Below, in pieces: positions 1 to 64,000 of a stretch of DNA of 64,000 nt (position 1 is the stretch's first letter; every line of letters begins with the position of its first letter). The notes under the pieces were generated by a model. It worked only from the letters and a program-made list of their open reading frames with translations, searched no databases and was not told the origin of the DNA. The translations under genes and the position numbers were made by a program. Source of the stretch: Psychrobacillus sp. NEAU-3TGS (GTDB lineage Bacteria > Bacillota > Bacilli > Bacillales_A > Planococcaceae); the NCBI RefSeq assembly GCF_029955155.1, contig NZ_JAPNOZ010000008.1:62001-126000 (forward strand), given 5' to 3'.

Positions 1-1145
1 GTTACGCTCCGTCGTCTAATCAAAATGGTGTGCCGCAAAATCTCTATTGCTTCTGTTCTGAGCTTTCACACTATAGTCTGTATAAATCTGTAGAAGCAAC
101 AGGGATTGGCGTAGAAAACATGATTCGTGTGAAAGCTAATATTGATCATTCTATAAATCTAGAAGATTTAAAAGAAAAAATGGAGCATGTTATTGCTATA
201 GGCGGCATTCCTCTTTATGTCCTTGCCACAATGGGAACTACTGACACTTTTGGGGTTGATGACATTAGAGGAATAAAGAGGATAGCAGAAGAATTGGAAC
301 ACACATACGGTATATGTCCAATATATATCCATGCAGACTCTGCGATGGGAGGCATGTATACTTTCTTTAATGATTACAACTTTGAAAGCAATCCTCTCCT
401 ATTGGAAGATAACGTGAAGGAAGTATTAAATACCTATCAACAGAAGTTTGAACATATCAAACTTGCCGATAGTATGGTCTTTGATTTCCATAAGCTTGGC
501 CAAACACCATATATTACGAGTTTATTTTTAATCAAAAACAGAGAGTATCTTAAGTATGTTGATTTAGATGTAGCAGAAACGCCGTATGTTGGAAATCGCG
601 GTTATGGTAGTTATCATACAGGATATACGCTCGAATGCTCACGGATGGGAAGTGCTCTGACAATATATGCGTCTTTATTAGCATTTGGAATAGAAGGCTA
701 TCAAGAGCTTTTAGCCAACTATATTCGTGTCAATTTTGCTTTTAGAGAGACGTTAACAAAAGAAATTTCGAATGTAGTGATTACGAATGAGGTTTCTCCG
801 ATTACAACATTCCGTTTTTATCCAGAACAGATAAGATGGAATGAGGAATTGAACGGAATCTTAACGGTAGAAGAAATAACCGAAATTAATCAATTTAATG
901 ACGATTTCGCAGAAGTAATTGGTGCCGAACGAGATACGGTCTTCTATGGAAATACCAAAAAGCAGCGTCTCGTAAAAGCTGCAAACTCAAACAAACCGGT
1001 ATCCATATATGCACATAAATTTTTTACAATCTCGCCATACTCAACAATAGAAGAGGTAGACCGTTACGTAGGATTTCTAAAAGAACATCTAGCATTCTTT
1101 CAGAAAACAAGTAGTAATAAAAATATGATTCTAACAACAGGTTAA
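1..1145 (+). CDS. PLP-dependent group II decarboxylase, 5' end missing
   Basis: The frame is open from base 3 and the gene starts left of the window; the GTG at 30 is internal. The visible C-terminal part (about 380 residues) has hallmarks of group II pyridoxal-phosphate amino acid decarboxylases (glutamate, tyrosine, diaminobutyrate or aromatic type): an HADSA motif with the Asp that contacts the pyridine nitrogen, followed about 50 residues later by DFHKLGQTPY with the Schiff-base lysine. The family converts an amino acid to its amine plus CO2 in the cytoplasm. The substrate cannot be decided from this part. No U-tract terminator follows, and the next gene lies 437 bases away, so co-transcription is doubtful. 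Confidence 0.8.
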   Translation, partial: YAPSSNQNGVPQNLYCFCSELSHYSLYKSVEATGIGVENMIRVKANIDHSINLEDLKEKMEHVIAIGGIPLYVLATMGTTDTFGVDDIRGIKRIAEELEHTYGICPIYIHADSAMGGMYTFFNDYNFESNPLLLEDNVKEVLNTYQQKFEHIKLADSMVFDFHKLGQTPYITSLFLIKNREYLKYVDLDVAETPYVGNRGYGSYHTGYTLECSRMGSALTIYASLLAFGIEGYQELLANYIRVNFAFRETLTKEISNVVITNEVSPITTFRFYPEQIRWNEELNGILTVEEITEINQFNDDFAEVIGAERDTVFYGNTKKQRLVKAANSNKPVSIYAHKFFTISPYSTIEEVDRYVGFLKEHLAFFQKTSSNKNMILTTG

Positions 1146-1582
1146 AGGTACGATACACTCATATTTCAGGCTTTTAAGAAGGTCTTTCATCAGTTTGCAA
1201 AACTGTTGGGAGTCCTTTTCTTCTTGTTTTCTTTACATATTGAGTGCGACAGAAAAAGTGTAAGAAGGGATAATAACACGGTTATTAAACCTCAGTTAGA
1301 TTAGTAGAAAGAAAATAAATTTACAGTCGCAAGTTTATACGCAAGCAACAAACCAGATTGTTTGAGTAAATACACACTATTACCTATAAAATATAGATAC
1401 CTCTATTGATTAACTGAAACAAAAGGAGAAGAAACATCTTTCGGTTAAATATTGAAATGAAAAGAGTAAAATAACTAAGTTTGAATCAAACTGTATAAAA
1501 CGGTTTTGTCTTCGAATCTCTGTGAGAAAACAAGCAGGGTTCTATTAAATAGTTATCTTACAAAAGCAAGGAGTTATATAAC
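1146..1582. other. Intergenic region with one stem-loop
   Basis: No coding potential was seen in these 437 bases. An inverted repeat at 1410-1419 / 1439-1448 (TTAACTGAAA / TTTCGGTTAA, one G-U pair) encloses a Shine-Dalgarno-like AAAAGGAG with no start codon at a useful distance. It lies in the probable 5' leader of the MoxR gene. No known RNA family was recognised. Confidence 0.35.
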
Positions 1583-2758
1583 ATGATGTATACTGCTCAC
1601 CAGAAATTAGAGGAAATCAGACAGGCGCTCAATTCCAAGTTTCTTGAACGAGAAAATGAGGTGGAGGGAATTCTAGTTGCATTACTTTCCAGGCAGCATA
1701 TGCTCATGATTGGGCCTGCAGGAACAGCTAAATCAGCTTTGTCGAGTGAATTATCCAAAATTATCGAGGGGACTACCTATTTTCAGTGGTTGCTGACAAA
1801 GTTCAGTACACCCGAGGAAGTATTTGGTCCATTGTCGTTAAAAGATTTAGAACAGGGCGTATATAAGCGAATTACTAAAACTAAAATGCCAGAAGCGAAT
1901 ATAGTTTTCTTGGATGAAATATTTAAAGCGAACTCAGCAATTTTGAATAGCTTACTGACCCTTATTAACGAAAGGCTATTCTATAATAACGGGTCACCGG
2001 CTAAAGTTCCCTTGATATCTGTAATAGGGGCTTCCAATGAATACCCTGAGGAGGAGGAAGAACTTGATGCACTTGTTGATCGTTTCCTCTTACGATATGA
2101 AATTAAGCTTATAGTAGATGAAAAGAATTTCATCTCGATGCTAAAAGCAGAGGAACAAATTATGCACATGCCGTGTATGTCAATGGAAGAATTGATGCAT
2201 CTCCAGTTCTTGACTGATAAAGTAGTCATTCCTGACGAGGTATATAAAGCATTATCAAAGATTCGCGTGGGATTAAGAGATGAAGGAATTCATCCATCAG
2301 ATCGAAGGTTCAAGCAGTCTTTAAGTGTATTGCAAGCAAAAGCATTGATTAACCAACGGCAAATCGTTCAGATAGATGATATGAAGATTCTTGAGAACGT
2401 TCTTTGGGAAAAGGTGGACCAAAAAGAGGTCGTATCATACATTATTCGAAATAATGCACATGATGTTTTAACTCAAACTCTGTATTCCTTGCAAAATGAA
2501 GCAGATGAAGTGTTTTACTCCATACTCCACGATCAGTCACCAGAGGCAGGAATAGAAGCAACTCAAAAAATGAAAGACCTAGTGGCTGATTTAAATAAGC
2601 TTAAAAGTCACTATTCAAGTAGAGAGGCTGATATCGATGTCTTACTAAATAAAGTAATCTTAATGCAACATGAAATTTTGAATAGGATTTTAGAACCTTC
2701 TTATTTAGATAATCTAGAAGAAAAAAGATGGTCTACAAGTATCTTTTTTAAAATGTGA
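1583..2758 (+). CDS. MoxR-family AAA+ ATPase (RavA-like)
   Basis: 391 residues. Walker A is GPAGTAKS near residue 43, Walker B is VFLDEIFK near 110, and the NSLLTLINERLF and GASNEYP segments typical of MoxR ATPases follow; the sensor region ends at DRFLLRYE. The C-terminal third is helical. E. coli RavA is a chaperone-like ATPase that works with the VWA protein ViaA. The next gene is exactly such a VWA protein, 15 bases downstream, so the pair is probably one functional unit. The start at 1583 has AAGGAG at 1568-1573. The function of this pair in Bacillales is not established; confidence is high for the family and low for the role. Confidence 0.85.
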   Translation: MMYTAHQKLEEIRQALNSKFLERENEVEGILVALLSRQHMLMIGPAGTAKSALSSELSKIIEGTTYFQWLLTKFSTPEEVFGPLSLKDLEQGVYKRITKTKMPEANIVFLDEIFKANSAILNSLLTLINERLFYNNGSPAKVPLISVIGASNEYPEEEEELDALVDRFLLRYEIKLIVDEKNFISMLKAEEQIMHMPCMSMEELMHLQFLTDKVVIPDEVYKALSKIRVGLRDEGIHPSDRRFKQSLSVLQAKALINQRQIVQIDDMKILENVLWEKVDQKEVVSYIIRNNAHDVLTQTLYSLQNEADEVFYSILHDQSPEAGIEATQKMKDLVADLNKLKSHYSSREADIDVLLNKVILMQHEILNRILEPSYLDNLEEKRWSTSIFFKM

Positions 2759-2773
2759 AAAGGGGTGACATCT

Positions 2774-4204
2774 ATGAATTCTTCTATTGGTTACAGAGAT
2801 AACCTCTCCGTATTAAATACGGACTCATTCGATAAAAGGCGTTTCAAAGAAGTTTTGGAGATGTCACCTGGTCTTCAAAAGATTAGAGGCGAAGGTGTAT
2901 TACCCTTGTTCGAACCATTACTGGGAGACATTTGGGCTTCGTTATATAAGATGAAACCTAAAATTACGGAAATCGATATAGATAACGTTCTGATTGTCAA
3001 TAAATCACTCATGGAAAGAATTATGAAGGATGAATATTTTGTAGACTACCGGCACTTCACTCGATTGGATGATTTGTCTTCGGCTATTGCCACGGTGAAA
3101 TTCGGAGAGAGGACAAACCAATGGCTAGCTGAACAAGATGAAAGATTTCAGAAACAGCTGAAGGAACTTCACACAATTCACAGGGAATTCCAAAAGCAAA
3201 AACGGCAAGAAGATACAGCAAATGAGACGGTGTTAGAAGAGAAACTTAAAGAAGCGATGAATAAGTTTAATGAGAAATTGCAATGGCTGCTTCAAAGCAA
3301 TAGGGATAACTTTTCCCAAGCCATAGCACAAGCAATGGAGGAAACAAAACAAGTGAAAGAGGGGCTGAAATCGTTATTTGGGGGCTACAGTGCAGGAAGT
3401 GGTGATGCAGAATTGAAAAAGATTCCTTTGCGTGATCAAATTACCTTAGCTGAAAAAATTGCATCTAATAGAAAAATGAAAGAAATTGCAGAGTGGGCTG
3501 GAAGATTCAAACAGATAGCTCACAATAAGCAAAAGCCTAAGCAATGTGATTCAATAGGAAAAGGTGGAGTTACATTAGGCAATGATGTGGAGAAATTACT
3601 ACCGATAGAGTTGAGCTTATATATGCACCCTTTAACAAAGAAAGACTTTCTCCGTCGTTTTGTAGAGGGTCAGACGATGCAATATGAGCAAAAAGGGCGG
3701 GAGGTATTGGGGAAAGGACCAATCATACTTTGTCTAGATCAATCGGGAAGTATGCAAAGGTTGGATACTCAATCCAAAGGTTTTGCGTTAGCTCTTATGT
3801 CCATTGCAAGGAGGCAAAGAAGAGACTTTTGTTTAATATTGTTCTCTTCCTCTATGCAAATATTAACATTCGAAAAAGGACATGTAAAAAGCACTGACAT
3901 GATCCAGTTAGCCCAAACCTTCTTAGGTGGAGGTACGAACTTTGTGCTTCCTCTTGATAGTGCATTAAATGTAATTAATGAAAGCCGTTTTAAACTAGCA
4001 GACATTGTGTTTGTTACGGACGGAGAAGATAAGGTACCGACTTCGTATATCGAAGCTTTTAATACAAAGAAAAAGGAAAAAGATTTTAATGTTCTATCTC
4101 TTGTAATAGGAAATAGTATTGATGCCGTTAAACAATTTGCCGATAAAGTGATTCAAATTAATGATCTTGATGAAGAGGGAAGTTTTACTGCATTTGAAAT
4201 ATAA
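2774..4204 (+). CDS. VWA-domain protein, ViaA-like partner of the MoxR ATPase
   Basis: 476 residues. The N-terminal half is helical with a charged coiled-coil-rich stretch around residues 115-200. The C-terminal von Willebrand A domain begins near residue 315 with a MIDAS motif DQSGSM, followed by GGGTNF and a TDGED motif, so metal-dependent adhesion chemistry looks intact. No signal peptide or membrane segment is seen, so the protein is probably cytoplasmic. ATG 2774 is preferred over the GTG at 2765 because AAAGGGGTG at 2758-2766 then sits at proper spacing. It is the presumed operon partner of the MoxR gene. Family placement is firm; the process served is unknown. Confidence 0.8.
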   Translation: MNSSIGYRDNLSVLNTDSFDKRRFKEVLEMSPGLQKIRGEGVLPLFEPLLGDIWASLYKMKPKITEIDIDNVLIVNKSLMERIMKDEYFVDYRHFTRLDDLSSAIATVKFGERTNQWLAEQDERFQKQLKELHTIHREFQKQKRQEDTANETVLEEKLKEAMNKFNEKLQWLLQSNRDNFSQAIAQAMEETKQVKEGLKSLFGGYSAGSGDAELKKIPLRDQITLAEKIASNRKMKEIAEWAGRFKQIAHNKQKPKQCDSIGKGGVTLGNDVEKLLPIELSLYMHPLTKKDFLRRFVEGQTMQYEQKGREVLGKGPIILCLDQSGSMQRLDTQSKGFALALMSIARRQRRDFCLILFSSSMQILTFEKGHVKSTDMIQLAQTFLGGGTNFVLPLDSALNVINESRFKLADIVFVTDGEDKVPTSYIEAFNTKKKEKDFNVLSLVIGNSIDAVKQFADKVIQINDLDEEGSFTAFEI

Positions 4205-4221
4205 ATGTACTTTCCTAATTC

Positions 4222-4260
4222 GGCTCTTCTTTTCATCTACTTTAAAGAGAAAGAAGAGCC
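4222..4260. terminator. Hairpin between convergent genes
   Basis: GGCTCTTCTTT (4222-4232) pairs perfectly with AAAGAAGAGCC (4250-4260). No U tract follows on the + strand and the hairpin overlaps the 3' end of uvsE. It probably ends or stabilises the convergent transcripts. Confidence 0.45.
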
Positions 4261-5202
4261 ATCAATCATTTCAATATCTTTTCTTGTTTTTACTTCCTCC
4301 ATTAATGTAAAAAGTGCCTCATCTTTCTTTTTAGCTTCAATCATACAATCAATTTGTGGAGTACTGCCTTTAATTGTGTAAAGGAATTTAAAAAACATAT
4401 CGATATCCACATAATCTGCATGATGGCGAAAAGCTTTTTCACTCTTTGGACTCGATATATGCATTTTGATGGGAAGAGGAGAATGTCTCCATGTCTGCAC
4501 AACTCTATTCCAGTTGTTTTCCCAATTAGCATCTTGGTGATAGGCAAGATGGTGGTGATAATCGAAAACTAGTGGTATATCTAGTTTTTCACATAAGTAT
4601 AGTGTATCTTCTAAGGTAAAGGAGGTATCATCGTTTTCGAGCATAATCATATTTTGAATCACCTTTGGGACGTCCATCCAATTATCAACAAAACGTTCCA
4701 GTGACATTTCGGTTTCTTTATAATTACCACCAACGTGCATGACACAGCGATGAGTTGGATCAATTCCCATTGCTTTTAATAATAAGTAATGTAGCTTTAA
4801 AGTATTGATAGAATTTTTGAAGATATGCTTTTCTTTCGAATTAATGAGAACAAAGTGATCAGGGTGAAAATCAATTCTAATCTTATGTTTTATTGCAAAA
4901 TTCCCAATCTCACGCAGTGTTTCTTTTAATGGCTTTATATAATTCCAATCGGGAAGCTCTTCATGGTTTGCTAAAGGAATAAGGTGTGAGGTTAATCGAT
5001 AAAAATGGATATCAGAAGCAACATTATGTTTTAACAGTCTTAGTGTGTTGTGTAAGTTCGAAAGTGCGATCCGTTCTAATTTACGAATAGCGGCTTCCCG
5101 ATCATCAATTTTTGTGAATTGGGTAAAAGTCATTGTTTGAGATGGGGATGCGCTTTTTAGTTCCATACTCATTGCGACATAACCAAGACGTACAATTGTC
5201 AT
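4237..5202 (-). CDS. uvsE: UV damage endonuclease UvsE/UvdE, copy 1
   Basis: 321 residues, the usual length. The family nicks DNA 5' of UV photoproducts and starts an alternative excision-repair path; it is a TIM barrel with a metal cluster. Visible family features are the N-terminal RLGYVAMS, SPSQTMTFTQF, RLTSHLIPLA, DFHPDHFVLINS, HVGG, ENDDTSFTLED, FDYHHH and HISSPKSEKAFRHHADYVD, which hold most of the His/Asp/Glu metal ligands. The start has GAGGTG upstream. It lies 41 bases downstream of a second, frameshifted copy of the same family and is probably co-transcribed with it. No LexA box was seen upstream of the pair. Confidence 0.92.
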   Translation of the reverse strand: MTIVRLGYVAMSMELKSASPSQTMTFTQFTKIDDREAAIRKLERIALSNLHNTLRLLKHNVASDIHFYRLTSHLIPLANHEELPDWNYIKPLKETLREIGNFAIKHKIRIDFHPDHFVLINSKEKHIFKNSINTLKLHYLLLKAMGIDPTHRCVMHVGGNYKETEMSLERFVDNWMDVPKVIQNMIMLENDDTSFTLEDTLYLCEKLDIPLVFDYHHHLAYHQDANWENNWNRVVQTWRHSPLPIKMHISSPKSEKAFRHHADYVDIDMFFKFLYTIKGSTPQIDCMIEAKKKDEALFTLMEEVKTRKDIEMIDGSSFSLK

Positions 5203-5243
5203 TTATTTCACCTCATCAATTTTATTTATTCTATTCCCTGCTG

Positions 5244-6196
5244 TTACCATTCCACAGATGAGCTTGTAATCCGTTTAACTCCCCGAAGTGCAGCTATTTC
5301 CTCTACGAGTCTTTGCATTGCAAGGTTCTTTTGTTTTGCTTCTATCATTATGTCAAAGTCATGGTTAAGCTCCTTTGCTAACTTTAAAAAGGGAAGAATA
5401 AAGTCTAAGGAAACAAAATTCGCATGGGAACGATAGGATTCATCTGATTTTGGAGAAGAAATGTGCACTTTCGGCACCATATTAAAGCTATTCCAAGTGT
5501 TATATATACGTTGTAGGTAAAGAGAGAGTTCATTCTCGCCGGTATTTGCCATGTGGTGATGATAATCGAGTACCATTGGAATGCTTTCTTTTTCACAAGT
5601 AATGAGTGTTTCTTTCACATCATACGTTTTATCATCATTTTCAAGGGTCATATGCTTCTTAATTTCGTTTGGAAGTTTTTTAGATTTTGATGGAAACGGT
5701 TTATAGTATTGTTTTTATCTCCATAAGCACCGCCGATATGAATATTAATTAATCCTGTATCGAGGGCGTTCATTGCTTGGAGCATTTTATAATGATATTC
5801 CATATCTTTTACCGCATTTATTGTAACTTCTTCTTTAGGACTGGTGAAAAGTGTAAATTGATTCGGGTGAAAGCTTACTCTTAGTTTAAATTTATGGATA
5901 ATACTTCCAATTTCATCCCATTCCTTTTTAAATGGAGTTAGGAAATCCCAACTCACTTCGGGGTGGGTTGCTAAAGGGATAAGTGAGCTGGAAAGTCGGT
6001 ACAATTCTATTTCATGTGCGATATTGTAGTACAAAATTCTTTTTGTGTGCTGTAAATTTTGTGCGGTAATAGATTTCAGCTTTTCTATTCGCTCATTTTT
6101 AGGAAGAGTTGAATACCGTGTAAAAGTTAAAGTTTTTGATGGACTTGCATCCCATAATCCTAATGCATTTGCCACATAGCCGAACCGAATCTTCAT
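5244..6196 (-). pseudogene. UvsE-like endonuclease, copy 2, single frameshift
   Basis: Two adjacent frames (6196-5648 and 5651-5244) together encode a full-length UvsE paralogue. The N-terminal part runs from [13 protein letters not shown] to the INRFHQNL segment; the C-terminal part resumes with TLENDD, LDYHHHM and HISSPKSDESYRSHANFV. The frames join if one base is added to the T6 run at 5676-5681 (A run on the coding strand), giving ..[19 protein letters not shown]. All metal-site motifs survive across the joint. It may be a recent pseudogene, a slippage-prone allele or a sequencing deletion; the clean rescue by one base favours a very recent event or an error. The start at 6196 has a GGGGA site. 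Confidence 0.8.
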
Positions 6197-6435
6197 CTTT
6201 TTCCCCTTTATCTATTGCTGTAGCAGATTTTTTATAATGCATTTATAGCTTATCTTCCGCAAAACCTAATAATGTATACGTAAAACAAATGAAATGGTAA
6301 ATGCTGCGTTTTACTATGTAGAAATCCAGACTTCCTTCCAAATATGTATAAACAATCAAAATGGTACTTGTTTCAGTTGAGCTGATTTTGTGTCTAAATT
6401 ATGTATTAGGATACAATTAGAGTGTTAATAAAAAC

Positions 6436-6486
6436 TTGAATTATATCATTTTTTTTTGTTATAGTTAAAAACAGACCGGTTGGTAT
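6436..6486 (+). promoter_or_regulatory. Promoter and probable TetR operator of the efflux pair
   Basis: TTGAAT at 6436-6441 and TATAGT at 6460-6465 form a sigma-A promoter with an 18-base spacer. The imperfect palindrome AGACCGGTTGGTAT at 6473-6486 falls on the expected start of transcription. It resembles the ACCGGT-centred operators of LmrA/YxaF/QacR-type TetR repressors, so autorepression is inferred. Confidence 0.6.
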
Positions 6487-6506
6487 GGTGGAGGTGTGCT
6501 ACGGGA

Positions 6507-7058
6507 ATGGATACAAAATCGCTGATAATAGAAATCGCGACGAATCTTTTTCAACAAAAAGGATATAAAGGAGTAGGACTAAATGAAATTATTAAAGCAT
6601 GTAATATTTCAAAGGGTTCGCTTTATCATCACTTTCCAAATGGAAAAGAAGAATTACTCATTGCTTGTCTTCAATTGTTGAATGAAGAGATTACAAAGGA
6701 TATTGTAGAGATTTTCGAACGATATCCGACTACACGTGAAGCCGCAGAAGCAATGATTTCAAAATTAGTGGAAAATTTTGAGGCGGAGGGAACCCTTACT
6801 GGATATACATTTAGCAGTATTGTGAGTGAAATGGCTTCGTTAAGTGAGCCAGTTCGAAATGCATGTGCTCAGTTGTATCAAAAGATACAAGCTATTTATA
6901 TGGAAAAGTTATTAGCAGATGGATTTACAAAGGATAAAGCTAATGCTATTGCACTTATGATGACAGCTTCCATTGAAGGGGCCATGCTTCTTTGCCTGAC
7001 TCAAAAAGAGGCAGAACCGCTTAAGATTATTTCACAGTTATTACCCAAAATGCTTTAG
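6507..7058 (+). CDS. TetR/AcrR family transcriptional repressor
   Basis: 183 residues. The N-terminal helix-turn-helix is clear (GVGLNEIIKACNISKGSLYHHFP). The helical C-terminal half resembles the LmrA/YxaF subgroup, whose members sense drugs or flavonoids and repress linked exporters. ATG 6507 is preferred over an in-frame upstream GTG at 6480 because that codon lies inside the operator and lacks a ribosome site; GGAGG at 6490-6494 serves 6507 with a rather long spacer. The MFS gene follows after 14 bases, so the two form an operon with the operator at its head. Confidence 0.85.
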   Translation: MDTKSLIIEIATNLFQQKGYKGVGLNEIIKACNISKGSLYHHFPNGKEELLIACLQLLNEEITKDIVEIFERYPTTREAAEAMISKLVENFEAEGTLTGYTFSSIVSEMASLSEPVRNACAQLYQKIQAIYMEKLLADGFTKDKANAIALMMTASIEGAMLLCLTQKEAEPLKIISQLLPKML

Positions 7059-7072
7059 AGGAGATTTATTAA

Positions 7073-8467
7073 GTGAAGAAAGAAATAAAAACTGGCCCTA
7101 TAATGACAGCTCTATTAGTTGCTGGCTTCGTAGGACTTTTTAGTGAAACGGCATTAAATATTGCTTTGGGGGACTTGGGTACTATTTTCGAAGTTGGACC
7201 AACAACAGTTCAATGGTTGGCAACAGGTTACTTTTTAACGCTAGGTATTTTAATACCAGTTACAGGTATTCTTATGCAAAAGTTCACAACAAGGCAAATG
7301 TTTTTAACTTCTATTATCCTAACTATTTTAGGGACAGTTTTAGCTGCATTATCACCTTCATTTGGTTTTTTATTGGCGGGCCGTATTATCCAAGCGGCAG
7401 GGCTAGCTATTAACTTACCGTTAACGCAAAATGTCATTTTCACTATTTTCCCTCCAAATCGACGTGGAGCGGCTATGGGGATTATGGGATTAGTTATGTT
7501 AGCTGGACCAGCTTTAGGTCCGACAATAGCTGGACTTATATTAGATAAATTATCGTGGGATTGGATTTTCTGGGCTCAAGTACCGTTCCTATTACTGTCA
7601 CTTATTATCGGAGTCTTTTATGTACCGAATGTGAATGAAGTACGTAAAATTTCCATTGACCTATTATCCGTCATTCTTTCAACGATTGGATTTGGTGGGA
7701 TTGTGTACGGATTCAGTGTATCCGGTGATAATGGATGGACTAGTTCAATAGTTATCGGATCAATTGTTATTGGTTTAATAGGAGTTATTATATTCTCTAT
7801 GCGTCAAATGAAAATGGAGCAGCCAATGATGAATTTAAGAGCATTTAAATATCCTCTTTTCGTTCTTGGTGTATTTATGAGTTTTATAACTTTCTTCAAT
7901 ATGCTTTCCATGCTCGTTATTTTACCTATGTATATGCAAATGGCTTTATTAATCGCAGCATTTACAACTGGGCTTGTACTTCTGCCTGGTAGCTTACTCA
8001 ACTGTATTTTAGCACCTATAATAGGTGGGTTATTTGACAAATATGGTCCAAGAGCAATTATCACTCCTGGTACAATTTTAGTAATTATTGCATATACACT
8101 TTACGCACAATTAGGGACAGACGCGGCTCTATGGGTTGTTATCGTCATCCATATCATTATGATGCTAGGGATCGGTGCTGTACTTGCTTCTACACAAACA
8201 AATACACTAAATTCTTTGCCGAAACGATATTATCCAGATGGGATCGCTATCACGCAAACCATCCAACAAGTAGCAGGTGCGGTTGGAATTGCAGTAATGG
8301 TTTCATTGTTATCTGCTAAACAAAATAGTTATCTAGTATCAGTTAACGATCGTTTACCGGAATCTGTAGCATCTGGCACATCCTTTGTATTTAAGATAGG
8401 TTTGATATTTGCAGTGATTAACTTTATATTGTCATTGTTCATGAAAAAACCAGTAGATGTAGATTAA
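7073..8467 (+). CDS. DHA2-family MFS multidrug efflux transporter
   Basis: 464 residues of almost continuous hydrophobic segments, about 14 predicted helices, as in the drug:H+ antiporter 2 family (LmrB, EmrB, QacA). The N-terminal part carries VQWLATGYFLTLGILIPVTG and the motif C-like GPALGPTIAGLIL, typical of exporters. The start is GTG 7073 with AGAGGAGA 11 bases upstream. It lies directly downstream of the TetR gene and probably exports the repressor's ligand. The substrate cannot be read from the sequence. Confidence 0.85.
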   Translation: MKKEIKTGPIMTALLVAGFVGLFSETALNIALGDLGTIFEVGPTTVQWLATGYFLTLGILIPVTGILMQKFTTRQMFLTSIILTILGTVLAALSPSFGFLLAGRIIQAAGLAINLPLTQNVIFTIFPPNRRGAAMGIMGLVMLAGPALGPTIAGLILDKLSWDWIFWAQVPFLLLSLIIGVFYVPNVNEVRKISIDLLSVILSTIGFGGIVYGFSVSGDNGWTSSIVIGSIVIGLIGVIIFSMRQMKMEQPMMNLRAFKYPLFVLGVFMSFITFFNMLSMLVILPMYMQMALLIAAFTTGLVLLPGSLLNCILAPIIGGLFDKYGPRAIITPGTILVIIAYTLYAQLGTDAALWVVIVIHIIMMLGIGAVLASTQTNTLNSLPKRYYPDGIAITQTIQQVAGAVGIAVMVSLLSAKQNSYLVSVNDRLPESVASGTSFVFKIGLIFAVINFILSLFMKKPVDVD

Positions 8468-8473
8468 TTATTA

Positions 8474-8510
8474 AAAAAGAAGTCATGACTGAATGTCATG
8501 GCTTCTTTTT
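8474..8510. terminator. Bidirectional terminator
   Basis: A 16-base stem (AAAAAGAAGTCATGAC / GTCATGGCTTCTTTTT, one G-U) with a 5-base loop has T-runs in both directions, and ends both the efflux operon and the convergent mmsA operon. Confidence 0.85.
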
Positions 8511-8519
8511 GTGAAAGTA

Positions 8520-9980
8520 TTAAACCCATTTTGTAGTAATCACTTTTTTTCTTGTGTAAAATTGTAATCCATCTTTTCCGTTGGCATGTAGATCTCCGTA
8601 GAAGGAATCTTTCCATCCTGAGAAGGGGAAGAAAGCCATTGGAGCGGGAACGCCAATATTTACACCTAACATACCTGCATCGATTGTTTCCCGGAACTTG
8701 CGAACACTTCCACCATCGTTTGTAAAGATACAAGCACCGTTCGCAAAACGTGATTGGTTACTTAAATCAATTGCCTCTTCCAGGTTTTTTACTCTGGAAA
8801 TCGACAATACTGGCGCGAAAATTTCCTCCTGCCATATTTTCATTTCTGAAGTTACATTATCAAAGATAGTAGGTCCTACAAAATATCCTTCTTGTTTGGC
8901 AGCTTCGTCTAGACGACCATCACGGACAAGTTTAGCTCCTTCTTTTTCGCCACCTTCGATAAAGTCAAGTGTACGCGTTTTATGATTATCACGGATGACA
9001 GGACCTAGGAAAATCCCTTCATCTAATCCATTTCCAATTTGAATTTGGTTCGCTTTTTCTGTAAGTAATGCAATAAACTCATCCGCTATTGAATCTTCTA
9101 CCGCAACTACAGAGGCAGCCATACAACGTTCTCCAGCAGACCCAAATGCAGCATTCATAATTTGTGTTGTCGCATTTTCCAAATTCGCATCGCTTAAAAC
9201 GATGGAATGATTTTTCGCTCCTGCTAGGGCCTGAACACGTTTTAGGTTACTTGTACCTCGTTTGTAGACATAATCGGCAACAGGTTGAGAACCAACAAAA
9301 GAAATGGCTGCTGTTTGTTTGTGATCCAATAAACTATTTACAACATCATGTGCTCCGTGCACAATATTAAATACGCCAGCTGGTAAACCTGCTTCTTCCA
9401 GTAGCTCTGCCAAGCGATTTGCAAGTAATGGTGTGCGCTCTGATGGCTTCATAACAAATGTATTTCCAGTAGCAATAGCCATTGGGAACATCCAGCAAGG
9501 TACCATCATTGGAAAGTTAAATGGTGTAATTCCTGCAATAACGCCAATTGGATAACGGTATACGCCCGATTCCAAATCTGTTGCAATCGATGGAAGTGAT
9601 TCACCCATCATTAATGTTGGGGCACCTGCAGCGAATTCCACATTTTCAATTCCGCGCTGCACTTCACCATATGCTTCTGTAAAGTTTTTACCGTTCTCTA
9701 TTGTGATCAATCTTGCCAGTTCATCATGATTGTCTACCAATAATTGCTGATATTTAAATAGAATACGAGCACGTTTTGGAACAGGGACATCTTTCCAAGT
9801 TTCGAATGCTTCTGCGGCTACCTCAATAGCATGGTCTGAATCTTTTGTAGTTGAAATTGGGACATGGGCGATTATTTCACCTGTTGCTGGATTATAGACT
9901 TCAAGTGATTGGTCTGTATTTGCCTCTATCCATTTACCACCTACATAGTTTTTTAGTGTTTTTAATGTTGTTTGTGTCAA
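8520..9980 (-). CDS. mmsA: Methylmalonate-semialdehyde dehydrogenase-like (CoA-acylating)
   Basis: 486 residues, the full family length. It belongs to the aldehyde dehydrogenase superfamily and matches the MmsA/IolA branch: [40 protein letters not shown] and catalytic GSAGERCMA (Cys near residue 285). MmsA enzymes oxidise methylmalonate or malonate semialdehyde to propionyl- or acetyl-CoA with NAD+. The start is TTG 9980 behind AGGAGG. It is the second gene after an iron alcohol dehydrogenase under a sigma-54 promoter, suggesting a route hydroxyacid to semialdehyde to acyl-CoA. No valine or inositol genes are nearby, so the true substrate is open. Confidence 0.88.
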
Positions 9981-10009
9981 TGAAAAAACCTCCTGATGTA
10001 TTTCTTATT

Positions 10010-11208
10010 TTATTTTGTTACCATGTTTTCTGAGCTGAATTGATAGTCGAAGCATACTTCATAGAGTTCTTCGATTTCTTGTTTCGTAGGTACTTTTGGA
10101 TTGTTATTTGGACTTCCGCTTGCTAGTGCATCTTCTGCCATTTTGCTAATTGCATTATTAAATGCCTCTGGTTGGATACCCCAGCCTTTTAAATTAGGAA
10201 TCTCTAATTCTTGGCAAAGTTTTTTTACTTCGTATACAGTTAGCTCAGCAGCCTCTTTAGTGGAAAGATTACCACAGTCAGGCTGAAATAATCTAGCTAA
10301 ATCAGCTAAGCGTTCAATACAGGCATCTAAACTGAATTCAAGAACAGCAGGCAGTAGCATAGCATTGGATATACCGTGCGGGACATGAAATAATGCACCG
10401 ATTGGCCTAGACATTCCATGGACAAGGCAAACGGATGCATTGGTAAAAGCCATTCCAGCTTGTAGGGATCCTAGTGCCATGGCTTCTCTTGCATCAATAT
10501 TTTTTCCATCCTCATATGCAGTTTTTAAGCTTTTTACTATTTTTTCTATAGCCGAGAGAGCAAGAGTATCTGTCATTGGCTGTGCTTTTATAGATAAGTA
10601 TGCTTCGATTGCATGGCTTAGCGCATCAATTCCCGTAGCTGCTGTAACACCTTTGGGAGAAGAGAGTGTCAATAATGGATCGACAATGGCAACTTCCGGC
10701 ATAAATGCGGGTTGCTTAATCATCATTTTACATCATTGGTTGTATTTGTAATAATGGTAGCATCTGTGGCCTCTGAGCCTGTTCCGGCAGTCGTCGGAAT
10801 AGAAATATGGGGAATTGGCTGCTTATCAGCAAGTTTTTTCCCACCCATGTAATCGCCTATGTAACCACCATTGGTTGCCAACACTGAAATTGCCTTTGCA
10901 GTATCAATACAGCTTCCACCACCAAGGGAAATGATTACATCGCAGTTTTCTTTTTCAAATATTTCAAGTGATTCCGCTACATAAACATCTGTTGGTTCGG
11001 AGGCGACTCCCGTGTAAAAAGCACTTTCAATTTTCCAATTCAAAAGTAGATTGTTACATTCCTCTATATAGCCTAAGCTTTCCATCACTTTATCACTGAT
11101 GATCAATGCTTTTTTCCCTTTGGCTGACGTTTCCTCACCGACTTTTTCAAAGGCTTTTCGACCATAGTGAATTGTTTGGGGTGTACGAAAAACAACAGGT
11201 TGATCCAA
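10010..11208 (-). pseudogene. Iron-containing alcohol dehydrogenase, single frameshift
   Basis: Two overlapping frames (11208-10723 and 10726-10010) together make a normal-length Fe-ADH of about 398 residues. The first half has the NAD-binding GGGSCIDTAKA and PTTAGTGSEATDA; the second has the AIVDPLLT, TGIDALSHAIEAYLS and SRPIGALFHVPHG metal-site segments. One added base in the T4 run at 10726-10729 (A run on the coding strand) restores NDVKMMIKQPAFMP, a typical Fe-ADH junction. It lies behind a sigma-54 promoter and ahead of mmsA, so it likely oxidises an alcohol to the aldehyde used by MmsA. If the deletion is real the step may be covered by the intact Fe-ADH at 12990. Confidence 0.82.
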
Positions 11209-11242
11209 TTAAATTACCTCCCTTTCTTTTCACATATAACTA

Positions 11243-11258
11243 TGCAAGAACCATGCCA
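11243..11258 (-). promoter_or_regulatory. Sigma-54 (-24/-12) promoter
   Basis: On the minus strand this reads TGGCATGGTTCTTGCA. That is TGGCAT, five bases, TTGCA, with the diagnostic GG and GC, against the consensus TGGCAC-N5-TTGCA. It lies 35 bases ahead of the Fe-ADH start, with GGGAGG in between. A sigma-54 activator is encoded next door. Confidence 0.85.
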
Positions 11259-11294
11259 AGTTATAACGGTAGTAGGGGGAAGTACTCCAATAAA

Positions 11295-11322
11295 AAAAGT
11301 GTAGCTAATAAGCTACACTTTT
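11295..11322 (-). terminator. Terminator of the sigma-54 activator gene
   Basis: A perfect 12-base stem AAAAGTGTAGCT / AGCTACACTTTT with an AATA loop, followed on the minus strand by seven T. It insulates the activator transcript from the sigma-54 operon downstream. Confidence 0.85.
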
Positions 11323-11356
11323 GTAGAAGGTGTTGCTTTTAAACTACACTAATCGA

Positions 11357-12760
11357 TTACTGCAAGCCGTGTTTCTTCAATTTTTTATATAAAGTCGTAC
11401 GGTGGATACCCAGTTTATCGGCTGCTTTTGATTTATTTCCTCCCGAATCCTTCATTGCTTGTATGATTATTTCCTTTTCTTTATTATCGTCCTCCTTTTT
11501 CAATTGATTGATCGGAGAAAGAGGAGGGATAGAGGAAAAATGCTGACCTTTAATATAATTAGGGAGATGGTGTGAATCAATAACATTTCCATCTGTTAAG
11601 ATGACTACCTTTTCAATAATATTAGCTAGTTCTCGTATGTTTCCATACCACTCATAATTCATTAAAGATGAAATTGCATTCTCTGTAATTTCTTTTTCCG
11701 CCATCTCATATTTCTTACAGATGTCTGTCAAGAAATGAGCGATTAGAATGGGAATATCCACCGATCTCTTTCTGAGTGGTGGGATAGCAAGTTCAATCAC
11801 ATTTATTCGATAATATAAATCCTCCCGAAAAGTACCTGACTGAACCATTTCCTTCAAATTTCGATTCGTTGCTGCAACAACTCTCGCCTTTAATTGGATT
11901 GGTTTAATTCCTCCAACTCGTTCAAACATTTTTTCCTGTAAGACGCGAAGCAATTTTGTTTGCATCATTTGGGGCATTTCACCAATCTCATCTAAAAATA
12001 TCGTGCCAGATTCCGCTAATTCAAATTTACCGGGTTTACCACCTTTTTTTGCACCGGTAAAAGCACCTTCTTCATAGCCAAATAACTCTGATTCAAATAG
12101 ATGGTCAGGAATTGCCCCGCAATTTACACTTATAAAAGGACCTTGGGTATAGTGACTAAGATCATGAATACTATGTGCAAACATTTCCTTCCCTGTCCCG
12201 CTTTCCCCTGAAATTAAAACGGTTGCTTCTGTTTTAGCCACTTTTCTCGTCAGACGTTTGAGATTGGCAATAGCATCACTTGTACCAATGATTTGATCTA
12301 AAGTTGAGTTACTTACTTTTGTATTTTCAACAAGCTTTTGACTATTAATTTTTCCGGTCTGTGCCGTCTTTTCTAGAAAACGTTCATAAATACGGTAAAG
12401 CTCTGTCACCCCTTCAAAAATCAACATACCAACAGCTCCAACCAACACTCCTTCTTTCCATAATGGAATACGGTGAACGACCATTGGTTGGCCTTGAATA
12501 TATTGAATGACACCTCGTTCAGGAATTCCAGTATTTACCGTATGATGAAGATTTGTATTGTCGATAACTTCGGAAACAGGACGACCAATTGCGTCTTTTT
12601 TATCTACACTTATAAATCGACTGTAAGCATCATTAAACTCTACTATAATTCCGTTCTTATCAACAACAGTTACTCCTTCGTAGGCACTGTTTAAAATGAT
12701 TTCTAATATGTCCGTAGTATGTAAGTCTGGAGTTTTTCCTGCTAGTTTTCCTTGTCGCAA
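11357..12760 (-). CDS. Sigma-54-dependent activator, PAS/AAA+/Fis type
   Basis: 467 residues. An N-terminal PAS sensor (about 15-120) is followed by the AAA+ domain with Walker A GESGTGKE, the sigma-54-contacting GAFTGA loop, Walker B TIFLDEIGEMP and sensor GNIRELANIIE, then a C-terminal Fis-type helix-turn-helix (SKAADKLGIHRTTLYKKLK). TTG 12760 with GGGGTGAG upstream is preferred over ATG 12778, which lacks a ribosome site. The PAS domain suggests a small ligand or redox signal. The sigma-54 promoter at 11243-11258 is the obvious target; the related RocR and AcoR proteins of Bacillus work in this way. Confidence 0.9.
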   Translation of the reverse strand: MRQGKLAGKTPDLHTTDILEIILNSAYEGVTVVDKNGIIVEFNDAYSRFISVDKKDAIGRPVSEVIDNTNLHHTVNTGIPERGVIQYIQGQPMVVHRIPLWKEGVLVGAVGMLIFEGVTELYRIYERFLEKTAQTGKINSQKLVENTKVSNSTLDQIIGTSDAIANLKRLTRKVAKTEATVLISGESGTGKEMFAHSIHDLSHYTQGPFISVNCGAIPDHLFESELFGYEEGAFTGAKKGGKPGKFELAESGTIFLDEIGEMPQMMQTKLLRVLQEKMFERVGGIKPIQLKARVVAATNRNLKEMVQSGTFREDLYYRINVIELAIPPLRKRSVDIPILIAHFLTDICKKYEMAEKEITENAISSLMNYEWYGNIRELANIIEKVVILTDGNVIDSHHLPNYIKGQHFSSIPPLSPINQLKKEDDNKEKEIIIQAMKDSGGNKSKAADKLGIHRTTLYKKLKKHGLQ

Positions 12761-12843
12761 ATTCTCACCCCGTATCATTATATCGAAAGACTAATCTTCT
12801 ATTAGTATACCTGTTTTTTAAGAACATAGAATAGTCAGATTGG

Positions 12844-12890
12844 TTATAGAATAATAGAATACGTGAAATAATCTGAAAATTATTCTATAA
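12844..12890. promoter_or_regulatory. Perfect 12-bp inverted repeat between divergent genes
   Basis: TTATAGAATAAT (12844-12855) and ATTATTCTATAA (12879-12890) are exact inverted repeats 23 bases apart, between the activator gene and the second Fe-ADH. Half-sites two to three helical turns apart suit an enhancer for the activator or an operator. No -24/-12 element was seen on the + strand here, so the Fe-ADH probably uses another promoter. Confidence 0.5.
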
Positions 12891-12989
12891 TGATTAATCT
12901 ATTATGTGTATCATGTAAATATGGGGTTAGATTCATTAACAAACTCCGCAAGTAAATAAATGATTTTAACAATAATAGGAGGGGTATAC

Positions 12990-14180
12990 GTGAAAACTTA
13001 TAGCTATTTTTGCTCTACTCAAATCGAAATGGGAATCGGAAAAGCAAAACAACTTCCAGAAATGCTGCAATCGCTTGAAATCGGCTCATCTATTTTATTA
13101 GTAAGTGATCCTGGTGTAGTCCGCGCAGGACTGGTTGCACCGATAAAAACTGCCCTAGAGACGGCTGGTTATCGTACATTATTATTTGACTCCATTGAAC
13201 AAAACCCTCGAGATACAGATTGTTTGGAAGGGGCCAAAATATTTCGCGACTTTGCTACAGACGCTGTAGTAGCTATTGGCGGTGGAAGTGCGATGGATAC
13301 AGGGAAGACTATTGCACTATGTGGACCAAATGGTGGAACTCCTTCTGATTATGCCGATGGTTTACGTGCTTACACGAATATTGCTCCAATTATTTGTATT
13401 CCAACTACAGCTGGAACAGGCTCAGAAGTGACTCGATCGGCTGTTATTACCGAGAAATCAACACATCGAAAGATGACACTCAAAAATGCTTCCTTGAGAC
13501 CGACCCTAGCTGTACTTGATCCTTCCTTAACATTTAGCGTTCCATCAGCTGTTACCGCTGCAACTGGTGTGGATGCATTAGTTCACGCTATTGAAGGGTA
13601 TACATGTAAAGTAACTAATCCCATTTCGCAAGCCCTAGGTGCTAAAGCGATGGAAACGATTGTTTCTGCGTTGCCTATTGCTTTTCGTGATGGACAAAAT
13701 GAAGAGGCTCGTCATGACATGTTAGAAGGCAGCTTACTCGCTGGTTTATGTTTTGGGTCTGCGGATGTCGCAGCAGTTCATTGTTTAGCAGAAGCACTTG
13801 GTGGGCTTTATGATACTCCTCATGGTGTTGCAAATGCAGTGTTCTTACCGCATGTATTACGTTTCAATGCTGAAGAAGACAAACAAATGCATGCAACATT
13901 GGCACGTTATATGAAATTTGCAAATGATTCGGACACAGAGGATATGGCTGTTGAAAAGCTAATAGAAGGGATTACCTCCTTTACAGAGCAACTCAAAATC
14001 CCTAAGTTAAAAGATTTACCGGGTGTACAGGAAGAAGATTTCCCACGCATTGTGGAGTTAGCAATGCAGAACAATTCGACCCCAAGCAATGTTCGTTCCG
14101 TTACATCTGCTGATTATTTAAAGATTTTGGAGAATGCTTACTATAATGTGCACCGTAACTTTAAAGAAGTAAGTAGATAA
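12990..14180 (+). CDS. Iron-containing alcohol dehydrogenase
   Basis: 396 residues, full length. It shows NAD-binding AIGGGSAMDTGK, PTTAGTGSEVTRSAVIT, VLDPSLT, TGVDALVHAIEGYTCK and TPHGVANAVFLP, which supply the Asp/His metal ligands. The family reversibly reduces aldehydes or short ketones with NAD(P)H. GTG 12990 behind AGGAGGGG (12977-12984) is preferred over the in-frame ATG 12960. It is divergent from the sigma-54 activator and is a paralogue of the broken Fe-ADH at 10010-11208; it may work in the same pathway. The substrate is unknown. Confidence 0.87.
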   Translation: MKTYSYFCSTQIEMGIGKAKQLPEMLQSLEIGSSILLVSDPGVVRAGLVAPIKTALETAGYRTLLFDSIEQNPRDTDCLEGAKIFRDFATDAVVAIGGGSAMDTGKTIALCGPNGGTPSDYADGLRAYTNIAPIICIPTTAGTGSEVTRSAVITEKSTHRKMTLKNASLRPTLAVLDPSLTFSVPSAVTAATGVDALVHAIEGYTCKVTNPISQALGAKAMETIVSALPIAFRDGQNEEARHDMLEGSLLAGLCFGSADVAAVHCLAEALGGLYDTPHGVANAVFLPHVLRFNAEEDKQMHATLARYMKFANDSDTEDMAVEKLIEGITSFTEQLKIPKLKDLPGVQEEDFPRIVELAMQNNSTPSNVRSVTSADYLKILENAYYNVHRNFKEVSR

Positions 14181-14189
14181 ACAAGCTAT

Positions 14190-14222
14190 AACCACTTCTC
14201 AAAATTAGAGGGGTGGTTATTT
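14190..14222 (+). terminator. Terminator of the Fe-ADH gene
   Basis: AACCACTTCTC / GAGGGGTGGTT with G-U pairs and an AAAATTA loop, followed by ATTTT. Confidence 0.75.
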
Positions 14223-14429
14223 TCGTAGATTAAGAGTGAGAAAGGTAACAAAAAACGATGCTATTATGCATTTCAAAAGACCTTTAGTTTGAAGGGAAAA
14301 AATGACTTATGAAGCAATTGTAAGATATTAGCTGGATTTCAATTGTTCAGGTCAAGGAATTATGCTAATTATTAGAATATGAAGTAAATAGAATCTACTC
14401 ATGCATTTATTTCTTTAAGGAGTGCTGTC

Positions 14430-15098
14430 ATGTGGAAAAATTATAGTTTAATAGTATGGCTCGTAATCATTGGCTTAGTAATGGGAGGTTGTCAAATGGG
14501 AAAGGGAAGTGAAAGGGATATAAAACCTTTAGAAATGAAGGCGGAGGATTTGCCGGATGTCCGGGCACTACAAGACGAATTTACGCGTAGTTTCATTGAG
14601 TCCACTGAAGAGGTGGAGCCAGGATATTATTCTTTCCTTTCGGGGACGAAGCAGTATCGAATGCTATTTCCAAAAGAAGGAGTAATTCATCAAGGGTATG
14701 GGGTGAAAGAAGATCAATTTGAAGGCTTTTTAATGAGTACTATAAATGACAATGGAACCGATTCCCAAATTAAAATCAACTATTATGCCTATGCGACTAT
14801 AGAAAGCGTTGAAGGTGGATTGGAAATGTTGGAAGGGAGTGTTGGACAAAAGCTGGAGTTTGAAAAAGTGAAAGCTGAAACTTCAGAGCTATACTATGCG
14901 CCATTCCAATTTGATTCAGATACATTCGGCATAGCAGCATTGGTCGCAAGTCTAAAAGAGAACGGTGTGATTCAAATTGTATATGATACGCAATGTAAGA
15001 AGGATCAAAATGAGTGTAAGCAGATAAAAGAAGAAGAAGTGGATAAGATGATCCATTGGGCCGAATCGATTGAGTTCGTAGATAAAGAAATCAAATAA
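14430..15098 (+). CDS. Lipoprotein, first of two paralogues
   Basis: 222 residues. A charged start, a hydrophobic segment and a lipobox VMGGC (Cys about 21) mark a lipid-anchored exported protein. The mature part begins with an acidic linker and LPDVRALQDEFTR; no known domain was recognised. It is about 70% identical by eye to the next gene, with the same ribosome site (AAGGAGTGCTG). Upstream of the lipase-like gene, it could be an immunity or membrane-tethered partner of that protein; this is inference only. Confidence 0.75.
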   Translation: MWKNYSLIVWLVIIGLVMGGCQMGKGSERDIKPLEMKAEDLPDVRALQDEFTRSFIESTEEVEPGYYSFLSGTKQYRMLFPKEGVIHQGYGVKEDQFEGFLMSTINDNGTDSQIKINYYAYATIESVEGGLEMLEGSVGQKLEFEKVKAETSELYYAPFQFDSDTFGIAALVASLKENGVIQIVYDTQCKKDQNECKQIKEEEVDKMIHWAESIEFVDKEIK

Positions 15099-15203
15099 AA
15101 GTGTTGATGGAGTAGTTGAATTGAGAACATTTCGATAATCTTCGGGGCAACCAACTTTATTGAAAGGAAGCTTTATCTTAATTTTACCAGATAAAGGGCT
15201 TCA

Positions 15204-15240
15204 CTTTACTTCAGATTACAAGTGTAATCTGCTAGTAAAG
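15204..15240. repeat. Hairpin between the two lipoprotein genes
   Basis: CTTTACT and CAGATTAC pair with GTAATCTG and AGTAAAG around an AAGT loop, with a small bulge. There is no U tract, so it is an RNA-processing or partial-termination site at most. Confidence 0.4.
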
Positions 15241-15287
15241 CTAGGTAAGTTGATGGTGTAATATCTACTTCAATAAGGAGTGCTGAC

Positions 15288-15956
15288 ATGTGGAAAAACC
15301 ATAAACCAATATTATTTATGGTAGGCATTAGTTTAGTGCTGGGAGGTTGTCAAATAGCAAAGGAAAATGGAAAGGAAATAAAATCTTCAGAAATGCAGGA
15401 GCTCGATTTGCCAGATGTCCGAGCGCTACAGGATGAATTTACACGAGGTTTCATCGAGTCTACTGAAGAAGTGGAAAAAGGATATTATTCTTTCCTTTCG
15501 GGGACGAAGCGTTACCGGATGCTATTTCCAAAAGAAGGAGTGATTCATCAAGGGTATGGAATAAGAGGCGACCAATTTGAAGGTTTTTTAATGAGTACTA
15601 TAAATGACAATGGAACTGATTCTCAGATTAAGATCAATTATTATGCTAATGAGTCGACTGAAAACGCCTCAGTAGTCTTGGAAATCTTAGAAGGGCGTGT
15701 CGATCAGAAGCTAGAGTTCGAAAAAATTACTTCTGAGTCTTCGGAAGTCTACTATGCGCCAATTGAATTCGAACCCGATGTGTTCGGTATAGCTGCATTG
15801 GTCGTAAGTTTAAATGGTGAAGGTTCGGTCCAAATCGTTTATGACACGCAATGTAAGAACGATAAAAATGAGTGTCAGCAGATAAAAGAAGAAGAAATAG
15901 AGAAGATGATCCATTGGGCCGGGTCTTTTGAGTTCGTGGATCAAGAAGTCCAATGA
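15288..15956 (+). CDS. Lipoprotein, second of two paralogues
   Basis: 222 residues with lipobox VLGGC. The central region (FLSGTKRYRMLFPKEG, EGFLMSTINDNGTDSQIKIN) is nearly identical to the first copy, while the segment around residues 120-160 has diverged. The pair therefore arose by tandem duplication including the ribosome site. The gene ends 15 bases before the lipase-like gene and is probably in one operon with it. The function is unknown. Confidence 0.75.
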   Translation: MWKNHKPILFMVGISLVLGGCQIAKENGKEIKSSEMQELDLPDVRALQDEFTRGFIESTEEVEKGYYSFLSGTKRYRMLFPKEGVIHQGYGIRGDQFEGFLMSTINDNGTDSQIKINYYANESTENASVVLEILEGRVDQKLEFEKITSESSEVYYAPIEFEPDVFGIAALVVSLNGEGSVQIVYDTQCKNDKNECQQIKEEEIEKMIHWAGSFEFVDQEVQ

Positions 15957-15971
15957 AAGAGGTGATTACAA

Positions 15972-17858
15972 ATGGAAAATGATATCTTAAATTCTGATAT
16001 TCTCCGGCTGCGTTTAATTGATTTAGAGTACAAAGGTCTGAAAAATGAAGACTTTGAAAAGGAAATCAGAAGGATTTATTTTGAAGAAACTGGTCACGAA
16101 TTGAAAGCGGATATCGAAATATTAAAATCGAGCGATGCGAAAAGCATAAAAGGCGATGAATCTGGCTATGACGGTACTGCTGTTTATTTCAAGACGGAAG
16201 GCAAGGATAATGACCAATTATATATCCTTTCCCAAGGCAGTCAGCAGGCGAAGGATTGGGAGTACAATATGAATGCAATGTTGGCAGGGCAAGATGCATC
16301 ACAGACTTATGCCACATATAACTTCGTCAAAGATGCAAAGGAGCACTTTAACGTCAATGATACAGCAAATCAGACAGATATTATCGGAATGTCCCATTCT
16401 CTTGCCCACAATAATAATGCATCAACACAATTGATCTACAATGTGTTTGATAAAGTCTACAGTGTGAACGGAGCTCAGACAAATTATTATCAGCTTTATT
16501 TTGCAAACGCAGAGTTTCGTCACGAAGTGAATAAGCAATTTTCCTTAAATCGAAATGATTATTTAGCTATTTATAAACTAGACCCAGCACAATTGCGGAA
16601 TTTCACAGAAGAGTATTATGAGAAGAAAGGAAATACGAAAGGCATTTACCAGCTCATTTCAACAGACGATCCTTTATATGGCATAAGTGGGGCAAGAGGT
16701 TTCTTTCCTGTAGGAACTGTTGAAATGATCGATACAAATACAGAAAGACCAGGAATCCGTGACATATTCGATCAGCTACCCGATTCAGAAGTAGCACATT
16801 TGCAACAGCTTGCCATCACGTATACGGTAGCAGAGAAAGCAGGCAGCACAAATGGCCTTAAGGAACTGACAGGATTAGACATATCGATATTTGAAGGGGC
16901 AAAGGGGAACTGGGATTATGCAAAGTTGTACGTGACAAAAGGCGATGAAATCAATGCGATGATCGCAGACATGAATACAAAAGTTCCCCTGTTGATAGAT
17001 TCCATCAAAAAAATGACAAGTAATAGTGATGTCATTTTTAGTCACTTTGTCGATGCAGGATATTTGAGTGAAGCTGATAAAGATATTGTCGTCAAGGAAT
17101 TGACGAATATTGAGGGGCTTTTGGAAGAAATGAAGTCCCTCATCCAGACGAATAACTCCATCCGGGAATCCCAATACGATGGGAACTATTCGGGTAGTAA
17201 TCCATTCATGACGGTACTCGGTGCAGATATCGGCTCGCTCATCCGTCTATTAAATTTGAAAGATTCATTTACGGAGAGCTTCGAAAAGCTACAACATATA
17301 TTAGGACCTATGCTTGCAGAAATCGGAGACAGTCATTCCATTCTCGAAATGCTGAATGCACTGGGATTCCAATCCGGTCGTGCTTATTCAGGGAGTGATC
17401 TGATTTTAGTGAAAGGGAGCGGAGCTGATAAAATCAAGGTAAATATTTCTGCAACAGTTCGTATGTATCAGCAGGGCAACGAATCATTGGAAGTAAAAAA
17501 CCGCCATGTAGAGGCGCTTATAGCAGCATTGGATGCCGAATTGGTAGACGGGTTTATGCTAGAGCGGACAAAAGTCGTAAATCGGATCAATGAGATTGAA
17601 AGTAATCCATCTTCCTATGCCGACCATATCAATGCATGTGTTGCCCCTTCAGGAAATAAAGCAGAGGTCGTAGGGGCCAATGTCCATGAATATTTACCGC
17701 CTTTAAGTGGTATTCAGTTCGACGGCATTCAATCGATTTTACAAACAGAAATTACGAATGCGAAAACATTTCTAACTACGTCGAGAACAGCAATCGAAAC
17801 CCTGTTTGATAAGGATGAATTTGTTGCAGCGCTGTTTGACTATGTTCCAGGAGGTTAA
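15972..17858 (+). CDS. Large lipase-like alpha/beta-hydrolase protein
   Basis: 628 residues with no signal peptide. Residues about 60-200 resemble bacterial class-3-lipase-like or Mbeg1-like folds (recalled as DUF2974/DUF6792): YDGTAVYF, ILSQGSQQAKDW and a nucleophile-elbow-like GMSHSLA near residue 139. The last 300 residues are helical and contain no known toxin domain. Proteins with this N-terminus in Bacillales are often exported without a Sec signal; type VII export is possible but not shown. The base composition looks slightly less AT-rich than its neighbours. It is flanked by two lipoproteins and a small helical protein. GAGGTG precedes the ATG. Confidence 0.6.
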   Translation: MENDILNSDILRLRLIDLEYKGLKNEDFEKEIRRIYFEETGHELKADIEILKSSDAKSIKGDESGYDGTAVYFKTEGKDNDQLYILSQGSQQAKDWEYNMNAMLAGQDASQTYATYNFVKDAKEHFNVNDTANQTDIIGMSHSLAHNNNASTQLIYNVFDKVYSVNGAQTNYYQLYFANAEFRHEVNKQFSLNRNDYLAIYKLDPAQLRNFTEEYYEKKGNTKGIYQLISTDDPLYGISGARGFFPVGTVEMIDTNTERPGIRDIFDQLPDSEVAHLQQLAITYTVAEKAGSTNGLKELTGLDISIFEGAKGNWDYAKLYVTKGDEINAMIADMNTKVPLLIDSIKKMTSNSDVIFSHFVDAGYLSEADKDIVVKELTNIEGLLEEMKSLIQTNNSIRESQYDGNYSGSNPFMTVLGADIGSLIRLLNLKDSFTESFEKLQHILGPMLAEIGDSHSILEMLNALGFQSGRAYSGSDLILVKGSGADKIKVNISATVRMYQQGNESLEVKNRHVEALIAALDAELVDGFMLERTKVVNRINEIESNPSSYADHINACVAPSGNKAEVVGANVHEYLPPLSGIQFDGIQSILQTEITNAKTFLTTSRTAIETLFDKDEFVAALFDYVPGG

Positions 17859-17865
17859 AAGGGAA

Positions 17866-18216
17866 ATGTATCGTTATTATTCAGTTAATCTAACGGCAAG
17901 AATTTTACCTTATGAGAGTCATTTGGATAAGAAAGATAAACTCCAGCAGTATGTGGATGCTATCCACGAAGAGGATCGGAAATTTTTGAAATTAGTGCAA
18001 GACATCATGGCGGACGACGCAAGTACTGGTAAAATTGTAGAAGCCATTGATCAAAATGCAAATGAGCAATATCAAAAAAACGAGGCGGCGCTTCAACTTG
18101 TTAGTTCAGATATTTCGAAGATGGTTCAATCCTTCGATGATCAAGTGGATGATATGAAAACACAATCGATGACAATTGACTATCGAGTGTGGGAGGAAGA
18201 GGCGGAGGCCAACTAA
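17866..18216 (+). CDS. Small helical protein following the lipase-like gene
   Basis: 116 residues, mostly charged amphipathic helix, with a DIMADDASTGKIVEAIDQNA segment of predicted coil and no membrane span. The size and helicity recall WXG100-like or LXG-associated partners, but no WXG motif is present. ATG 17866 follows AGGAGG (17849-17854), which overlaps the previous gene's stop, implying translational coupling. It may be a chaperone or targeting partner of the upstream protein; this rests only on position. Confidence 0.65.
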   Translation: MYRYYSVNLTARILPYESHLDKKDKLQQYVDAIHEEDRKFLKLVQDIMADDASTGKIVEAIDQNANEQYQKNEAALQLVSSDISKMVQSFDDQVDDMKTQSMTIDYRVWEEEAEAN

Positions 18217-18282
18217 ATAGAAGATTAATAATCTTTTATAGACGTCTGAACAAAGAAAGACATAATATAGTTTTACTATAGT

Positions 18283-18325
18283 AGAAATCGTCCACTCATA
18301 TTATCGATGAACGATTTCTTTTTTC
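18283..18325 (+). terminator. Terminator of the lipoprotein / lipase-like locus
   Basis: AGAAATCGT / ACGATTTCT around a 19-base loop, followed by TTTTTTC. Confidence 0.7.
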
Positions 18326-18435
18326 TTTTGTTAAAGTTAGTAGTTGATTTTTCCCAAAGCATCCGTTAATGAAATAAGAGATTTTGTATCAATTGACCGG
18401 AGATAGTCTTCAAAAGTATCTCTCCATACACAAAC

Positions 18436-19287
18436 TTAGTTAATCCAATGTGGAGGACGTTGTAGATGAGGGGGTAATATTGTCTCTACATCACCTTTAG
18501 CTGAATTAATTTGCATTTGAGTTAAAAACATGCTCGTTGATAAGTTCGCTCCACTTAAATCAGCATCACGCAAATCGGTACCAATAAAACTCACCGCTCT
18601 TAAATCTGTATTTTGCATATCGGTAGCAATTAAATATGCTCCCCTGAAATCAGTTCCCCTCAAATCTTTATCCTTTAATTTTTTTCCTATCCAATCGGCT
18701 CTTGCATGGTCATATTCTTTCACCTTTTTAGCTCCAGGTAACTTTGCAATAATATCCTCTCTAATAATATCACTTGTTGCTGTAAGCAATTCATTCAACG
18801 TATATCGATACATCACTAGATCAAGAGATAATAGTTCATCAGAATCCAACTTGGTTAAACCCTGCAGCTCCATTAATTTCTGACTCAACTTATCAGATAA
18901 GGTAGCTGGAATATCGTACGAAATGGCTTCTGCTGCATACGCAATCATTTCATGGATTTGCTCCATTATAGGAAACACTTGGAACATTTTTTCTCTAATT
19001 TTAGGATTATCTCGCCAACTTTGGCCATTAAAAGTAACCTGAGAAACTACTTGCCCAGCACCTAAACAGTCAAATACTGTACAGCCTTTAAAGCCTTTTT
19101 CTCTTAACTGGCTATGAATTTGGCAACTATAATCAGATCGTAAATTCATGCAAGGAGTACCTGCGGGTTTAATAATTGGAAAATCACTAGATGGCATAAT
19201 ATTAAGTGCTGTGCAGCAGAGTCCAAAGCATTTAGTACAATCAGCAATTAACCCTTTTCTTATATTTTTGACTGTTTCTTTATTCAT
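18436..19287 (-). CDS. Pentapeptide-repeat protein with Cys-rich N-terminus
   Basis: 283 residues. The first 90 carry a cluster CTKCFGLCC..., a later C..C, and HSQLREKGFKGCTVFDC, resembling the metal-binding head of YkgJ-type proteins. Residues about 200-265 contain pentapeptide repeats A(D/N)LXX (LRGTDFRGAYL, TDMQNTDLRAVSF, DLRDADLSGANL). Pentapeptide repeats form a right-handed quadrilateral beta-helix; the Qnr/Mfp members mimic DNA, but this short array gives no basis for that role. Ribosome site AGAGGG. It is a stand-alone gene; its function is unknown. Confidence 0.75.
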   Translation of the reverse strand: MNKETVKNIRKGLIADCTKCFGLCCTALNIMPSSDFPIIKPAGTPCMNLRSDYSCQIHSQLREKGFKGCTVFDCLGAGQVVSQVTFNGQSWRDNPKIREKMFQVFPIMEQIHEMIAYAAEAISYDIPATLSDKLSQKLMELQGLTKLDSDELLSLDLVMYRYTLNELLTATSDIIREDIIAKLPGAKKVKEYDHARADWIGKKLKDKDLRGTDFRGAYLIATDMQNTDLRAVSFIGTDLRDADLSGANLSTSMFLTQMQINSAKGDVETILPPHLQRPPHWIN

Positions 19288-19326
19288 TTTTAACCCTCTT
19301 TAAATTTCTACTTTTAAGTTGAGCAA

Positions 19327-19766
19327 CTATGGTTTACCAATTACGGGATATACATCCGTTATATCTTCTAAATCTTTAATCAAATCCTTTAAAAACGATT
19401 GATTTGACATAAATTCAAAGGACAGCACTGCACCAGTTCCTACTGGATAACAAGTTTCTCCAGACCATTCTATATTACCTAACTTACCCATTTTTCCCTC
19501 AAAGTGTATAAAGCTATCTAAAATTATTCAATATAGCCTTTCCCGATAAATGCCTATCCATTAACTTCAAATCATCAACAAAATCTCTAATTTCATCTGT
19601 CCTTAAACTTGCTTAAAAATCAACATAATACCCTGGAATTTCAACTTTTACATTGGAAACAACCCAGTTCCCAGTTTCCATCCCAATAATCATAGCTATT
19701 CGGATGTTCACGTCCTAAAATCTCTATTTCAACTTTAGTTTTCTCTCCTAACAGACGAAACTTCAA
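19327..19766 (-). pseudogene. Decayed WapI-family immunity gene
   Basis: Reading the minus strand from a TTG at 19766 (GAGGTGG upstream) gives KLKFRLLGEKTKVEIEILG, HPNSYDYWDGNW, then VVSNVKVEIPGYYVDF, LRTDEIRDFVDDLKLM and MGKLGNIEWSGETCYP, ending at 19327. This matches, from memory, the WapI-type immunity family that protects against WapA-like contact toxins. At least three lesions are visible: a 7-base tandem duplication of AACTGGG, an in-frame TAA after YYVDF, and a further frameshift near the segment NNF. Unlike the other breaks in this window this is genuine decay. No cognate toxin gene is present here. Confidence 0.7.
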
Positions 19767-19865
19767 CTTACCACCTCAAACTATTTTCCTTATTGGATTA
19801 AACTGCGGTGTTAGTTTAAATGCAATTTAATGGAATTAATCAACTTTTTTCTTAAAGAGAGCCTA

Positions 19866-20786
19866 TTATTTATTCAACGAAAATGTTTCTATGTTCGACC
19901 AATCTCTCGCATGCTTCAATGTAATTTCGATAAACATTGCTAGTGCCGGGGAAACCCACTTGTTTTTATGATAAGCAAATTGAGAGAAAATCGGATAAAA
20001 GCCCCCATCACAAGGAATCACTTTTAATTTACCTTCTTTGATTTCTTCATTTACTGCCATTAAAGGTAGACAAGCAATACCTAAACCACTCATGACACAA
20101 CGTTTCATCGCTTCGACACTCCAAAGCTTCATGGTATGAGAAGGCGTAATTCCTCTATCTCCTAGGTATTCTTCAAACATATTTCGGTAACTGCAATCTT
20201 CCTCATTCACGATTAAACATTCGCTTAGCTTTTGGTTATCATAGCTTTTATCTAACATATTCAGCGAACAGTCAGGACTTCCGACAAGGACAATAGGTTC
20301 ATCCAGTAACGAATGGACGATTAAATCTGAATCTTGCAGTTGTGGCAACATAAGAAATGCAATATCTGCATTACCACTAAGTATCGCTCTTTTGTTATCT
20401 CCGCAAGTGGCGTTACTTAAACTGATGCTCACTTGTGGGAACTTCTTTCTGTATTCTCTTAGTATTGGTTCTAAACGGTATACCGTTAAGGACTCTGGAG
20501 CGGAAATCTTTAACTCTCCACTCATCTCCTCTTCATCCCTAGTAATAGTCTCTATCCTTCCATAGGTTTCTAAAATTTCTTTCGTATATGGCAATAACTT
20601 TTTGCCGACATCGGTCAATTTTAGTTTCCTACCAATTCGATCAAATAGAGGGGCACCTAAATGTTCTTCTAGTGCTTGAATATGAGAAGTTACGGTAGAT
20701 TGTGTATATCCTAAATGTTCCGCAGCCTGCGTGAAGCTTCCCGTTTCAATAACTTTTTTAAATGTAACAAAATGGCGTATTTCCAT
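19866..20786 (-). CDS. LysR-family transcriptional regulator
   Basis: 306 residues, the normal length. The N-terminal winged helix-turn-helix is typical (SFTQAAEHLGYTQSTVTSHIQALEEHLGAPLFDR); the remainder is the substrate-binding effector domain. It is divergent from an MFS gene with about 135 bases between them, the standard arrangement in which LysR activates its neighbour in response to the transported compound and represses itself. A TGGTAA/TATCAG-rich intergenic stretch probably holds the operator, but no clear T-N11-A box could be fixed. Confidence 0.88.
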   Translation of the reverse strand: MEIRHFVTFKKVIETGSFTQAAEHLGYTQSTVTSHIQALEEHLGAPLFDRIGRKLKLTDVGKKLLPYTKEILETYGRIETITRDEEEMSGELKISAPESLTVYRLEPILREYRKKFPQVSISLSNATCGDNKRAILSGNADIAFLMLPQLQDSDLIVHSLLDEPIVLVGSPDCSLNMLDKSYDNQKLSECLIVNEEDCSYRNMFEEYLGDRGITPSHTMKLWSVEAMKRCVMSGLGIACLPLMAVNEEIKEGKLKVIPCDGGFYPIFSQFAYHKNKWVSPALAMFIEITLKHARDWSNIETFSLNK

Positions 20787-20922
20787 TGTTTCACCTACTT
20801 TGATTTTATGTTATTACCATAGTATCAGAGATATCAATAGATAACTTCAGAAATTTCAATTTTACTGATAATTTAATATGGGTTAATGTTAAGGAAAGTA
20901 TCTTAAGATGGAGGGAATTGTT

Positions 20923-22176
20923 TTGAAACGTATACATTATAGTTGGTTTATCCTTGCTGTAACATTTTTCTCCATTATTGTAGCGGGAATTACGATGTCA
21001 TCTTCAGGAGTTTTTATAACTCCATTCGAAAGCGAATTTGGCTGGAATCGATCGGTTATTGCAGTTGCTTTTGCGATTAGCTTGTTTTTATATGGAATAT
21101 CTGGACCGTTTATGGCGGCATTACTCAATGTGATGGGCTTACGGAAAATGATGATGATGTCGATGGCCACTTTGCTGACGGGGATGCTTCTTACCTTCAT
21201 TATGCAGCAAGCATGGCAGCTAATCATCATTTGGGGAGTCATTATTGGACTTGGGTCTAGTCTATTTTTAACCGTATTAAGCCCCTATGTGGCGAATCAT
21301 TGGTTTGAGAAAAGAAGAGGCCTTGCAGTAGGAATTTTAACCGCGAGTACAGCAACAGGTCAGCTAATTTTACTTCCTGTTTTAGCAGGTATTATTGAGA
21401 ACTATTCGTGGCGCCCGGCGATGGGATTAATTTTGACCTTGAGTTTGATTATGCTGATCGTCATTTTAATATTTATGAAAAACAGTCCAAAAGACGTTGG
21501 ACTTCTTCGATATGGACAGGAAGAGGAAGTAGAGGATAGCAAGGAAGAACAAAAGGAAAATCCTATCGTAACTGCATTTAAAGGTTTATCAGCTGCGGTG
21601 AAAGTGAAGGCGTTTTGGTTATTAGCAGGTAGTTTCTTTGTTTGCGGATTTTCCACGAATGGTTTAATCGGTACGCATTTTGTTTCCTATTGTATCAGCT
21701 TTGGGATTCCTTTAGTTACAGCGGCTTCTCTTCTTTCGTTTATGGGGGTCTTCAATTTGGTTGGTACTACTTTATCTGGTTGGCTATCGGATCGTTTTGA
21801 TAATCGTTGGCTATTATTTACCTACTATGCTTTGAGAGGAGCTTCTTTAGTTTTTCTTCCTTGGGCGTTAAAGGAAGGATCTATGACTTTATTGTTTATT
21901 TTTTCTATATTTTATGGATTAGATTGGATTGCTACTGTACCACCAACGATTAGTATCTCTAGACAAATTTTTGGCATAAAGCAAAGTGCCGTCATTTATG
22001 GCTGGATTTTTGCATCTCACCAAGTAGGTGCAGCAGCTGCGGCTTATGGAGGGGGACTCATTTATCAATTTTTTAATTCTTACACAGGGTCATTCCTTAT
22101 GGCAGGGATTTTCTGTTTATTAGCAAGCTTTTTTGTTATTTTTATAAAAAAACAATACTCTGGTCGATTGGCTTAA
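20923..22176 (+). CDS. MFS transporter (oxalate/formate antiporter-like subgroup)
   Basis: 417 residues with 12 hydrophobic segments and a charged central loop (about residues 195-220, EEEVEDSKEEQKEN). The N-terminus (TMSSSGVFITPFESEFGW) and NHWFEKRRGLAVGI match the OFA/monocarboxylate-type MFS proteins. TTG 20923 is preferred because GGAGGG at 20910-20915 stands 7 bases before it; the in-frame ATG 20908 overlaps that site. It is probably regulated by the divergent LysR protein. The substrate is unknown, likely an organic anion. Confidence 0.82.
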   Translation: MKRIHYSWFILAVTFFSIIVAGITMSSSGVFITPFESEFGWNRSVIAVAFAISLFLYGISGPFMAALLNVMGLRKMMMMSMATLLTGMLLTFIMQQAWQLIIIWGVIIGLGSSLFLTVLSPYVANHWFEKRRGLAVGILTASTATGQLILLPVLAGIIENYSWRPAMGLILTLSLIMLIVILIFMKNSPKDVGLLRYGQEEEVEDSKEEQKENPIVTAFKGLSAAVKVKAFWLLAGSFFVCGFSTNGLIGTHFVSYCISFGIPLVTAASLLSFMGVFNLVGTTLSGWLSDRFDNRWLLFTYYALRGASLVFLPWALKEGSMTLLFIFSIFYGLDWIATVPPTISISRQIFGIKQSAVIYGWIFASHQVGAAAAAYGGGLIYQFFNSYTGSFLMAGIFCLLASFFVIFIKKQYSGRLA

Positions 22177-22280
22177 CTACAGAACTACCACTAAGTTATA
22201 AGTACTAGAAACAACATAAACCACAAAATAAAGGCATAGGTTTTGAAGCGAAATCCTTCATTCTATAAAGAGGTTTTACA

Positions 22281-22540
22281 ATGGGAAAGCTATTTTGGAC
22301 TGAAAACGAACAGATGAAAATTGTTTGGTATATATTGATACTGAGCTTATCGGAAAAACAAAGAAACGAACATCTGAAAGGATGAAAATCAAGGATGGCA
22401 TTGTGAAAAAGGCTATGCTTGATCCTGCTTTTAAGGGAAGATTACAAGCAGTCCGTCCTGAGAACACCATTATGCAACATATAAATGAATGGGTAAAACT
22501 TTTAGAAGACGGTAAGAAGAGGCCACCGTTGAAAAGATAA
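22281..22540 (+). pseudogene. Small unknown protein gene with one frameshift
   Basis: ATG 22281 opens MGKLFWTENEQMKIV, then stops; the frame that continues is one base off and carries YIDTELIGKTKKRTSERM through to EDGKKRPPLKR. One added T in the T3 run at 22324-22326 restores a protein of about 86 residues reading KIVLVYIDTELIG. Alternatively translation starts at TTG 22325, but no good ribosome site precedes it. Basic and helical; the family was not recognised. It is followed by the first of three related hairpin repeats. Confidence 0.5.
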
Positions 22541-22574
22541 TCCAGTACAGTAAGTAAAATTTAATAATCCAATT

Positions 22575-22652
22575 TAGAGCGTCCCCATAAGGACGTTCTT
22601 TTTGGTTCGAAAAAAAAACGGAAACGCAGTATAAGCTAGTGTTATTTTTTAT
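22575..22652 (+). repeat. Hairpin repeat unit 1 (terminator-like)
   Basis: GCGTCC...GGACGTTCTTTTTGG followed by a stretch ending ACGCAGTATAAGCTAG and TTATTTTTTAT. It is about 80% identical to unit 3 at 23731-23833. The hairpin plus T5 acts as a terminator for the preceding small gene. Confidence 0.65.
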
Positions 22653-22761
22653 GCTTATTGGTAAAAGTGATGTATAAATCCAAATGTAAATGGCATCAAA
22701 TGAATTGATACTAGACTAAATGAGCATAATAGCCATAGATAAAAATATAAAGGATGATAAC

Positions 22762-23276
22762 ATGATTTATATATATAATGACTATGGCGGAACGCATACC
22801 ACAGCTTTGGCGGCCGCTTATCATTAAAAGAAATTACCCAATCAGAGAAAAAGTTAACAAAAGAACAAATATTAAATGTAAACTATTTCAATAAATTAAC
22901 TAAAAAGGATGCTGGACGAATCTTTTTTCATGGTATTGATGAAGATGGAGACTCAGTGTATACAATAGGTCGAAAATCCTCTAAGCTAGTTGTACCAGCA
23001 ATGAAAGATTTAATTTTATTGATTCAAAATAAACATCAATTCAATGAAAAGATAATTTTCTCCAATACATCTCCAACTGTCCCAATGGTAATGTCAATTG
23101 GAGGTTTTTTTTCAAGAGGACTAAAAATTGATTTTATTGGTGTACCATTATTAGTTTTAGGTGCCCAACAATGCTGTGATAATATTTTTCGATTGGTAGA
23201 AAATACGAAACAAATGGGACATACTCCAAGTGAGGAACGAGTTATTGTTCTAGAAAATACAGCTTACAAAGACTAA
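22762..23276 (+). pseudogene. DUF3189-type protein gene with one frameshift
   Basis: ATG 22762 (AAAGGATG upstream) encodes MIYIYNDYGGTHTTALAAAYH, typical of the DUF3189 family as recalled, then reaches TAA. Adding one T to the TT at 22824-22825 gives AAAYHLKEITQSEKK and runs on through AGRIFFHGIDEDGDSVYTIG and MVMSIGGFFSRGLKIDFIG to the stop at 23276, about 171 residues. The family is found in spore-formers and its function is unknown. The break is a single base and otherwise the gene is intact, so an assembly error is a serious alternative. Confidence 0.7.
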
Positions 23277-23310
23277 TTAATGATGTAGTTAGTTTGGGAA
23301 CCTAATGCGT

Positions 23311-23375
23311 CGTAAGAGAAGTGAAAAGAATAAACTTTGGGGGAACGTCACTGGGCGTTCTTTTTCTTATATTGG
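23311..23375 (+). repeat. Hairpin repeat unit 2 (terminator-like)
   Basis: AAGAATAAACTTTGGGGG, then GAACGTC / GGGCGTTC and T5. It shares the AAGAATAAACTTT lead-in and hairpin with unit 3 and ends the DUF3189 gene. Confidence 0.6.
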
Positions 23376-23489
23376 CCTGTATATTTTTATCTCTTTTTAT
23401 ATCTTAAACATTATAAAAATTAATATATGAATAAAAACTATTTAATATGAGTATATTTATTATAAGTATTTAAGGAAAAGAGGGAGATT

Positions 23490-23726
23490 ATGTCTAAGTT
23501 GAGAGTTGTGGAAATTGCAAATGAAGAAGCTGTTAAAGTCTTCCCGGAATTTGAGGTTACTAACCCCTCTTATATTGCAGGGGCAGCGACAAATGTATCA
23601 GATAAATTCTTTTATTTATATGGGCTAGCTACAAATGATTCTGATTCTAGTATTCGTCAACTCTTGTCGATACTATTAAGAGATTTAAGGGACTCCATGG
23701 ATTTAAAATCAACATCTGGGACATAG
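23490..23726 (+). CDS. Small hypothetical protein (78 aa)
   Basis: A good ribosome site (AAAGAGGGAG) stands before ATG 23490. The protein is soluble and weakly acidic, with a central YIAGAATNVSDKFFYLYGLA and a helical C-terminus. The family was not recognised. It sits between hairpin repeat units 2 and 3, so it is its own transcription unit in the small-gene array. Confidence 0.55.
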   Translation: MSKLRVVEIANEEAVKVFPEFEVTNPSYIAGAATNVSDKFFYLYGLATNDSDSSIRQLLSILLRDLRDSMDLKSTSGT

Positions 23727-23730
23727 AATT

Positions 23731-23833
23731 CTTAAGAGAAAAGAATAAACTTTATGAGGAACGTCCACACGGGCGTTCTTTTTGGCCTGAAAAACTCGTA
23801 AACGCAGGATAAACTAGCTTTATTTTTTATATC
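23731..23833 (+). repeat. Hairpin repeat unit 3 (terminator-like)
   Basis: AAGAATAAACTTTATGAGG, GAACGTCC / GGGCGTTC, T5 and then AAACGCAGGATAAACTAG...TTATTTTTTAT. Matches unit 2 on its left part and unit 1 on its right part. Confidence 0.65.
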
Positions 23834-23898
23834 AAAATATTGTTAAAGGAAACACCTTACTTTTGCCGAAATAGGAAAGATGAAAGGAAGGTAGCCTA

Positions 23899-24081
23899 AT
23901 GAAAATATTAACAGATTTAATATCTAAAATTAAAAGCGTTCAAAAACCATCTAATAAGTCATGTCATTTTTGCTTAAGAAAAACAAATGATATGCGAACT
24001 TATAAGAATGAAGGAAATCTAAAAGTAAAAGTTTGTCCCTTATGCGTTGAATATGCAGAAAGACGAGCGTTCCGGAAATAA
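23899..24081 (+). CDS. Small zinc-ribbon-like protein (60 aa)
   Basis: AAGGAAGG precedes ATG 23899. A basic N-terminus is followed by CHFC and, 24 residues on, CPLC, a four-cysteine pattern that should bind one zinc. Such mini zinc ribbons often bind nucleic acid or act as adaptors, but nothing specific can be said. A weak hairpin CCGTCCAC / GTGGAGGG with T6 ends the gene near 24120. Confidence 0.6.
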   Translation: MKILTDLISKIKSVQKPSNKSCHFCLRKTNDMRTYKNEGNLKVKVCPLCVEYAERRAFRK

Positions 24082-24143
24082 ATTTTAGCCGTCCACAGAT
24101 TGAAGTGGAGGGTGTTTTTTATATTGAGATAGGGGGAATGGGA

Positions 24144-24326
24144 ATGACGGAAGGGAGTAGGCCGTCAATGTTCGAAACAGTGAAAGGGCATGCGGTACAA
24201 TTGAACAACCACGAAGAAAGAATAAAAGCATTAGAAAAAGTTGATGAAAAGCATGAAGAACGTATTCAAAAGCTGGAAGAACAGTCCATGAAATTAGAGA
24301 GTACTATTTATAAAATCAACAAATAA
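24144..24326 (+). CDS. Small coiled-coil protein (60 aa)
   Basis: ATG 24144 has AGGGGG (24131-24136) at good spacing; ATG 24138 is too close to it. Nearly the whole protein is a heptad coiled coil (EERIKALEKVDEKHEERIQKL). It recalls the cytoplasmic part of XhlA-type phage proteins but lacks their C-terminal membrane span. The function is unknown. Confidence 0.5.
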   Translation: MTEGSRPSMFETVKGHAVQLNNHEERIKALEKVDEKHEERIQKLEEQSMKLESTIYKINK

Positions 24327-24345
24327 AATGATTGAATTCAAACAT

Positions 24346-24375
24346 AAAAAAGACCTTACGCCTTGATGCGAAAGG
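24346..24375 (-). terminator. Terminator of tRNA-Val
   Basis: On the minus strand ACCTTTCGC / GCGTAAGGT with one mismatch and an ATCAAG loop is followed by CTTTTTT. Confidence 0.75.
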
Positions 24376-24387
24376 TTTTTCGTGTGA

Positions 24388-24459
24388 TGATCTGAGAGGG
24401 ATTCGAACCCCCGACCCCGTCCCTGTCAAGGACGTATTCTCCCGCTGAACTATCAGATC
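24388..24459 (-). tRNA. tRNA-Val (anticodon GAC)
   Basis: On the minus strand, acceptor GATCTGA pairs exactly with TCAGATC. A D-arm (GTTC/GAAT), an anticodon stem CGTCC/GGACG with loop TTGACAG (anticodon GAC), a 5-base variable loop and a T-arm with TTCGAAT complete a 72-nt tRNA. The 3' CCA is not encoded. The D-stem has a G-U pair and the T-stem one G-U pair. It stands alone with its own promoter and terminator. Confidence 0.9.
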
Positions 24460-24478
24460 TTTAGATGTTTCTTCCGCT

Positions 24479-24507
24479 ATTATATAAGTTTGATCTAAAG
24501 AGTACAA
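24479..24507 (-). promoter_or_regulatory. Promoter of tRNA-Val
   Basis: On the minus strand TTGTAC (24507-24502), a 17-base spacer and TATAAT (24484-24479) place transcription start about 12 bases ahead of the tRNA. Confidence 0.8.
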
Positions 24508-24637
24508 TACTTTAAACGACTATTTTTCTATTACGTCTTTAGATGTATATGTAAATAAAGCTCTAGTCCATTTAATTAAATTTCTACTGGTCTATACTAG
24601 AAAGTAAATGAGACAGCGTGAAGACAGGAGAGGACAT

Positions 24638-25351
24638 ATGGTTGATTATACAAAAGAAGTAGAGCAACAACTTCAATTTTGGAAGCTTAGAATGACAAAA
24701 AAATCTGGTATTTTAGGCCGGGCTGCTAAAAATGTACAGAACAAGGTTAATGGTATTATTCCGGAAAAGTTCCATCACGTGATGACAGAAAGTATTAAAA
24801 ACATGGTAAAAGCAACGCTTGTAGGCTCCAACATGACAACGAAAAAACGTTTGCCATTTGAGCTCAGCCTATATGAACGAGACGAGTTACTGAAAGAAAA
24901 ACTTTCTACTTTCAGAAAAACAGCTGTTATTGAAGGCGCTGGTACAGGAGCAGGAGGAATACTGCTAGGGCTTGCTGATTTCCCATTACTTTTATCTATA
25001 AAAATGAAATTCCTTTTTGAAGCTGCCGCGATTTATGGATTCGATACGGATGATTATGAGGAACGACTATTCATATTACATATTTTCCTATTAGCTTTTT
25101 CAAGTGAGGAAAAACGAAAAGATGCATTATATATAATTGAAAACTGGGAATACCAAAAACATTTGATTGCCGATATGGACTGGAGAGAGTTCCAGCAGGA
25201 ATATAGGGATCATATTGATTTGGTTAAAATGTTTCAGCTACTACCTGGTATCGGAGCAGTTGTTGGGGCGTTTGCCAACTACAAATTACTTGATCAGCTG
25301 GGTGAAACGGCCATGAATTCATATCGGTTGCGTTTATTACACGATATCTAA
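24638..25351 (+). CDS. EcsC-family protein
   Basis: 237 residues. The pattern LPFELSLYERDELLKEKL, then a glycine-rich hydrophobic stretch GAGTGAGGILLGLADFP and LLPGIGAVVGAFANYKLL near the C-terminus, is typical of EcsC-like proteins. The founding member is encoded with the EcsAB transporter, but many copies, like this one, stand alone. ATG 24638 with AGGAG is preferred over ATG 24608. Two amphipathic hydrophobic segments suggest membrane association. The molecular function of the family is unknown. Confidence 0.82.
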   Translation: MVDYTKEVEQQLQFWKLRMTKKSGILGRAAKNVQNKVNGIIPEKFHHVMTESIKNMVKATLVGSNMTTKKRLPFELSLYERDELLKEKLSTFRKTAVIEGAGTGAGGILLGLADFPLLLSIKMKFLFEAAAIYGFDTDDYEERLFILHIFLLAFSSEEKRKDALYIIENWEYQKHLIADMDWREFQQEYRDHIDLVKMFQLLPGIGAVVGAFANYKLLDQLGETAMNSYRLRLLHDI

Positions 25352-25380
25352 TTGACTTGCATGTGAAATGATGATATATT
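25352..25380 (+). promoter_or_regulatory. Strong sigma-A promoter of the mutS2-like gene
   Basis: TTGACT at 25352-25357, 17 bases, TATATT at 25375-25380, directly after the EcsC stop. Transcription should start near 25387, leaving a leader of about 520 nt before the ATG at 25908. Confidence 0.8.
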
Positions 25381-25410
25381 GAAAATATTCTAATTAAAGG
25401 TGTGGTGAGT

Positions 25411-25434
25411 ATGTCGGTTGTAGGTATAAACTAA
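25411..25434 (+). CDS. Seven-codon leader peptide MSVVGIN
   Basis: An ATG with AAAGG ten bases upstream opens a 7-residue frame ending TAA. It begins about 24 nt into the transcript. Its codons 4-6 (GTAGGTAT, 25420-25427) are exactly complementary to ATACCTAC at 25520-25527, so a ribosome on the peptide would disrupt that pairing. Such leaders control antibiotic-inducible erm, ARE ABC-F and hflXr-type genes. Translation is inferred. Confidence 0.55.
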   Translation: MSVVGIN

Positions 25435-25440
25435 TTTAGT

Positions 25441-25518
25441 TTAATAAGGCTTTTAATAACTGGTTTTGTACTAGCTTATTAAGCGTGCCTTGTTTCACAA
25501 TGTTTAAGCAACATTGTG
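25441..25518 (+). promoter_or_regulatory. Leader RNA hairpins before the attenuator
   Basis: Two perfect stems follow the leader peptide: TTAATAAG / CTTATTAA (25441-25448 / 25475-25482) and CACAATGTT / AACATTGTG (25496-25504 / 25510-25518). The second ends just before ATACCTAC, which pairs with the leader-peptide codons, so mutually exclusive folds are plausible. Confidence 0.6.
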
Positions 25519-25583
25519 GATACCTACCTTAAGACTGCTTCCTTTTCCATATAATCGATTAACATAATGGTATGTTAAGACGA

Positions 25584-25620
25584 AGAGCGTGGTGGGATTT
25601 GTCCTGCTATGCTCTTTTTT
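25584..25620 (+). terminator. Intrinsic terminator inside the leader (attenuator)
   Basis: AGAGCGTGGTGGGA pairs along its full 14 bases (four G-U) with TCCTGCTATGCTCT around TTTG, followed by a T6 run. It lies about 200 nt into the transcript and about 290 nt ahead of the gene, so readthrough must occur for expression. This is the core evidence for attenuation. Confidence 0.75.
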
Positions 25621-25650
25621 CTATCCTATTATTAGTTAACGATCAAAAAT

Positions 25651-25797
25651 GCCTTGTGACGACCACAAGGCTGATGCCCGCAGGAGCTTTCTATCCATTT
25701 TTCGGTTTAAGCCGTAAATATGGAGAGGTAGGAGAGTTCTTGCGGGCATTTTCTAATTTCATTCAGTAGGGGTTTAAACCCTACTGAATGAAATTAG
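25651..25797 (+). promoter_or_regulatory. Distal leader with three nested or serial hairpins
   Basis: GCCTTGTG / CACAAGGC (25651-25671), ATGCCCGCA / TGCGGGCAT (25674-25682 / 25741-25749, followed by TTTTC, a possible second weak terminator), and a perfect 19-bp palindrome CTAATTTCATTCAGTAGGG (25753-25771) with its complement at 25779-25797 around a 7-base loop. The last has no U tract. No known riboswitch was recognised. Confidence 0.6.
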
Positions 25798-25835
25798 AGC
25801 CTCCGGCGGATGTCACAGATTTTGAAAGGAGTGAA

Positions 25836-25895
25836 TTGAGCAAACTCATTTCAAAATCTGGACGCAAATACGCCAAGGCGAATTTGATTAAATAA
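25836..25895 (+). CDS. Possible second leader peptide (19 aa, TTG start)
   Basis: TTG 25836 follows AAAGGAGTG and opens MSKLISKSGRKYAKANLIK, a basic peptide whose TAA overlaps the ribosome site of the mutS2-like gene. Its own ribosome site and start lie in the loop of a hairpin with perfect 12-base arms (CAGATTTTGAAA / TTTCAAAATCTG, 25816-25827 / 25849-25860). The layout suggests translational coupling. Whether it is translated is unproven. Confidence 0.4.
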   Translation: MSKLISKSGRKYAKANLIK

Positions 25896-25907
25896 GGAGG
25901 AATAAAA

Positions 25908-27812
25908 ATGAATAAGATGACCTTTGAAAAATTACAATATAACGAACTAAAGGAAATGGTGAAATCCCATTGCGTAAGTAGTTTAGGAAAAGAATTATTG
26001 GATAAGTTGCAACCGAGTACCAATAGTAAGGTTGTGAAAAATCGACTAAATGAGACGACAGAGGCTAGAAAACTACTGGATGCGGAAAGCCATCTCCCAT
26101 TAAAGGGGATTTCCAATATAAATTATTTGATGGAAAAGCTTGAAAAAGGGATGATTCTTGGTCCTTCTGAGCTAGTAGCTATTTCAGATTTTTTAAGAGG
26201 GTGTCGGGTGATAAAGAAGTTTATGTTAGGGAAGGAGTTTTTTGCTCCTGTCTTACATGCTTATGCATATTCGATGATGGAATTTCAAAGTATTGAAGAG
26301 GATATTAATCACTCGATTAGAGGGAATAGAGTCGATTCGGAAGCTAGCAAAGAATTAAAGCGAATCCGTAATCAAATGGCAAAAGCAGAAGAAAAAATAG
26401 AAGAACGTCTAAATAAATTTCTGAAAAGCAATGCGAACAAACAATATATTCAAGAATTTTTTATAAGCAAAAAAGATGATAGGTTTACGATTCCGATTAA
26501 AGCGTCGTATAAAAATCAAGTGGAAGGCACCATTATCGAAGCTTCTTCCAAAGGTTCTACAGTATTTATAGAGCCAGCTGCTATTTCTAAATTGAATGCT
26601 GAACTTGCTACTTTAAAGGCTGAAGAGTCAATGGAAGAATATCAGATTCTAGCTACCCTTTCAGGAAGCATTCTTGAGCAAACGAGCCAGATTAACATCA
26701 ATATCGAACTTATTGCTCAGTATGATATGATTTTTGCCAAAGCGAAGTTTAGTAAAACGATGGATGGTATAGAACCAAAGTTGAATGATCACGGGTACAT
26801 TAAGCTGATAAGCTGTATGCATCCACTTTTAACAGGAAATATTGTGCCTTTAGATTTTGAAATTGGAAAAGATTATCGAAGTTTAATCATTACTGGGCCC
26901 AATGCTGGGGGAAAAACAGTCGTGCTAAAAACGATAGGAATCCTAACATTGGCCATCATGTCAGGCTTTCATATAGCAGCAGCTGAAGGTACGGAGCTAG
27001 CAGTTTTCGATCAAATTTTTGTAGACATCGGGGACAATCAAAGCATTGAAAATTCCCTGAGTACATTTTCATCTCATATGAAAAACATATCTGAAATCAT
27101 GAATGCGTCGACGAATAATACGCTTCTACTTTTTGATGAAATTGGAAGTGGGACAGAACCGAACGAAGGAGCAGCACTAGCAATTGCCATACTCGAGGAA
27201 TTTTATCAAATGGGCTGTATGACGGTCGCAACCACTCACTATGGAGAGATTAAACGTTACTCGGAAATGCATAGTGACTTTATGAATGCTGCGATGCAAT
27301 TTAATAGCGAAGCATTAGAGCCTATGTATAAGCTTTTAATCGGCAAATCAGGTGATAGCAATGCACTATGGATTTCTAAGAAGATGAATTTGCGTGAAAA
27401 GGTGCTACAAAAAGCACAGCGTTATATAGAAAATAAAACGTATGACCTTGAGCGAGTAAGAGACAATAAAATAAAAAAACCAGTTCTAGTTGCGAACCAG
27501 GAAGAGGTAACATATGAATTTGAAGTAGGAGACAGAGTAAAACTAACTGAACTTGAGGAATTTGGTATTGTGTATGAGAAAAAAGATAATCATAATAATG
27601 TGTCCGTGTTTTATAAAAATGAAATAGTAAAAGTAAATATAAAGAGATTGCAACTGGAAGGAAAAGCAACCGATTTATATCCAGAAGGATATGACTTAAA
27701 TTCTTTGTTTGTTAGTTATGCAGAAAGGAAATTTCAACATGACATGGAAAGAGGTTCTAAAAAGGCATTGAAAAAAGTTTCAAAAGAAATAAAGAAAAGG
27801 CTCATTGAATAG
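25908..27812 (+). CDS. MutS2-like ATPase lacking the Smr nuclease domain
   Basis: 634 residues. The N-terminal half has the helical core/clamp arrangement of MutS2 (TFEKLQYNELKEMV; FFISKKDDRFTIPIKASYK; SSKGSTVFIEP). The ATPase carries Walker A GPNAGGKTV near residue 330, Walker B LLLFDEIGSGTEP near 405 and the ATTHYGEIK switch. A KOW-like segment FEVGDRVKLTELEEFGIVYEK lies near 525-545. MutS2 of Bacillus is about 785 residues and ends in an Smr domain; this protein stops just after the KOW-like part. B. subtilis MutS2 recognises collided ribosomes and can split them, so a ribosome role is more likely than mismatch repair. AAGGAGG precedes ATG 25908. The structured upstream leader suggests drug- or translation-responsive control. 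Confidence 0.85.
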   Translation: MNKMTFEKLQYNELKEMVKSHCVSSLGKELLDKLQPSTNSKVVKNRLNETTEARKLLDAESHLPLKGISNINYLMEKLEKGMILGPSELVAISDFLRGCRVIKKFMLGKEFFAPVLHAYAYSMMEFQSIEEDINHSIRGNRVDSEASKELKRIRNQMAKAEEKIEERLNKFLKSNANKQYIQEFFISKKDDRFTIPIKASYKNQVEGTIIEASSKGSTVFIEPAAISKLNAELATLKAEESMEEYQILATLSGSILEQTSQININIELIAQYDMIFAKAKFSKTMDGIEPKLNDHGYIKLISCMHPLLTGNIVPLDFEIGKDYRSLIITGPNAGGKTVVLKTIGILTLAIMSGFHIAAAEGTELAVFDQIFVDIGDNQSIENSLSTFSSHMKNISEIMNASTNNTLLLFDEIGSGTEPNEGAALAIAILEEFYQMGCMTVATTHYGEIKRYSEMHSDFMNAAMQFNSEALEPMYKLLIGKSGDSNALWISKKMNLREKVLQKAQRYIENKTYDLERVRDNKIKKPVLVANQEEVTYEFEVGDRVKLTELEEFGIVYEKKDNHNNVSVFYKNEIVKVNIKRLQLEGKATDLYPEGYDLNSLFVSYAERKFQHDMERGSKKALKKVSKEIKKRLIE

Positions 27813-27923
27813 TTCCTCCAAATAGTTTTAGGTAAATTCATGCCCATTATGGGTTAATCGATGGTTTAGAGGGTAGAATAAATTAGGAAATTCTATTTTA
27901 TAAAATGTTAGGAGGAAATTGGG

Positions 27924-28211
27924 ATGGATGAAAAAATGGGTGGTATTGAAGTTGGCGAAATTCTTACTGTGATGGATGAAGATAATCGAGAACAAGAAAT
28001 AGAAGTGATTGGCCTGTTAACGATTGAAGATAAGGAATATGCAGCGGTAGCATTTGCAGATGACGCTCAATCAGAAACGATAGATGAGGTAGATGTATTC
28101 TTTTTCCAAGTGATAGATGGAGAGGAATTAGCGGAAATAGAGACGGACGCGGAATTTGAAAAAATATCTGCAGCATTTTTAGAAGCTCAAGAAGCGGAAG
28201 AAGAGGAATAA
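27924..28211 (+). CDS. DUF1292 protein, copy 1
   Basis: 95 residues, strongly acidic. The pattern GEILTVMDEDNREQEIEVIGLLTIEDKEYAAV...VDVFFFQVIDGEE is the DUF1292 (YrzB-like) signature: a small beta domain of unknown function common in Firmicutes. AGGAGG precedes the start. A paralogue lies 0.6 kb downstream, with an opposite-strand gene between them. Confidence 0.85.
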   Translation: MDEKMGGIEVGEILTVMDEDNREQEIEVIGLLTIEDKEYAAVAFADDAQSETIDEVDVFFFQVIDGEELAEIETDAEFEKISAAFLEAQEAEEEE

Positions 28212-28221
28212 AAAAATGATT

Positions 28222-28254
28222 AAAAAGAGAGGGGATTAATTCCTCTCTTTTTTT
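28222..28254. terminator. Bidirectional terminator
   Basis: AAAAAGAGAGG / CCTCTCTTTTT around GGATTAATT, with T-runs on both strands, between convergent small genes. Confidence 0.85.
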
Positions 28255-28540
28255 AAAGCAATCCCTCTCGACAGTCTGATTTTCCTTGAAATTTATTATA
28301 TTTTTTAACTTCGCTTATTGTCTCCTCTATTTCTTTAATGTAATGCTCAAATAGATGATCATTCCCTGATTCGTTAAAATTCTGTCGATCAATAGAATTT
28401 AACAATGCAATTATTCCTTTACACTTTAAATCATCAGAAGAAGGGATTTTAGATTCTCCCTCAATTTCCCCTTTTACAACTAACTCCCCATGGCTATCTT
28501 CCATTTTAAATGCGAATTTTTTTGTGTAATTATGGTGCAT
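28253..28540 (-). CDS. Small hypothetical protein (95 aa)
   Basis: AGGAGTG stands 7 bases before ATG 28540. The protein is charged: an N-terminal beta-like stretch KKFAFKMEDSHGELVVKGEIEGE is followed by a helical C-terminus, with two cysteines. It has no membrane span and no recognised family. It is inserted between two DUF1292 paralogues on the opposite strand, so it is probably a later insertion. Confidence 0.6.
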   Translation of the reverse strand: MHHNYTKKFAFKMEDSHGELVVKGEIEGESKIPSSDDLKCKGIIALLNSIDRQNFNESGNDHLFEHYIKEIEETISEVKKYNKFQGKSDCREGLL

Positions 28541-28822
28541 TTCAGAACACTCCTAATATAATAATCGAATCCTTTAATATAATATATCCGCGATGAATAG
28601 TTTTACTCACATTTTGTATTTGTACCAGTATATCTAAGCGATTTTGATCAATATTATTACTATTGGAATGGTACGTCATTGTTTAAGGTATATACTACTA
28701 AATAATTGAATCTATATTGAGGGGCAATACCAATTTTTGTATTGCTAAAAAGCCTGTATTATATGATAATCCAAAGGTACGTTATATAGAGAGTTAAACA
28801 TTTTACGTGAGGAGGAGTTAAG
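28541..28822. other. Intergenic region before the second DUF1292 gene
   Basis: No coding potential was seen. A hairpin GCAATAC / GTATTGC lies near 28725-28745 with no T-run after it. Promoters of the two divergent flanking genes must lie here, but no convincing -35/-10 pair stands out. Confidence 0.35.
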
Positions 28823-29104
28823 ATGGAACAAAATCAAGAGAAAATTAAAGTAGGACAAATTTTCACCGTGCTAGATGAAAACGATCAGGAGCAAGAAATG
28901 GAAGTGCTCGGATTGCTAACTGTTGAGAGTACAGAATACGCCGCTGTAGGATTCATAGAAGATATTCAATCTGAATCAGACGAGGATATTGATGTGTTCT
29001 TTTTCCGAGTAGAAGATGAGGAGCTATCGTTTATCGATACAGATGAAGAATTTGAAAAAGTATCCTTAGCATTTTCAAAATTAGAGGATGATACGATTTT
29101 ATAA
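28823..29104 (+). CDS. DUF1292 protein, copy 2
   Basis: 93 residues, acidic, clearly paralogous to the gene at 27924 (VGQIFTVLDENDQEQEMEVLGLLTVE, DIDVFFFRVEDEE). GAGGAGG precedes the start. A terminator hairpin GAAGGGCTT / AAGCTCTTC with T8 follows at 29110-29140. The function is unknown. Confidence 0.85.
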   Translation: MEQNQEKIKVGQIFTVLDENDQEQEMEVLGLLTVESTEYAAVGFIEDIQSESDEDIDVFFFRVEDEELSFIDTDEEFEKVSLAFSKLEDDTIL

Positions 29105-29109
29105 AAAAG

Positions 29110-29140
29110 GAAGGGCTTAACAAAGCTCTTCTTTTTTTTA
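29110..29140 (+). terminator. Terminator after the second DUF1292 gene
   Basis: GAAGGGCTT, AACA loop, AAGCTCTTC, then eight T. Confidence 0.8.
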
Positions 29141-29291
29141 TAGGAATGTTCTCCAGTCACTTAACATAGAATCTTAAGGATTGTGCATGAGCGCCAAGAA
29201 AGGAAGAGAATAACAGAATTATAAAATATTATGTTCACAATTTACAGAATATATTGTACAATTCAGAGAATACAAGTTTAGGGGGATTATT

Positions 29292-31518
29292 TTGGCGAAA
29301 TTAAAGAAATTTGGAATTGTATTAGCTTCATCTGCTTTATCTTTTGGCATGTTTTCTTCTATTGCAAGTGCTTCCCTCAATGAAGAGGGGCAACAAGAAA
29401 GAATCCAAATTCAAGTTGCCTCAACAGAAAATGTTTTTACGAAGAATGATTTAATTAAAAAGTTTCATGAGTTATTTCCTAAGAAGTTTGATTTTTTAAC
29501 GAGTAGTGACTTTTATATGGGTGGTGCTCACATTTACCCTGATGATAATACTGTACGTTATGATTTATCTTTCAACAAAACGATTGATGGAAAACGAGTG
29601 TATGGAAGTGTTGGATTTGTTGGAGAAAAATTAGAGATTGAGCAATTTTACTATCAGCCAGCTCTTGAAAAAGACTCGTTATTTCCAGCAAAAGTCTCTA
29701 AAGAAGCTGCAAAAAAATAGCGGTTGATTTTGTAGCACAATTTTTGAATGCAGAAGATTATGAGCTAGAGCCAAACTATTACAACTATTATCCTCAACAA
29801 ATTTTAACAGAACCGATTCGCTACTCCTTTTCTTTTGCACGTACGGAAAATAAAATTTCTATCGCTGATCAAAGGATAGAAGTATCAGTTCTTGGAAATG
29901 GGGAAATCGTTAACTTTTACAAAAATCCTATTAAATCGGAAAAATTCACATTTGACGATGCAAAACAAATAAAGGATCAAAAAGAGATATTAGAAAAAGT
30001 AAAAGAAAATCTAACGGGAAGTTTGCAGTATCAGCTAAATAACGATTACCAAACTGGTGAGCGCAATGTTCAGCTTGTCTACCAACCAACAATGAAATGG
30101 CAAGGTGTACATGCATCTACAGGTAAATGGCTCACTTCCAATGGTTACGTAGAGGAAGTACCCAAAACAACGAAAATCGAAAAGTTAGCTGCTAATCCAT
30201 TGCCTCCAAAACAAAAGGGTATTACAGTCGAGTCCGCAAAAAAATAGCGGAACAGTTCCTAAATTTTAAATCCGATAAAGTTAAATTGACTATTTCATCA
30301 CTAGATGAGATTGAAAATTACAACGGACAGCCTGTTATTAGTGTCCAGTATACGTATAACTATGCGAACGGTGGAACGGGCGGAAGTATAGAAATAAATA
30401 AAAATACAGGTGAAATTATTCAGTACTATGATGTTAAAAGCCACCTTCTTGAACAAATTGGAGAAAAACAGAAAACAGAAAAACCAATTTCTAAAGAAGC
30501 AGCGCTTGCTCAAGCAGTGAAATACTTAAAGGAATGGGCACCATCTTATCTACACAATTACGCTATGCCTGTGGATGAGCCTTTTTTTGAAAAGGGAATG
30601 GGTAATTATTATTTCAATTTCCCGAGAATTGTAAACGGTATTGTTGTGCAGGGAGACCAAATAGGAGTACAGATAGCAGCAGATGGTTCTTTAGGTAGCT
30701 TAAATATTAATTTCCAAGAGGTAGAAAACTGGCCAACGATAGATAAAGTCATTTCTGCCGAAGAGGCAAAAGCGAAATTAAAAGAGGCATTAAGCCTTAA
30801 ATTGAATTATATGAAACAAGGAATTGATGAAGACAATCATCATTATGATTTAGTGTATTCTCCAACTTTCAATGAGGATCCAATGAGTTATTTAGATGCA
30901 CAAACAGGAGAATGGAAAAGTATTTATGGTGCAAACAATACAACTGTCATTTCACATCCTTGGGCTGAAGAGGAGCTCAACTATCTGATTAGCGCGAAAA
31001 TATTAGATATCAAAAACAAGAAAGATTTTAATGCAGATGCTTCTATTACAAAAGGAGAAGCGTTAAAAGTAGTGATGAATTCCATTTCTTATTTTTATTC
31101 GGGCGGTTATTATGGGAATAGAGAAAATATGCCCCAAACATTTGATAATATAGATCCAAAGCATCCACTATATCAATCCATAGAACGGGCAGTTGAGATG
31201 GGCGTTATTAAACCTGCGAAAAGCTTTGATATGGATGCTAAAGTGACACGAGAAGAACTAGCGGCTTGGTATATACGTGTGCTAGGACTTGAGCAAGCAG
31301 GCAAACATAGTGACATTTATAAACTGAACTTTGCGGATGCAAATAAAGTGAACAAGGAATATGCTGGATATGTTGCGCTAGCAAGTTCTTTGGGATTATT
31401 AGAGACTGATAAAGACAAGTTTAATCCTGAACAGGAAGTAACATACGCTGAGTTAGCAGCCTCAACGATACGCTTAGCTCATGAAATGTCCGAAAAAAGA
31501 AATGGCATCTATTATTAA
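29292..31518 (+). pseudogene. Secreted YcdB-repeat / SLH-domain surface protein, two -1 breaks
   Basis: TTG 29292 (GGGGGA upstream) opens a Sec signal peptide (KLKKFGIVLASSALSFGMFSSIASAS). YcdB/PepSY-like repeats follow, each ending in a helix like SKEAAKKIA or TVESAKKIA; the C-terminus (from about 31000) has SLH-type segments (ADASITKGEALKVVMN, DAKVTREELAAWYIRVLG, NPEQEVTYAELAASTIRL) for cell-wall binding. The gene is split into three frames. At both joints the sequence is GCAAAAAAATAGCGG (A7 at 29711-29717 and 30238-30244), where one more A, or a -1 slip on A_AAA_AAA, bypasses the TAG and reads AKKIA. Restored length is about 742 residues. Sequencing deletion, phase variation and recoding are all possible. 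Confidence 0.75.
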
Positions 31519-31541
31519 TTAATAGGTTAAATTTTTGAAGG

Positions 31542-31577
31542 CTTCTGCCGTGTATTTATTTATACGGCAGAAGTTTT
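31542..31577 (+). terminator. Terminator of the SLH protein gene
   Basis: CTTCTGCCGT / ACGGCAGAAG with a 12-base loop, followed by TTTTC. Confidence 0.85.
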
Positions 31578-31601
31578 CACTTTGACTGAGGTGGAGATCG
31601 T

Positions 31602-31802
31602 GTGAGGATAACTGTTAGCACTCTTTCTATTTTATTTGGAGCAATATTAGTAAATACAACTTTTGGGTCCCATAACGTTATAGAAAATTTTATTTCCCAT
31701 GCTTATGGAATAGTTTTTATCGTTTTATTTTACGGAAGAACGTCGTCGTGTTTCCCTTCACTATCGACTGCTACTAGCACTAATGGATTGTCTGTCACAT
31801 AA
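31602..31802 (+). CDS. Doubtful small membrane protein (66 aa)
   Basis: GTG 31602 with GAGGTGGAG nearby opens a frame with one or two hydrophobic segments (TLSILFGAILVNTTFG, AYGIVFIVLFYG), then a low-complexity tail. A shift of one base in the T4 run near 31730 would give a more protein-like basic ending. It may be a fragment or a frameshifted membrane protein; no family was recognised. Confidence 0.25.
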   Translation: MRITVSTLSILFGAILVNTTFGSHNVIENFISHAYGIVFIVLFYGRTSSCFPSLSTATSTNGLSVT

Positions 31803-31926
31803 CAGAATTTTTGCATATTCTTGACCTTTACTGGATATTGTGGAAAAGCAGATTAGTATACATTTCAGAGAGGTGAAGGTACTCTAGGTATAGAATGTAC
31901 ATAACTTTTTAAAAGGAGAGAAAAAA

Positions 31927-32643
31927 ATGCAAGTTATTACTGGTAAAACTGCTCTAATTACAGGGGCTGGTCGGGGAATAGGAAAAGCAACAGCAATCGC
32001 ATTTGCAAAAGAAGGTATTCACGTTGGGTTGCTTGCACGTACAATTGAAAATTTAGAACAAGTAGCAACCGAATTAAAAGATTTCGGAGTAAAGGTTTCC
32101 ATTGCAACTGCAGATGTTGCTGACATGGATTCTGTTAACCAAGCAGTAGAGAAGATAAAAGCTGATCTTGGTTCAATAGACATTTTAGTAAATAGCGCAG
32201 GCATTAGTAAATTTGGTAATTTCCTTGATCTAGATCCAGCTGAATGGATGAAAATAATTCAAGTAAATGTAATGGGGACTTACTTCGTAACACGAGCAGT
32301 ATTACCTGAAATGATTGAAAGAAAAACAGGCGACATTATTAATATCTCATCCACTGCAGGACAAAAAGGTGCACCAGTAACAAGCGCTTATAGTGCATCA
32401 AAAGCAGCTGTTATCGCATTAAGTGAATCATTAATGCTAGAAGTAAGAAAACATAACATACGTGTCGTTACACTAACGCCAAGCACAGTCGCTACGGATA
32501 TGGCAGTCGAGTTAAATTTAACTGATGGTAATCCAGATAAAGTGATGCAACCAGAAGATCTTGCAGATTTTATGGTTGCTCAGCTTAAAATGAATCCGAG
32601 AATCTTACTTAAGTCAGCGGGCTTGTGGTCAACAAATCCATAA
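31927..32643 (+). CDS. Short-chain dehydrogenase/reductase (FabG-like)
   Basis: 238 residues, a classical SDR: the cofactor loop [10 protein letters not shown] with R residues following suggests NADP(H), then NSAG, the catalytic Ser in ISSTAGQKG and the YSASK Tyr/Lys. FabG-type members reduce 3-ketoacyl groups, but this lone copy, ending near [10 protein letters not shown], is more like the general SDRs of Bacillus with unknown substrate. AAAGGAGAG precedes the start. It is monocistronic, with its own terminator. Confidence 0.88.
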
Positions 32644-32649
32644 ATACTA

Positions 32650-32685
32650 AAAGAGAAAAGCATAAATCATGCTTTTCTCTTTTTT
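32650..32685 (+). terminator. Terminator of the SDR gene
   Basis: AAAGAGAAAAGCAT / ATGCTTTTCTCTTT with a short loop, followed by a T-run. Confidence 0.88.
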
Positions 32686-32738
32686 GTATAATCCCTTTTT
32701 TCAAGGAGAGACTAACTTAAAAGAAAGGATGGGTAATC

Positions 32739-32882
32739 ATGAAAGATAATAAATTTGCGGATCTTGATCGTGAGCAGTTGCAAGAAATTAACGAGCTAGA
32801 AGATAGACTTGGGATTACACTTGTTGCTTATGAAATTTCCACAACCTTTGATAGTACATCAAGTGAAATTTCTTCCACATAA
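32739..32882 (+). CDS. Small acidic protein (47 aa)
   Basis: ATG 32739 follows AAAGGATGGG. The peptide has a helical start (DLDREQLQEINELEDRLG) then ITLVAYEIS and a Ser/Thr-rich tail. The consistent ribosome site and typical composition support a real gene; the family was not recognised. It is followed by a 12-base perfect hairpin (32903-32914 / 32923-32934, TGTCTCATAGTC and its complement) without a T-run. Confidence 0.55.
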   Translation: MKDNKFADLDREQLQEINELEDRLGITLVAYEISTTFDSTSSEISST

Positions 32883-33165
32883 AAATATTATACAAATTGA
32901 GTTGTCTCATAGTCGGTCAATTGACTATGAGACAGGCTTATGGGGATGTTTTTACAACTAAACTTGTGTAAGCATTACAATGTCGCTATACAAGATCCAA
33001 AGTTGTTTCTAACAAAGATGGAATAGTCAATACAACTAACTAATATAAATATTGATATAAAAATATATTGACACATGAGTCTTCTGACTATATATTATTT
33101 TTATACCAATTTTCTGAATAAAAGAGCATTTTCTTTTTTTTACTCAAACTTGTACCTACAACCTG

Positions 33166-33247
33166 TTGACTGGTCGTGTTCGATAAGATATTGTACTAGA
33201 CTACTTGGAACCATGTAGTACAATTATATAAATTGAAAACGGTTGCA
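33166..33247 (+). promoter_or_regulatory. Promoter, operator-like repeat and cre site of the LacI gene
   Basis: TTGACT (33166-33171), 17 bases and TATTGT (33189-33194) form the promoter. ATTGTACTA (33190-33198) and TAGTACAAT (33216-33224) are exact inverted repeats overlapping the -10 region. TGAAAACGGTTGCA at 33234-33247 fits the CcpA cre consensus with about one mismatch, placed to block elongation. Catabolite control of the sugar cluster is inferred. Confidence 0.65.
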
Positions 33248-33265
33248 AGGGAAAGAGGTAGAAAA

Positions 33266-34288
33266 ATGGTTACATTAAAAGATATTGCAGAACATGTTGG
33301 AGTCTCAATTACGACAGTTTCTCGTGTTATTAAAAATGATTCTTCAAGGAATGTAAATCCTGAAACAAAGAAAAAAGTCTGGCAAGCGGTAAGAGAGTTG
33401 GGGTATATACCAAATGAATACGCAAGACATCTTGTCGCATCTTCCGGACCAGAGAAGAAAGAGACCAAAAGAATAGCATGGCTTGCTAGCCCGCGTTTAG
33501 CGGAGTCTAATCCCTACTTTTCAAAAATCTATTCAGGTATTAGTGAAACATTAAATAATGCAGGTTACACGCTACTGCTATTAAGTAATGAGGATTTGGA
33601 AGATGAAGCCTTTTTCCATCAGATGATTAGAGAAAAGGAAGTCGATGGGGTATTGCTGATTGATAAAGTCGATGAAAAAATACTTCTTGAGATCAAGGAA
33701 ATGATACCCGTTGTAGGAGTTGACTTTAACTATAGTGATCATGCAATCTCTACAGTAGATTATGACAGAGAAGAAGCTGCGTACAAAGCTATAGAACATT
33801 TAGTTTCAAAAGGACACCGTCAGATTGGTTTCATCGGCGGTGGTATCGACATTGAAATGACAAATGAAAAACGATTCAAGGGTTTTAAGAAAGCGATGAA
33901 TGAGTTCGGAATAACTGTAGAAGAAAATTGGATCATTAATTCTAATTGGTGTTTGGAACAAAGCTACAAATCAACAAAGGATTTATTGAATCTTCCTCAA
34001 AGTAATCGTCCAACTGCTATTTTATGTGCTGGAGATTTACTAGCGATAGCGGCAATGCGTGCTGCACACGAACTAGGTCTAATAATCCCTGAGGATATTG
34101 CTTTTATTGGTATTGATAACAATGAAATGGCTCAATATGTCGTTCCATCATTAACAACTATATCGATACCTCAATATGAAATGGGAGTAATTGCAGCAAA
34201 AGTGTTGATTAATCAAATAGAAGATAATGTGAATATAGCTTTAAAAACCTTATTACCGTTTGAATTATTAGTACGTCAATCAACGTAA
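33266..34288 (+). CDS. LacI-family regulator of the amino-sugar cluster
   Basis: 340 residues. The N-terminal HTH VTLKDIAEHVGVSITTVSRVI and hinge helix (NEYARHLV) are typical, followed by a periplasmic-binding-like effector domain (YFSKIYSGISETL, GHRQIGFIGGG, AFIGIDNNEMAQYV). The residue numbering fits the GalR/MsmR type that senses a free sugar. ATG 33266 with AAAGAGGT is chosen over TTG 33233, which overlaps the cre site. A perfect LacI-type palindrome follows at 34319, in front of the next gene. Confidence 0.9.
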   Translation: MVTLKDIAEHVGVSITTVSRVIKNDSSRNVNPETKKKVWQAVRELGYIPNEYARHLVASSGPEKKETKRIAWLASPRLAESNPYFSKIYSGISETLNNAGYTLLLLSNEDLEDEAFFHQMIREKEVDGVLLIDKVDEKILLEIKEMIPVVGVDFNYSDHAISTVDYDREEAAYKAIEHLVSKGHRQIGFIGGGIDIEMTNEKRFKGFKKAMNEFGITVEENWIINSNWCLEQSYKSTKDLLNLPQSNRPTAILCAGDLLAIAAMRAAHELGLIIPEDIAFIGIDNNEMAQYVVPSLTTISIPQYEMGVIAAKVLINQIEDNVNIALKTLLPFELLVRQST

Positions 34289-34318
34289 AACTACAGATTA
34301 GTTTTGTTAACCCATTAG

Positions 34319-34332
34319 GGAAAACGTTTTCC
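34319..34332 (+). promoter_or_regulatory. LacI-type palindromic operator
   Basis: GGAAAACGTTTTCC is a perfect 14-bp palindrome with the central CG characteristic of LacI/GalR operators, 50 bases ahead of the oxidoreductase gene. It is the likely target of the adjacent LacI-family protein. It deviates from cre at its outer bases. Confidence 0.7.
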
Positions 34333-34381
34333 GGTATTTTGGAGACTTTTTCCCGAATAAAAATATAGATGAGGTGTAGGA

Positions 34382-35533
34382 ATGAGAAAAGTAAGAATTG
34401 GGATTATAGGAGCAGGTTTACGAGGCGGACTTGCTCATTACTGGCACAAGCCAGATGGAGAATCGGAAGTTGTTGCGCTAGCAGATATTTCCCAGGAACG
34501 ATTGGATAAGTTTCAGGAAAAGTTTGATACTCCATTGTTTTTGACTAAGGACTACAAAGAATTATTGAAACGCGATGATATTGATGCAATTGCGGTATTG
34601 TCTCCCGATTATTTACATGAAGAACATGTAACTGCTGCTCTTGAGGCCGGTAAACATGTTTATTCTGAAAAACCACTTGCCATTACAGTTGAAGGCTGTG
34701 ACAGAATTATTGAAGCATGGAAGAAATCAGGAAAACATTTGATGGTTGGTTTTAATATGCGATACATGAGCATGTACCAGACGATGAAAGAACTCATTGA
34801 TTCAGGGGCTATTGGAGAATTGAAGACGATTTGGGTTCGACATTTTGTAGGTTTTGGTGGTTATTTTTACTACCACGATTGGCATGGAAAATCACAAAAT
34901 ACAACATCTCTTCTCTTACAAAAAGGTTCACACGACCTCGATGTAATTCACTGGATCTCTGGTAAGTATGCGACGAAGGTGTCTGCATTCGGTGGTCTTG
35001 ATTATTATGGTGGGGACAAGCCAAACAATTTAACATGTCCGGAATGTGACCTTAAAAATACTTGTCCTGAGTATGTACCACATACATTTACGGAATGTGC
35101 ATTTAGAGAAGAAATCGACGTTGAAGACAATAATATGCTCATTATGGAGCTAGAAGGAGGTATTAAGGCATCTTATCTTCAATGTCATTTTACTCCCGAT
35201 TATTCGCGTAACTATACGTTCATCGGGACAGAGGGCCGTATAGAGAATGACGACGTCAACGGGAAAATTTATTTGAAAACGCGTAAAACAAATACATGGA
35301 AAGAGCTTAGTGATGTTACTTACGAGATGAAGCCAGAGGAAGGTAGTCATGGCGGAGCAGATCCAAAAATTACGCAAGACTTTGTTGAGCTAATTTTGTA
35401 TGATAAGCAACCTCTTACAACTCCATTTGCTGGGCGAATGAGCGTAGCTGTTGGATGTGCAGCAACAGAATCCATACGCGCTGGTGGTAAGGTTGTTCAT
35501 ATATCTCAAGAATCTAATATTGTTCACAATTAA
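34382..35533 (+). CDS. Gfo/Idh/MocA-family protein with Cys cluster
   Basis: 383 residues. The N-terminal Rossmann fold has GIIGAGLRGG, and SEKPLA near residue 95 is the family lysine-proline motif; the C-terminal domain includes KGSHDLDVIHW. Between them sit four cysteines (CPECDLKNTC... and ECAF, about 219-240), as in members that bind a metal. The family uses bound or diffusible NAD(P) to oxidise sugar hydroxyls; some members (GH109 type) use the same chemistry to cleave alpha-GalNAc bonds. It is the first gene of the import operon, which holds no other glycosidase. The exact reaction is unknown. Confidence 0.85.
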   Translation: MRKVRIGIIGAGLRGGLAHYWHKPDGESEVVALADISQERLDKFQEKFDTPLFLTKDYKELLKRDDIDAIAVLSPDYLHEEHVTAALEAGKHVYSEKPLAITVEGCDRIIEAWKKSGKHLMVGFNMRYMSMYQTMKELIDSGAIGELKTIWVRHFVGFGGYFYYHDWHGKSQNTTSLLLQKGSHDLDVIHWISGKYATKVSAFGGLDYYGGDKPNNLTCPECDLKNTCPEYVPHTFTECAFREEIDVEDNNMLIMELEGGIKASYLQCHFTPDYSRNYTFIGTEGRIENDDVNGKIYLKTRKTNTWKELSDVTYEMKPEEGSHGGADPKITQDFVELILYDKQPLTTPFAGRMSVAVGCAATESIRAGGKVVHISQESNIVHN

Positions 35534-35561
35534 GTAGGTTTGTAAGAAAAGGGGTGTGATT

Positions 35562-36563
35562 GTGACAAATTTGAGTAAAGATGTAGGATATGTCGAGAAT
35601 ATCAAAAAAAGTAGGGAAAAGAAGTCTTTTGAAAAACACCAGAAGGAAAAGAAGAATATATTAGTTAGCTGGAAAAAAGCTTTTCGAAAAAATTGGGAAC
35701 TATACGTATTGCTTACACCAGTCATTTTATATTTTCTAATTTTTCATTACTTTCCTCTCTATGGATTGCAAATTGCATTTAAAGATTTTATCGCAACTAA
35801 AGGGATTACAGGGAGCCCATGGGTAGGATTTAAACATTTTGAACGTTTCTTTGATAGTTATTATTTTTGGAGACTTATAAAAAATACTTTAGGAATAGGT
35901 ATTTTCACGTTAGCAGTTTCATTTCCGATTCCAATAATACTAGCGCTTATGCTCAATGAAATAAAAAGCTTACGTTATAAAAAATTCGTACAGACAGTAA
36001 TATATGCACCGCATTTCTTATCGACAGTCGTTGTTGTTGGAATGCTACTGCTGTTCTTAAAAACAGATGGACTGGTCAATCAAATAATTCAACTTTTCGG
36101 AGGATCACCAATTAGCTTTATAACAGAACCAGCTTGGTTTAAGAGCTTGTACGTGTTTTCAGATGTTTGGCAAACGATGGGGTGGAGTTCTATTATTTAT
36201 ATTGCTGCACTTGCAGCAGTTGACCCAGCGCAACATGAAGCTGCAATGATAGATGGAGCGTCAAAATTTCAACGAATTATTCATATCAATATCCCGGCAA
36301 TCATGCCTACTATTGTAATTCTTTTCATTTTGAATGCTGGATCTGTCATGGCAGTGGGTTTTGAAAAAGTCTTTCTTATGCAAAACGATCTAAATATGTC
36401 GACGTCAGATGTTATTTCAACATTCGTTTATCGAAGTGGAATTTTGGAAGCACAGTACAGTTTCTCGGCTGCAGTGGGACTTTTCAACTCGCTTATTAAC
36501 TTCATTATGCTTATTATGGTAAACCAGATTGCGAAAAAAGTGAATGAGACAAGTCTATGGTAA
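35562..36563 (+). CDS. ABC sugar transporter permease, LplB type
   Basis: 333 residues. After a charged 45-residue cytoplasmic N-terminus come six hydrophobic segments; the EAA loop contact DPAQHEAAMIDGASKFQRIIHI is clear. FPLYGLQIAFKDF is a signature of LplB/YtcP-type permeases for complex sugars. GTG 35562 with AAAGGGGTG is preferred over GTG 35556. It pairs with the following permease and lipoprotein; the ATPase is not in this operon. Confidence 0.9.
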   Translation: MTNLSKDVGYVENIKKSREKKSFEKHQKEKKNILVSWKKAFRKNWELYVLLTPVILYFLIFHYFPLYGLQIAFKDFIATKGITGSPWVGFKHFERFFDSYYFWRLIKNTLGIGIFTLAVSFPIPIILALMLNEIKSLRYKKFVQTVIYAPHFLSTVVVVGMLLLFLKTDGLVNQIIQLFGGSPISFITEPAWFKSLYVFSDVWQTMGWSSIIYIAALAAVDPAQHEAAMIDGASKFQRIIHINIPAIMPTIVILFILNAGSVMAVGFEKVFLMQNDLNMSTSDVISTFVYRSGILEAQYSFSAAVGLFNSLINFIMLIMVNQIAKKVNETSLW

Positions 36564-36575
36564 GGGGTGGCTAGA

Positions 36576-37454
36576 TTGAGAGAAAGTAAGACTGATCGTG
36601 CGTTTAATATATTCAACTATGTTTTTCTTGCAATTGTGGCTTTACTCGTAATCTATCCATTGATTTTCGTTCTTAGTGCATCTCTTAGTAACCCTGAGAA
36701 CGTAATATCAGGTGATATGTGGTTATGGCCAAAGGAGTTTACATTAGATGCATATGAAAAGGTGTTCCAGAACAAGGATATTATAAATGGGTTTATTAAC
36801 ACACTGAAGTATACAATTTTTGGTACTATTCTAAATGTCGTTATGACTATTTTGGCAGCATATCCGCTATCTCGAAAAGACCTAAAGGGTCGGGGATTTA
36901 TCATGGCATTTATCGTCTTTACTATATTTTTTAGTGGAGGGCTTATTCCGACGTACTTACTTATCAGAGACCTTGGGATGTTAAATACATTTTGGGTAAT
37001 GATCATCCCAAACGCAGTTGCAGTTTGGAATATCATTATTATGCGAACGTTTTTCCAATCTATTCCTCATGAATTAGAAGAGTCAGCAATGATTGATGGA
37101 GCTGGGAACTTCAGAATTTTATGGAGTATTGTTTTGCCACTATCATTCCCAGTAATAGCAGTTATGGTTCTCTTCTATTCAGTTGGTCACTGGAATTCAT
37201 ACTTCCAGGCACTGATATATTTACAGGATCAAGAGAAGTTTCCACTTCAACTGATTCTTCGACAAATTCTTATTCAAGGTCAAACGGATGACATGATCAA
37301 GGCAACGTCAGAAAGCTTTTTAGCCCAACAACTAAGCGTGGAAGGGTTGAAATATGCAGTACTTATAGTTGCAAATTTACCGATGCTTATGCTCTATCCG
37401 TTTTTACAAAGGTATTTTGTCAAAGGCGTCATGATTGGATCGCTTAAGGGGTAA
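36576..37454 (+). CDS. ABC sugar transporter permease, LplC/YtcP type
   Basis: 292 residues, six hydrophobic segments, EAA-loop ELEESAMIDGAGNFRILWSI and the C-terminal PMLMLYPFLQRYFVKGVMIGSLKG typical of this partner type. TTG 36576 behind AAGGGGTGG is preferred over GTG 36567, which overlaps the ribosome site. It starts 12 bases after its partner and forms the heterodimeric channel with it. Confidence 0.9.
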   Translation: MRESKTDRAFNIFNYVFLAIVALLVIYPLIFVLSASLSNPENVISGDMWLWPKEFTLDAYEKVFQNKDIINGFINTLKYTIFGTILNVVMTILAAYPLSRKDLKGRGFIMAFIVFTIFFSGGLIPTYLLIRDLGMLNTFWVMIIPNAVAVWNIIIMRTFFQSIPHELEESAMIDGAGNFRILWSIVLPLSFPVIAVMVLFYSVGHWNSYFQALIYLQDQEKFPLQLILRQILIQGQTDDMIKATSESFLAQQLSVEGLKYAVLIVANLPMLMLYPFLQRYFVKGVMIGSLKG

Positions 37455-37491
37455 CAGGGAGAAAAACATATGAAATGAGGGGGAGAATGTG

Positions 37492-39108
37492 TTGAAAAAA
37501 CGTTATTTTGTGGGTATGACCGCAAGTCTATTACTGACAGCTAGTATTTTGGGGGCTTGTTCAAATGAGGAAGGGGCAGCTAAAAAAGGGGAAAATGCTA
37601 GCAACGTGAAGGCAACGGGTATGCCGATTGTAGAAGAAAAAATTCAAGTGGATGGTTTTGCAGCGAAGTTTTTCGCATCTCAGGACTGGAATAATCTGAT
37701 GCTTTGGGAAGAGTATGAAAAAATGACCAATATCGATGTGGAATGGGAAACTGTACAAATCGAGGGGTTAGCGGAGAAGAAAAACTTAAAACTTGCAGCT
37801 GGTGATTACCCTGATTTATTTTTCGCTTCAGCATTTTCGAAGACAGATTTGCTTAAATATGGTCAACAAGGTGTATTCTTGCCACTAAATGACTATATCG
37901 ATGAATACGCACCAAACTTTAAAAAGATTTTAGAAGATTATCCTTCTGTGAAACAAGGCGTGACGATGGCGGACGGAAATATTTATGGCTTTCCAACTTT
38001 TTATGACCCTAATTTTGAATCACTTCGTGCTGGTACACCATGGATAAATAAAGACTGGCTTAACAAATTAGGGCTAGAGGAACCTGAAACGACAGATGAT
38101 TTGTATAAAGTATTGAAGGCGTTTAAAGAACAAGATCCAAATGGCAATGGACAAGCAGATGAGCTTGGATGGGGAAGTGGATATGGTATTGATCAGTTCA
38201 TTCATTATTTGCGCGGGACGTATGGCTTGAACAAACAAGGATCTATGAATATAAACTTAGACTTTAAAGAAGGTACTGAAGAATTCCGCTTTGTTCCTGC
38301 GACAGATGAATACAAGGAATTACTTACATTCTTAAACAAGCTTTATAAGGAAGGTTTAATTAACCAAGATGTTTTCACAACCGAACCTCATGTGTTTGCT
38401 GCAGAAGCATCTAAAGGAAACTATGGTATGTTGAGTGAAGTTGACCCGAAAGAATTATTTAAACTGGATGGTTACATTGGTGTGCCTGTTCTAGAAGGTC
38501 CAACTGGTGAACGTTCTTACAACTTCGTTTCCAATGGTCTTGGAAATCTAGGAATGTTCGTGTTGACGGATAAGGCTGAAAATCCAGAAGCAATGGTTCG
38601 TTGGATGGATTACTTTTATGGAGAAGAAGGTTCTAAGATGTTCTTCATGGGATTTGAAGGAGTCACGTATGAAGAAGATGAAAGTGGAAAATTTAAATAT
38701 TTGGATACGATTACAAATAGTCCCAACGGTTTGAACATGGACCAGGCAATTAGTGAGTACTTAACATGGCCTGGTGGGTATTACCCTGGAATGGTTAGAC
38801 AGAAATTCTTCCAAGGTGCAGAAGCTACAGAAAACTCTATTCAAAATGCAGAGAAAACTCTACCATATACTATAAAGGATGAAGACATTCTTCCAGGTCT
38901 AAATTATACAGTGGAGGAAAGTGAACAAGTCGGTGCAATTATGACAGATATCCAAACGTACATCAATGAAATGACTGCAAGTTTCATCACTGGTAAACAA
39001 GACTTTAGCAAATGGGATGAGTATAAGAAAACGCTTGATAAAATGGGATTACAAGATTATCTTGAACTTGCTCAAGGAGCTTACGAACGATCAACAAAAG
39101 AAAAGTAA
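37492..39108 (+). CDS. Sugar-binding lipoprotein of the ABC transporter, LplA type
   Basis: 538 residues; lipobox SILGAC with Cys about 22 and a low-complexity linker. The long form (over 500 residues) with ANFELLRAGTPW-like and DPNGNGQADELGWGSG (a calcium-loop-like motif) is typical of LplA/YtcQ binding proteins that capture oligosaccharides outside the membrane. TTG 37492 is favoured, 6 bases after GGGGGAG; GTG 37489 is possible. A hairpin follows the gene, which may raise its transcript level relative to the downstream genes. Confidence 0.9.
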   Translation: MKKRYFVGMTASLLLTASILGACSNEEGAAKKGENASNVKATGMPIVEEKIQVDGFAAKFFASQDWNNLMLWEEYEKMTNIDVEWETVQIEGLAEKKNLKLAAGDYPDLFFASAFSKTDLLKYGQQGVFLPLNDYIDEYAPNFKKILEDYPSVKQGVTMADGNIYGFPTFYDPNFESLRAGTPWINKDWLNKLGLEEPETTDDLYKVLKAFKEQDPNGNGQADELGWGSGYGIDQFIHYLRGTYGLNKQGSMNINLDFKEGTEEFRFVPATDEYKELLTFLNKLYKEGLINQDVFTTEPHVFAAEASKGNYGMLSEVDPKELFKLDGYIGVPVLEGPTGERSYNFVSNGLGNLGMFVLTDKAENPEAMVRWMDYFYGEEGSKMFFMGFEGVTYEEDESGKFKYLDTITNSPNGLNMDQAISEYLTWPGGYYPGMVRQKFFQGAEATENSIQNAEKTLPYTIKDEDILPGLNYTVEESEQVGAIMTDIQTYINEMTASFITGKQDFSKWDEYKKTLDKMGLQDYLELAQGAYERSTKEK

Positions 39109-39117
39109 AATAATAAT

Positions 39118-39150
39118 ACTCATACAAAGATTCTCATTTGTATGAGTTTT
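39118..39150 (+). terminator. Intra-operon hairpin after the binding-protein gene
   Basis: ACTCATACAAA (39118-39128) / TTTGTATGAGT (39137-39147) then TTTA. The short T-run suggests partial termination or 3'-end protection of the binding-protein mRNA. Confidence 0.65.
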
Positions 39151-39173
39151 ACCCTTTAAGGGAGGTAGCGAGA

Positions 39174-39854
39174 TTGGACTTAAATGGATGGAAAGGAAAA
39201 CTCTACTGGTTCGTAGAATTTGTAACGATGCTTGCAGTATTGCAACTGATGTGGATTGGGTTGACACTACTCGGTCTAGTAATTTTTGGAGTTTCTCCTG
39301 CTACAGTGGGGCTCTTTGGAGTAATGAGAAAAAGAATGCAAGGACAAGATGAGTTGCGAACACTATTAAAAAATTATTGGGTTACGTATAAAAAGGAGTT
39401 TGTTAATTCTAATAAGATTGGAGTTATTTTAATAGGTATCGGTTATTTTCTGATCATCAATTTGCAGATTGCACTAACGATGAAAGGGACGTACGCTTTG
39501 TTTATGTTAACAGTGATTGTTATGATTTCGATTTTGTATGCTGTAATGTCGATGAATATATTCCAAGTATATGCACATTATGACCTACCCTTTGCACGTT
39601 ATTTTTCATCATCTCTTTTACTAAGTATTTCGTTCCCTCTTCAAGTTCTTGGGTCCTTTATCGGGCTCTACGTACTATATCGGATTTTCTTATTCATACC
39701 TGGACTTCTACCGTTTTTCGGAGTGAGTCTAACAATATTGTTTCTTACTTGGATGTCATCTCAAATTTTCCGGTTGAAAGGTGAATACGATGGAACATTA
39801 CAGTTGGAGGAAGAGAAAAATTCAATACAGTCATTTAAAGAGGGTGCAATATGA
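39174..39854 (+). CDS. YesL-family (DUF624) membrane protein
   Basis: 226 residues with about five hydrophobic segments; LLGLVIFGVSPATVGLFGVMRK is the YesL/DUF624 signature. Such proteins regularly accompany LplABC-type oligosaccharide transporters; their role is unknown, possibly transporter assembly. TTG 39174 behind GGGAGG is preferred over the longer upstream frame, which would run through the hairpin. It overlaps the next gene by 4 bases. Confidence 0.85.
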   Translation: MDLNGWKGKLYWFVEFVTMLAVLQLMWIGLTLLGLVIFGVSPATVGLFGVMRKRMQGQDELRTLLKNYWVTYKKEFVNSNKIGVILIGIGYFLIINLQIALTMKGTYALFMLTVIVMISILYAVMSMNIFQVYAHYDLPFARYFSSSLLLSISFPLQVLGSFIGLYVLYRIFLFIPGLLPFFGVSLTILFLTWMSSQIFRLKGEYDGTLQLEEEKNSIQSFKEGAI

Positions 39855-41038
39855 TCTATTTAACCAACGCTACTATTGTGCTTGAAAAATCAGTTATACA
39901 AGATGGGTTTGTTCATATTAAGGGTGAAAAAATCGAATCTGTCGGAAAAATGGCAGACTGTCCCCCCATTAATAATAAGGAAGAAGTGTTTGATTGCACG
40001 GATAAACAATATGTCATCCCTGGAATGATAGATATACATGTGCATGGGGCTGGGGGATATGACTTTATGGATTCAGAGCAAGAGACCATTGATAGTATTG
40101 CTCTCGCGCTTGCCGAAGAAGGGACTACCTCTTATCTGGCGACAACGATGACAAATCCGCTTTCGCGAATTAGTAGTACACTTAAGAATCTTGCTAGTTA
40201 CAAAAGAAATAGTAGTAGAGCGGGTGTCGCAGAAATGGTAGGAATCCATTTGGAGGGACCCTTTATCAACAAAGAACAAAAAGGAGCCCAACCAGAAGAT
40301 GCTATCCTGCCACCTAATTGTAAATTGTTTGAAGAATGGCAGAAGCTATCTGGAGATGCTATTAAAATTGTAACATTTGCTCCTGAATTAGATGCCAATT
40401 TTGAGCTATTAAAGAAACTTCGACTAGCAGGAGTCATTCCATCGATGGGACATACAAATGCAACTTACAATGAAACAGTTCAAGCTATAGGTCAAGGAAT
40501 AACACATGCGACTCATCTATTCAATGGTATGAAAGGATTGCACCACCGTGATCCAGGTGTTGTGGGCGGTGCTCTTCTACATGATGAGGTTTATGTTGAA
40601 GTAATTCCAGATGGTATTCATTTTCATGCGGACTTATTGAAACTAGTAGTAAGAATGAAAGGACTTGAACGGATTTTGGTTATAACCGATGGAATGCGAG
40701 CGAAGGGGATGCCTGATGGAATTTACGATTTAGGCGGACAGAACGTGACAGTTCGTGACGGGAAATGTTTATTAACGTCAACTGGATCTCTTGCGGGTAG
40801 TATAGTGACAATGAACAAAGCAAGGCTGAATCTACGCACATGGCTTAGTTTGACGATTCTGGAACAGATACAGGTTACATCTATAAACCAAGCTAAACGT
40901 TTAGGTCTCTTTGATAGAAAAGGATCCATTCAAGCTGGGAAAGATGCTGACATCGTAATTCTTGGTATAAATGGAGAAGTCGAATTGACGATTTGCAGAG
41001 GGGTTATTGCTTTTCAATGTAAAGATGCATTTAAATGA
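39851..41038 (+). CDS. nagA: N-acetyl-amino-sugar-6-phosphate deacetylase (NagA/AgaA)
   Basis: 395 residues. It is an amidohydrolase-fold enzyme: IDIHVHGAGGYDF, HLEGPFIN, MGHTNATY, ATHLFNGMKGLHHRDPG and ITDGMRAKG provide the metal and substrate residues. It removes acetyl from GlcNAc-6-P (NagA) or GalNAc-6-P (AgaA); the two cannot be told apart from motifs. The presence of a tagatose-type kinase and aldolase in the cluster, and no NagB, points to GalNAc-6-P. ATG overlaps the yesL stop (ATGA). Confidence 0.88.
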   Translation: MIYLTNATIVLEKSVIQDGFVHIKGEKIESVGKMADCPPINNKEEVFDCTDKQYVIPGMIDIHVHGAGGYDFMDSEQETIDSIALALAEEGTTSYLATTMTNPLSRISSTLKNLASYKRNSSRAGVAEMVGIHLEGPFINKEQKGAQPEDAILPPNCKLFEEWQKLSGDAIKIVTFAPELDANFELLKKLRLAGVIPSMGHTNATYNETVQAIGQGITHATHLFNGMKGLHHRDPGVVGGALLHDEVYVEVIPDGIHFHADLLKLVVRMKGLERILVITDGMRAKGMPDGIYDLGGQNVTVRDGKCLLTSTGSLAGSIVTMNKARLNLRTWLSLTILEQIQVTSINQAKRLGLFDRKGSIQAGKDADIVILGINGEVELTICRGVIAFQCKDAFK

Positions 41039-41104
41039 TGTAAATCTTTCTGAATTGATGATATATTGAAATTGTGAAGACGTAAGAAGAAGGATGAAAA
41101 AGAT

Positions 41105-41836
41105 ATGAAGCCGTTAGACCAAGGAAGTATTATTCCATTATATCATCAATTAAAGCAACGGTTAGATGCTCGGATTCGTGCAGGTGAATGGAAGCCGGGA
41201 GATAAAATTGATTCGGAAAATCGTTTAATGGAAATGTTTCAGGTAAGTAGAAATACAGCTAAGAAAGCGATTGAAGAATTGGTTCAAGAAGGGATACTTT
41301 ATAGGGTTCAAGGGAAAGGGACCTTCGTCTCCAAACCTAAATTTGAGCAGTCCTTAGGTGGATTTTATAGTTTTAGTCGAGTTTTACATGAAAAAGGCCT
41401 TCATCCAACTGACCAAGTGCTTGAAGTAAAAGAAGTTGAACCTTCTGCAACTGTGAGGGATGGATTACAACTTCCCAAAGGTGAGAATGTAGTTGAAATG
41501 AAGAGATTACGCTGTGCGGACGGGGAGCCAATTATCCTTGAATCATCGTTTATGCCAAAGTCGGTTATACAGGATATGTCGGTTCTGTACGAAGTAGGAA
41601 CCTCGTCCCTATATGATTTATTGGCTGAACGTTATAACGTGACTGTAGTTCGTGCAAAAGAAGCATTCGAGCCGGTTTTAATTCGAGAAGAGGAAAGTAT
41701 ACTTCTTCAGACGAAAGTAGGGAAACCTGCTTTGTTATTGGAGCGAACTGCATATGACACGAATGAACAACCTGTCGAGTTTTGTATTTCAATTGTAAGA
41801 GGAGATCGCTGCAGATTTTACACAGATCTTCATTAA
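41105..41836 (+). CDS. GntR-family regulator (HutC/NagR type)
   Basis: 243 residues: GntR wHTH (SIIPLYHQLKQRLDARI, GDKIDSENRLMEMFQVSRNTAKKAI, YRVQGKGTFV) and a C-terminal UTRA ligand domain (LDSYRR-like SLYDLLAERYNV, LLLERTAYD). NagR-type members bind glucosamine-6-P or similar sugar phosphates. It lies between the deacetylase and the aldolase operon and probably controls one or both. The ribosome site is GAAGGATG. Confidence 0.87.
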   Translation: MKPLDQGSIIPLYHQLKQRLDARIRAGEWKPGDKIDSENRLMEMFQVSRNTAKKAIEELVQEGILYRVQGKGTFVSKPKFEQSLGGFYSFSRVLHEKGLHPTDQVLEVKEVEPSATVRDGLQLPKGENVVEMKRLRCADGEPIILESSFMPKSVIQDMSVLYEVGTSSLYDLLAERYNVTVVRAKEAFEPVLIREEESILLQTKVGKPALLLERTAYDTNEQPVEFCISIVRGDRCRFYTDLH

Positions 41837-41861
41837 ACTCATAGAAATTTCTATGAGTTTT
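41837..41861 (+). terminator. Palindromic hairpin after the GntR gene
   Basis: ACTCATAGAAA / TTTCTATGAGT, contiguous arms, then TTTTAA. Probably a weak terminator ahead of the aldolase gene. Confidence 0.6.
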
Positions 41862-41910
41862 AAAATAGATTTAGTTGTACCAACAACCCACTAACGAAAG
41901 GGGTCATTTT

Positions 41911-42753
41911 ATGACGCTAGTTACAACGAAAGAAATGTTAAAAGACGCTCATACAAACCACTATGCAATCGGTGCATTCGGAGCGCATAATCTAGAAATT
42001 ATTAAGTCAGTAATCGCTGGTGCGGAATCAGTAGGTTCCCCAGTCATCCTTCAAACTACTTCCAGTACGTATAAGTATGTGGAGATGCCTTATATGATTG
42101 CTATGGCAAAAGCTGCTGCTGAACAAGCAAAAGTACCAGTAGCATTGCATCTTGATCATGGTGAATCATTTGACGTCGTAATGGAATGTTTGCGAGCTGG
42201 TTATACATCTATCATGATAGATGGTTCAAAGCTTTCATTAGAAGACAATATCGCACTTGTACGTAAAGTAACGGATGCAGCTGGCCCTATCGGTGTTCCG
42301 GTAGAAGCAGAACTAGGTACAATCGGTGGAGTGGAAGATGATTTTGTGGTGGAGGAGAGTGAAGCATTTTTTACTGATCCAGAAGCGGCAGAACGATTTG
42401 TGCGAGAGACTGGTATTGATTCGTTTGCTCCTGCATTTGGAACTGCACATGGTAACTATAAGAAGGAGCCTAAACTACAATTTGATCTGCTAGGTAAAAT
42501 TCAAAAACTGACCAATATTCCGCTCGTTATGCACGGAGCATCAGGGGTACCGGAAGAAAGTGTACGTAAATCATTAGATTATGGAGTAGCGAAAGTGAAT
42601 TTCTCAACCGAATTGAAAGATTTATTTGCAGAAGAAGTACGAGCTTTTTTTCAAGATAATCCAAATGAAAATGACCCGCGTAAATATTTCATACCTGCAA
42701 GAGAGGCATTAATTGAGTTAGTTAAAAGAAAGATCATGATGTTACAAAAATGA
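41911..42753 (+). CDS. Class II ketose-bisphosphate aldolase (tagatose-type)
   Basis: 280 residues. Zinc-aldolase motifs: HLDHGES (Asp and His of the active site), EAELGTIGG, FGTAHGNYK and MHGASGV carrying the other metal His residues. The family cleaves fructose- or tagatose-1,6-bisphosphate; GatY/KbaY/AgaY members act on tagatose. ATG 41911 with GAAAGGGG is chosen. The next gene, a sugar-phosphate kinase, overlaps by ATGA and supplies the substrate. Tagatose preference is inferred from context. Confidence 0.85.
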   Translation: MTLVTTKEMLKDAHTNHYAIGAFGAHNLEIIKSVIAGAESVGSPVILQTTSSTYKYVEMPYMIAMAKAAAEQAKVPVALHLDHGESFDVVMECLRAGYTSIMIDGSKLSLEDNIALVRKVTDAAGPIGVPVEAELGTIGGVEDDFVVEESEAFFTDPEAAERFVRETGIDSFAPAFGTAHGNYKKEPKLQFDLLGKIQKLTNIPLVMHGASGVPEESVRKSLDYGVAKVNFSTELKDLFAEEVRAFFQDNPNENDPRKYFIPAREALIELVKRKIMMLQK

Positions 42754-43688
42754 TTACAACTATCACATTGAATACTGCAATTGATCAAGTGTATGAAGTG
42801 GAGTCATTGGATGTTGGAGGGACAAATCGAGTTTCTGCTATTACTCAGGAGGCCGGGGGTAAGGGCATGAATGTTGCAAAGGTACTCCAATACTTAGGTG
42901 CAGAAGTGAATGTTGGTGGATTTGCGGGGGGGACTAACGGAAAGAAAATTCGACAACTTTTAAAAAAACGTGCTATTCCAAGTGAATTAATAACAGTTAG
43001 TGGTGAAAGTCGAATTTGTTTAACAGTGCTAGATTCATTGAATAGTGAAGTGACAGAACTTCTTGAGAGTGGACCAGAAATATCCATAGAGGAATGGCAA
43101 TCCATGCTCGAATGGGTAAAACAGAAGTCTAAAATCGTCAAATGGTTTGCATTGTCAGGTAGCTTGCCGAAAGGACTACCAACCACTGCATATGCGGAGC
43201 TGATACAAATTATACATGCCAACGGTGCGAAAGCGGTACTCGATTCAAGTGGTGATGCATTACGAAATGGAATCGAAGCAAAACCATTTGCGATAAAACC
43301 AAATGAGCATGAAATTGCAGCAATCCTAGGTAAAACTGCTATAACTGAAACTGAATTGCTCGAAGCAGGGGGGCGCTTTGTTAGTGAAGGAATTGAGCAT
43401 GTATGCCTTACATTGGGGGAAGAAGGGGCAATTTTCGTTAACCAATATGGGTATTTCAAAGCAAATGCACCATCGATTGACGTCATCAATACTGTAGGAA
43501 GTGGAGATGCTTTTGTAGGTGGACTGCTATACGGGTTAGCTCAAAATGAAGAAATTAGCACAGCTTATAAACGAGCAATAGCATGTGGATCAGTTAACGC
43601 GATGTATCGAGCAATCGGTTTTATTGATTTGGGGCAAGTGGAAGTATTAATGGAGCAAATTACTATCGAAAAAATAAAAGATAGATAG
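42750..43688 (+). CDS. PfkB-family kinase, probable tagatose-6-phosphate kinase
   Basis: 312 residues. PfkB features: TLNTAIDQVYEV at the N-terminus, EAGGKGMNVAKVL, and the ATP/anion hole NTVGSGDAFVGG with catalytic Asp. LacC/FruK-type members phosphorylate tagatose-6-P or fructose-1-P. The fourth-base overlap with the aldolase and the downstream AgaS-like gene support tagatose-6-P as the substrate. 1-phosphofructokinase remains an alternative. Confidence 0.85.
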   Translation: MITTITLNTAIDQVYEVESLDVGGTNRVSAITQEAGGKGMNVAKVLQYLGAEVNVGGFAGGTNGKKIRQLLKKRAIPSELITVSGESRICLTVLDSLNSEVTELLESGPEISIEEWQSMLEWVKQKSKIVKWFALSGSLPKGLPTTAYAELIQIIHANGAKAVLDSSGDALRNGIEAKPFAIKPNEHEIAAILGKTAITETELLEAGGRFVSEGIEHVCLTLGEEGAIFVNQYGYFKANAPSIDVINTVGSGDAFVGGLLYGLAQNEEISTAYKRAIACGSVNAMYRAIGFIDLGQVEVLMEQITIEKIKDR

Positions 43689-43701
43689 GGGTATGAATTT
43701 T

Positions 43702-44718
43702 ATGCATACGTATAATGAAATAATCGGACAGGCGGACCAATTACAAAAGACACTAGAACTTGTAGACAATCTAATAATGGAACACGTGAATGTAGACCAC
43801 GTATTATTCACGGGGTGTGGAACATCTTTTTATTTGGCAGCTTCTGCGGCTAAATATTATCAAACAGTGACGGGTCAATTTGCTTCTGCAGTTCCTGCGT
43901 CTGAGCTATTCCTACACACATCAACGACAATTGTTCCTGGAAAAAAATATTTTGTTGTTGGAATATCTAGATCAGGAACGACTTCTGAAATTCTTATCGC
44001 GCTCGATCATTTAAAGGGCAATGCTGATATCCGTACATTAGCAGTCACGTGTAATGGGGATACACCTATGGCAGCGGCAACAGATCAAGTTATTGCACTT
44101 GATCATATTACGGAAAAAAGCGTTGTGATGACCCAATCATTTTCAAATATGCTGTTTGCACTTCAAGTATTCGCGGCAAAGCAAGGGCGTTCTACTCAAA
44201 ATTTGACAGAACTTAAACAAGTTCCAGAGTTGGTAGAGGCTGCATTAACATTAGAAGATTTAACAAAAGGTGTGGCGGAAGATTTAACGAAGAAACGCTT
44301 TATCTTCCTTGGATCAGGTTCATATAATGGAATTGCAAAAGAAGCTACTTTGAAGCTAAAAGAAATGACACAAACAGAATGCGAAAGCTACTCAAGCTTG
44401 GAGTTTAGACACGGTCCAATTTCAATAGTAGACGATTCAACAGTAGTTATCCTATTAACTCAACTGGAGACAGAAGACTACGATCAACAGCTTGTTATGG
44501 ATATCCAAAAGCTTGGTGGATACGTACTTACCATCGGACCAGTAGCTGAAGGGTTTGTCGCAGATCACATTATTGAATTGACAAACACAATAAATGATTT
44601 GAACCGACATGCTATTTATGTTCCTTATCTTCAATTACTAGCGTATCAACGGGCGATGCATTTAGGGGTCGATCCAGATCAGCCTCGAAATCTTACTCAA
44701 GTTGTTAAATTGTCATAA
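43702..44718 (+). CDS. agaS: SIS-domain amino-sugar deaminase/isomerase (AgaS-like)
   Basis: 338 residues, two SIS domains: FTGCGTSFYLAASAA and ISRSGTTSEIL in the first, FLGSGSYNGIAKEATLKLKE and SLEFRHGP in the second. The C-terminal part resembles GlmS-type isomerases without the glutaminase domain. AgaS members convert galactosamine-6-P to tagatose-6-P plus ammonia. In this cluster it links the deacetylase to the kinase. ATG 43702 is preferred over ATG 43693, which sits on the ribosome site. FrlB-like function on glucoselysine is a weaker alternative. Confidence 0.8.
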   Translation: MHTYNEIIGQADQLQKTLELVDNLIMEHVNVDHVLFTGCGTSFYLAASAAKYYQTVTGQFASAVPASELFLHTSTTIVPGKKYFVVGISRSGTTSEILIALDHLKGNADIRTLAVTCNGDTPMAAATDQVIALDHITEKSVVMTQSFSNMLFALQVFAAKQGRSTQNLTELKQVPELVEAALTLEDLTKGVAEDLTKKRFIFLGSGSYNGIAKEATLKLKEMTQTECESYSSLEFRHGPISIVDDSTVVILLTQLETEDYDQQLVMDIQKLGGYVLTIGPVAEGFVADHIIELTNTINDLNRHAIYVPYLQLLAYQRAMHLGVDPDQPRNLTQVVKLS

Positions 44719-44735
44719 TCGGAAGGTGATTATAG

Positions 44736-45626
44736 ATGGGATACATTCTAGCAGCGGATATCGGCGGTACAAAACTTGCAACAGCACTATTTAAAAATGA
44801 CGGAACTGTTGTGAAGACGAACGAATCACTAAGTGAAAAAAAAGACGAGGAATTGTTGTTTCAGTGCCTGGTTAATTCATTCCGCTCTCTGTGTATAAAT
44901 GAAGGTGTAAATTTTGATGATATAAATGGGATTGCAGTAGGAATACCAGGAATTGTGGATGCTGAAAAAGGTATAGCTGTTTTTCAGAATAATTTACCGT
45001 GGAGAGATTTCCCGTTGGTAGAAAGACTTGAAAGCGAGTTTCCGCAATCCAAAATTATGATGGATAATGATGTTTATATGGCCACTTGGGGAGAGTATAC
45101 AACTCGTGGCTTTTCTTCAGAAACGATGGTTTACGTGACGCTGAGTACAGGTATTTCTTGCTGCTTGATTCATCAGGGATTGTTTTTAAGAGGAAGTGGA
45201 ATGGCAGGAGAAATTGGATTTAGTTTAACGGGAACTTCAGATACCAGTCTTGAAACTCTAGTTTCTGGTCCTGCACTAGAATTAAAAGGACGAAAACAAT
45301 TTAATAATCCCGAACTATCTTTAAAAGAGATGATGGTGGGTTATTATCAAGGAAATGTTCATATTGCAAGAATAATAAATGAAGCAGTAACTGCACTTGC
45401 AAAAGAAGTTTATCAAATTCTCGTCTTCACCGATCCGCATTGTATTGTACTTGGTGGTGGTGTATTCAATCATCATCCAACGCTTATTGAAGCGGTCCGA
45501 AAAGAGGTTGGACAGTATCTCAGCCACCCTTTATTAAAAGGTAAAGAAGAACGTATAGAAGCAAGCATCTATAAGGGAGAAGCAGGTATACGTGGTGCAG
45601 CTTCCAGAATTATAAATATAAAATAA
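44736..45626 (+). CDS. ROK-family sugar kinase
   Basis: 296 residues. ADIGGTKLATALF is the phosphate-binding start, GIPGIVD and LGGGVF complete the ROK fold. The usual zinc cluster CxCGxxGCxE is missing: after GEIGF the sequence is SLTGTSDTSLETLVSG. Zinc-less ROK proteins exist as kinases or regulators; the lack of an HTH makes it a kinase. It probably phosphorylates N-acetyl-amino sugar entering through the ABC system. GGAAGGTG precedes the start. Confidence 0.8.
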   Translation: MGYILAADIGGTKLATALFKNDGTVVKTNESLSEKKDEELLFQCLVNSFRSLCINEGVNFDDINGIAVGIPGIVDAEKGIAVFQNNLPWRDFPLVERLESEFPQSKIMMDNDVYMATWGEYTTRGFSSETMVYVTLSTGISCCLIHQGLFLRGSGMAGEIGFSLTGTSDTSLETLVSGPALELKGRKQFNNPELSLKEMMVGYYQGNVHIARIINEAVTALAKEVYQILVFTDPHCIVLGGGVFNHHPTLIEAVRKEVGQYLSHPLLKGKEERIEASIYKGEAGIRGAASRIINIK

Positions 45627-45665
45627 ATATAAACCCTCGTCTAAATCGGACGAGGGTTTATATTT
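45625..45665. terminator. Bidirectional terminator
   Basis: A perfect 17-base stem AAATATAAACCCTCGTC / GACGAGGGTTTATATTT with a 7-base loop between convergent genes; it overlaps the end of the ATPase gene. Confidence 0.9.
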
Positions 45666-46800
45666 TAAAGTTCAAGAAATTTTTAAGTGCGCTTACACCC
45701 TTTTTATCTAATACGTCTTTCTGTTTCCTTATCGAAGAAATGGCTTCTTGATATATCAAGGATAGTTCAATTTTTTGACCAGGTTGAATATGTGAATCTG
45801 AACTTATACGGGCAATGTACTGTTGTCCTTCGAGTGCAGAATAGATCATCAATTCTGCTCCAGTTAATTCCGATACTTCGATATTTGCTTTTACAGTTGA
45901 CTCGGAAGATTGAGCTACTATCTCAGGGTCTTCTGATATATGTTCAGGTCTTATTCCTAGAAGAATTTCTTTATTGTTATATCCTTGTGAATTTAGCATC
46001 GCAAGTTTCTCTTGAGGAATCTTCAATGCAACATTTCCAATTTTGAAATAGCCATCCGTGATTTTACCTTCGAAAAAGTTCATCGCGGGTGAGCCGATAA
46101 ATCCACCTACAAATATGTTTTCTGGATTCTCATATACCTCTTTAGGTGTCCCAATTTGCTGGATTAGTCCGTCTTTCATAACGACAAGACGTGATGCCAT
46201 TGTCATTGCCTCCGTTTGGTCGTGTGTTACATAAATCGTTGTTGTTTTCAGTCGTTGATGTAACTTTGCTATTTCAGCACGCATTTGAACACGTAATTTT
46301 GCATCTAGATTCGATAGTGGTTCATCCATAAGAAATACTTTTGCATCACGAACAATCGCACGACCAAGCGCGACACGCTGGCGTTGACCACCTGACAATG
46401 CTTTTGGCTTCCTATCTAAGTGAGCTTCGAGATCAAGAATGCTAGCAGCATTTTTTACACGTTTATCGATTTCAGTTTTAGAAAATTTTCTGAGCTTCAA
46501 ACCGAAAGCCATATTGTCATATACAGTCATATGTGGATAAAGTGCATAGTTCTGAAATACCATTGCGATATCTCGTTCTTTTGGTGGGACATTATTCATC
46601 GATTTTCCATCGATACGAAAATCACCTTCGGAAATCTCTTCAAGCCCTGCAATCATACGAAGTGTTGTTGATTTTCCACAGCCAGAAGGACCAACTAGAA
46701 CAATAAACTCCTGATCTTGGACACGCAAATCAAAATTAGAAACCGCTGTTGCACCATCATCGTATACTTTGTTTATATTTTCAAGAACCATTTTCTCCAT
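45658..46800 (-). CDS. msmX: MsmX/UgpC-type sugar ABC transporter ATPase
   Basis: 380 residues. Walker A GPSGCGKSTT, Q-loop FQNYALYPHM, signature LSGGQRQRVALGRAI, Walker B VFLMDEPLSNLDAKLR, H-loop THDQTEAMT; the C-terminal MalK-like regulatory domain includes GIRPEH. MsmX energises several sugar importers in Bacillus, and the LplABC-like operon here lacks its own ATPase, so this gene is the obvious partner. ATG 46800 with GAGGAG is preferred over TTG 46809. Confidence 0.92.
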   Translation of the reverse strand: MEKMVLENINKVYDDGATAVSNFDLRVQDQEFIVLVGPSGCGKSTTLRMIAGLEEISEGDFRIDGKSMNNVPPKERDIAMVFQNYALYPHMTVYDNMAFGLKLRKFSKTEIDKRVKNAASILDLEAHLDRKPKALSGGQRQRVALGRAIVRDAKVFLMDEPLSNLDAKLRVQMRAEIAKLHQRLKTTTIYVTHDQTEAMTMASRLVVMKDGLIQQIGTPKEVYENPENIFVGGFIGSPAMNFFEGKITDGYFKIGNVALKIPQEKLAMLNSQGYNNKEILLGIRPEHISEDPEIVAQSSESTVKANIEVSELTGAELMIYSALEGQQYIARISSDSHIQPGQKIELSLIYQEAISSIRKQKDVLDKKGVSALKNFLNFKI

Positions 46801-46909
46801 TGTAAGCAACTCCTCTATTTTCTCTTTCTATAGATAGGTTACCAATCCTAGAGAAATCATGATATGTAAGATGTGCACAATTTTCTGTTTTTTTAAATGT
46901 GCGATTTGT

Positions 46910-47806
46910 CTACCTCTCGGTTGCAATCAAACTTGCGCAATAAGCAACAAGTGCCCCATCAAAATTACGTACATTAATTTCCGTCATATCTTGAAATTTA
47001 GTAAGGCGATATTGAAGTGTGTTTCGATGCACATGCAATTTCTTTGCTGCCACCGAAGCATTAAAGCCATTTTCGAAAAGGAATTGAACTGATTGTAATA
47101 ATTCTATATCGTATTCAATTGGTTCTAATACTTCTTTGTGAATCATCTGTTTCATTTCTTCTGATATTTGGTCTATCAAGGTAAATGGAAAAGTCTTTTC
47201 CATCGAATATATTCGTTCAGCTCGATTCCGTGACAGGCCTTTGAAGAACCATTCTTTTTCTGTTATAAAATGTGAATAAAAGGGCATAGTTGTTGGATGA
47301 AATTTCCCTACATACATTTTAACCTTGATGAAAAAATCACTTTCAAGCGCAACGATAAAAGAAGAGAAGTCATCTAGAGTATGTATATAGGAAGACTTCA
47401 CTTCGATAAGGACTGCATCTTCTGAAGAAATAAAAACGAGTCGCATGGCATCGTCAAAAAATAGTTTGACTGCCTCTTCCAAATGGGATTCTATTTCTTC
47501 TTCCACTTTAAAATGCAATTGAATAATGCGGATCTCGGTATCCTCTTTAAGAGGGACAGGTCCTTTGTCATGAAGGAACTTAATCCATTTTTCTGATAGA
47601 GATTCATTGGTGAGACCAGTTGGCTTGACTTCTCGAAACAGAGAACAAAGCAGTGCATATTCACGATCAGATACTTCATTTTTGTCGATGGTCATCCAAC
47701 AGTTCGAATTTTCATTGTGAAAGATATATGTATGTGTTTCATTTAAAATTGGGCATTCAGGTAATAGTTCGATAGATGGAAAAAGTATCGCTAAGTTAGT
47801 GGACAT
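46910..47806 (-). CDS. PucR/CdaR-type transcriptional regulator
   Basis: 298 residues. The C-terminal helix-turn-helix (LFENGFNASVAAKKLHVHRNTLQYRLTKFQ) is the PucR type; the first 200 residues form an unrecognised sensor region. CdaR/PucR members activate sugar-acid or purine genes. It is placed just upstream of msmX on the same strand, about 110 bases away, so msmX may be its target. The ribosome site is ATAGGAGA. Confidence 0.82.
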   Translation of the reverse strand: MSTNLAILFPSIELLPECPILNETHTYIFHNENSNCWMTIDKNEVSDREYALLCSLFREVKPTGLTNESLSEKWIKFLHDKGPVPLKEDTEIRIIQLHFKVEEEIESHLEEAVKLFFDDAMRLVFISSEDAVLIEVKSSYIHTLDDFSSFIVALESDFFIKVKMYVGKFHPTTMPFYSHFITEKEWFFKGLSRNRAERIYSMEKTFPFTLIDQISEEMKQMIHKEVLEPIEYDIELLQSVQFLFENGFNASVAAKKLHVHRNTLQYRLTKFQDMTEINVRNFDGALVAYCASLIATER

Positions 47807-48062
47807 TATATGAAATCTCCTATCTTGAAGCTATTGGAACTATAAACGTTCTCTTTTTAGCTTTAAATTTAAATGGTCATGAATAATGGATACTTAAATA
47901 CATAAAAGAATGAGTCCCTATATATCTATTATAAGTCACCAAAACTTGTTTCACATGGTCAAATTATTAAAGGGAACGTTCTAAAACCTATGAATGTGAA
48001 AAAATCCTTCATTTTTGTTATCGAAGCACTCATATGCTTGTCGTAGGATATTTATAGTTTCA
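47807..48062. other. Intergenic region between the divergent regulator and kyn operon
   Basis: No coding potential. Two GAACGTTC-like palindromic cores, AACGTTC near 47850 and GGGAACGTTCTA near 47990, about 140 bases apart, may be operator half-sites. They do not match the Bacillus SOS box. Confidence 0.35.
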
Positions 48063-48091
48063 TTGACACTATATCACTTAAAGTCTATCAT
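48063..48091 (+). promoter_or_regulatory. Promoter of the kynurenine operon
   Basis: TTGACA (48063-48068), 17-base spacer, TATCAT (48086-48091), about 50 bases before kynU. No T-box or other leader is recognised. Confidence 0.75.
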
Positions 48092-48146
48092 TTATTTAAA
48101 ATAGAAAGAAAATTTGGAATTTCGGAAGAGGATGGCGATATTAAGA

Positions 48147-49424
48147 ATGGAAATAGATACAACTGTGAATAATGCAAGGAAACTAGACGAACAAGATGCT
48201 TTACATAAATTTCGAGATGAATTTTATTTACAATCAGATGTTATTTATATGGATGGAAATTCTTTAGGATTGCTGTCAAAAAGGGCAGAACAGTCATTGC
48301 TATCATTATTAGATTCTTGGAAGAAATATGGAATTGATGGATGGATGAAAGGGGAGCATCCATGGTTTTATTTCTCTGATAGGTTAAGTGAAATGTGTGC
48401 ACCACTTGTAGGTGCGGAAAAAGAAGAAGTAATGATTACAGGATCAACGACTTCGAATTTACACCAGTTAGTCGCAAGCTTTTATCATCCAAAAGGTGCA
48501 CGCACGAAAATTTTAGCAGATGAGTTGAACTTTCCTTCTGATATATATGCGATTAGTAGTCAGCTATCTTTGCATGGGTACGATCCAGAGGAGCATATGG
48601 TATTAGTGAAAAGCCGTGATGGGGATACGTTAAATGAAGCAGATATTATAGAAGCTATGCAAGAGGATGTTGCGCTAATTGTATTGCCATGTGTGTTATA
48701 TAGAAGTGGACAAATATTAAACATAAAAGAGTTGACAAAAGCTGCACATGAACGAAATATTTTGATTGGTTTTGATCTATGTCATTCAATTGGCTCGGTT
48801 CCACATGAGCTAAGTGATTGGAATGTAGATTTTGCTTTTTGGTGTAACTACAAACATTTGAACGCCGGACCAGGAGCAGTTGGGGGATTATATGTGAATC
48901 AAAAACATTTCGGACAAAAACCAGGTCTTGCAGGATGGTTTGGTTCTGATAAAGAAAAGCAGTTTGACCTTTCGATTCAAATGACACCAGCTTCCAATGC
49001 AGGTGCTTATCAGATTGGAACACCGAATATCTTAAGTGCAGCTCCTTTATATGGTTCACTAGAAATATTTGCGGAAGCAGGAATAGATGCTATCCGAGAA
49101 AAATCATTGAAATTAACAGATTATATGACATTGTTAATAGAAGAAGAGTTGAGTGACTATCAATTTACAATTGCAAGTCCAAAGGAACACGACCGTCGTG
49201 GTGGTCATATTTATTTAGTGCATGAAGAAGCAGCTCGCATTTGTAAAGCATTAAAAGAATATCAAGTCATCCCAGATTTCCGTTCCCCAAATGGCATACG
49301 TTTAGCGCCTGTTGCATTATATAACTCATTTCTAGATGTATGGAAAACCGTACAAATTCTTAAGAAGATAATGAAAGAAGAGTCATATAAAAAGTTCGAA
49401 AATAAACGAGAAGTTATAGCGTAA
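48147..49424 (+). CDS. kynU: Kynureninase
   Basis: 425 residues from ATG 48147, close to the family length; the in-frame ATG 48132 and TTG 48114 are possible but poorly served by ribosome sites. PLP enzyme of fold type [34 protein letters not shown] and the Schiff-base lysine in [16 protein letters not shown], then [10 protein letters not shown]. It converts L-kynurenine to anthranilate and alanine. First gene of kynU-kynA-transporter-kynB. Confidence 0.93.
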
Positions 49425-49437
49425 AAGGAGGGGCTAC

Positions 49438-50292
49438 ATGTCAGAGGATATTTCGAAACTGCATGATAAATTGAAGAGTGAAACAGGAATTCATACTAAT
49501 TTTCGTGAAGAAATGACGTATGGTGATTATTTGCAGCTAGATAGCATTTTATCTAGCCAACGACGGTTATCAGGTCATCACGATGAAATGCTATTTATCA
49601 TCATTCATCAAGTAAGTGAGCTTTGGATGAAGTTAATACTGCATGAATTAACTAGTGCTATTCAAGCGATTCAAGAGGATAAAATGCAGGCGGCTTTTAA
49701 GATGCTTGCACGTGTAACGAAAATCCAAACACAAATCATTCAAGCTTGGGATGTACTTTCAACATTAACACCCGCTGAGTATTTGGAGTTTCGTGATAAG
49801 CTAGGGAAAGCATCAGGATTTCAATCTTTTCAGTATAGACAAATCGAGTTTGCTCTAGGCTATAAAACGAAGCATATTCTTAAAATCTACGAGCAAGATA
49901 CTGTATTGTATGAGCAACTAGAAAAAGTGTACAATGCACCAAGTATTTATGATGTGTCAATTCAGGCATTAGCAAAAGCTGGGTTTCAACTAAACTCTGC
50001 TGTTTTGAACCGCGATTATTCGGTGACTTATGGAGGAGATGAATCGGTTGCTAATGCATGGAAAGAAGTATATCGAGATGTAGATAAATACTGGAATTTG
50101 TATCAGTTAGCAGAAAAACTAGTAGATGTGGAGGACTGGCTACAGCAATGGCGCTTCCGCCATATGAAAACAGTGGAACGAATTATTGGGTTTAAAACTG
50201 GAACAGGTGGTTCATCCGGTGTGAATTATTTACGTAAAGTGCTAGATCATCGATTTTTCCCTGAACTGTGGGATTTGAGAACTAGCCTTTAA
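49438..50292 (+). CDS. kynA: Tryptophan 2,3-dioxygenase
   Basis: 284 residues, all-helical haem enzyme. [19 protein letters not shown] contains the substrate-binding region, [12 protein letters not shown] and [12 protein letters not shown] the conserved C-terminal loop and proximal parts. It opens the indole ring with O2 to N-formylkynurenine, the first committed step of the pathway. GGAGGGG precedes the start, 13 bases after kynU. Confidence 0.94.
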
Positions 50293-50310
50293 GAGGAAAG
50301 AAGGAAATAT

Positions 50311-51663
50311 ATGAATTCGAATAGAGGACAATGGTCAACCAAACTAGGCTTTATCCTGTCTTCTGCTGGAGCAGCAATTGGACTCGGGGCTATCTGGAAA
50401 ATGCCATATGTGACTGGACAAAGCGGTGGGGGTGCTTTCTTTTTAATCTTCGTCTGCTTAACATTACTAATTGGACTTCCGATGTTAATATCTGAGTTTA
50501 TTATTGGAAGAGGAGCTGGCGAAGAAGCGATTACTGCTTATAAAAAGTTAGTGCCACAAAGCGCATGGGTATGGATTGGGAGGCTTGGTGTCGTTGGATG
50601 CTTCCTTTTATTATCTTTTTATAGTGTGGTAGGAGGATGGATATTAGTATACAGCGGCATGTCGGTTGTTGGAAATGTCATTACAGACAATACAAGCTCG
50701 GATGTGTTGTTTGGCACAATTATTGGAACTCCTTGGATTACGTTAGTAGGATTGCTTGTGTTTACAATACTAAACGTATGGGTTATTTCTTCAGGGGTAC
50801 AAAATGGTATAGAAAAAGCAAACAAATTAATGATGCCCTTATTATTTATTTTTTTCTTTATACTCGTAATTAGATCGTTGACGCTAGACGGTGCCATGGA
50901 AGGTGTGAAATTTTTTCTTTCCCCCGACTTTTCGAAGACGACAGGGGAATCTATTTTGTATGCATTAGGGCAATCCTTTTTTGCCTTAGCAGTCGGGTTT
51001 TCTTGCATGGTCACCTATAGCTCTTATTTAAAGAAAGATGTAAGTTTACCGTATTCTGCGGGATCCGTTGTCATTATGAATATTTTCGTATCGTTGCTTG
51101 CAGGGTTAGCCATTTTTCCTGTCGTTTTTGCTTTTGGCTATGAGCCAGCGGAAGGACCAGGATTACTTTTTATCGTACTACCAACAGTATTTGGTCAAAT
51201 GCCTTTTGGGGAAGTATTTTTAGCGTTATTTTTAATTCTGTTTTTATTTGCGACATTGACATCTTCTTTTAGCATGTACGAAATTATTGTTGCTGCACTT
51301 ATGGAGAAATGGAAGAACGCACGTAAAGGGATCACTTGGATAATAGGAGGAATAATTTTTGTTGCATCTATTCCATCCGCATTATCATCCAGTTTACTTA
51401 AGGACGTGACAATCTTTCAAAAAAGCGTCTTTGATGCAACGGATTTTTTAGTAAGTAATATGATGCTTCCATTTGGAAATCTGTTAATAGCTATTTTTAT
51501 CATTCATAGGATGAACAAAGTATTAGTCGAGGAGGAGTTTAAGCTTAGCAGCACACTAGCTCCTGGATATTATACAGCTTGGCGCTTTTTGATGACCTGG
51601 ATGGTACCGGTTGTAATAGTAGTTGTGTTGATTTATTCACTTCGCCCTATTTTAGGAGGATGA
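50311..51663 (+). CDS. Sodium:neurotransmitter symporter-family transporter
   Basis: 450 residues, about 11-12 hydrophobic segments. GAAIGLGAIWKMPYVTGQSGGGAFF-like sodium-site motif in helix 1 and the long C-terminal hydrophobic run place it in the SNF/LeuT family. The bacterial members carry amino acids such as Trp or Tyr with Na+. Position between kynA and kynB makes tryptophan or kynurenine uptake likely. The start has AAGAAGG. Confidence 0.85.
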   Translation: MNSNRGQWSTKLGFILSSAGAAIGLGAIWKMPYVTGQSGGGAFFLIFVCLTLLIGLPMLISEFIIGRGAGEEAITAYKKLVPQSAWVWIGRLGVVGCFLLLSFYSVVGGWILVYSGMSVVGNVITDNTSSDVLFGTIIGTPWITLVGLLVFTILNVWVISSGVQNGIEKANKLMMPLLFIFFFILVIRSLTLDGAMEGVKFFLSPDFSKTTGESILYALGQSFFALAVGFSCMVTYSSYLKKDVSLPYSAGSVVIMNIFVSLLAGLAIFPVVFAFGYEPAEGPGLLFIVLPTVFGQMPFGEVFLALFLILFLFATLTSSFSMYEIIVAALMEKWKNARKGITWIIGGIIFVASIPSALSSSLLKDVTIFQKSVFDATDFLVSNMMLPFGNLLIAIFIIHRMNKVLVEEEFKLSSTLAPGYYTAWRFLMTWMVPVVIVVVLIYSLRPILGG

Positions 51664-51665
51664 CA

Positions 51666-52292
51666 ATGAAAAAACAATGGATCGATATTTCACAGCCTTT
51701 TTCCCATAAAATCGGAACATGGCCGGGCGATACGCCGTTTCAATTTGAACTATCCTACTCAAAAGAAGAGACCGGCTCCGTTAATATTGGTCGTTTCACC
51801 ACAAGTGTACATACTGGAACGCATGCCGATGCACCCTTTCACTTTGACAGCGACGCGCCGACAATAGAACAACTCGACATTAATGTTTATATTGGACGCG
51901 CAAAGTTAGTAGATGTCACAGGGCTAGATTTAATAGGAAGGGAAGAGCTGGAAGCATTTGAACTGGCTGGAGTCGAACGATTACTTTTGAAAACTGCTAA
52001 AAAGGTTAATGAGGAACAATTTCCAACAAAAATTCCCGTATTAAAAGAAAATATCGGCGCTTTCTTGCAAGAAAAAGGTATTTTTTTAATAGGGGTCGAT
52101 CATCCCTCTGTTGATGCATTAGATGATAAACAATTGCCGGCGCATCATGCACTATATCGACATGGTGTGCATATTTTAGAAAATTTACTTCTACAAGACG
52201 TAACACCTGGCAATTATGAATTGATCGCTTTGCCATTAAAGATTCAAGGAGCGGATGGTAGTCCAGTGAGAGCTGTAATCCGAGCAATATGA
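51666..52292 (+). CDS. kynB: Kynurenine formamidase
   Basis: 208 residues, a metal-dependent arylformamidase of the cyclase family. The metal motif HTGTHADAPFHF is present near residues 49-60, and GVDHPSVDALDD and HHALYRHGVHILENL follow. It hydrolyses N-formylkynurenine to kynurenine. ATG 51666 with AGGAGG is right after the transporter stop; the longer upstream frame overlaps the transporter and is rejected. Last gene of the operon. Confidence 0.93.
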   Translation: MKKQWIDISQPFSHKIGTWPGDTPFQFELSYSKEETGSVNIGRFTTSVHTGTHADAPFHFDSDAPTIEQLDINVYIGRAKLVDVTGLDLIGREELEAFELAGVERLLLKTAKKVNEEQFPTKIPVLKENIGAFLQEKGIFLIGVDHPSVDALDDKQLPAHHALYRHGVHILENLLLQDVTPGNYELIALPLKIQGADGSPVRAVIRAI

Positions 52293-52295
52293 TAA

Positions 52296-52338
52296 AAGTC
52301 TTCTATTTGCGATATTAGCTGATAGAAGACTTTTTTTT
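52296..52338 (+). terminator. Terminator of the kyn operon
   Basis: AAGTCTTCTAT (52296-52306) / ATAGAAGACTT (52322-52332) and T8. Confidence 0.9.
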
Positions 52339-52481
52339 GCAAATTTGACGAAATGGTAAACTACGGATGAATTTTAATGGAAACAGGGAAGAATAGTGAC
52401 GTAAATCATACCGCATTTTTTATTTAGTGTTTATACTAGAGGAAGTGAGTGACACCGGATTTTAGACGAGGAGTGAGCATT

Positions 52482-53867
52482 TTGAAAAAAGTAGTTGTGG
52501 TAGGTGGAGGTATTACAGGACTTTCAGTAATGCATTATTTGCAAAAACTTAAAATAGAAAAAGAGCTAGATATGGAAATGGTGTTAGTAGAGTCTAATCA
52601 TTACTTAGGTGGGAAAATTCGCTCGGTAAAGCAAAAAGAATTCATTATGGAAACAGGGGCAGATTCGATCGTTGCACGTCATGAAGGGGTACTACCTTTA
52701 GTAGAGGATCTACAGTTGGAAGATGAGCTTGTCTATAACGCAACAGGCATTTCTTATATATATACAAATAACGAGCTACATGCCATTCCAGCAGATACAG
52801 TGTTTGGAATACCGATGAGTGAGAAATCGTTAGAAAGTAGTACATTAGTTTCCGATGAGGGGAAGGAAGAAGCATTAAAGGATCTTAATCTATCCAATGA
52901 AAGCTTTACAAAAGACAGCTCAATCGGATCGTTCCTAGAGCATTTCTTAGGAAAAGAGTTGGTCGAAAAACAAATAGCACCTGTATTATCAGGTGTATAT
53001 TCAGGGGATCTAGATAAGCTTACGTTGGCCTCCACATTACCATATTTAATAGACTATAAAGAAGATTACGGTAGCATTATGAAAGGATTAGGAGCCAATA
53101 AAGAAAAATTCCAAGCAGCTTCCAATAAAAAATTTATTTCTTTTAAAAATGGTCTTTCTGCTTTGATCGACCGCTTAGAAAAAGAGCTTAGTAATGCTAC
53201 TATTTTAAAAGGGATACATACAACGAAAGTGGAGAAAATGGACGATCGATATGAGGTTTCCTTTGCAAATCATGAGTCGATCGAAGCAGATTACGTTATA
53301 TTAACAACTCCGCACGATGTTACACAAAGAATATTGCAAAACGAAGTGTTGAACGCTGATTTTAATAAGCTGAAAAGCTCATCGCTTATAAGCATTTACC
53401 TCGGTTTTGACATTCCAGACGAACAGCTTCCTGCTGAAGGTACTGGCTTTATCGTTTCGCATAATAGCAATGTGAAATGTAATGCATGTACATGGACAAG
53501 TCGTAAATGGAAGCATACATCGGAAAATAGTCATTTGCTTGTTCGCATGTTTTATAAGAGTACGAATCCTGCATTTGAGGAAATGAAACATATGAGTGAA
53601 GAAGAACTAGTTCAAGTTGCCTTGCAAGATATTGAGAAAAGCTTGAAGTTAGATGGGAAACCAAGTGTCGTAGAAGTGACCAAATGGAATGATTTAATGC
53701 CAAATTATCATTTAGAACATGGGAAAGCGGTTAAATCCTTACGAGATAAGATGTCTTTTCAGCTGCCTAATGTAATACTTGCAGGATGCTCTTATTATGG
53801 TGTTGGTATAGGGGCATGTATTAAAAATGGAAAAGAAACAGCTGAATTAGTTGTTAATAATTTTTAG
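52482..53867 (+). CDS. hemY: Coproporphyrinogen/protoporphyrinogen oxidase HemY-like
   Basis: 461 residues. FAD-binding KKVVVVGGGITGLSVMHYL, the acidic VESNHYLGGKIRS, METGADSIVARH and the C-terminal FAD motif PNVILAGCSYYGVGIGACIKNG typify HemY (CgoX). In Gram-positives it oxidises coproporphyrinogen III to coproporphyrin III for haem via the coproporphyrin route. TTG 52482 with GAGGAGTG is chosen over ATG 52449. It stands alone, away from the usual hemEH partners, so it may be a second copy. Confidence 0.87.
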   Translation: MKKVVVVGGGITGLSVMHYLQKLKIEKELDMEMVLVESNHYLGGKIRSVKQKEFIMETGADSIVARHEGVLPLVEDLQLEDELVYNATGISYIYTNNELHAIPADTVFGIPMSEKSLESSTLVSDEGKEEALKDLNLSNESFTKDSSIGSFLEHFLGKELVEKQIAPVLSGVYSGDLDKLTLASTLPYLIDYKEDYGSIMKGLGANKEKFQAASNKKFISFKNGLSALIDRLEKELSNATILKGIHTTKVEKMDDRYEVSFANHESIEADYVILTTPHDVTQRILQNEVLNADFNKLKSSSLISIYLGFDIPDEQLPAEGTGFIVSHNSNVKCNACTWTSRKWKHTSENSHLLVRMFYKSTNPAFEEMKHMSEEELVQVALQDIEKSLKLDGKPSVVEVTKWNDLMPNYHLEHGKAVKSLRDKMSFQLPNVILAGCSYYGVGIGACIKNGKETAELVVNNF

Positions 53868-53881
53868 CTACAAATGATGAG

Positions 53882-53918
53882 AGTGTCCTAAAAAGTACTT
53901 TTTAGGATACTTTTTTTC
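53882..53918 (+). terminator. Terminator of hemY
   Basis: AGTGTCCTAAAAAGT / ACTTTTTAGGATACT with T7. Confidence 0.85.
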
Positions 53919-54031
53919 ATGTTGAGAAACTGAACCATTGGATCTATATAATAAAGAAAATTCAAAATTAACTTGACGCTTTAGTTTAATAAAGGTACGA
54001 TATCTCTAATCATTGAAAACTGAATATTGAA

Positions 54032-54138
54032 TTCTTATCAAGAGAAGCTGAGGGACTGGCCCTGAGAAGCTTCAGCAACCTGCCGAATAGGTTAGGTGCT
54101 AAATCCAGCAGACAACTAACAGTCTGAAAGATGAGAAG
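54032..54138 (+). ncRNA. SAM-I (S-box) riboswitch
   Basis: The conserved elements appear in order: TCTTATCAAGAG, GAGGGACTGGCCC, CTTCAGCAACC, AGGTGCTAAATCC, AGCAGA and GAAAGATGAGAAGG, with P1 formed by TTCTTATC / GATGAGAA. It senses S-adenosylmethionine and controls the following YitJ-MetH operon by termination. Confidence 0.95.
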
Positions 54139-54160
54139 GGACGCATTTCATATGCTTATA

Positions 54161-54190
54161 AAGCCTTCTTTTTTAAGAAGGCTTTTTTAT
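54161..54190 (+). terminator. S-box expression-platform terminator
   Basis: AAGCCTTCTT / AAGAAGGCTT, short loop and T6; the SAM-responsive terminator of the riboswitch above. Confidence 0.9.
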
Positions 54191-54212
54191 TTTAAGGAAG
54201 GATGGGTGCAAA

Positions 54213-56072
54213 GTGGGATTGTTAGATAAGTTACGAACGAATATGTTAACGGCAGATGGAGCAATGGGTACGCTCCTGTATTCATATGGAATTGAATATT
54301 GCAATGAAGAATTAAACATCCAAAGACCTGAAATTATAAAAAAAATTCATCAGGAATATATAAAAGCTGGTGCAGATATTATTCAAACGAACACATATGG
54401 TGCGAATGCGATTAAATTAGCAAGATATGGACTGGAGAATCGTGTGAAAGAAATCAATGAAGCGGCAATTCAAATTGCCAAACAGGCAGCCGCACCAGGT
54501 GAACAGTTTGTGCTAGGGACAATCGGTGGTATTCGTGGCATTCGAAAAAGTGATGCAACCTTAGAGGAAATCATTCAAAAGGTCGACGAGCAAGTGAATT
54601 ACTTACTCTCTGGGGATCCGGATGGACTATTGCTTGAAACGTATTATGATTTTGAAGAGCTAGCTGCTACTGTTACGCACTTACGAAAATTAACAACTAC
54701 GCCAATTATAGCCCAAGTATCAATGCATGAGCCTGGCATATTACAAAATGGGTTATCGCTGAACGATGCATTGCAACAGCTGGATACATTAGGAGCAGAT
54801 GTCGTTGGTGTCAATTGCCGTCTAGGACCATTCCATACGATACAGGCATTAGAGGAGGTTACACTGCCGAACAATGCGTATCTTTCCGCCTTTCCGAATG
54901 CAAGTTTGTTAGATATAGAAGACGGCCGTATTGTATACGAATCAGAAGCGGATTATTTCGGCAGGGCAGCGCTGCTTCTTCGTGAAGAAGGGGTTCGATT
55001 AATCGGTGGATGCTGTGGAACGACACCAAAGCATATCGAAGCTGCGAAAAAAAGAATTGGTCATTTATCCCCGTTAACAACAAAAGTCGTAGCTCCTAAA
55101 AAGCCAATCATTATCCGTGAGGCAGAGACGAATATCAATGAACCACTTCATGAAAAAGCACAAAATGGAAGGACTATTATTGTAGAACTAGACACACCGC
55201 GTCATTTAGATACGACAACTTTTATGGAAGGTGCAACAAAGCTCTATGATGCCGGTGTCGATGCGGTGACAATGGCGGATAATTCACTTGCTTCTCCACG
55301 CATCAGCAATATGGCGATGGGATCGATGTTAAAACTACAAAATAATATTCGACCACTTGCACATATTACTTGTCGTGATCGTAATCTGATTGGGCTTCAA
55401 TCACATTTAATGGGACTTGATGCGCTTGGAATTCATGACATATTAGCGGTAACAGGAGACCCAACAAAAATTGGAGATTTTCCCGGTGCTACAAGCGTAT
55501 ATGACGTTTCAAGTTTGGAATTGATCCAACTGATTAAACAGCTAAATGAAGGAATTTCATTCTCCGGAAAATCGCTTCGAAAAAAAGCAAACTTTTCAGT
55601 TGCGGCGGCATTTAACCCAAACGTCCGAGTACTTGACCGAGCGGTAAAAAGGTTGGAGAAGAAAATTGAGTGTGGAGCTGATTATTTCATTACGCAGCCG
55701 GTTTATACAAAAGAAAAAATTCAAGAAATCTTTGAAGCGACGAAACATTTAGCAACTCCTATTTTTATCGGTATTATGCCACTAACAAATATTCGAAACT
55801 CAGAGTTTTTACACAATGAAGTGCCAGGTATCAAATTATCCGACGATGTGCTAGAAAGAATGCGTGCTTGTGGGGAAGATAGAGAACATGCAACAGCGGA
55901 AGGTATTCAAATTGCTAAAGAACTAATAGACACTGCCGCTGAATTGTTCAATGGTATTTACATTATTACGCCATTCTTCCGTTATGATATGTCATTGGAA
56001 TTGATTAAGCATATTCAAGAAATTGACAGTAAGAAAGTGAGAGAGAGCAGCTATGTCCAAACATCTAATTGA
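54213..56072 (+). CDS. yitJ: Bifunctional homocysteine S-methyltransferase / methylene-THF reductase (YitJ)
   Basis: 619 residues. The N-terminal half (about 1-290) is a homocysteine methyltransferase with ADGAMGTLLYSYG and the zinc-site GGCCGTTPKHI; residues about 310-610 form methylenetetrahydrofolate reductase (AHITCRDRN, AVTGDPTKIGDFPGA, FITQPVYTKEKI). GTG 54213 follows AAGGAAGG. It is the well-known Bacillus YitJ architecture. It makes 5-methyl-THF for MetH, whose start lies inside its last codons, so translation is coupled. Confidence 0.92.
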   Translation: MGLLDKLRTNMLTADGAMGTLLYSYGIEYCNEELNIQRPEIIKKIHQEYIKAGADIIQTNTYGANAIKLARYGLENRVKEINEAAIQIAKQAAAPGEQFVLGTIGGIRGIRKSDATLEEIIQKVDEQVNYLLSGDPDGLLLETYYDFEELAATVTHLRKLTTTPIIAQVSMHEPGILQNGLSLNDALQQLDTLGADVVGVNCRLGPFHTIQALEEVTLPNNAYLSAFPNASLLDIEDGRIVYESEADYFGRAALLLREEGVRLIGGCCGTTPKHIEAAKKRIGHLSPLTTKVVAPKKPIIIREAETNINEPLHEKAQNGRTIIVELDTPRHLDTTTFMEGATKLYDAGVDAVTMADNSLASPRISNMAMGSMLKLQNNIRPLAHITCRDRNLIGLQSHLMGLDALGIHDILAVTGDPTKIGDFPGATSVYDVSSLELIQLIKQLNEGISFSGKSLRKKANFSVAAAFNPNVRVLDRAVKRLEKKIECGADYFITQPVYTKEKIQEIFEATKHLATPIFIGIMPLTNIRNSEFLHNEVPGIKLSDDVLERMRACGEDREHATAEGIQIAKELIDTAAELFNGIYIITPFFRYDMSLELIKHIQEIDSKKVRESSYVQTSN

Positions 56073-59000
56073 ACATCAACTTGAAAAGAGGATTCTCCTC
56101 ATCGATGGAGCTATGGGGACGATGATCCAAAATGCGAATCTTACGGCGGACGATTTCGGAGGCGAGCAGTATGACGGATGCAATGAGTATTTAAATATAG
56201 TAAATCCAGGTGTTATTGAGCAAATTCATCGTGAATATTTAGAAGCCGGTGCTGATATTATTTGTACGAATACGTTTGGGGGAACACCGGTAGTATTGAA
56301 CGAATATGATTTAGGTAGTCAAGCTTACGACATTAACTTTCGTGCCGCTCAATTTGCCAAGAAATGCACGGAAGAATATTCAACATTGGAATGGCCACGA
56401 TTTGTAGCAGGGGCTATTGGGCCAACGACGAAGACGTTGTCTGTAACTGGTGGGATTACGTTTGATGAACTAACACATGATTTTTATGTGCAGGCAAAAG
56501 CATTAGTGGAAGGCGGTTCTGACTTAATTTTACTTGAAACAAGTCAAGATATGCTAAATGTTAAAGCCGCAACGATAGGGATTAAACAAGCATTCACAGA
56601 AACTGACAAAGAGCTTCCGATTATGATATCTGGAACAATTGAACCGATGGGAACTACCCTTGCAGGGCAAAGCATTGAAGCTTTCTATATATCGATCGAA
56701 CATATAAAACCGCTTTCTGTTGGGCTGAATTGTGCGACAGGTCCTGAATTTATGACCGATCACATCCGCTCACTTTCAGAGCTGTCAGATGGATATGTAA
56801 GTTGTTATCCCAACGCTGGTTTACCAGATGAGGAAGGTCATTATCATGAGTCACCAGACTCCTTGTCTAAAAAGTTGAGAGGTTTTGCAGAAAAAGGATG
56901 GTTAAATTTAGTCGGTGGATGCTGTGGAACGACACCAGCACATATCCGTGCAGTACGAGAAGCGGTGGAGGGCATTGCCCCAAGAAAACCTTCTGAAGCT
57001 AGTCATGGTCATGTCGTTTCTGGAATCGAACCACTTCTTTATGATGATTCGATGCGTCCCTTGTTAATTGGAGAGCGAACGAATGTAATCGGATCACGAA
57101 AGTTTAAGCGACTTATAATAGAAGAAAAATTCGAAGAAGCATCTGAAATTGCACGTGCCCAAGTAAAAGGCGGTGCTCATGTAATAGATATTTGCCTAGC
57201 AAATCCAGACCGTGACGAGCTCACTGATATGACAAACTTTATGAAAGAAGTCGTGAAAAAAGTAAAGGTGCCGCTTGTAATAGATTCTACGGATGAAAAA
57301 GTTATTGAAGAAGCTATGAAGTATTCTCAAGGGAAAACGATTATTAACTCCATCAATTTAGAAGATGGAGAAGAACGTTTCGATGCTGTCCTACCGCTTG
57401 TCAAAAAATATGGTGCATCTGTCGTTGTTGGAACAATCGATGAAATAGGGATGGCTGTTACACGGGAGCGTAAACTGGAAATTGCAGAACGTTCGTATGA
57501 TTTACTTGTGAATAAATGGGGGCTTGCGCCAGAAGATATCATATTTGACCCACTAGTATTCCCAGTAGGTACAGGTGATCAACAATATATTGGCTCTGCA
57601 GTGGAAACAATTGAAGGAATTCGCTTGATAAAAGAAAAAATGCCACGAGTCTTAACCACTCTAGGAGTCAGTAACGTGTCATTTGGGCTTCCACCGGTTG
57701 GTCGAGAAGTGCTTAATGCAGTTTATCTTTATCATTGCACACAAGCAGGTCTCGATTATGCCATTGTAAATACGGAAAAACTAGAGCGATATGCATCCAT
57801 TCCCGAGCAGGAAATTGAGATGGCTAATGACTTATTATTTACAACGACTGACAAAACACTTGCAGATTTCACAGACTTTTATCGAGATAAAAAGAAGGAA
57901 AAAACAGAAGCTGATATTCCAAAAACGGTACCGGAACGTCTAGCCTATTACATTATCGAAGGAACGAAAGAAGGGCTAATTCCGGATTTAGAACAAGCAC
58001 TCAACATGTATGATACCCCTCTTGAAGTCATTAATGGGCCCCTTATGGATGGAATGGCGGAAGTAGGACGTCTCTTCAACGATAACCAACTAATCGTTGC
58101 TGAAGTGCTTCAAAGTGCAGGAGTGATGAAAGCATCCGTATCTTATTTGGAGCAATTTATGGAGAAAAATGAGGATGACTCTGGGAAAGGAAAAATCGTT
58201 CTCGCAACTGTAAAAGGGGATGTGCATGACATCGGAAAAAACCTTGTTGATATTATTCTAAGCAATAATGGATACAAAGTGCTGGATATAGGAATAAAGG
58301 TAACACCAGCGGAACTAATAGAAGTGATTCGAAAAGAAAAGCCGGATATTGTAGGACTTTCCGGGCTACTTGTTAAATCAGCTCAACAAATGGTCATTAC
58401 AGCACAGGATTTTAAAGAAGCAGGAATTGATATCCCGATGCTTGTGGGGGGAGCGGCTCTTTCTAGACGCTTCACGGAAACAAAAATTTCAGCAGAATAT
58501 GAAGGCCCGGTACTGTACGCAAAAGATGCGATGCAAGGGCTAGAACTGGCAAATCGTTTGCAAGATGAAGGTGATAAAATAACTCTATTAGAAGAATTAA
58601 CGATACAACAAGAAAAACGAAAAGTAGCAGAAGCAAACAGAGCTTCGAAACAAGCAGTGGCAGTTTTAACAAAGCCTGTGAAAACTGTGCGAGAGGATGT
58701 GCAAGTATACAGACCAAAAGACTTGCGCAGACATGTATTAAAAGAATACTCCGTGGCTCATTTATATCCGTATGTAAATATGCGAACGCTTATTGGTCAT
58801 CATTTAGGCTTAAAAGGATATAGCGATAAACTGCTTGAACAAAAGGATCAGCGCGCTGTGGAATTACATGAGCTTGTAACTGCGTTTCTAGGAGCAGACC
58901 TATTGAAACCATCTGGACTGTATCAATTTTTCCCGGCACAATCAGATGGAGATGATGTCATTATCTATGATCCAAGCGACGCGAAAACGGAAATAGAACG

Positions 59001-59490
59001 ATTTACGTTCCCACGGCAATCTGTTGAACCTTATCTTTGTCTTGCGGACTATTTGAAATCAATCGAAAGTGGCGAAATGGATTACGTCGCATTCATGCTC
59101 GTTACGGCTGGTCAAGGTGTACGCACGGCAGCAAACAAATTAAAAGAACAAGGAAAGTTTCTAGAAAGTCACGCGTTGCAAGCGACTGCTCTAGAGCTAG
59201 CAGAAGGATTTGCAGAACGAATTCATCAAGAAATCCGAGACCAGTGGGGCTTTCCAGACGCAACCGACTTTACAATGCGCGAGCGTTTCGCCGCTAAGTA
59301 CCAAGGACAACGTTTCTCATTTGGCTACCCAGCATGTCCTAATTTGGAAGACCAAGCAAAACTATTTGGACTATTAAAACCAGAGGATATCGGTGTAGAG
59401 TTAACCGAAGAGTTCATGATGGAACCTGAAGCATCCGTGTCAGCCATTGTATTTGCGCATCCTGATGCGAGATACTTTGTTGTAGATTAA
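56053..59490 (+). CDS. metH: Cobalamin-dependent methionine synthase
   Basis: 1145 residues. Four modules in order: homocysteine domain (1-310; LIDGAMGTMIQ, LVGGCCGTTP), folate domain (about 345-600; LLIGERTNVIGSRKFKRL), B12 domain (about 640-870; the cobalt-ligand motif DVHDIGKN and VGGAALSRR) and SAM-reactivation domain (from about 900; RHVLKEYSVAHLYP, FSFGYPACPNLEDQ). It transfers methyl from 5-methyl-THF to homocysteine using methylcobalamin. It overlaps yitJ by 20 bases, under one S-box. No lesion was seen. Confidence 0.96.
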   Translation: MSKHLIEHQLEKRILLIDGAMGTMIQNANLTADDFGGEQYDGCNEYLNIVNPGVIEQIHREYLEAGADIICTNTFGGTPVVLNEYDLGSQAYDINFRAAQFAKKCTEEYSTLEWPRFVAGAIGPTTKTLSVTGGITFDELTHDFYVQAKALVEGGSDLILLETSQDMLNVKAATIGIKQAFTETDKELPIMISGTIEPMGTTLAGQSIEAFYISIEHIKPLSVGLNCATGPEFMTDHIRSLSELSDGYVSCYPNAGLPDEEGHYHESPDSLSKKLRGFAEKGWLNLVGGCCGTTPAHIRAVREAVEGIAPRKPSEASHGHVVSGIEPLLYDDSMRPLLIGERTNVIGSRKFKRLIIEEKFEEASEIARAQVKGGAHVIDICLANPDRDELTDMTNFMKEVVKKVKVPLVIDSTDEKVIEEAMKYSQGKTIINSINLEDGEERFDAVLPLVKKYGASVVVGTIDEIGMAVTRERKLEIAERSYDLLVNKWGLAPEDIIFDPLVFPVGTGDQQYIGSAVETIEGIRLIKEKMPRVLTTLGVSNVSFGLPPVGREVLNAVYLYHCTQAGLDYAIVNTEKLERYASIPEQEIEMANDLLFTTTDKTLADFTDFYRDKKKEKTEADIPKTVPERLAYYIIEGTKEGLIPDLEQALNMYDTPLEVINGPLMDGMAEVGRLFNDNQLIVAEVLQSAGVMKASVSYLEQFMEKNEDDSGKGKIVLATVKGDVHDIGKNLVDIILSNNGYKVLDIGIKVTPAELIEVIRKEKPDIVGLSGLLVKSAQQMVITAQDFKEAGIDIPMLVGGAALSRRFTETKISAEYEGPVLYAKDAMQGLELANRLQDEGDKITLLEELTIQQEKRKVAEANRASKQAVAVLTKPVKTVREDVQVYRPKDLRRHVLKEYSVAHLYPYVNMRTLIGHHLGLKGYSDKLLEQKDQRAVELHELVTAFLGADLLKPSGLYQFFPAQSDGDDVIIYDPSDAKTEIERFTFPRQSVEPYLCLADYLKSIESGEMDYVAFMLVTAGQGVRTAANKLKEQGKFLESHALQATALELAEGFAERIHQEIRDQWGFPDATDFTMRERFAAKYQGQRFSFGYPACPNLEDQAKLFGLLKPEDIGVELTEEFMMEPEASVSAIVFAHPDARYFVVD

Positions 59491-59492
59491 CC

Positions 59493-59536
59493 AAAAACAC
59501 AGGCAGCAGATTTTACTTCTGTCGCCTGTGTTTTTA
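59493..59536 (+). terminator. Terminator of the metH operon
   Basis: AAAAACACAGGC / GCCTGTGTTTTT with T5. Confidence 0.85.
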
Positions 59537-59684
59537 GTTTATACAATTCCATAAAATGTATAAGCGCAATCAAATTGTGTTGGAAAGCAACCATTCCAAC
59601 GGCGAGAGCAACCAATTCATGCTTTAAAGCTTTTAGTTACCATGTGAGAACGACCAATTCAAGCACAAGAGCAACAACTCCCAA

Positions 59685-60449
59685 TTACTGAGAAGACTTC
59701 ATGCCGCTCTTCACTCGCTTCAACTGAGCCACAATAATAACGCTGATAATCACTAGTAAAAACCAAGAGCTAATTTTCCCGATATGCACAATCGACCATG
59801 TAGTTTCCTGATTAGGATATTGCCAAGCACCTAAAAATGTGGTGATATTTTCAGCAATCCATATAAAGAAACCAATCAATAAAAAAGCTAGAATCATAGG
59901 CATTTTATAAATACTTTCATTAACCCGAAAAGTTACAAACGTTCGGAAGAAAATAATGACCAATAAGGCTTTTAAAGCCCATCTTACATCATAACTAAAA
60001 TGATGCGTAAAAAAATTTAAATAAATAAGAGAGCTAATACTAACGGCAAAAAAAGGTTTTGGCCAGTTATACATATGTAAATCCATTCGTCTCCAGCTTT
60101 GACATATATAGCTTGCGACACTCGCATACATAAATCCGCTATATAAAGGGACCCCGAAAAACTTGCTATAAGCTTCTTCCGGATACGCCCAAGAGCCCAT
60201 ATGTACTTTAAATATTTCAAGTACCAAGCCGATTACATGAAACATACAAATGACCTTTAATTCATCAAAGGTTTCTAATTTCGATACAATCATAAAAATC
60301 TGAGCAGCTATACAAACGAGTAAAATAAAATCATAGCGTGGTAAAAATGGAATAGTAAAATATTTAGATAACGCAAGTGCACCAAAAATGATAACAGGAA
60401 ATATACAACACAATGCTTGTAAATAGCCGAATTTTAAAAAGTTCTTCAT
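59685..60449 (-). CDS. DUF817-family membrane protein
   Basis: 254 residues, about eight hydrophobic segments. The combination VHMGSWAYPE, FGVPLYSGFMYASVASYICQ-type and WIAENITTFLGAWQYPNQ defines the DUF817 family. These are integral membrane proteins of unknown role, scattered in Bacillales and proteobacteria. No operon partner. Ribosome site not strong. Family placement is from motifs recalled. Confidence 0.75.
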   Translation of the reverse strand: MKNFLKFGYLQALCCIFPVIIFGALALSKYFTIPFLPRYDFILLVCIAAQIFMIVSKLETFDELKVICMFHVIGLVLEIFKVHMGSWAYPEEAYSKFFGVPLYSGFMYASVASYICQSWRRMDLHMYNWPKPFFAVSISSLIYLNFFTHHFSYDVRWALKALLVIIFFRTFVTFRVNESIYKMPMILAFLLIGFFIWIAENITTFLGAWQYPNQETTWSIVHIGKISSWFLLVIISVIIVAQLKRVKSGMKSSQ

Positions 60450-60535
60450 CGCAAGCCAAACCCCGACCTTCTTTTATATAATGTCTATAAAATTTAGACG
60501 AAACGGCTTCTTACAAGTTGCTAAGAATCGAAATC

Positions 60536-60568
60536 AAAAAGCCAGCTATAGGTAAAAAATAGCTGGCT
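60536..60568 (-). terminator. Terminator of the first tatA copy
   Basis: On the minus strand AGCCAGCTAT / ATAGCTGGCT then TTTTGATTT; its stem core CCAGCTAT recurs in the terminator of the second copy. Confidence 0.8.
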
Positions 60569-60575
60569 CCGTCTG

Positions 60576-60779
60576 TTATTTTTTTTTCTTAGATTCTGGA
60601 TCATTGTCTTCTAGTTTGAATTCATCCGTAACATCATCCATTATTTCTTTCGTGGAAGTTTTGAATTCTTTTAGAGTTTGCCCCACAGCTCTACCTAATT
60701 GAGGTAGTTTGGAAGGACCGAAAATGATTAAAGCTAACGCTAGCACGATTATTAAACCAGGTACACCGATATTTGGCAA
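60576..60779 (-). CDS. tatA: TatA/E protein-export subunit, copy 1
   Basis: 67 residues. One hydrophobic helix ([18 protein letters not shown]) and an amphipathic helix [16 protein letters not shown] typical of TatA, then a charged Lys-rich tail. TatA forms the membrane pore of twin-arginine export together with TatC. Ribosome site AAAAGGAGG on the minus strand. It is close to a paralogue, and no tatC is in the window. Confidence 0.9.
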
Positions 60780-60980
60780 GGTATGACCTCCTTTTAGCAG
60801 TCAATTTTAATATTAACTAATTTCAAATCTTTTATACTATTGGCTGCTACTAACTAATTACCGTCATCATTAAACGAATTATTACGAATGGTTATAGGAT
60901 AAAAGACATAATAGTTTAGAAAATGTATAGTTCATATAGAGTGCTATCTAAGACGAATACTAGTTCTTTTCGGTTTAATT

Positions 60981-61016
60981 AAAAGAACCAGCTATTGACT
61001 ATAATAGCTGGTTCTT
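60981..61016 (-). terminator. Terminator of the second tatA copy
   Basis: AAGAACCAGCTATT / AATAGCTGGTTCTT around a short loop, then TTTT on the minus strand. The AACCAGCTATT / AGCTGGTT core is very like the first copy's terminator. Confidence 0.8.
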
Positions 61017-61024
61017 CCTCTGAT

Positions 61025-61228
61025 TTATTTCTTTTCAAGCTCGATTTCTTTTGCTTCGGATTTAACTTCCTCTTTTTCTTCATCATTTATAATATCTCGT
61101 GTCGAGGTTTTAAATTCTTTTAATGTTTGTCCAACTGCTCTACCTAGTTGAGGAAGCTTTGATGGGCCAAAGATAACTAAAGCAATGATTAATACGAGGA
61201 TTAAACCCGGTATCCCTATATTTGGCAT
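61025..61228 (-). CDS. tatA: TatA/E protein-export subunit, copy 2
   Basis: 67 residues, about 75% identical to copy 1 over the first 50 residues ([36 protein letters not shown]), with a different acidic tail. The pair with its related terminators looks like a tandem duplication. AAGGAGG precedes ATG 61228. The two may serve different TatC partners elsewhere. Confidence 0.9.
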
Positions 61229-61430
61229 GGAAATTCCTCCTTTTCATTTTAGACTCGATACAAATATAACATACTTCGTTAAAAAAGTGTTATCTGGCGT
61301 TGTCTAGTTAACTACGTCTTAAGCCTTACTAATTTTCCTCCCAGAGTCTGTTTAGAAAAAGATGCTTTTGAGAGATGATTAGAAAAGCAGATATGAGGGC
61401 AAAATGCTTCTTATGAACGAGGTGAAAAAG

Positions 61431-62015
61431 ATGGAAAAGACGATTTATATCGTGTTGACTAATACAGGGACACTGTTATCTAAAGCAATAGGAATGTATA
61501 CGAGAAAAGACATGAATCATGCATCCATCGCTTTTGATGAAGAACTGAATGAGATGTATAGTTTTGGTAGGAAAAATAAACATAACCCATTTAATGCAGG
61601 ATTCATTAGGGAAGAACCGACAGCAGGGCTTTTCATTCGTGCAACATGTGCGATTTATAAATGTGAAGTAACCTGTAAAGAATATAATCGAATGCGAACT
61701 AAAATCCGTCATATGGAACAGGATAGAGAATTATATAAATATAATTTAATCGGATTATTTGGAGTAGCTATGAATATAAAAATTGAAAGAGAGTATGCTT
61801 TCTTCTGTTCGCAATTCGTTGCAACAATGATGAATGAATGTAGGTCTACGCAATTACAAATTGCACCCTACTTAGTGCAACCACATCATTTTGAGCAGCA
61901 CTCTTCGTTAAATCTTTTATATAAAGGCAAATTACAAACATATGTATATAATAAACGCGGAGTAGAAGAGAGCGTGCAAAAGAATAATTGGAGACGTTTT
62001 GCATTTCCAATCTAA
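61431..62015 (+). CDS. Papain-like (NlpC/P60-type permuted) hypothetical protein
   Basis: 194 residues with no signal peptide. MNHASIAFDEELNEMYSFGRK and, 70 residues later, EYAFFCSQFVATMM carry the conserved His and Cys of permuted NlpC/P60-like (YiiX/YycO-type) domains. These can be thiol hydrolases or acyltransferases. ATG 61431 with GAGGTG is preferred over ATG 61404. It is monocistronic, and its function is unknown. Confidence 0.65.
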   Translation: MEKTIYIVLTNTGTLLSKAIGMYTRKDMNHASIAFDEELNEMYSFGRKNKHNPFNAGFIREEPTAGLFIRATCAIYKCEVTCKEYNRMRTKIRHMEQDRELYKYNLIGLFGVAMNIKIEREYAFFCSQFVATMMNECRSTQLQIAPYLVQPHHFEQHSSLNLLYKGKLQTYVYNKRGVEESVQKNNWRRFAFPI

Positions 62016-62126
62016 TGAATATCTGATCATTACTAAAACTACTATTAATAATTCCTTGCTTATGTCATATTAATAATTGAAGCATTATATTGAATTATAT
62101 GAAAAGTGATTTCAGGGGGTTAAACA

Positions 62127-63191
62127 ATGGAGAAGCTTGTAAAACTTAGAGAATCTTTTGAGGAGTTAGGAATAGATGGAGTATTAGTAACGGATGGTAT
62201 TAATAGAAGATACTTAACAGACTTTACTGGAAGTGCGGGAACTGTGCTTATCTCAAAGACGGAAGCATATTTATTAGTAGATTTTCGTTATACTAGCCAA
62301 GCGAATGCACAGACGAAGAATTTTACAATAAAAGAAATAGATAGAGCGATTATCTATAAGGAAATTGCTAATCTTGCGGAAAGCTTAGGGGTTAAAAAGC
62401 TAGGTTTCGAACAACAACATGTATCTTATCAGTACTATTCTGAGTTTAGTAAATATGCTAAAGCTGATTTAGTACCGCTCTCTGGGACAGTAGAAAAATT
62501 ACGCATATTTAAAAGTGAATCTGAAATAGCAATTCTTAAAAAGGCAGCCGAAATTTCAGATGCCGCATTTTCACATATTTTAACGGTTATTCGTCCGGGA
62601 ATTACTGAAATTGAAATAGCAAACGAACTAGAATTCCATATGCGAAAACTAGGAGCTACTTCTTCTTCCTTTGATATGATTGTTGCTTCAGGTGTACGCT
62701 CTGCATTACCGCACGGAGTAGCAAGTGAAAAGATAGTAGAAAAAGGAGATATGATCACATTAGATTTTGGTGCGTATTATAAAGGTTATTGCTCCGATAT
62801 GACGAGAACGATTGCTGTAGGGGAACCAGACCCTAAGTTGAAAGAAATTTATGCGATTGTATCAGGAGCTCTCGAACATGCACTTGGTGGGATAAAAGCT
62901 GGAATGACAGGAAAAGAAGCAGATACATTAACTCGTGATTTTATAAATGAAAAAGGGTATGGCGAGTTTTATGGACACGGCATGGGTCATGGGATTGGCT
63001 TGTATATCCATGAAGATATTTTTATGAATCCCAAATGTGAGCAGCATATTGAAGAAGGTATGGTTTTGACGGTAGAACCGGGCATTTACATTCCTGATCT
63101 TGGTGGAGTTCGAATTGAGGATGATATTATCTTGAAGAAAGATAGCATAGAAATTATTACAAAATCCACTAAAGAATTAATTATTTTGTAA
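62127..63191 (+). CDS. Xaa-Pro aminopeptidase (M24 family)
   Basis: 354 residues. N-terminal creatinase-like domain (GVLVTDGINRRYLTDFTGS), then the pita-bread metallopeptidase with the metal ligands in LDFGAYYKGYCSDMTRT, GHGMGHGIGLYIHE, TVEPGIYIP and GGVRIEDD. The family removes the N-terminal residue before proline in peptides; the B. subtilis counterparts are YqhT and YkvY. The start ATG 62127 follows CAGGGGG. It is monocistronic, with a hairpin at 63196-63231. Confidence 0.92.
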   Translation: MEKLVKLRESFEELGIDGVLVTDGINRRYLTDFTGSAGTVLISKTEAYLLVDFRYTSQANAQTKNFTIKEIDRAIIYKEIANLAESLGVKKLGFEQQHVSYQYYSEFSKYAKADLVPLSGTVEKLRIFKSESEIAILKKAAEISDAAFSHILTVIRPGITEIEIANELEFHMRKLGATSSSFDMIVASGVRSALPHGVASEKIVEKGDMITLDFGAYYKGYCSDMTRTIAVGEPDPKLKEIYAIVSGALEHALGGIKAGMTGKEADTLTRDFINEKGYGEFYGHGMGHGIGLYIHEDIFMNPKCEQHIEEGMVLTVEPGIYIPDLGGVRIEDDIILKKDSIEIITKSTKELIIL

Positions 63192-63195
63192 CGGA

Positions 63196-63231
63196 AAAAG
63201 CTTCCTACTAGAGTGTAGTGGGAGGCTTTTA
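63196..63231 (+). terminator. Terminator of the peptidase gene
   Basis: AAAAGCTTCCTACTA / TAGTGGGAGGCTTTT (two G-U pairs) then TTAATT. Confidence 0.8.
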
Positions 63232-63315
63232 ATTATTCACGTTTTGTTTATATAAATGAAAATTGGACAGTATATAGGAGAAGTAGAATCTATATGATGT
63301 TTAGGAGGATAACAA

Positions 63316-64000
63316 GTGACAAACGAACAACCGGATTTTGAAACAAATATAGAAGACGAGGACACGTTAACCAATAGACAAGGACATCCTATAACGAACA
63401 ATCAAAACATGAGAACAGTTGGAAACCGTGGTCCTGCCACACTTGAAAACTATGATTTTATCGAGAAAATAAGTCATTTTGACAGGGAACGAGTTCCGGA
63501 GCGGGTTGTACATGCACGTGGTGCTGGGGCACATGGTTACTTTGAAGCATATGGAGCAGCTGGCGATGAAGAAATCTCGAAATATACTCGTGCAAAATTG
63601 TTTCAAGAAAAAGGGAAGCGCACTCCTGTATTTGTTCGTTTTTCTTCTGTTATTCATGGAGGACATTCTCCGGAAACATTGCGGGATCCAAGGGGATTTG
63701 CGGTAAAGTTTTATACGGAGGATGGAAACTGGGATTTGGTTGGAAATAACTTAAAGATTTTCTTTATTCGAGATGCGATAAAATTTCCGGATATGATCCA
63801 TGCTTTTAAACCAGATCCAATTACGAATATCCAAGATTCGGAGCGTTTTTTTGACTTTTGTGCGAGTTCACCAGAAACATTTCATATGGTTACATTCATT
63901 TATTCACCTTGGGGAATTCCTGCGAATTACCGAATGATGCAAGGCTCCGGTGTAAACACGTATAAATGGGTGAATAAAGAAGGCGAAGCGGTACTTGTGA
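63316..64000 (+). CDS. Catalase, C-terminus beyond the window
   Basis: GTG 63316 behind AGGAGG (63303-63308) opens a frame that runs to the window end (228 codons). The haem catalase signatures are clear: [14 protein letters not shown] with the catalytic His, [33 protein letters not shown] with the catalytic Asn, and [15 protein letters not shown]. The family breaks down H2O2. The longer conserved blocks look most like KatE/KatX-type clade members of Bacillus, but the class cannot be fixed without the C-terminus. Confidence 0.93.

Follow-up and report, generated by a model that had tools for sequence, protein, structure and literature searches.

A conserved leader with a short upstream reading frame points to ribosome-mediated attenuation of an Smr-less MutS2 paralogue

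The gene of a MutS2 paralogue without Smr domain was analysed together with its leader in a window of 64,000 nucleotides (the whole stretch of DNA that was analysed) from Psychrobacillus sp. NEAU-3TGS. Our preferred reading, which we regard as reasonably probable, is that a ribosome-mediated attenuator drives this Smr-less MutS2 ATPase, that the product clears stalled ribosomes on demand, and that the likely inducer is a ribosome-targeting antibiotic. Sequence comparison supports the upstream open reading frame (uORF), its pairings, their conservation, the dedication of the leader to the gene and the intact ATPase motifs. The conserved uORF, the pairings and the dedicated leader make it very probable that stalling on the uORF induces the MutS2 paralogue gene. 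That antibiotics act as inducer, and that the paralogue would split ribosomes as B. subtilis MutS2 does, we infer on good grounds. The features of the locus, all on the + strand, are as follows.

25352-25357 and 25375-25380, +: promoter-like TTGACT and TATATT with a 17-nt spacer, read in the sequence
25396-25402, +: Shine-Dalgarno-like AAAGGTG of the uORF, nearly invariant across the type A alignment (A2)
25411-25434, +: uORF ATGTCGGTTGTAGGTATAAACTAA, ATG at 25411, 7 sense codons (MSVVGIN), from the sequence and relatives
25420-25427, +: segment 1, uORF codons 4-6, GTAGGTAT, pairing with segment 2
25496-25518, +: conserved hairpin 5' of segment 2, 91.6% of cells paired, two-sided change at 6 of 9 pairs
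25520-25528, +: segment 2, ATACCTACC, partner of the uORF (OFF) or of the T1 5' arm at 25591-25596 (predicted ON)
25559-25578, +: hairpin TTAACATA/TATGTTAA 5' of T1, 86.5% of cells paired
25584-25620, +: T1, intrinsic terminator, 14-bp stem (25584-25597/25602-25615) and T6 (25615-25620)
25651-25671, +: small hairpin GCCTTGTG/CACAAGGC between T1 and T2, 72.7% of cells paired
25674-25752, +: T2, a further conserved hairpin resembling a terminator, ATGCCCGC...GCGGGCAT with a short T run, 94.6% of base cells paired
25752-25890, +: one copy of a structured, dispersed repeat, lying between T2 and the gene, with matches elsewhere in its own genome
25894-25900, +: Shine-Dalgarno sequence AAGGAGG of the MutS2 paralogue, from the sequence
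25908-27812, +: ORF of the Smr-less MutS2 paralogue, 634 aa, with core/lever/clamp, MutS-type ATPase, predicted KOW-like barrel (~543-585) and basic helical tail (~587-633)

The promoter, the uORF, the two hairpins before T1 and T1 itself had been proposed in a first-pass annotation and were all recovered, the promoter, the uORF with its pairing and T1 at base level. That annotation had missed T2 and the repeat behind T1. By eye, similar promoter-like sites are present upstream of orthologous leaders. Four of the 14 pairs of the T1 stem are G-U. Where letters are present, T1 helices 6 and 7 were paired in 95.8 and 94.4% of cells, and 4 of the 19 rows are gapped there. T2 is retained in three leaders that are all gapped at T1 (L079, L082 and L084). 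The repeat gave 30 BLAST matches in the genome (its self-match and the match to its inverse included) and is missing from the leaders of L044, L046, L047 and L048; it is a lineage-specific insertion outside the ancestral leader.

In the proposed mechanism, normal translation of the 7-codon uORF would leave segment 1 to pair with segment 2 (ATACCTAC), the downstream terminators would form, and transcription would end near 25620 or 25752. A ribosome held on the uORF would cover segment 1 and free segment 2, which could then pair with the T1 5' arm during synthesis of the terminator; this antitermination would allow read-through and synthesis of the paralogue. The output would lie in the T1 and T2 terminators, and in a second leader type (type B) in sequestration of the gene's Shine-Dalgarno site. 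There, free segment 2 would pair with the sequence that sequesters this site, so that translation would be switched on as well. The product would remove or split stalled ribosomes by its ATPase, like canonical MutS2, but on demand.

Structural conservation was assessed in A2, the alignment of 19 type A leaders. The proposed helices were paired in 85.8% of cells, compared with at most 44.9% when they were slid, and 25 of the 67 proposed pairs showed two-sided change. No shuffle out of 500 matched these values for paired cells or two-sided changes, or the covariation score; for pair types, 8 of 500 did. The leader structure is confirmed and lies far beyond chance. The perfect complement of segment 1 (GTAGGTAT, 25420-25427) and ATACCTAC at 25520-25527, 8 bp long and already noticed in the first-pass annotation, was paired in 99.3% of cells, with compensatory changes: three of the 26 type B leaders and two of the 19 type A leaders have GCA in place of GTA at V4 and, opposite it, CTGC in place of CTAC. 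Covariation among orthologues had been suggested as a check, and the search returned a conserved leader with a covarying uORF pairing. The downstream partner of the uORF can also pair with another segment.

With the uORF masked, the T1 5' arm paired more with the region of segment 2 in 18 of 18 leaders; these are the ones that carry the T1 motif, which is missing in 8 of 26. In equilibrium folding of the whole Psychrobacillus leader, T1 and T2 stayed formed even with the uORF masked, and the antiterminator became visible only in a transcript truncated inside T1, so the ON state is proposed as a kinetic model. Leaders with a T1 arm of GGCGGG (e.g. L068, L069 and L074) cannot form the full six pairs between segment 2 and T1. 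Pairing of segment 2 with GGTAGG in T2 was considered as another ON helix. It was paired in 94.7% of cells, yet many shuffles did as well, 42 of 500 on paired cells and on two-sided changes, 133 on the covariation score; this helix is therefore not claimed. Nor is a small hairpin at the uORF stop (25430-25441), which was set up out of register and was 58.9% paired.

Type B leaders were found in Lysinibacillus, Priestia, Oceanobacillus, Paenibacillus and others. Segment 3, which hides the gene's Shine-Dalgarno site and was taken as the best consensus match within the last 110 nt, could form 12-14 Watson-Crick pairs of 14 with segment 2 in all 53 leaders measured. Own and exchanged partners gave nearly equal means (13.19 vs 13.06 of 14 pairs), and this helix is therefore conserved more than covarying. 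Masking of the uORF raised the accessibility of the Shine-Dalgarno site in 46 of 53 leaders (mean 0.17 to 0.44) and gave no rise in 7. An ATG AAG ATA CCT frame in segment 2 was dropped as a second ORF, because a stop interrupts it in the group of L102 and the frame is changed in L094.

The uORF, with its own ribosome-binding site, is under selection. Each of the 80 named orthologue loci has a short uORF with Ser at position 2, 289-574 nt upstream of the gene; a pattern requiring Ser2 found 79 of these uORFs, and a looser look found the last (L143, with MSVLGSK at -504). By a stricter rule it was found at 78 of these 80 loci (1.1 expected from shuffles) and at 18 of 33 loci sampled phylum-wide (0.95 in shuffles); four of the 33 showed no uORF (L193, L196, L204 and L216). 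The stricter rule gave 0 of 8 upstream of canonical mutS2 genes in eight other genomes. Similar uORFs are present in distant relatives with 36-49% identity. Most relatives retain Ser2 and Val/Ala4; the Ser2 codon is TCN in 25 type A and AGY in 54 type B leaders.

Two models of the leader were searched against genomes. Model R1 gave eight matches in 299 genomes, all of which precede the MutS2 paralogue, and model R2 gave 15 in 151 genomes, of which 14 do so, although both models were built from leaders of the paralogue and are therefore biased towards these; the fifteenth R2 match precedes a gene remnant of about six codons. At the gathering score, Rfam gave no match within 25300-25960 and none upstream of the gene in seven type B loci. 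At E up to 10 the leader gave only low-scoring matches below the family thresholds, and it is therefore no known riboswitch. Among plasmids, 16 records matched, none at ≥60% identity. In the literature, covered without most subscription journals, no work was found on a MutS2 leader or a bacterial Smr-less MutS2 paralogue. Overall, the first-pass interpretation, in which ribosome-stalling drugs or translation stress induce the gene, is borne out in part: the leader is conserved with its uORF and pairings, and is dedicated to the MutS2 paralogue.

The protein scored 607.3 bits on TIGR01069 (mutS2), whose cut-off is 400, with a match that spans positions 2-521 of a profile of 790, in line with the length and family assigned to it before. 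The absence of an Smr domain also held: Pfam searches with 43 members gave no Smr family at E up to 0.1, and the LD[LVI][RH]G motif, present in 7 of 8 canonical rows, was absent from all 53 Smr-less ones. Contrary to the earlier statement, the KOW-like region is not the end of the protein but is followed by a conserved basic tail of ~45 residues; a phylum-wide sample of 398 genomes contained this tail in 30. Named members are annotated either as 'endonuclease MutS2' or as 'DNA mismatch repair protein MutS'. The KOW-like region has five predicted strands (543-585, pLDDT ~86-89), and the MSSS family matched weakly, in 3 of 43 members in Pfam. The ATPase motifs are intact, with the Walker A pattern matching 52 of 53 members (GLNTGGKT in the remaining one) and a Walker B DE in 53 of 53 (DEMASGT in four). 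The protein matched 7qv3 in structure; the match lists of Foldseek and VIA-align were filled by the core domain. Canonical B. subtilis MutS2, as described in an excerpt of its report, shares the order of core/lever/clamp, ATPase and KOW-like domain (the last as predicted here), with 38% identity in the structural match, but has an Smr domain (PMC10897456). In a quick tree of 57 rows (five near-copies left out; L058 entered as its MutS2 ORF of 796 aa, the longest L058 ORF being 845 aa), a branch of support 30 separated the Smr-less proteins from the rest, a result that neither establishes nor rejects a single origin.

A role in DNA recombination, with a leader of unrelated purpose, would agree with the database annotation 'endonuclease MutS2' and with the MutS fold common to mismatch-repair proteins. 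The missing Smr domain, the predicted KOW-like domain and a leader coupled to translation make it very unlikely. Hardly credible is a KamC-type reactivase ATPase of an aminomutase: KamC was the second-best NCBIfam match at 225 bits, under its cut-off of 300, while mutS2 reached 607. At E up to 0.001, Pfam and NCBIfam returned MutS or MutS-like ATPase families only, and no homology to the HflX GTPase.

The same switch could respond to general translation distress (slow initiation, shortage of amino acids or ribosomes, collisions), antibiotics being one trigger among several. Segment 1 (uORF nt 10-17) would be covered by a ribosome stopped at nearly any uORF codon, so that any stall would presumably do; the leaders occur in many environmental species, and vmlR is, in the excerpt cited, also induced by translation defects (PMC9226507). 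Against such a sensor, the uORF shows no run of a single amino acid typical of amino-acid attenuators, and the retention of Ser2 and Val/Ala4 in most uORFs suggests a specific nascent peptide; we regard it as rather unlikely, clearly less probable than antibiotic induction. Autoregulation, in which the uORF itself stalls ribosomes, the Smr-less MutS2 clears them and the switch closes once there is sufficient protein, would suit both leader models that match only this gene and a product from a ribosome-splitting family. The uORF peptides differ widely between clades, however, and we know of no drug-free arrest motif that could be recognised in them, so that autoregulation appears improbable.

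Related systems are cited here from excerpts of the reports. The MutS2 ATPase splits disomes; its deletion causes sensitivity to chloramphenicol, tetracycline and erythromycin, and mutations of KOW or Smr cost little erythromycin tolerance (PMC10897456). A parallel is HflXr (Listeria lmo0762), a resistance-linked paralogue of a splitting factor under attenuator control, with a small ORF, alternative RNA structures, a terminator and a spread over Firmicutes. It differs in being an HflX-family GTPase instead of a MutS ATPase and in its leader peptide of 14 aa with an RLR motif, compared with ~7 aa without RLR here; its induction by drugs was demonstrated, whereas that of the Smr-less MutS2 is predicted from sequence (PMC6310831). 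The vmlR leader of B. subtilis has the layout of type B, with a uORF inside the anti-antiterminator, a terminator and a hairpin hiding the Shine-Dalgarno site; the likeness is one of layout, as its uORF is a tripeptide and its gene encodes an ABC-F protein (PMC9226507). In toiL-topAI of E. coli, likewise, the codons of a very short uORF pair downstream and several drug classes are sensed, but this is a toxin-antitoxin operon in a proteobacterium (PMC12121999). Plant MutS2A is also an Smr-less MutS2 beside a full-length one, in the plant lineage, and the excerpt cited mentions no comparable leader (PMC12292046).

If our reading is right, a MutS ATPase joins the ABC-F proteins and HflXr as an inducible clearer of blocked ribosomes; many genes now annotated as DNA endonucleases would then need rereading. 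It would also bear on the role of the MutS2 Smr domain and on the additional ribosome splitters inferred for B. subtilis in the part of the report cited (PMC11633108). The basic tail, in the place of the Smr domain, may shift the target of the ATPase from collided ribosomes to those stalled singly. Fusions of the uORF to a reporter would show which drugs or stresses are sensed by the cell. We give even chances to the wider proposal that Smr-less MutS2 with a basic tail forms a Firmicutes-wide class of inducible ribosome rescue and intrinsic tolerance, the MutS2 counterpart of HflXr, marked by dedicated leader-peptide attenuators. The many Gram-positive relatives with the same switch suggest an unrecognised gene family that is induced by blocked ribosomes, for instance by antibiotics.

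Elements of the window, which is part of a 4.42-Mb genome and contains the Smr-less MutS2 paralogue, are as follows; promoter, uORF, segments 1 and 2 and T1 were read directly from the sequence.

25352–25380, promoter TTGACT-17-TATATT
25411–25434, uORF of 7 codons, ATGTCGGTTGTAGGTATAAACTAA, encoding MSVVGIN
25420–25427, segment 1, uORF codons GTAGGTAT, exact complement of segment 2
25520–25527, segment 2, ATACCTAC, exact complement of segment 1
25584–25620, T1, terminator: 14-bp stem that includes four G-U pairs, and six T
25674–25752, T2, second conserved hairpin, 3' of T1, with a short T run at its end
25752–25890, copy of a dispersed structured repeat
25908–27812 (+), paralogue gene, encoding 634 aa
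27924–28211 and 28823–29104, two small DUF1292 genes 3' of the paralogue
54032–54137, SAM riboswitch RF00162 (93.9 bits), ordinary

The promoter, 7-codon frame, 8-nt pairing, hairpins and T1 described in the first-pass annotation are all present at these coordinates, and the leader observation as a whole was borne out and strengthened. T2 had gone unnoticed; in the alignment it is kept in L079, L082 and L084 despite gaps at T1. Among named relatives, the 634-aa protein is closest to the one from Psychrobacillus lasiicapitis (98% identity). A small opposite-strand ORF lies between the two DUF1292 genes.

From 232 confirmed stretches the best 80, each a named orthologue locus, were used to assess conservation of the uORF, with a pattern that demanded Ser at position 2. 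The uORF was found 289–574 nt 5' of the gene in 79 of them; the remaining locus, L143, carries MSVLGSK at −504, outside the pattern search. Two leader types were distinguished: type A (25 loci; Psychrobacillus, Peribacillus, Cytobacillus and others) with the uORF MS[VEGI][VA]G[IVM][NS], and type B (54 loci; Lysinibacillus, Priestia, Oceanobacillus, Paenibacillus, Gottfriedia and others), in which [MV]SAVGSK is commonest (23/54). Type A leaders encode Ser2 as TCN, type B leaders as AGY; this points to selection on the peptide, even though five distant loci carry Leu at that position. A strict rule (ATG/GTG, Ser2, 6–11 codons, an SD-like tetramer, final residue N/K/I/S, at most 520 nt away) recovered a uORF in 78 of the 80 loci, and 20 rounds of dinucleotide shuffling gave an expectation of 1.1; the two misses were L067 (more than 520 nt away) and L142 (ending in Ala). 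Before canonical mutS2 the same rule gave 0/8 genes. The pattern search was positive in 18 of 20 oriented relatives; of the other two, G031 proved positive as L222 in a later retrieval and G019 is the equivocal locus L191.

A C-terminal 117-residue query matched in 30 of 398 genomes across the phylum (24 of 267 genera). The phylum-wide set of 33 loci comprises 28 of the 29 matching genomes other than the window's own, the excluded one being a fragment, and 5 others; the proteins are 618–700 aa long. Here the strict rule yielded 18/33 versus 0.95 expected, and by inspection, which was not blind, a uORF was recognisable at 28 loci, absent at L193, L196, L204 and L216 and equivocal at L191. The distant peptides include MSVSVLN, MSEVVLN, MLGVVLN, MSESVIN and MSVLSVMVIIN, and inspection often revealed a candidate 8–14-nt complement downstream. 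The RLR motif is absent from the uORF peptides; the Val-rich distant ones presumably resemble macrolide arrest peptides. A quick tree with 57 rows separated the Smr-less proteins from the rest by a branch whose support was 30, which neither establishes nor rejects a single origin.

In the proposed OFF state segments 1 and 2 are paired and the terminators form; a ribosome stalled on the uORF would free segment 2 and the paralogue would be made. The covariation search against orthologues that had been suggested for the leader was performed on 19 type A leaders, and showed conserved pairings with compensatory changes. The OFF structure paired 85.8% of the cells versus 39.2–44.9% when slid by 1–3 columns, and two-sided changes were present at 25 of its 67 pairs. 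Paired cells, two-sided changes and covariation score were each matched by 0/500 shuffles, and pair types were equalled in 8/500. Pairing amounted to 99.3% of cells in the uORF helix, 94.6% at the T2 base, and 95.8 and 94.4% of the cells holding letters in T1. In 2/19 type A and 3/26 type B leaders the uORF has GCA in place of GTA (Ala for Val), and the partner compensates with CTGC for CTAC. When the uORF was masked in folding, as a mimic of a stalled ribosome, and the transcript ended inside T1, the segment 2 region paired with the T1 5' arm; masking raised this pairing in all 18 leaders with a T1 motif, the window's among them (8 of the 26 type A leaders folded lack the motif). At equilibrium T1 and T2 of the full-length window leader stay formed with or without masking, and antitermination in the window would thus depend on co-transcriptional folding, the usual situation in attenuators.

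Switching is clearer in type B than in type A. The type B segment 2, ATGAAGATACCTAC, is also complementary to a gene-near partner, GTAGGTATCTTCAT (chosen as the best consensus match within the last 110 nt), with 12–14 Watson-Crick pairs of 14 in 53/53 leaders measured, L124 and L143 being left out. Own partners are barely better than exchanged ones (13.19 versus 13.06 pairs), so the helix is conserved and not strongly covarying; compensated changes (CCTGC with GCAGG) were seen in 6 leaders. In the type B leaders sampled, the gene-near partner is able to pair with the Shine-Dalgarno (SD) region of the gene. Upon masking of the uORF, the mean pairing of segment 2 with the uORF fell from 0.70 to 0.00, and that with the downstream partner rose from 0.06 to 0.64. 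SD accessibility increased from 0.17 to 0.44, with a rise in 46/53 leaders and none in 7/53. A terminator-like hairpin is also present between segment 2 and the gene-near partner.

The type B covariance model matched in 8 of 299 genomes, always ahead of an Smr-less MutS2 gene. The type A model gave 3 matches in 398 class genomes and 15 among 151 family genomes, 14 of them ahead of the gene; the 15th (G007:C78; L236/L238) is in a same-genus genome that has kept the leader, the gene being reduced to about six codons. By these matches, the switch belongs to the Smr-less MutS2 gene. Both models were trained on leaders of this gene and, with the strict filters of the large searches, would let leaders of like logic but different sequence escape.

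The repeat (about 140 nt, GCCTCCGGCGGATGTCACAG...) does not separate T2 from the gene in L044, L046, L047 and L048, and is thus a late insertion outside the switch. BLAST gave 30 matches in the own genome, including the window copy, its own inverse and several matches that cover pieces of a single copy (further loci L002–L030), and some copies carry mid-repeat inserts. By a crude ORF rule, 10 of the 14 best copies elsewhere (L003–L005, L007–L011, L013 and L014 among L002–L015) have a same-sense ORF about 11–41 nt past the repeat end; the distance to an ORF is 58 nt for L012 and 34 nt for L015, and L002 and L006 have no such ORF. The repeat seems to favour 5' UTRs.

The canonical mutS2 of the genome is interrupted (G000:C3:384151–386498; L031, L033): its frame ends after about 632 aa near an A run, ahead of the KOW and Smr parts, by either an assembly error or a real break. 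In the close relative G006 the frame is open (791 aa). A Cytobacillus spongiae plasmid record (L159) holds a distant Smr-less MutS2 (39% identity; uORF MLGVVLN), with an ABC-F family ATPase gene upstream in opposite orientation (PRK15064, 690 bits, below the cut-off of 762). Three records that carry an Enterococcus or Listeria phage label (L154–L156; OR846605, OR846885 and PQ520363), none of them annotated or verified, contain a full-length Smr-less MutS2 (47–48% identity; uORF VSVVGI or VSVAGI), and are probably host DNA.

According to the excerpted text of PMC10897456, B. subtilis MutS2 splits stalled ribosomes by means of its ATPase. Cells that lose MutS2 become sensitive to chloramphenicol, tetracycline and erythromycin; for erythromycin, altering Walker B has a like effect, and KOW or Smr changes have little cost. 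A paralogue with the ATPase and a KOW-like part, made only upon a stall on the uORF, is most readily understood as an on-demand factor that rescues blocked ribosomes. Since segment 1 is nt 10–17 of the uORF, holding a ribosome at nearly any of its codons would be enough to free segment 2, and several drugs could trigger the switch, as with toiL. Judging from excerpts of these papers, HflXr (PMC6310831) is the nearest precedent in logic, vmlR (PMC9226507) has the nearest leader layout, and toiL (PMC12121999) is the model for one switch answering several drugs. We consider the leader mechanism very probably real; the paralogue quite probably acts in ribosome rescue and antibiotics are likely to induce the gene, and the three together are somewhat more probable than not. 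A literature search returned no report of such leader logic on the MutS2 protein family. The regulatory logic is already known; what appears to be new is its use on this family.
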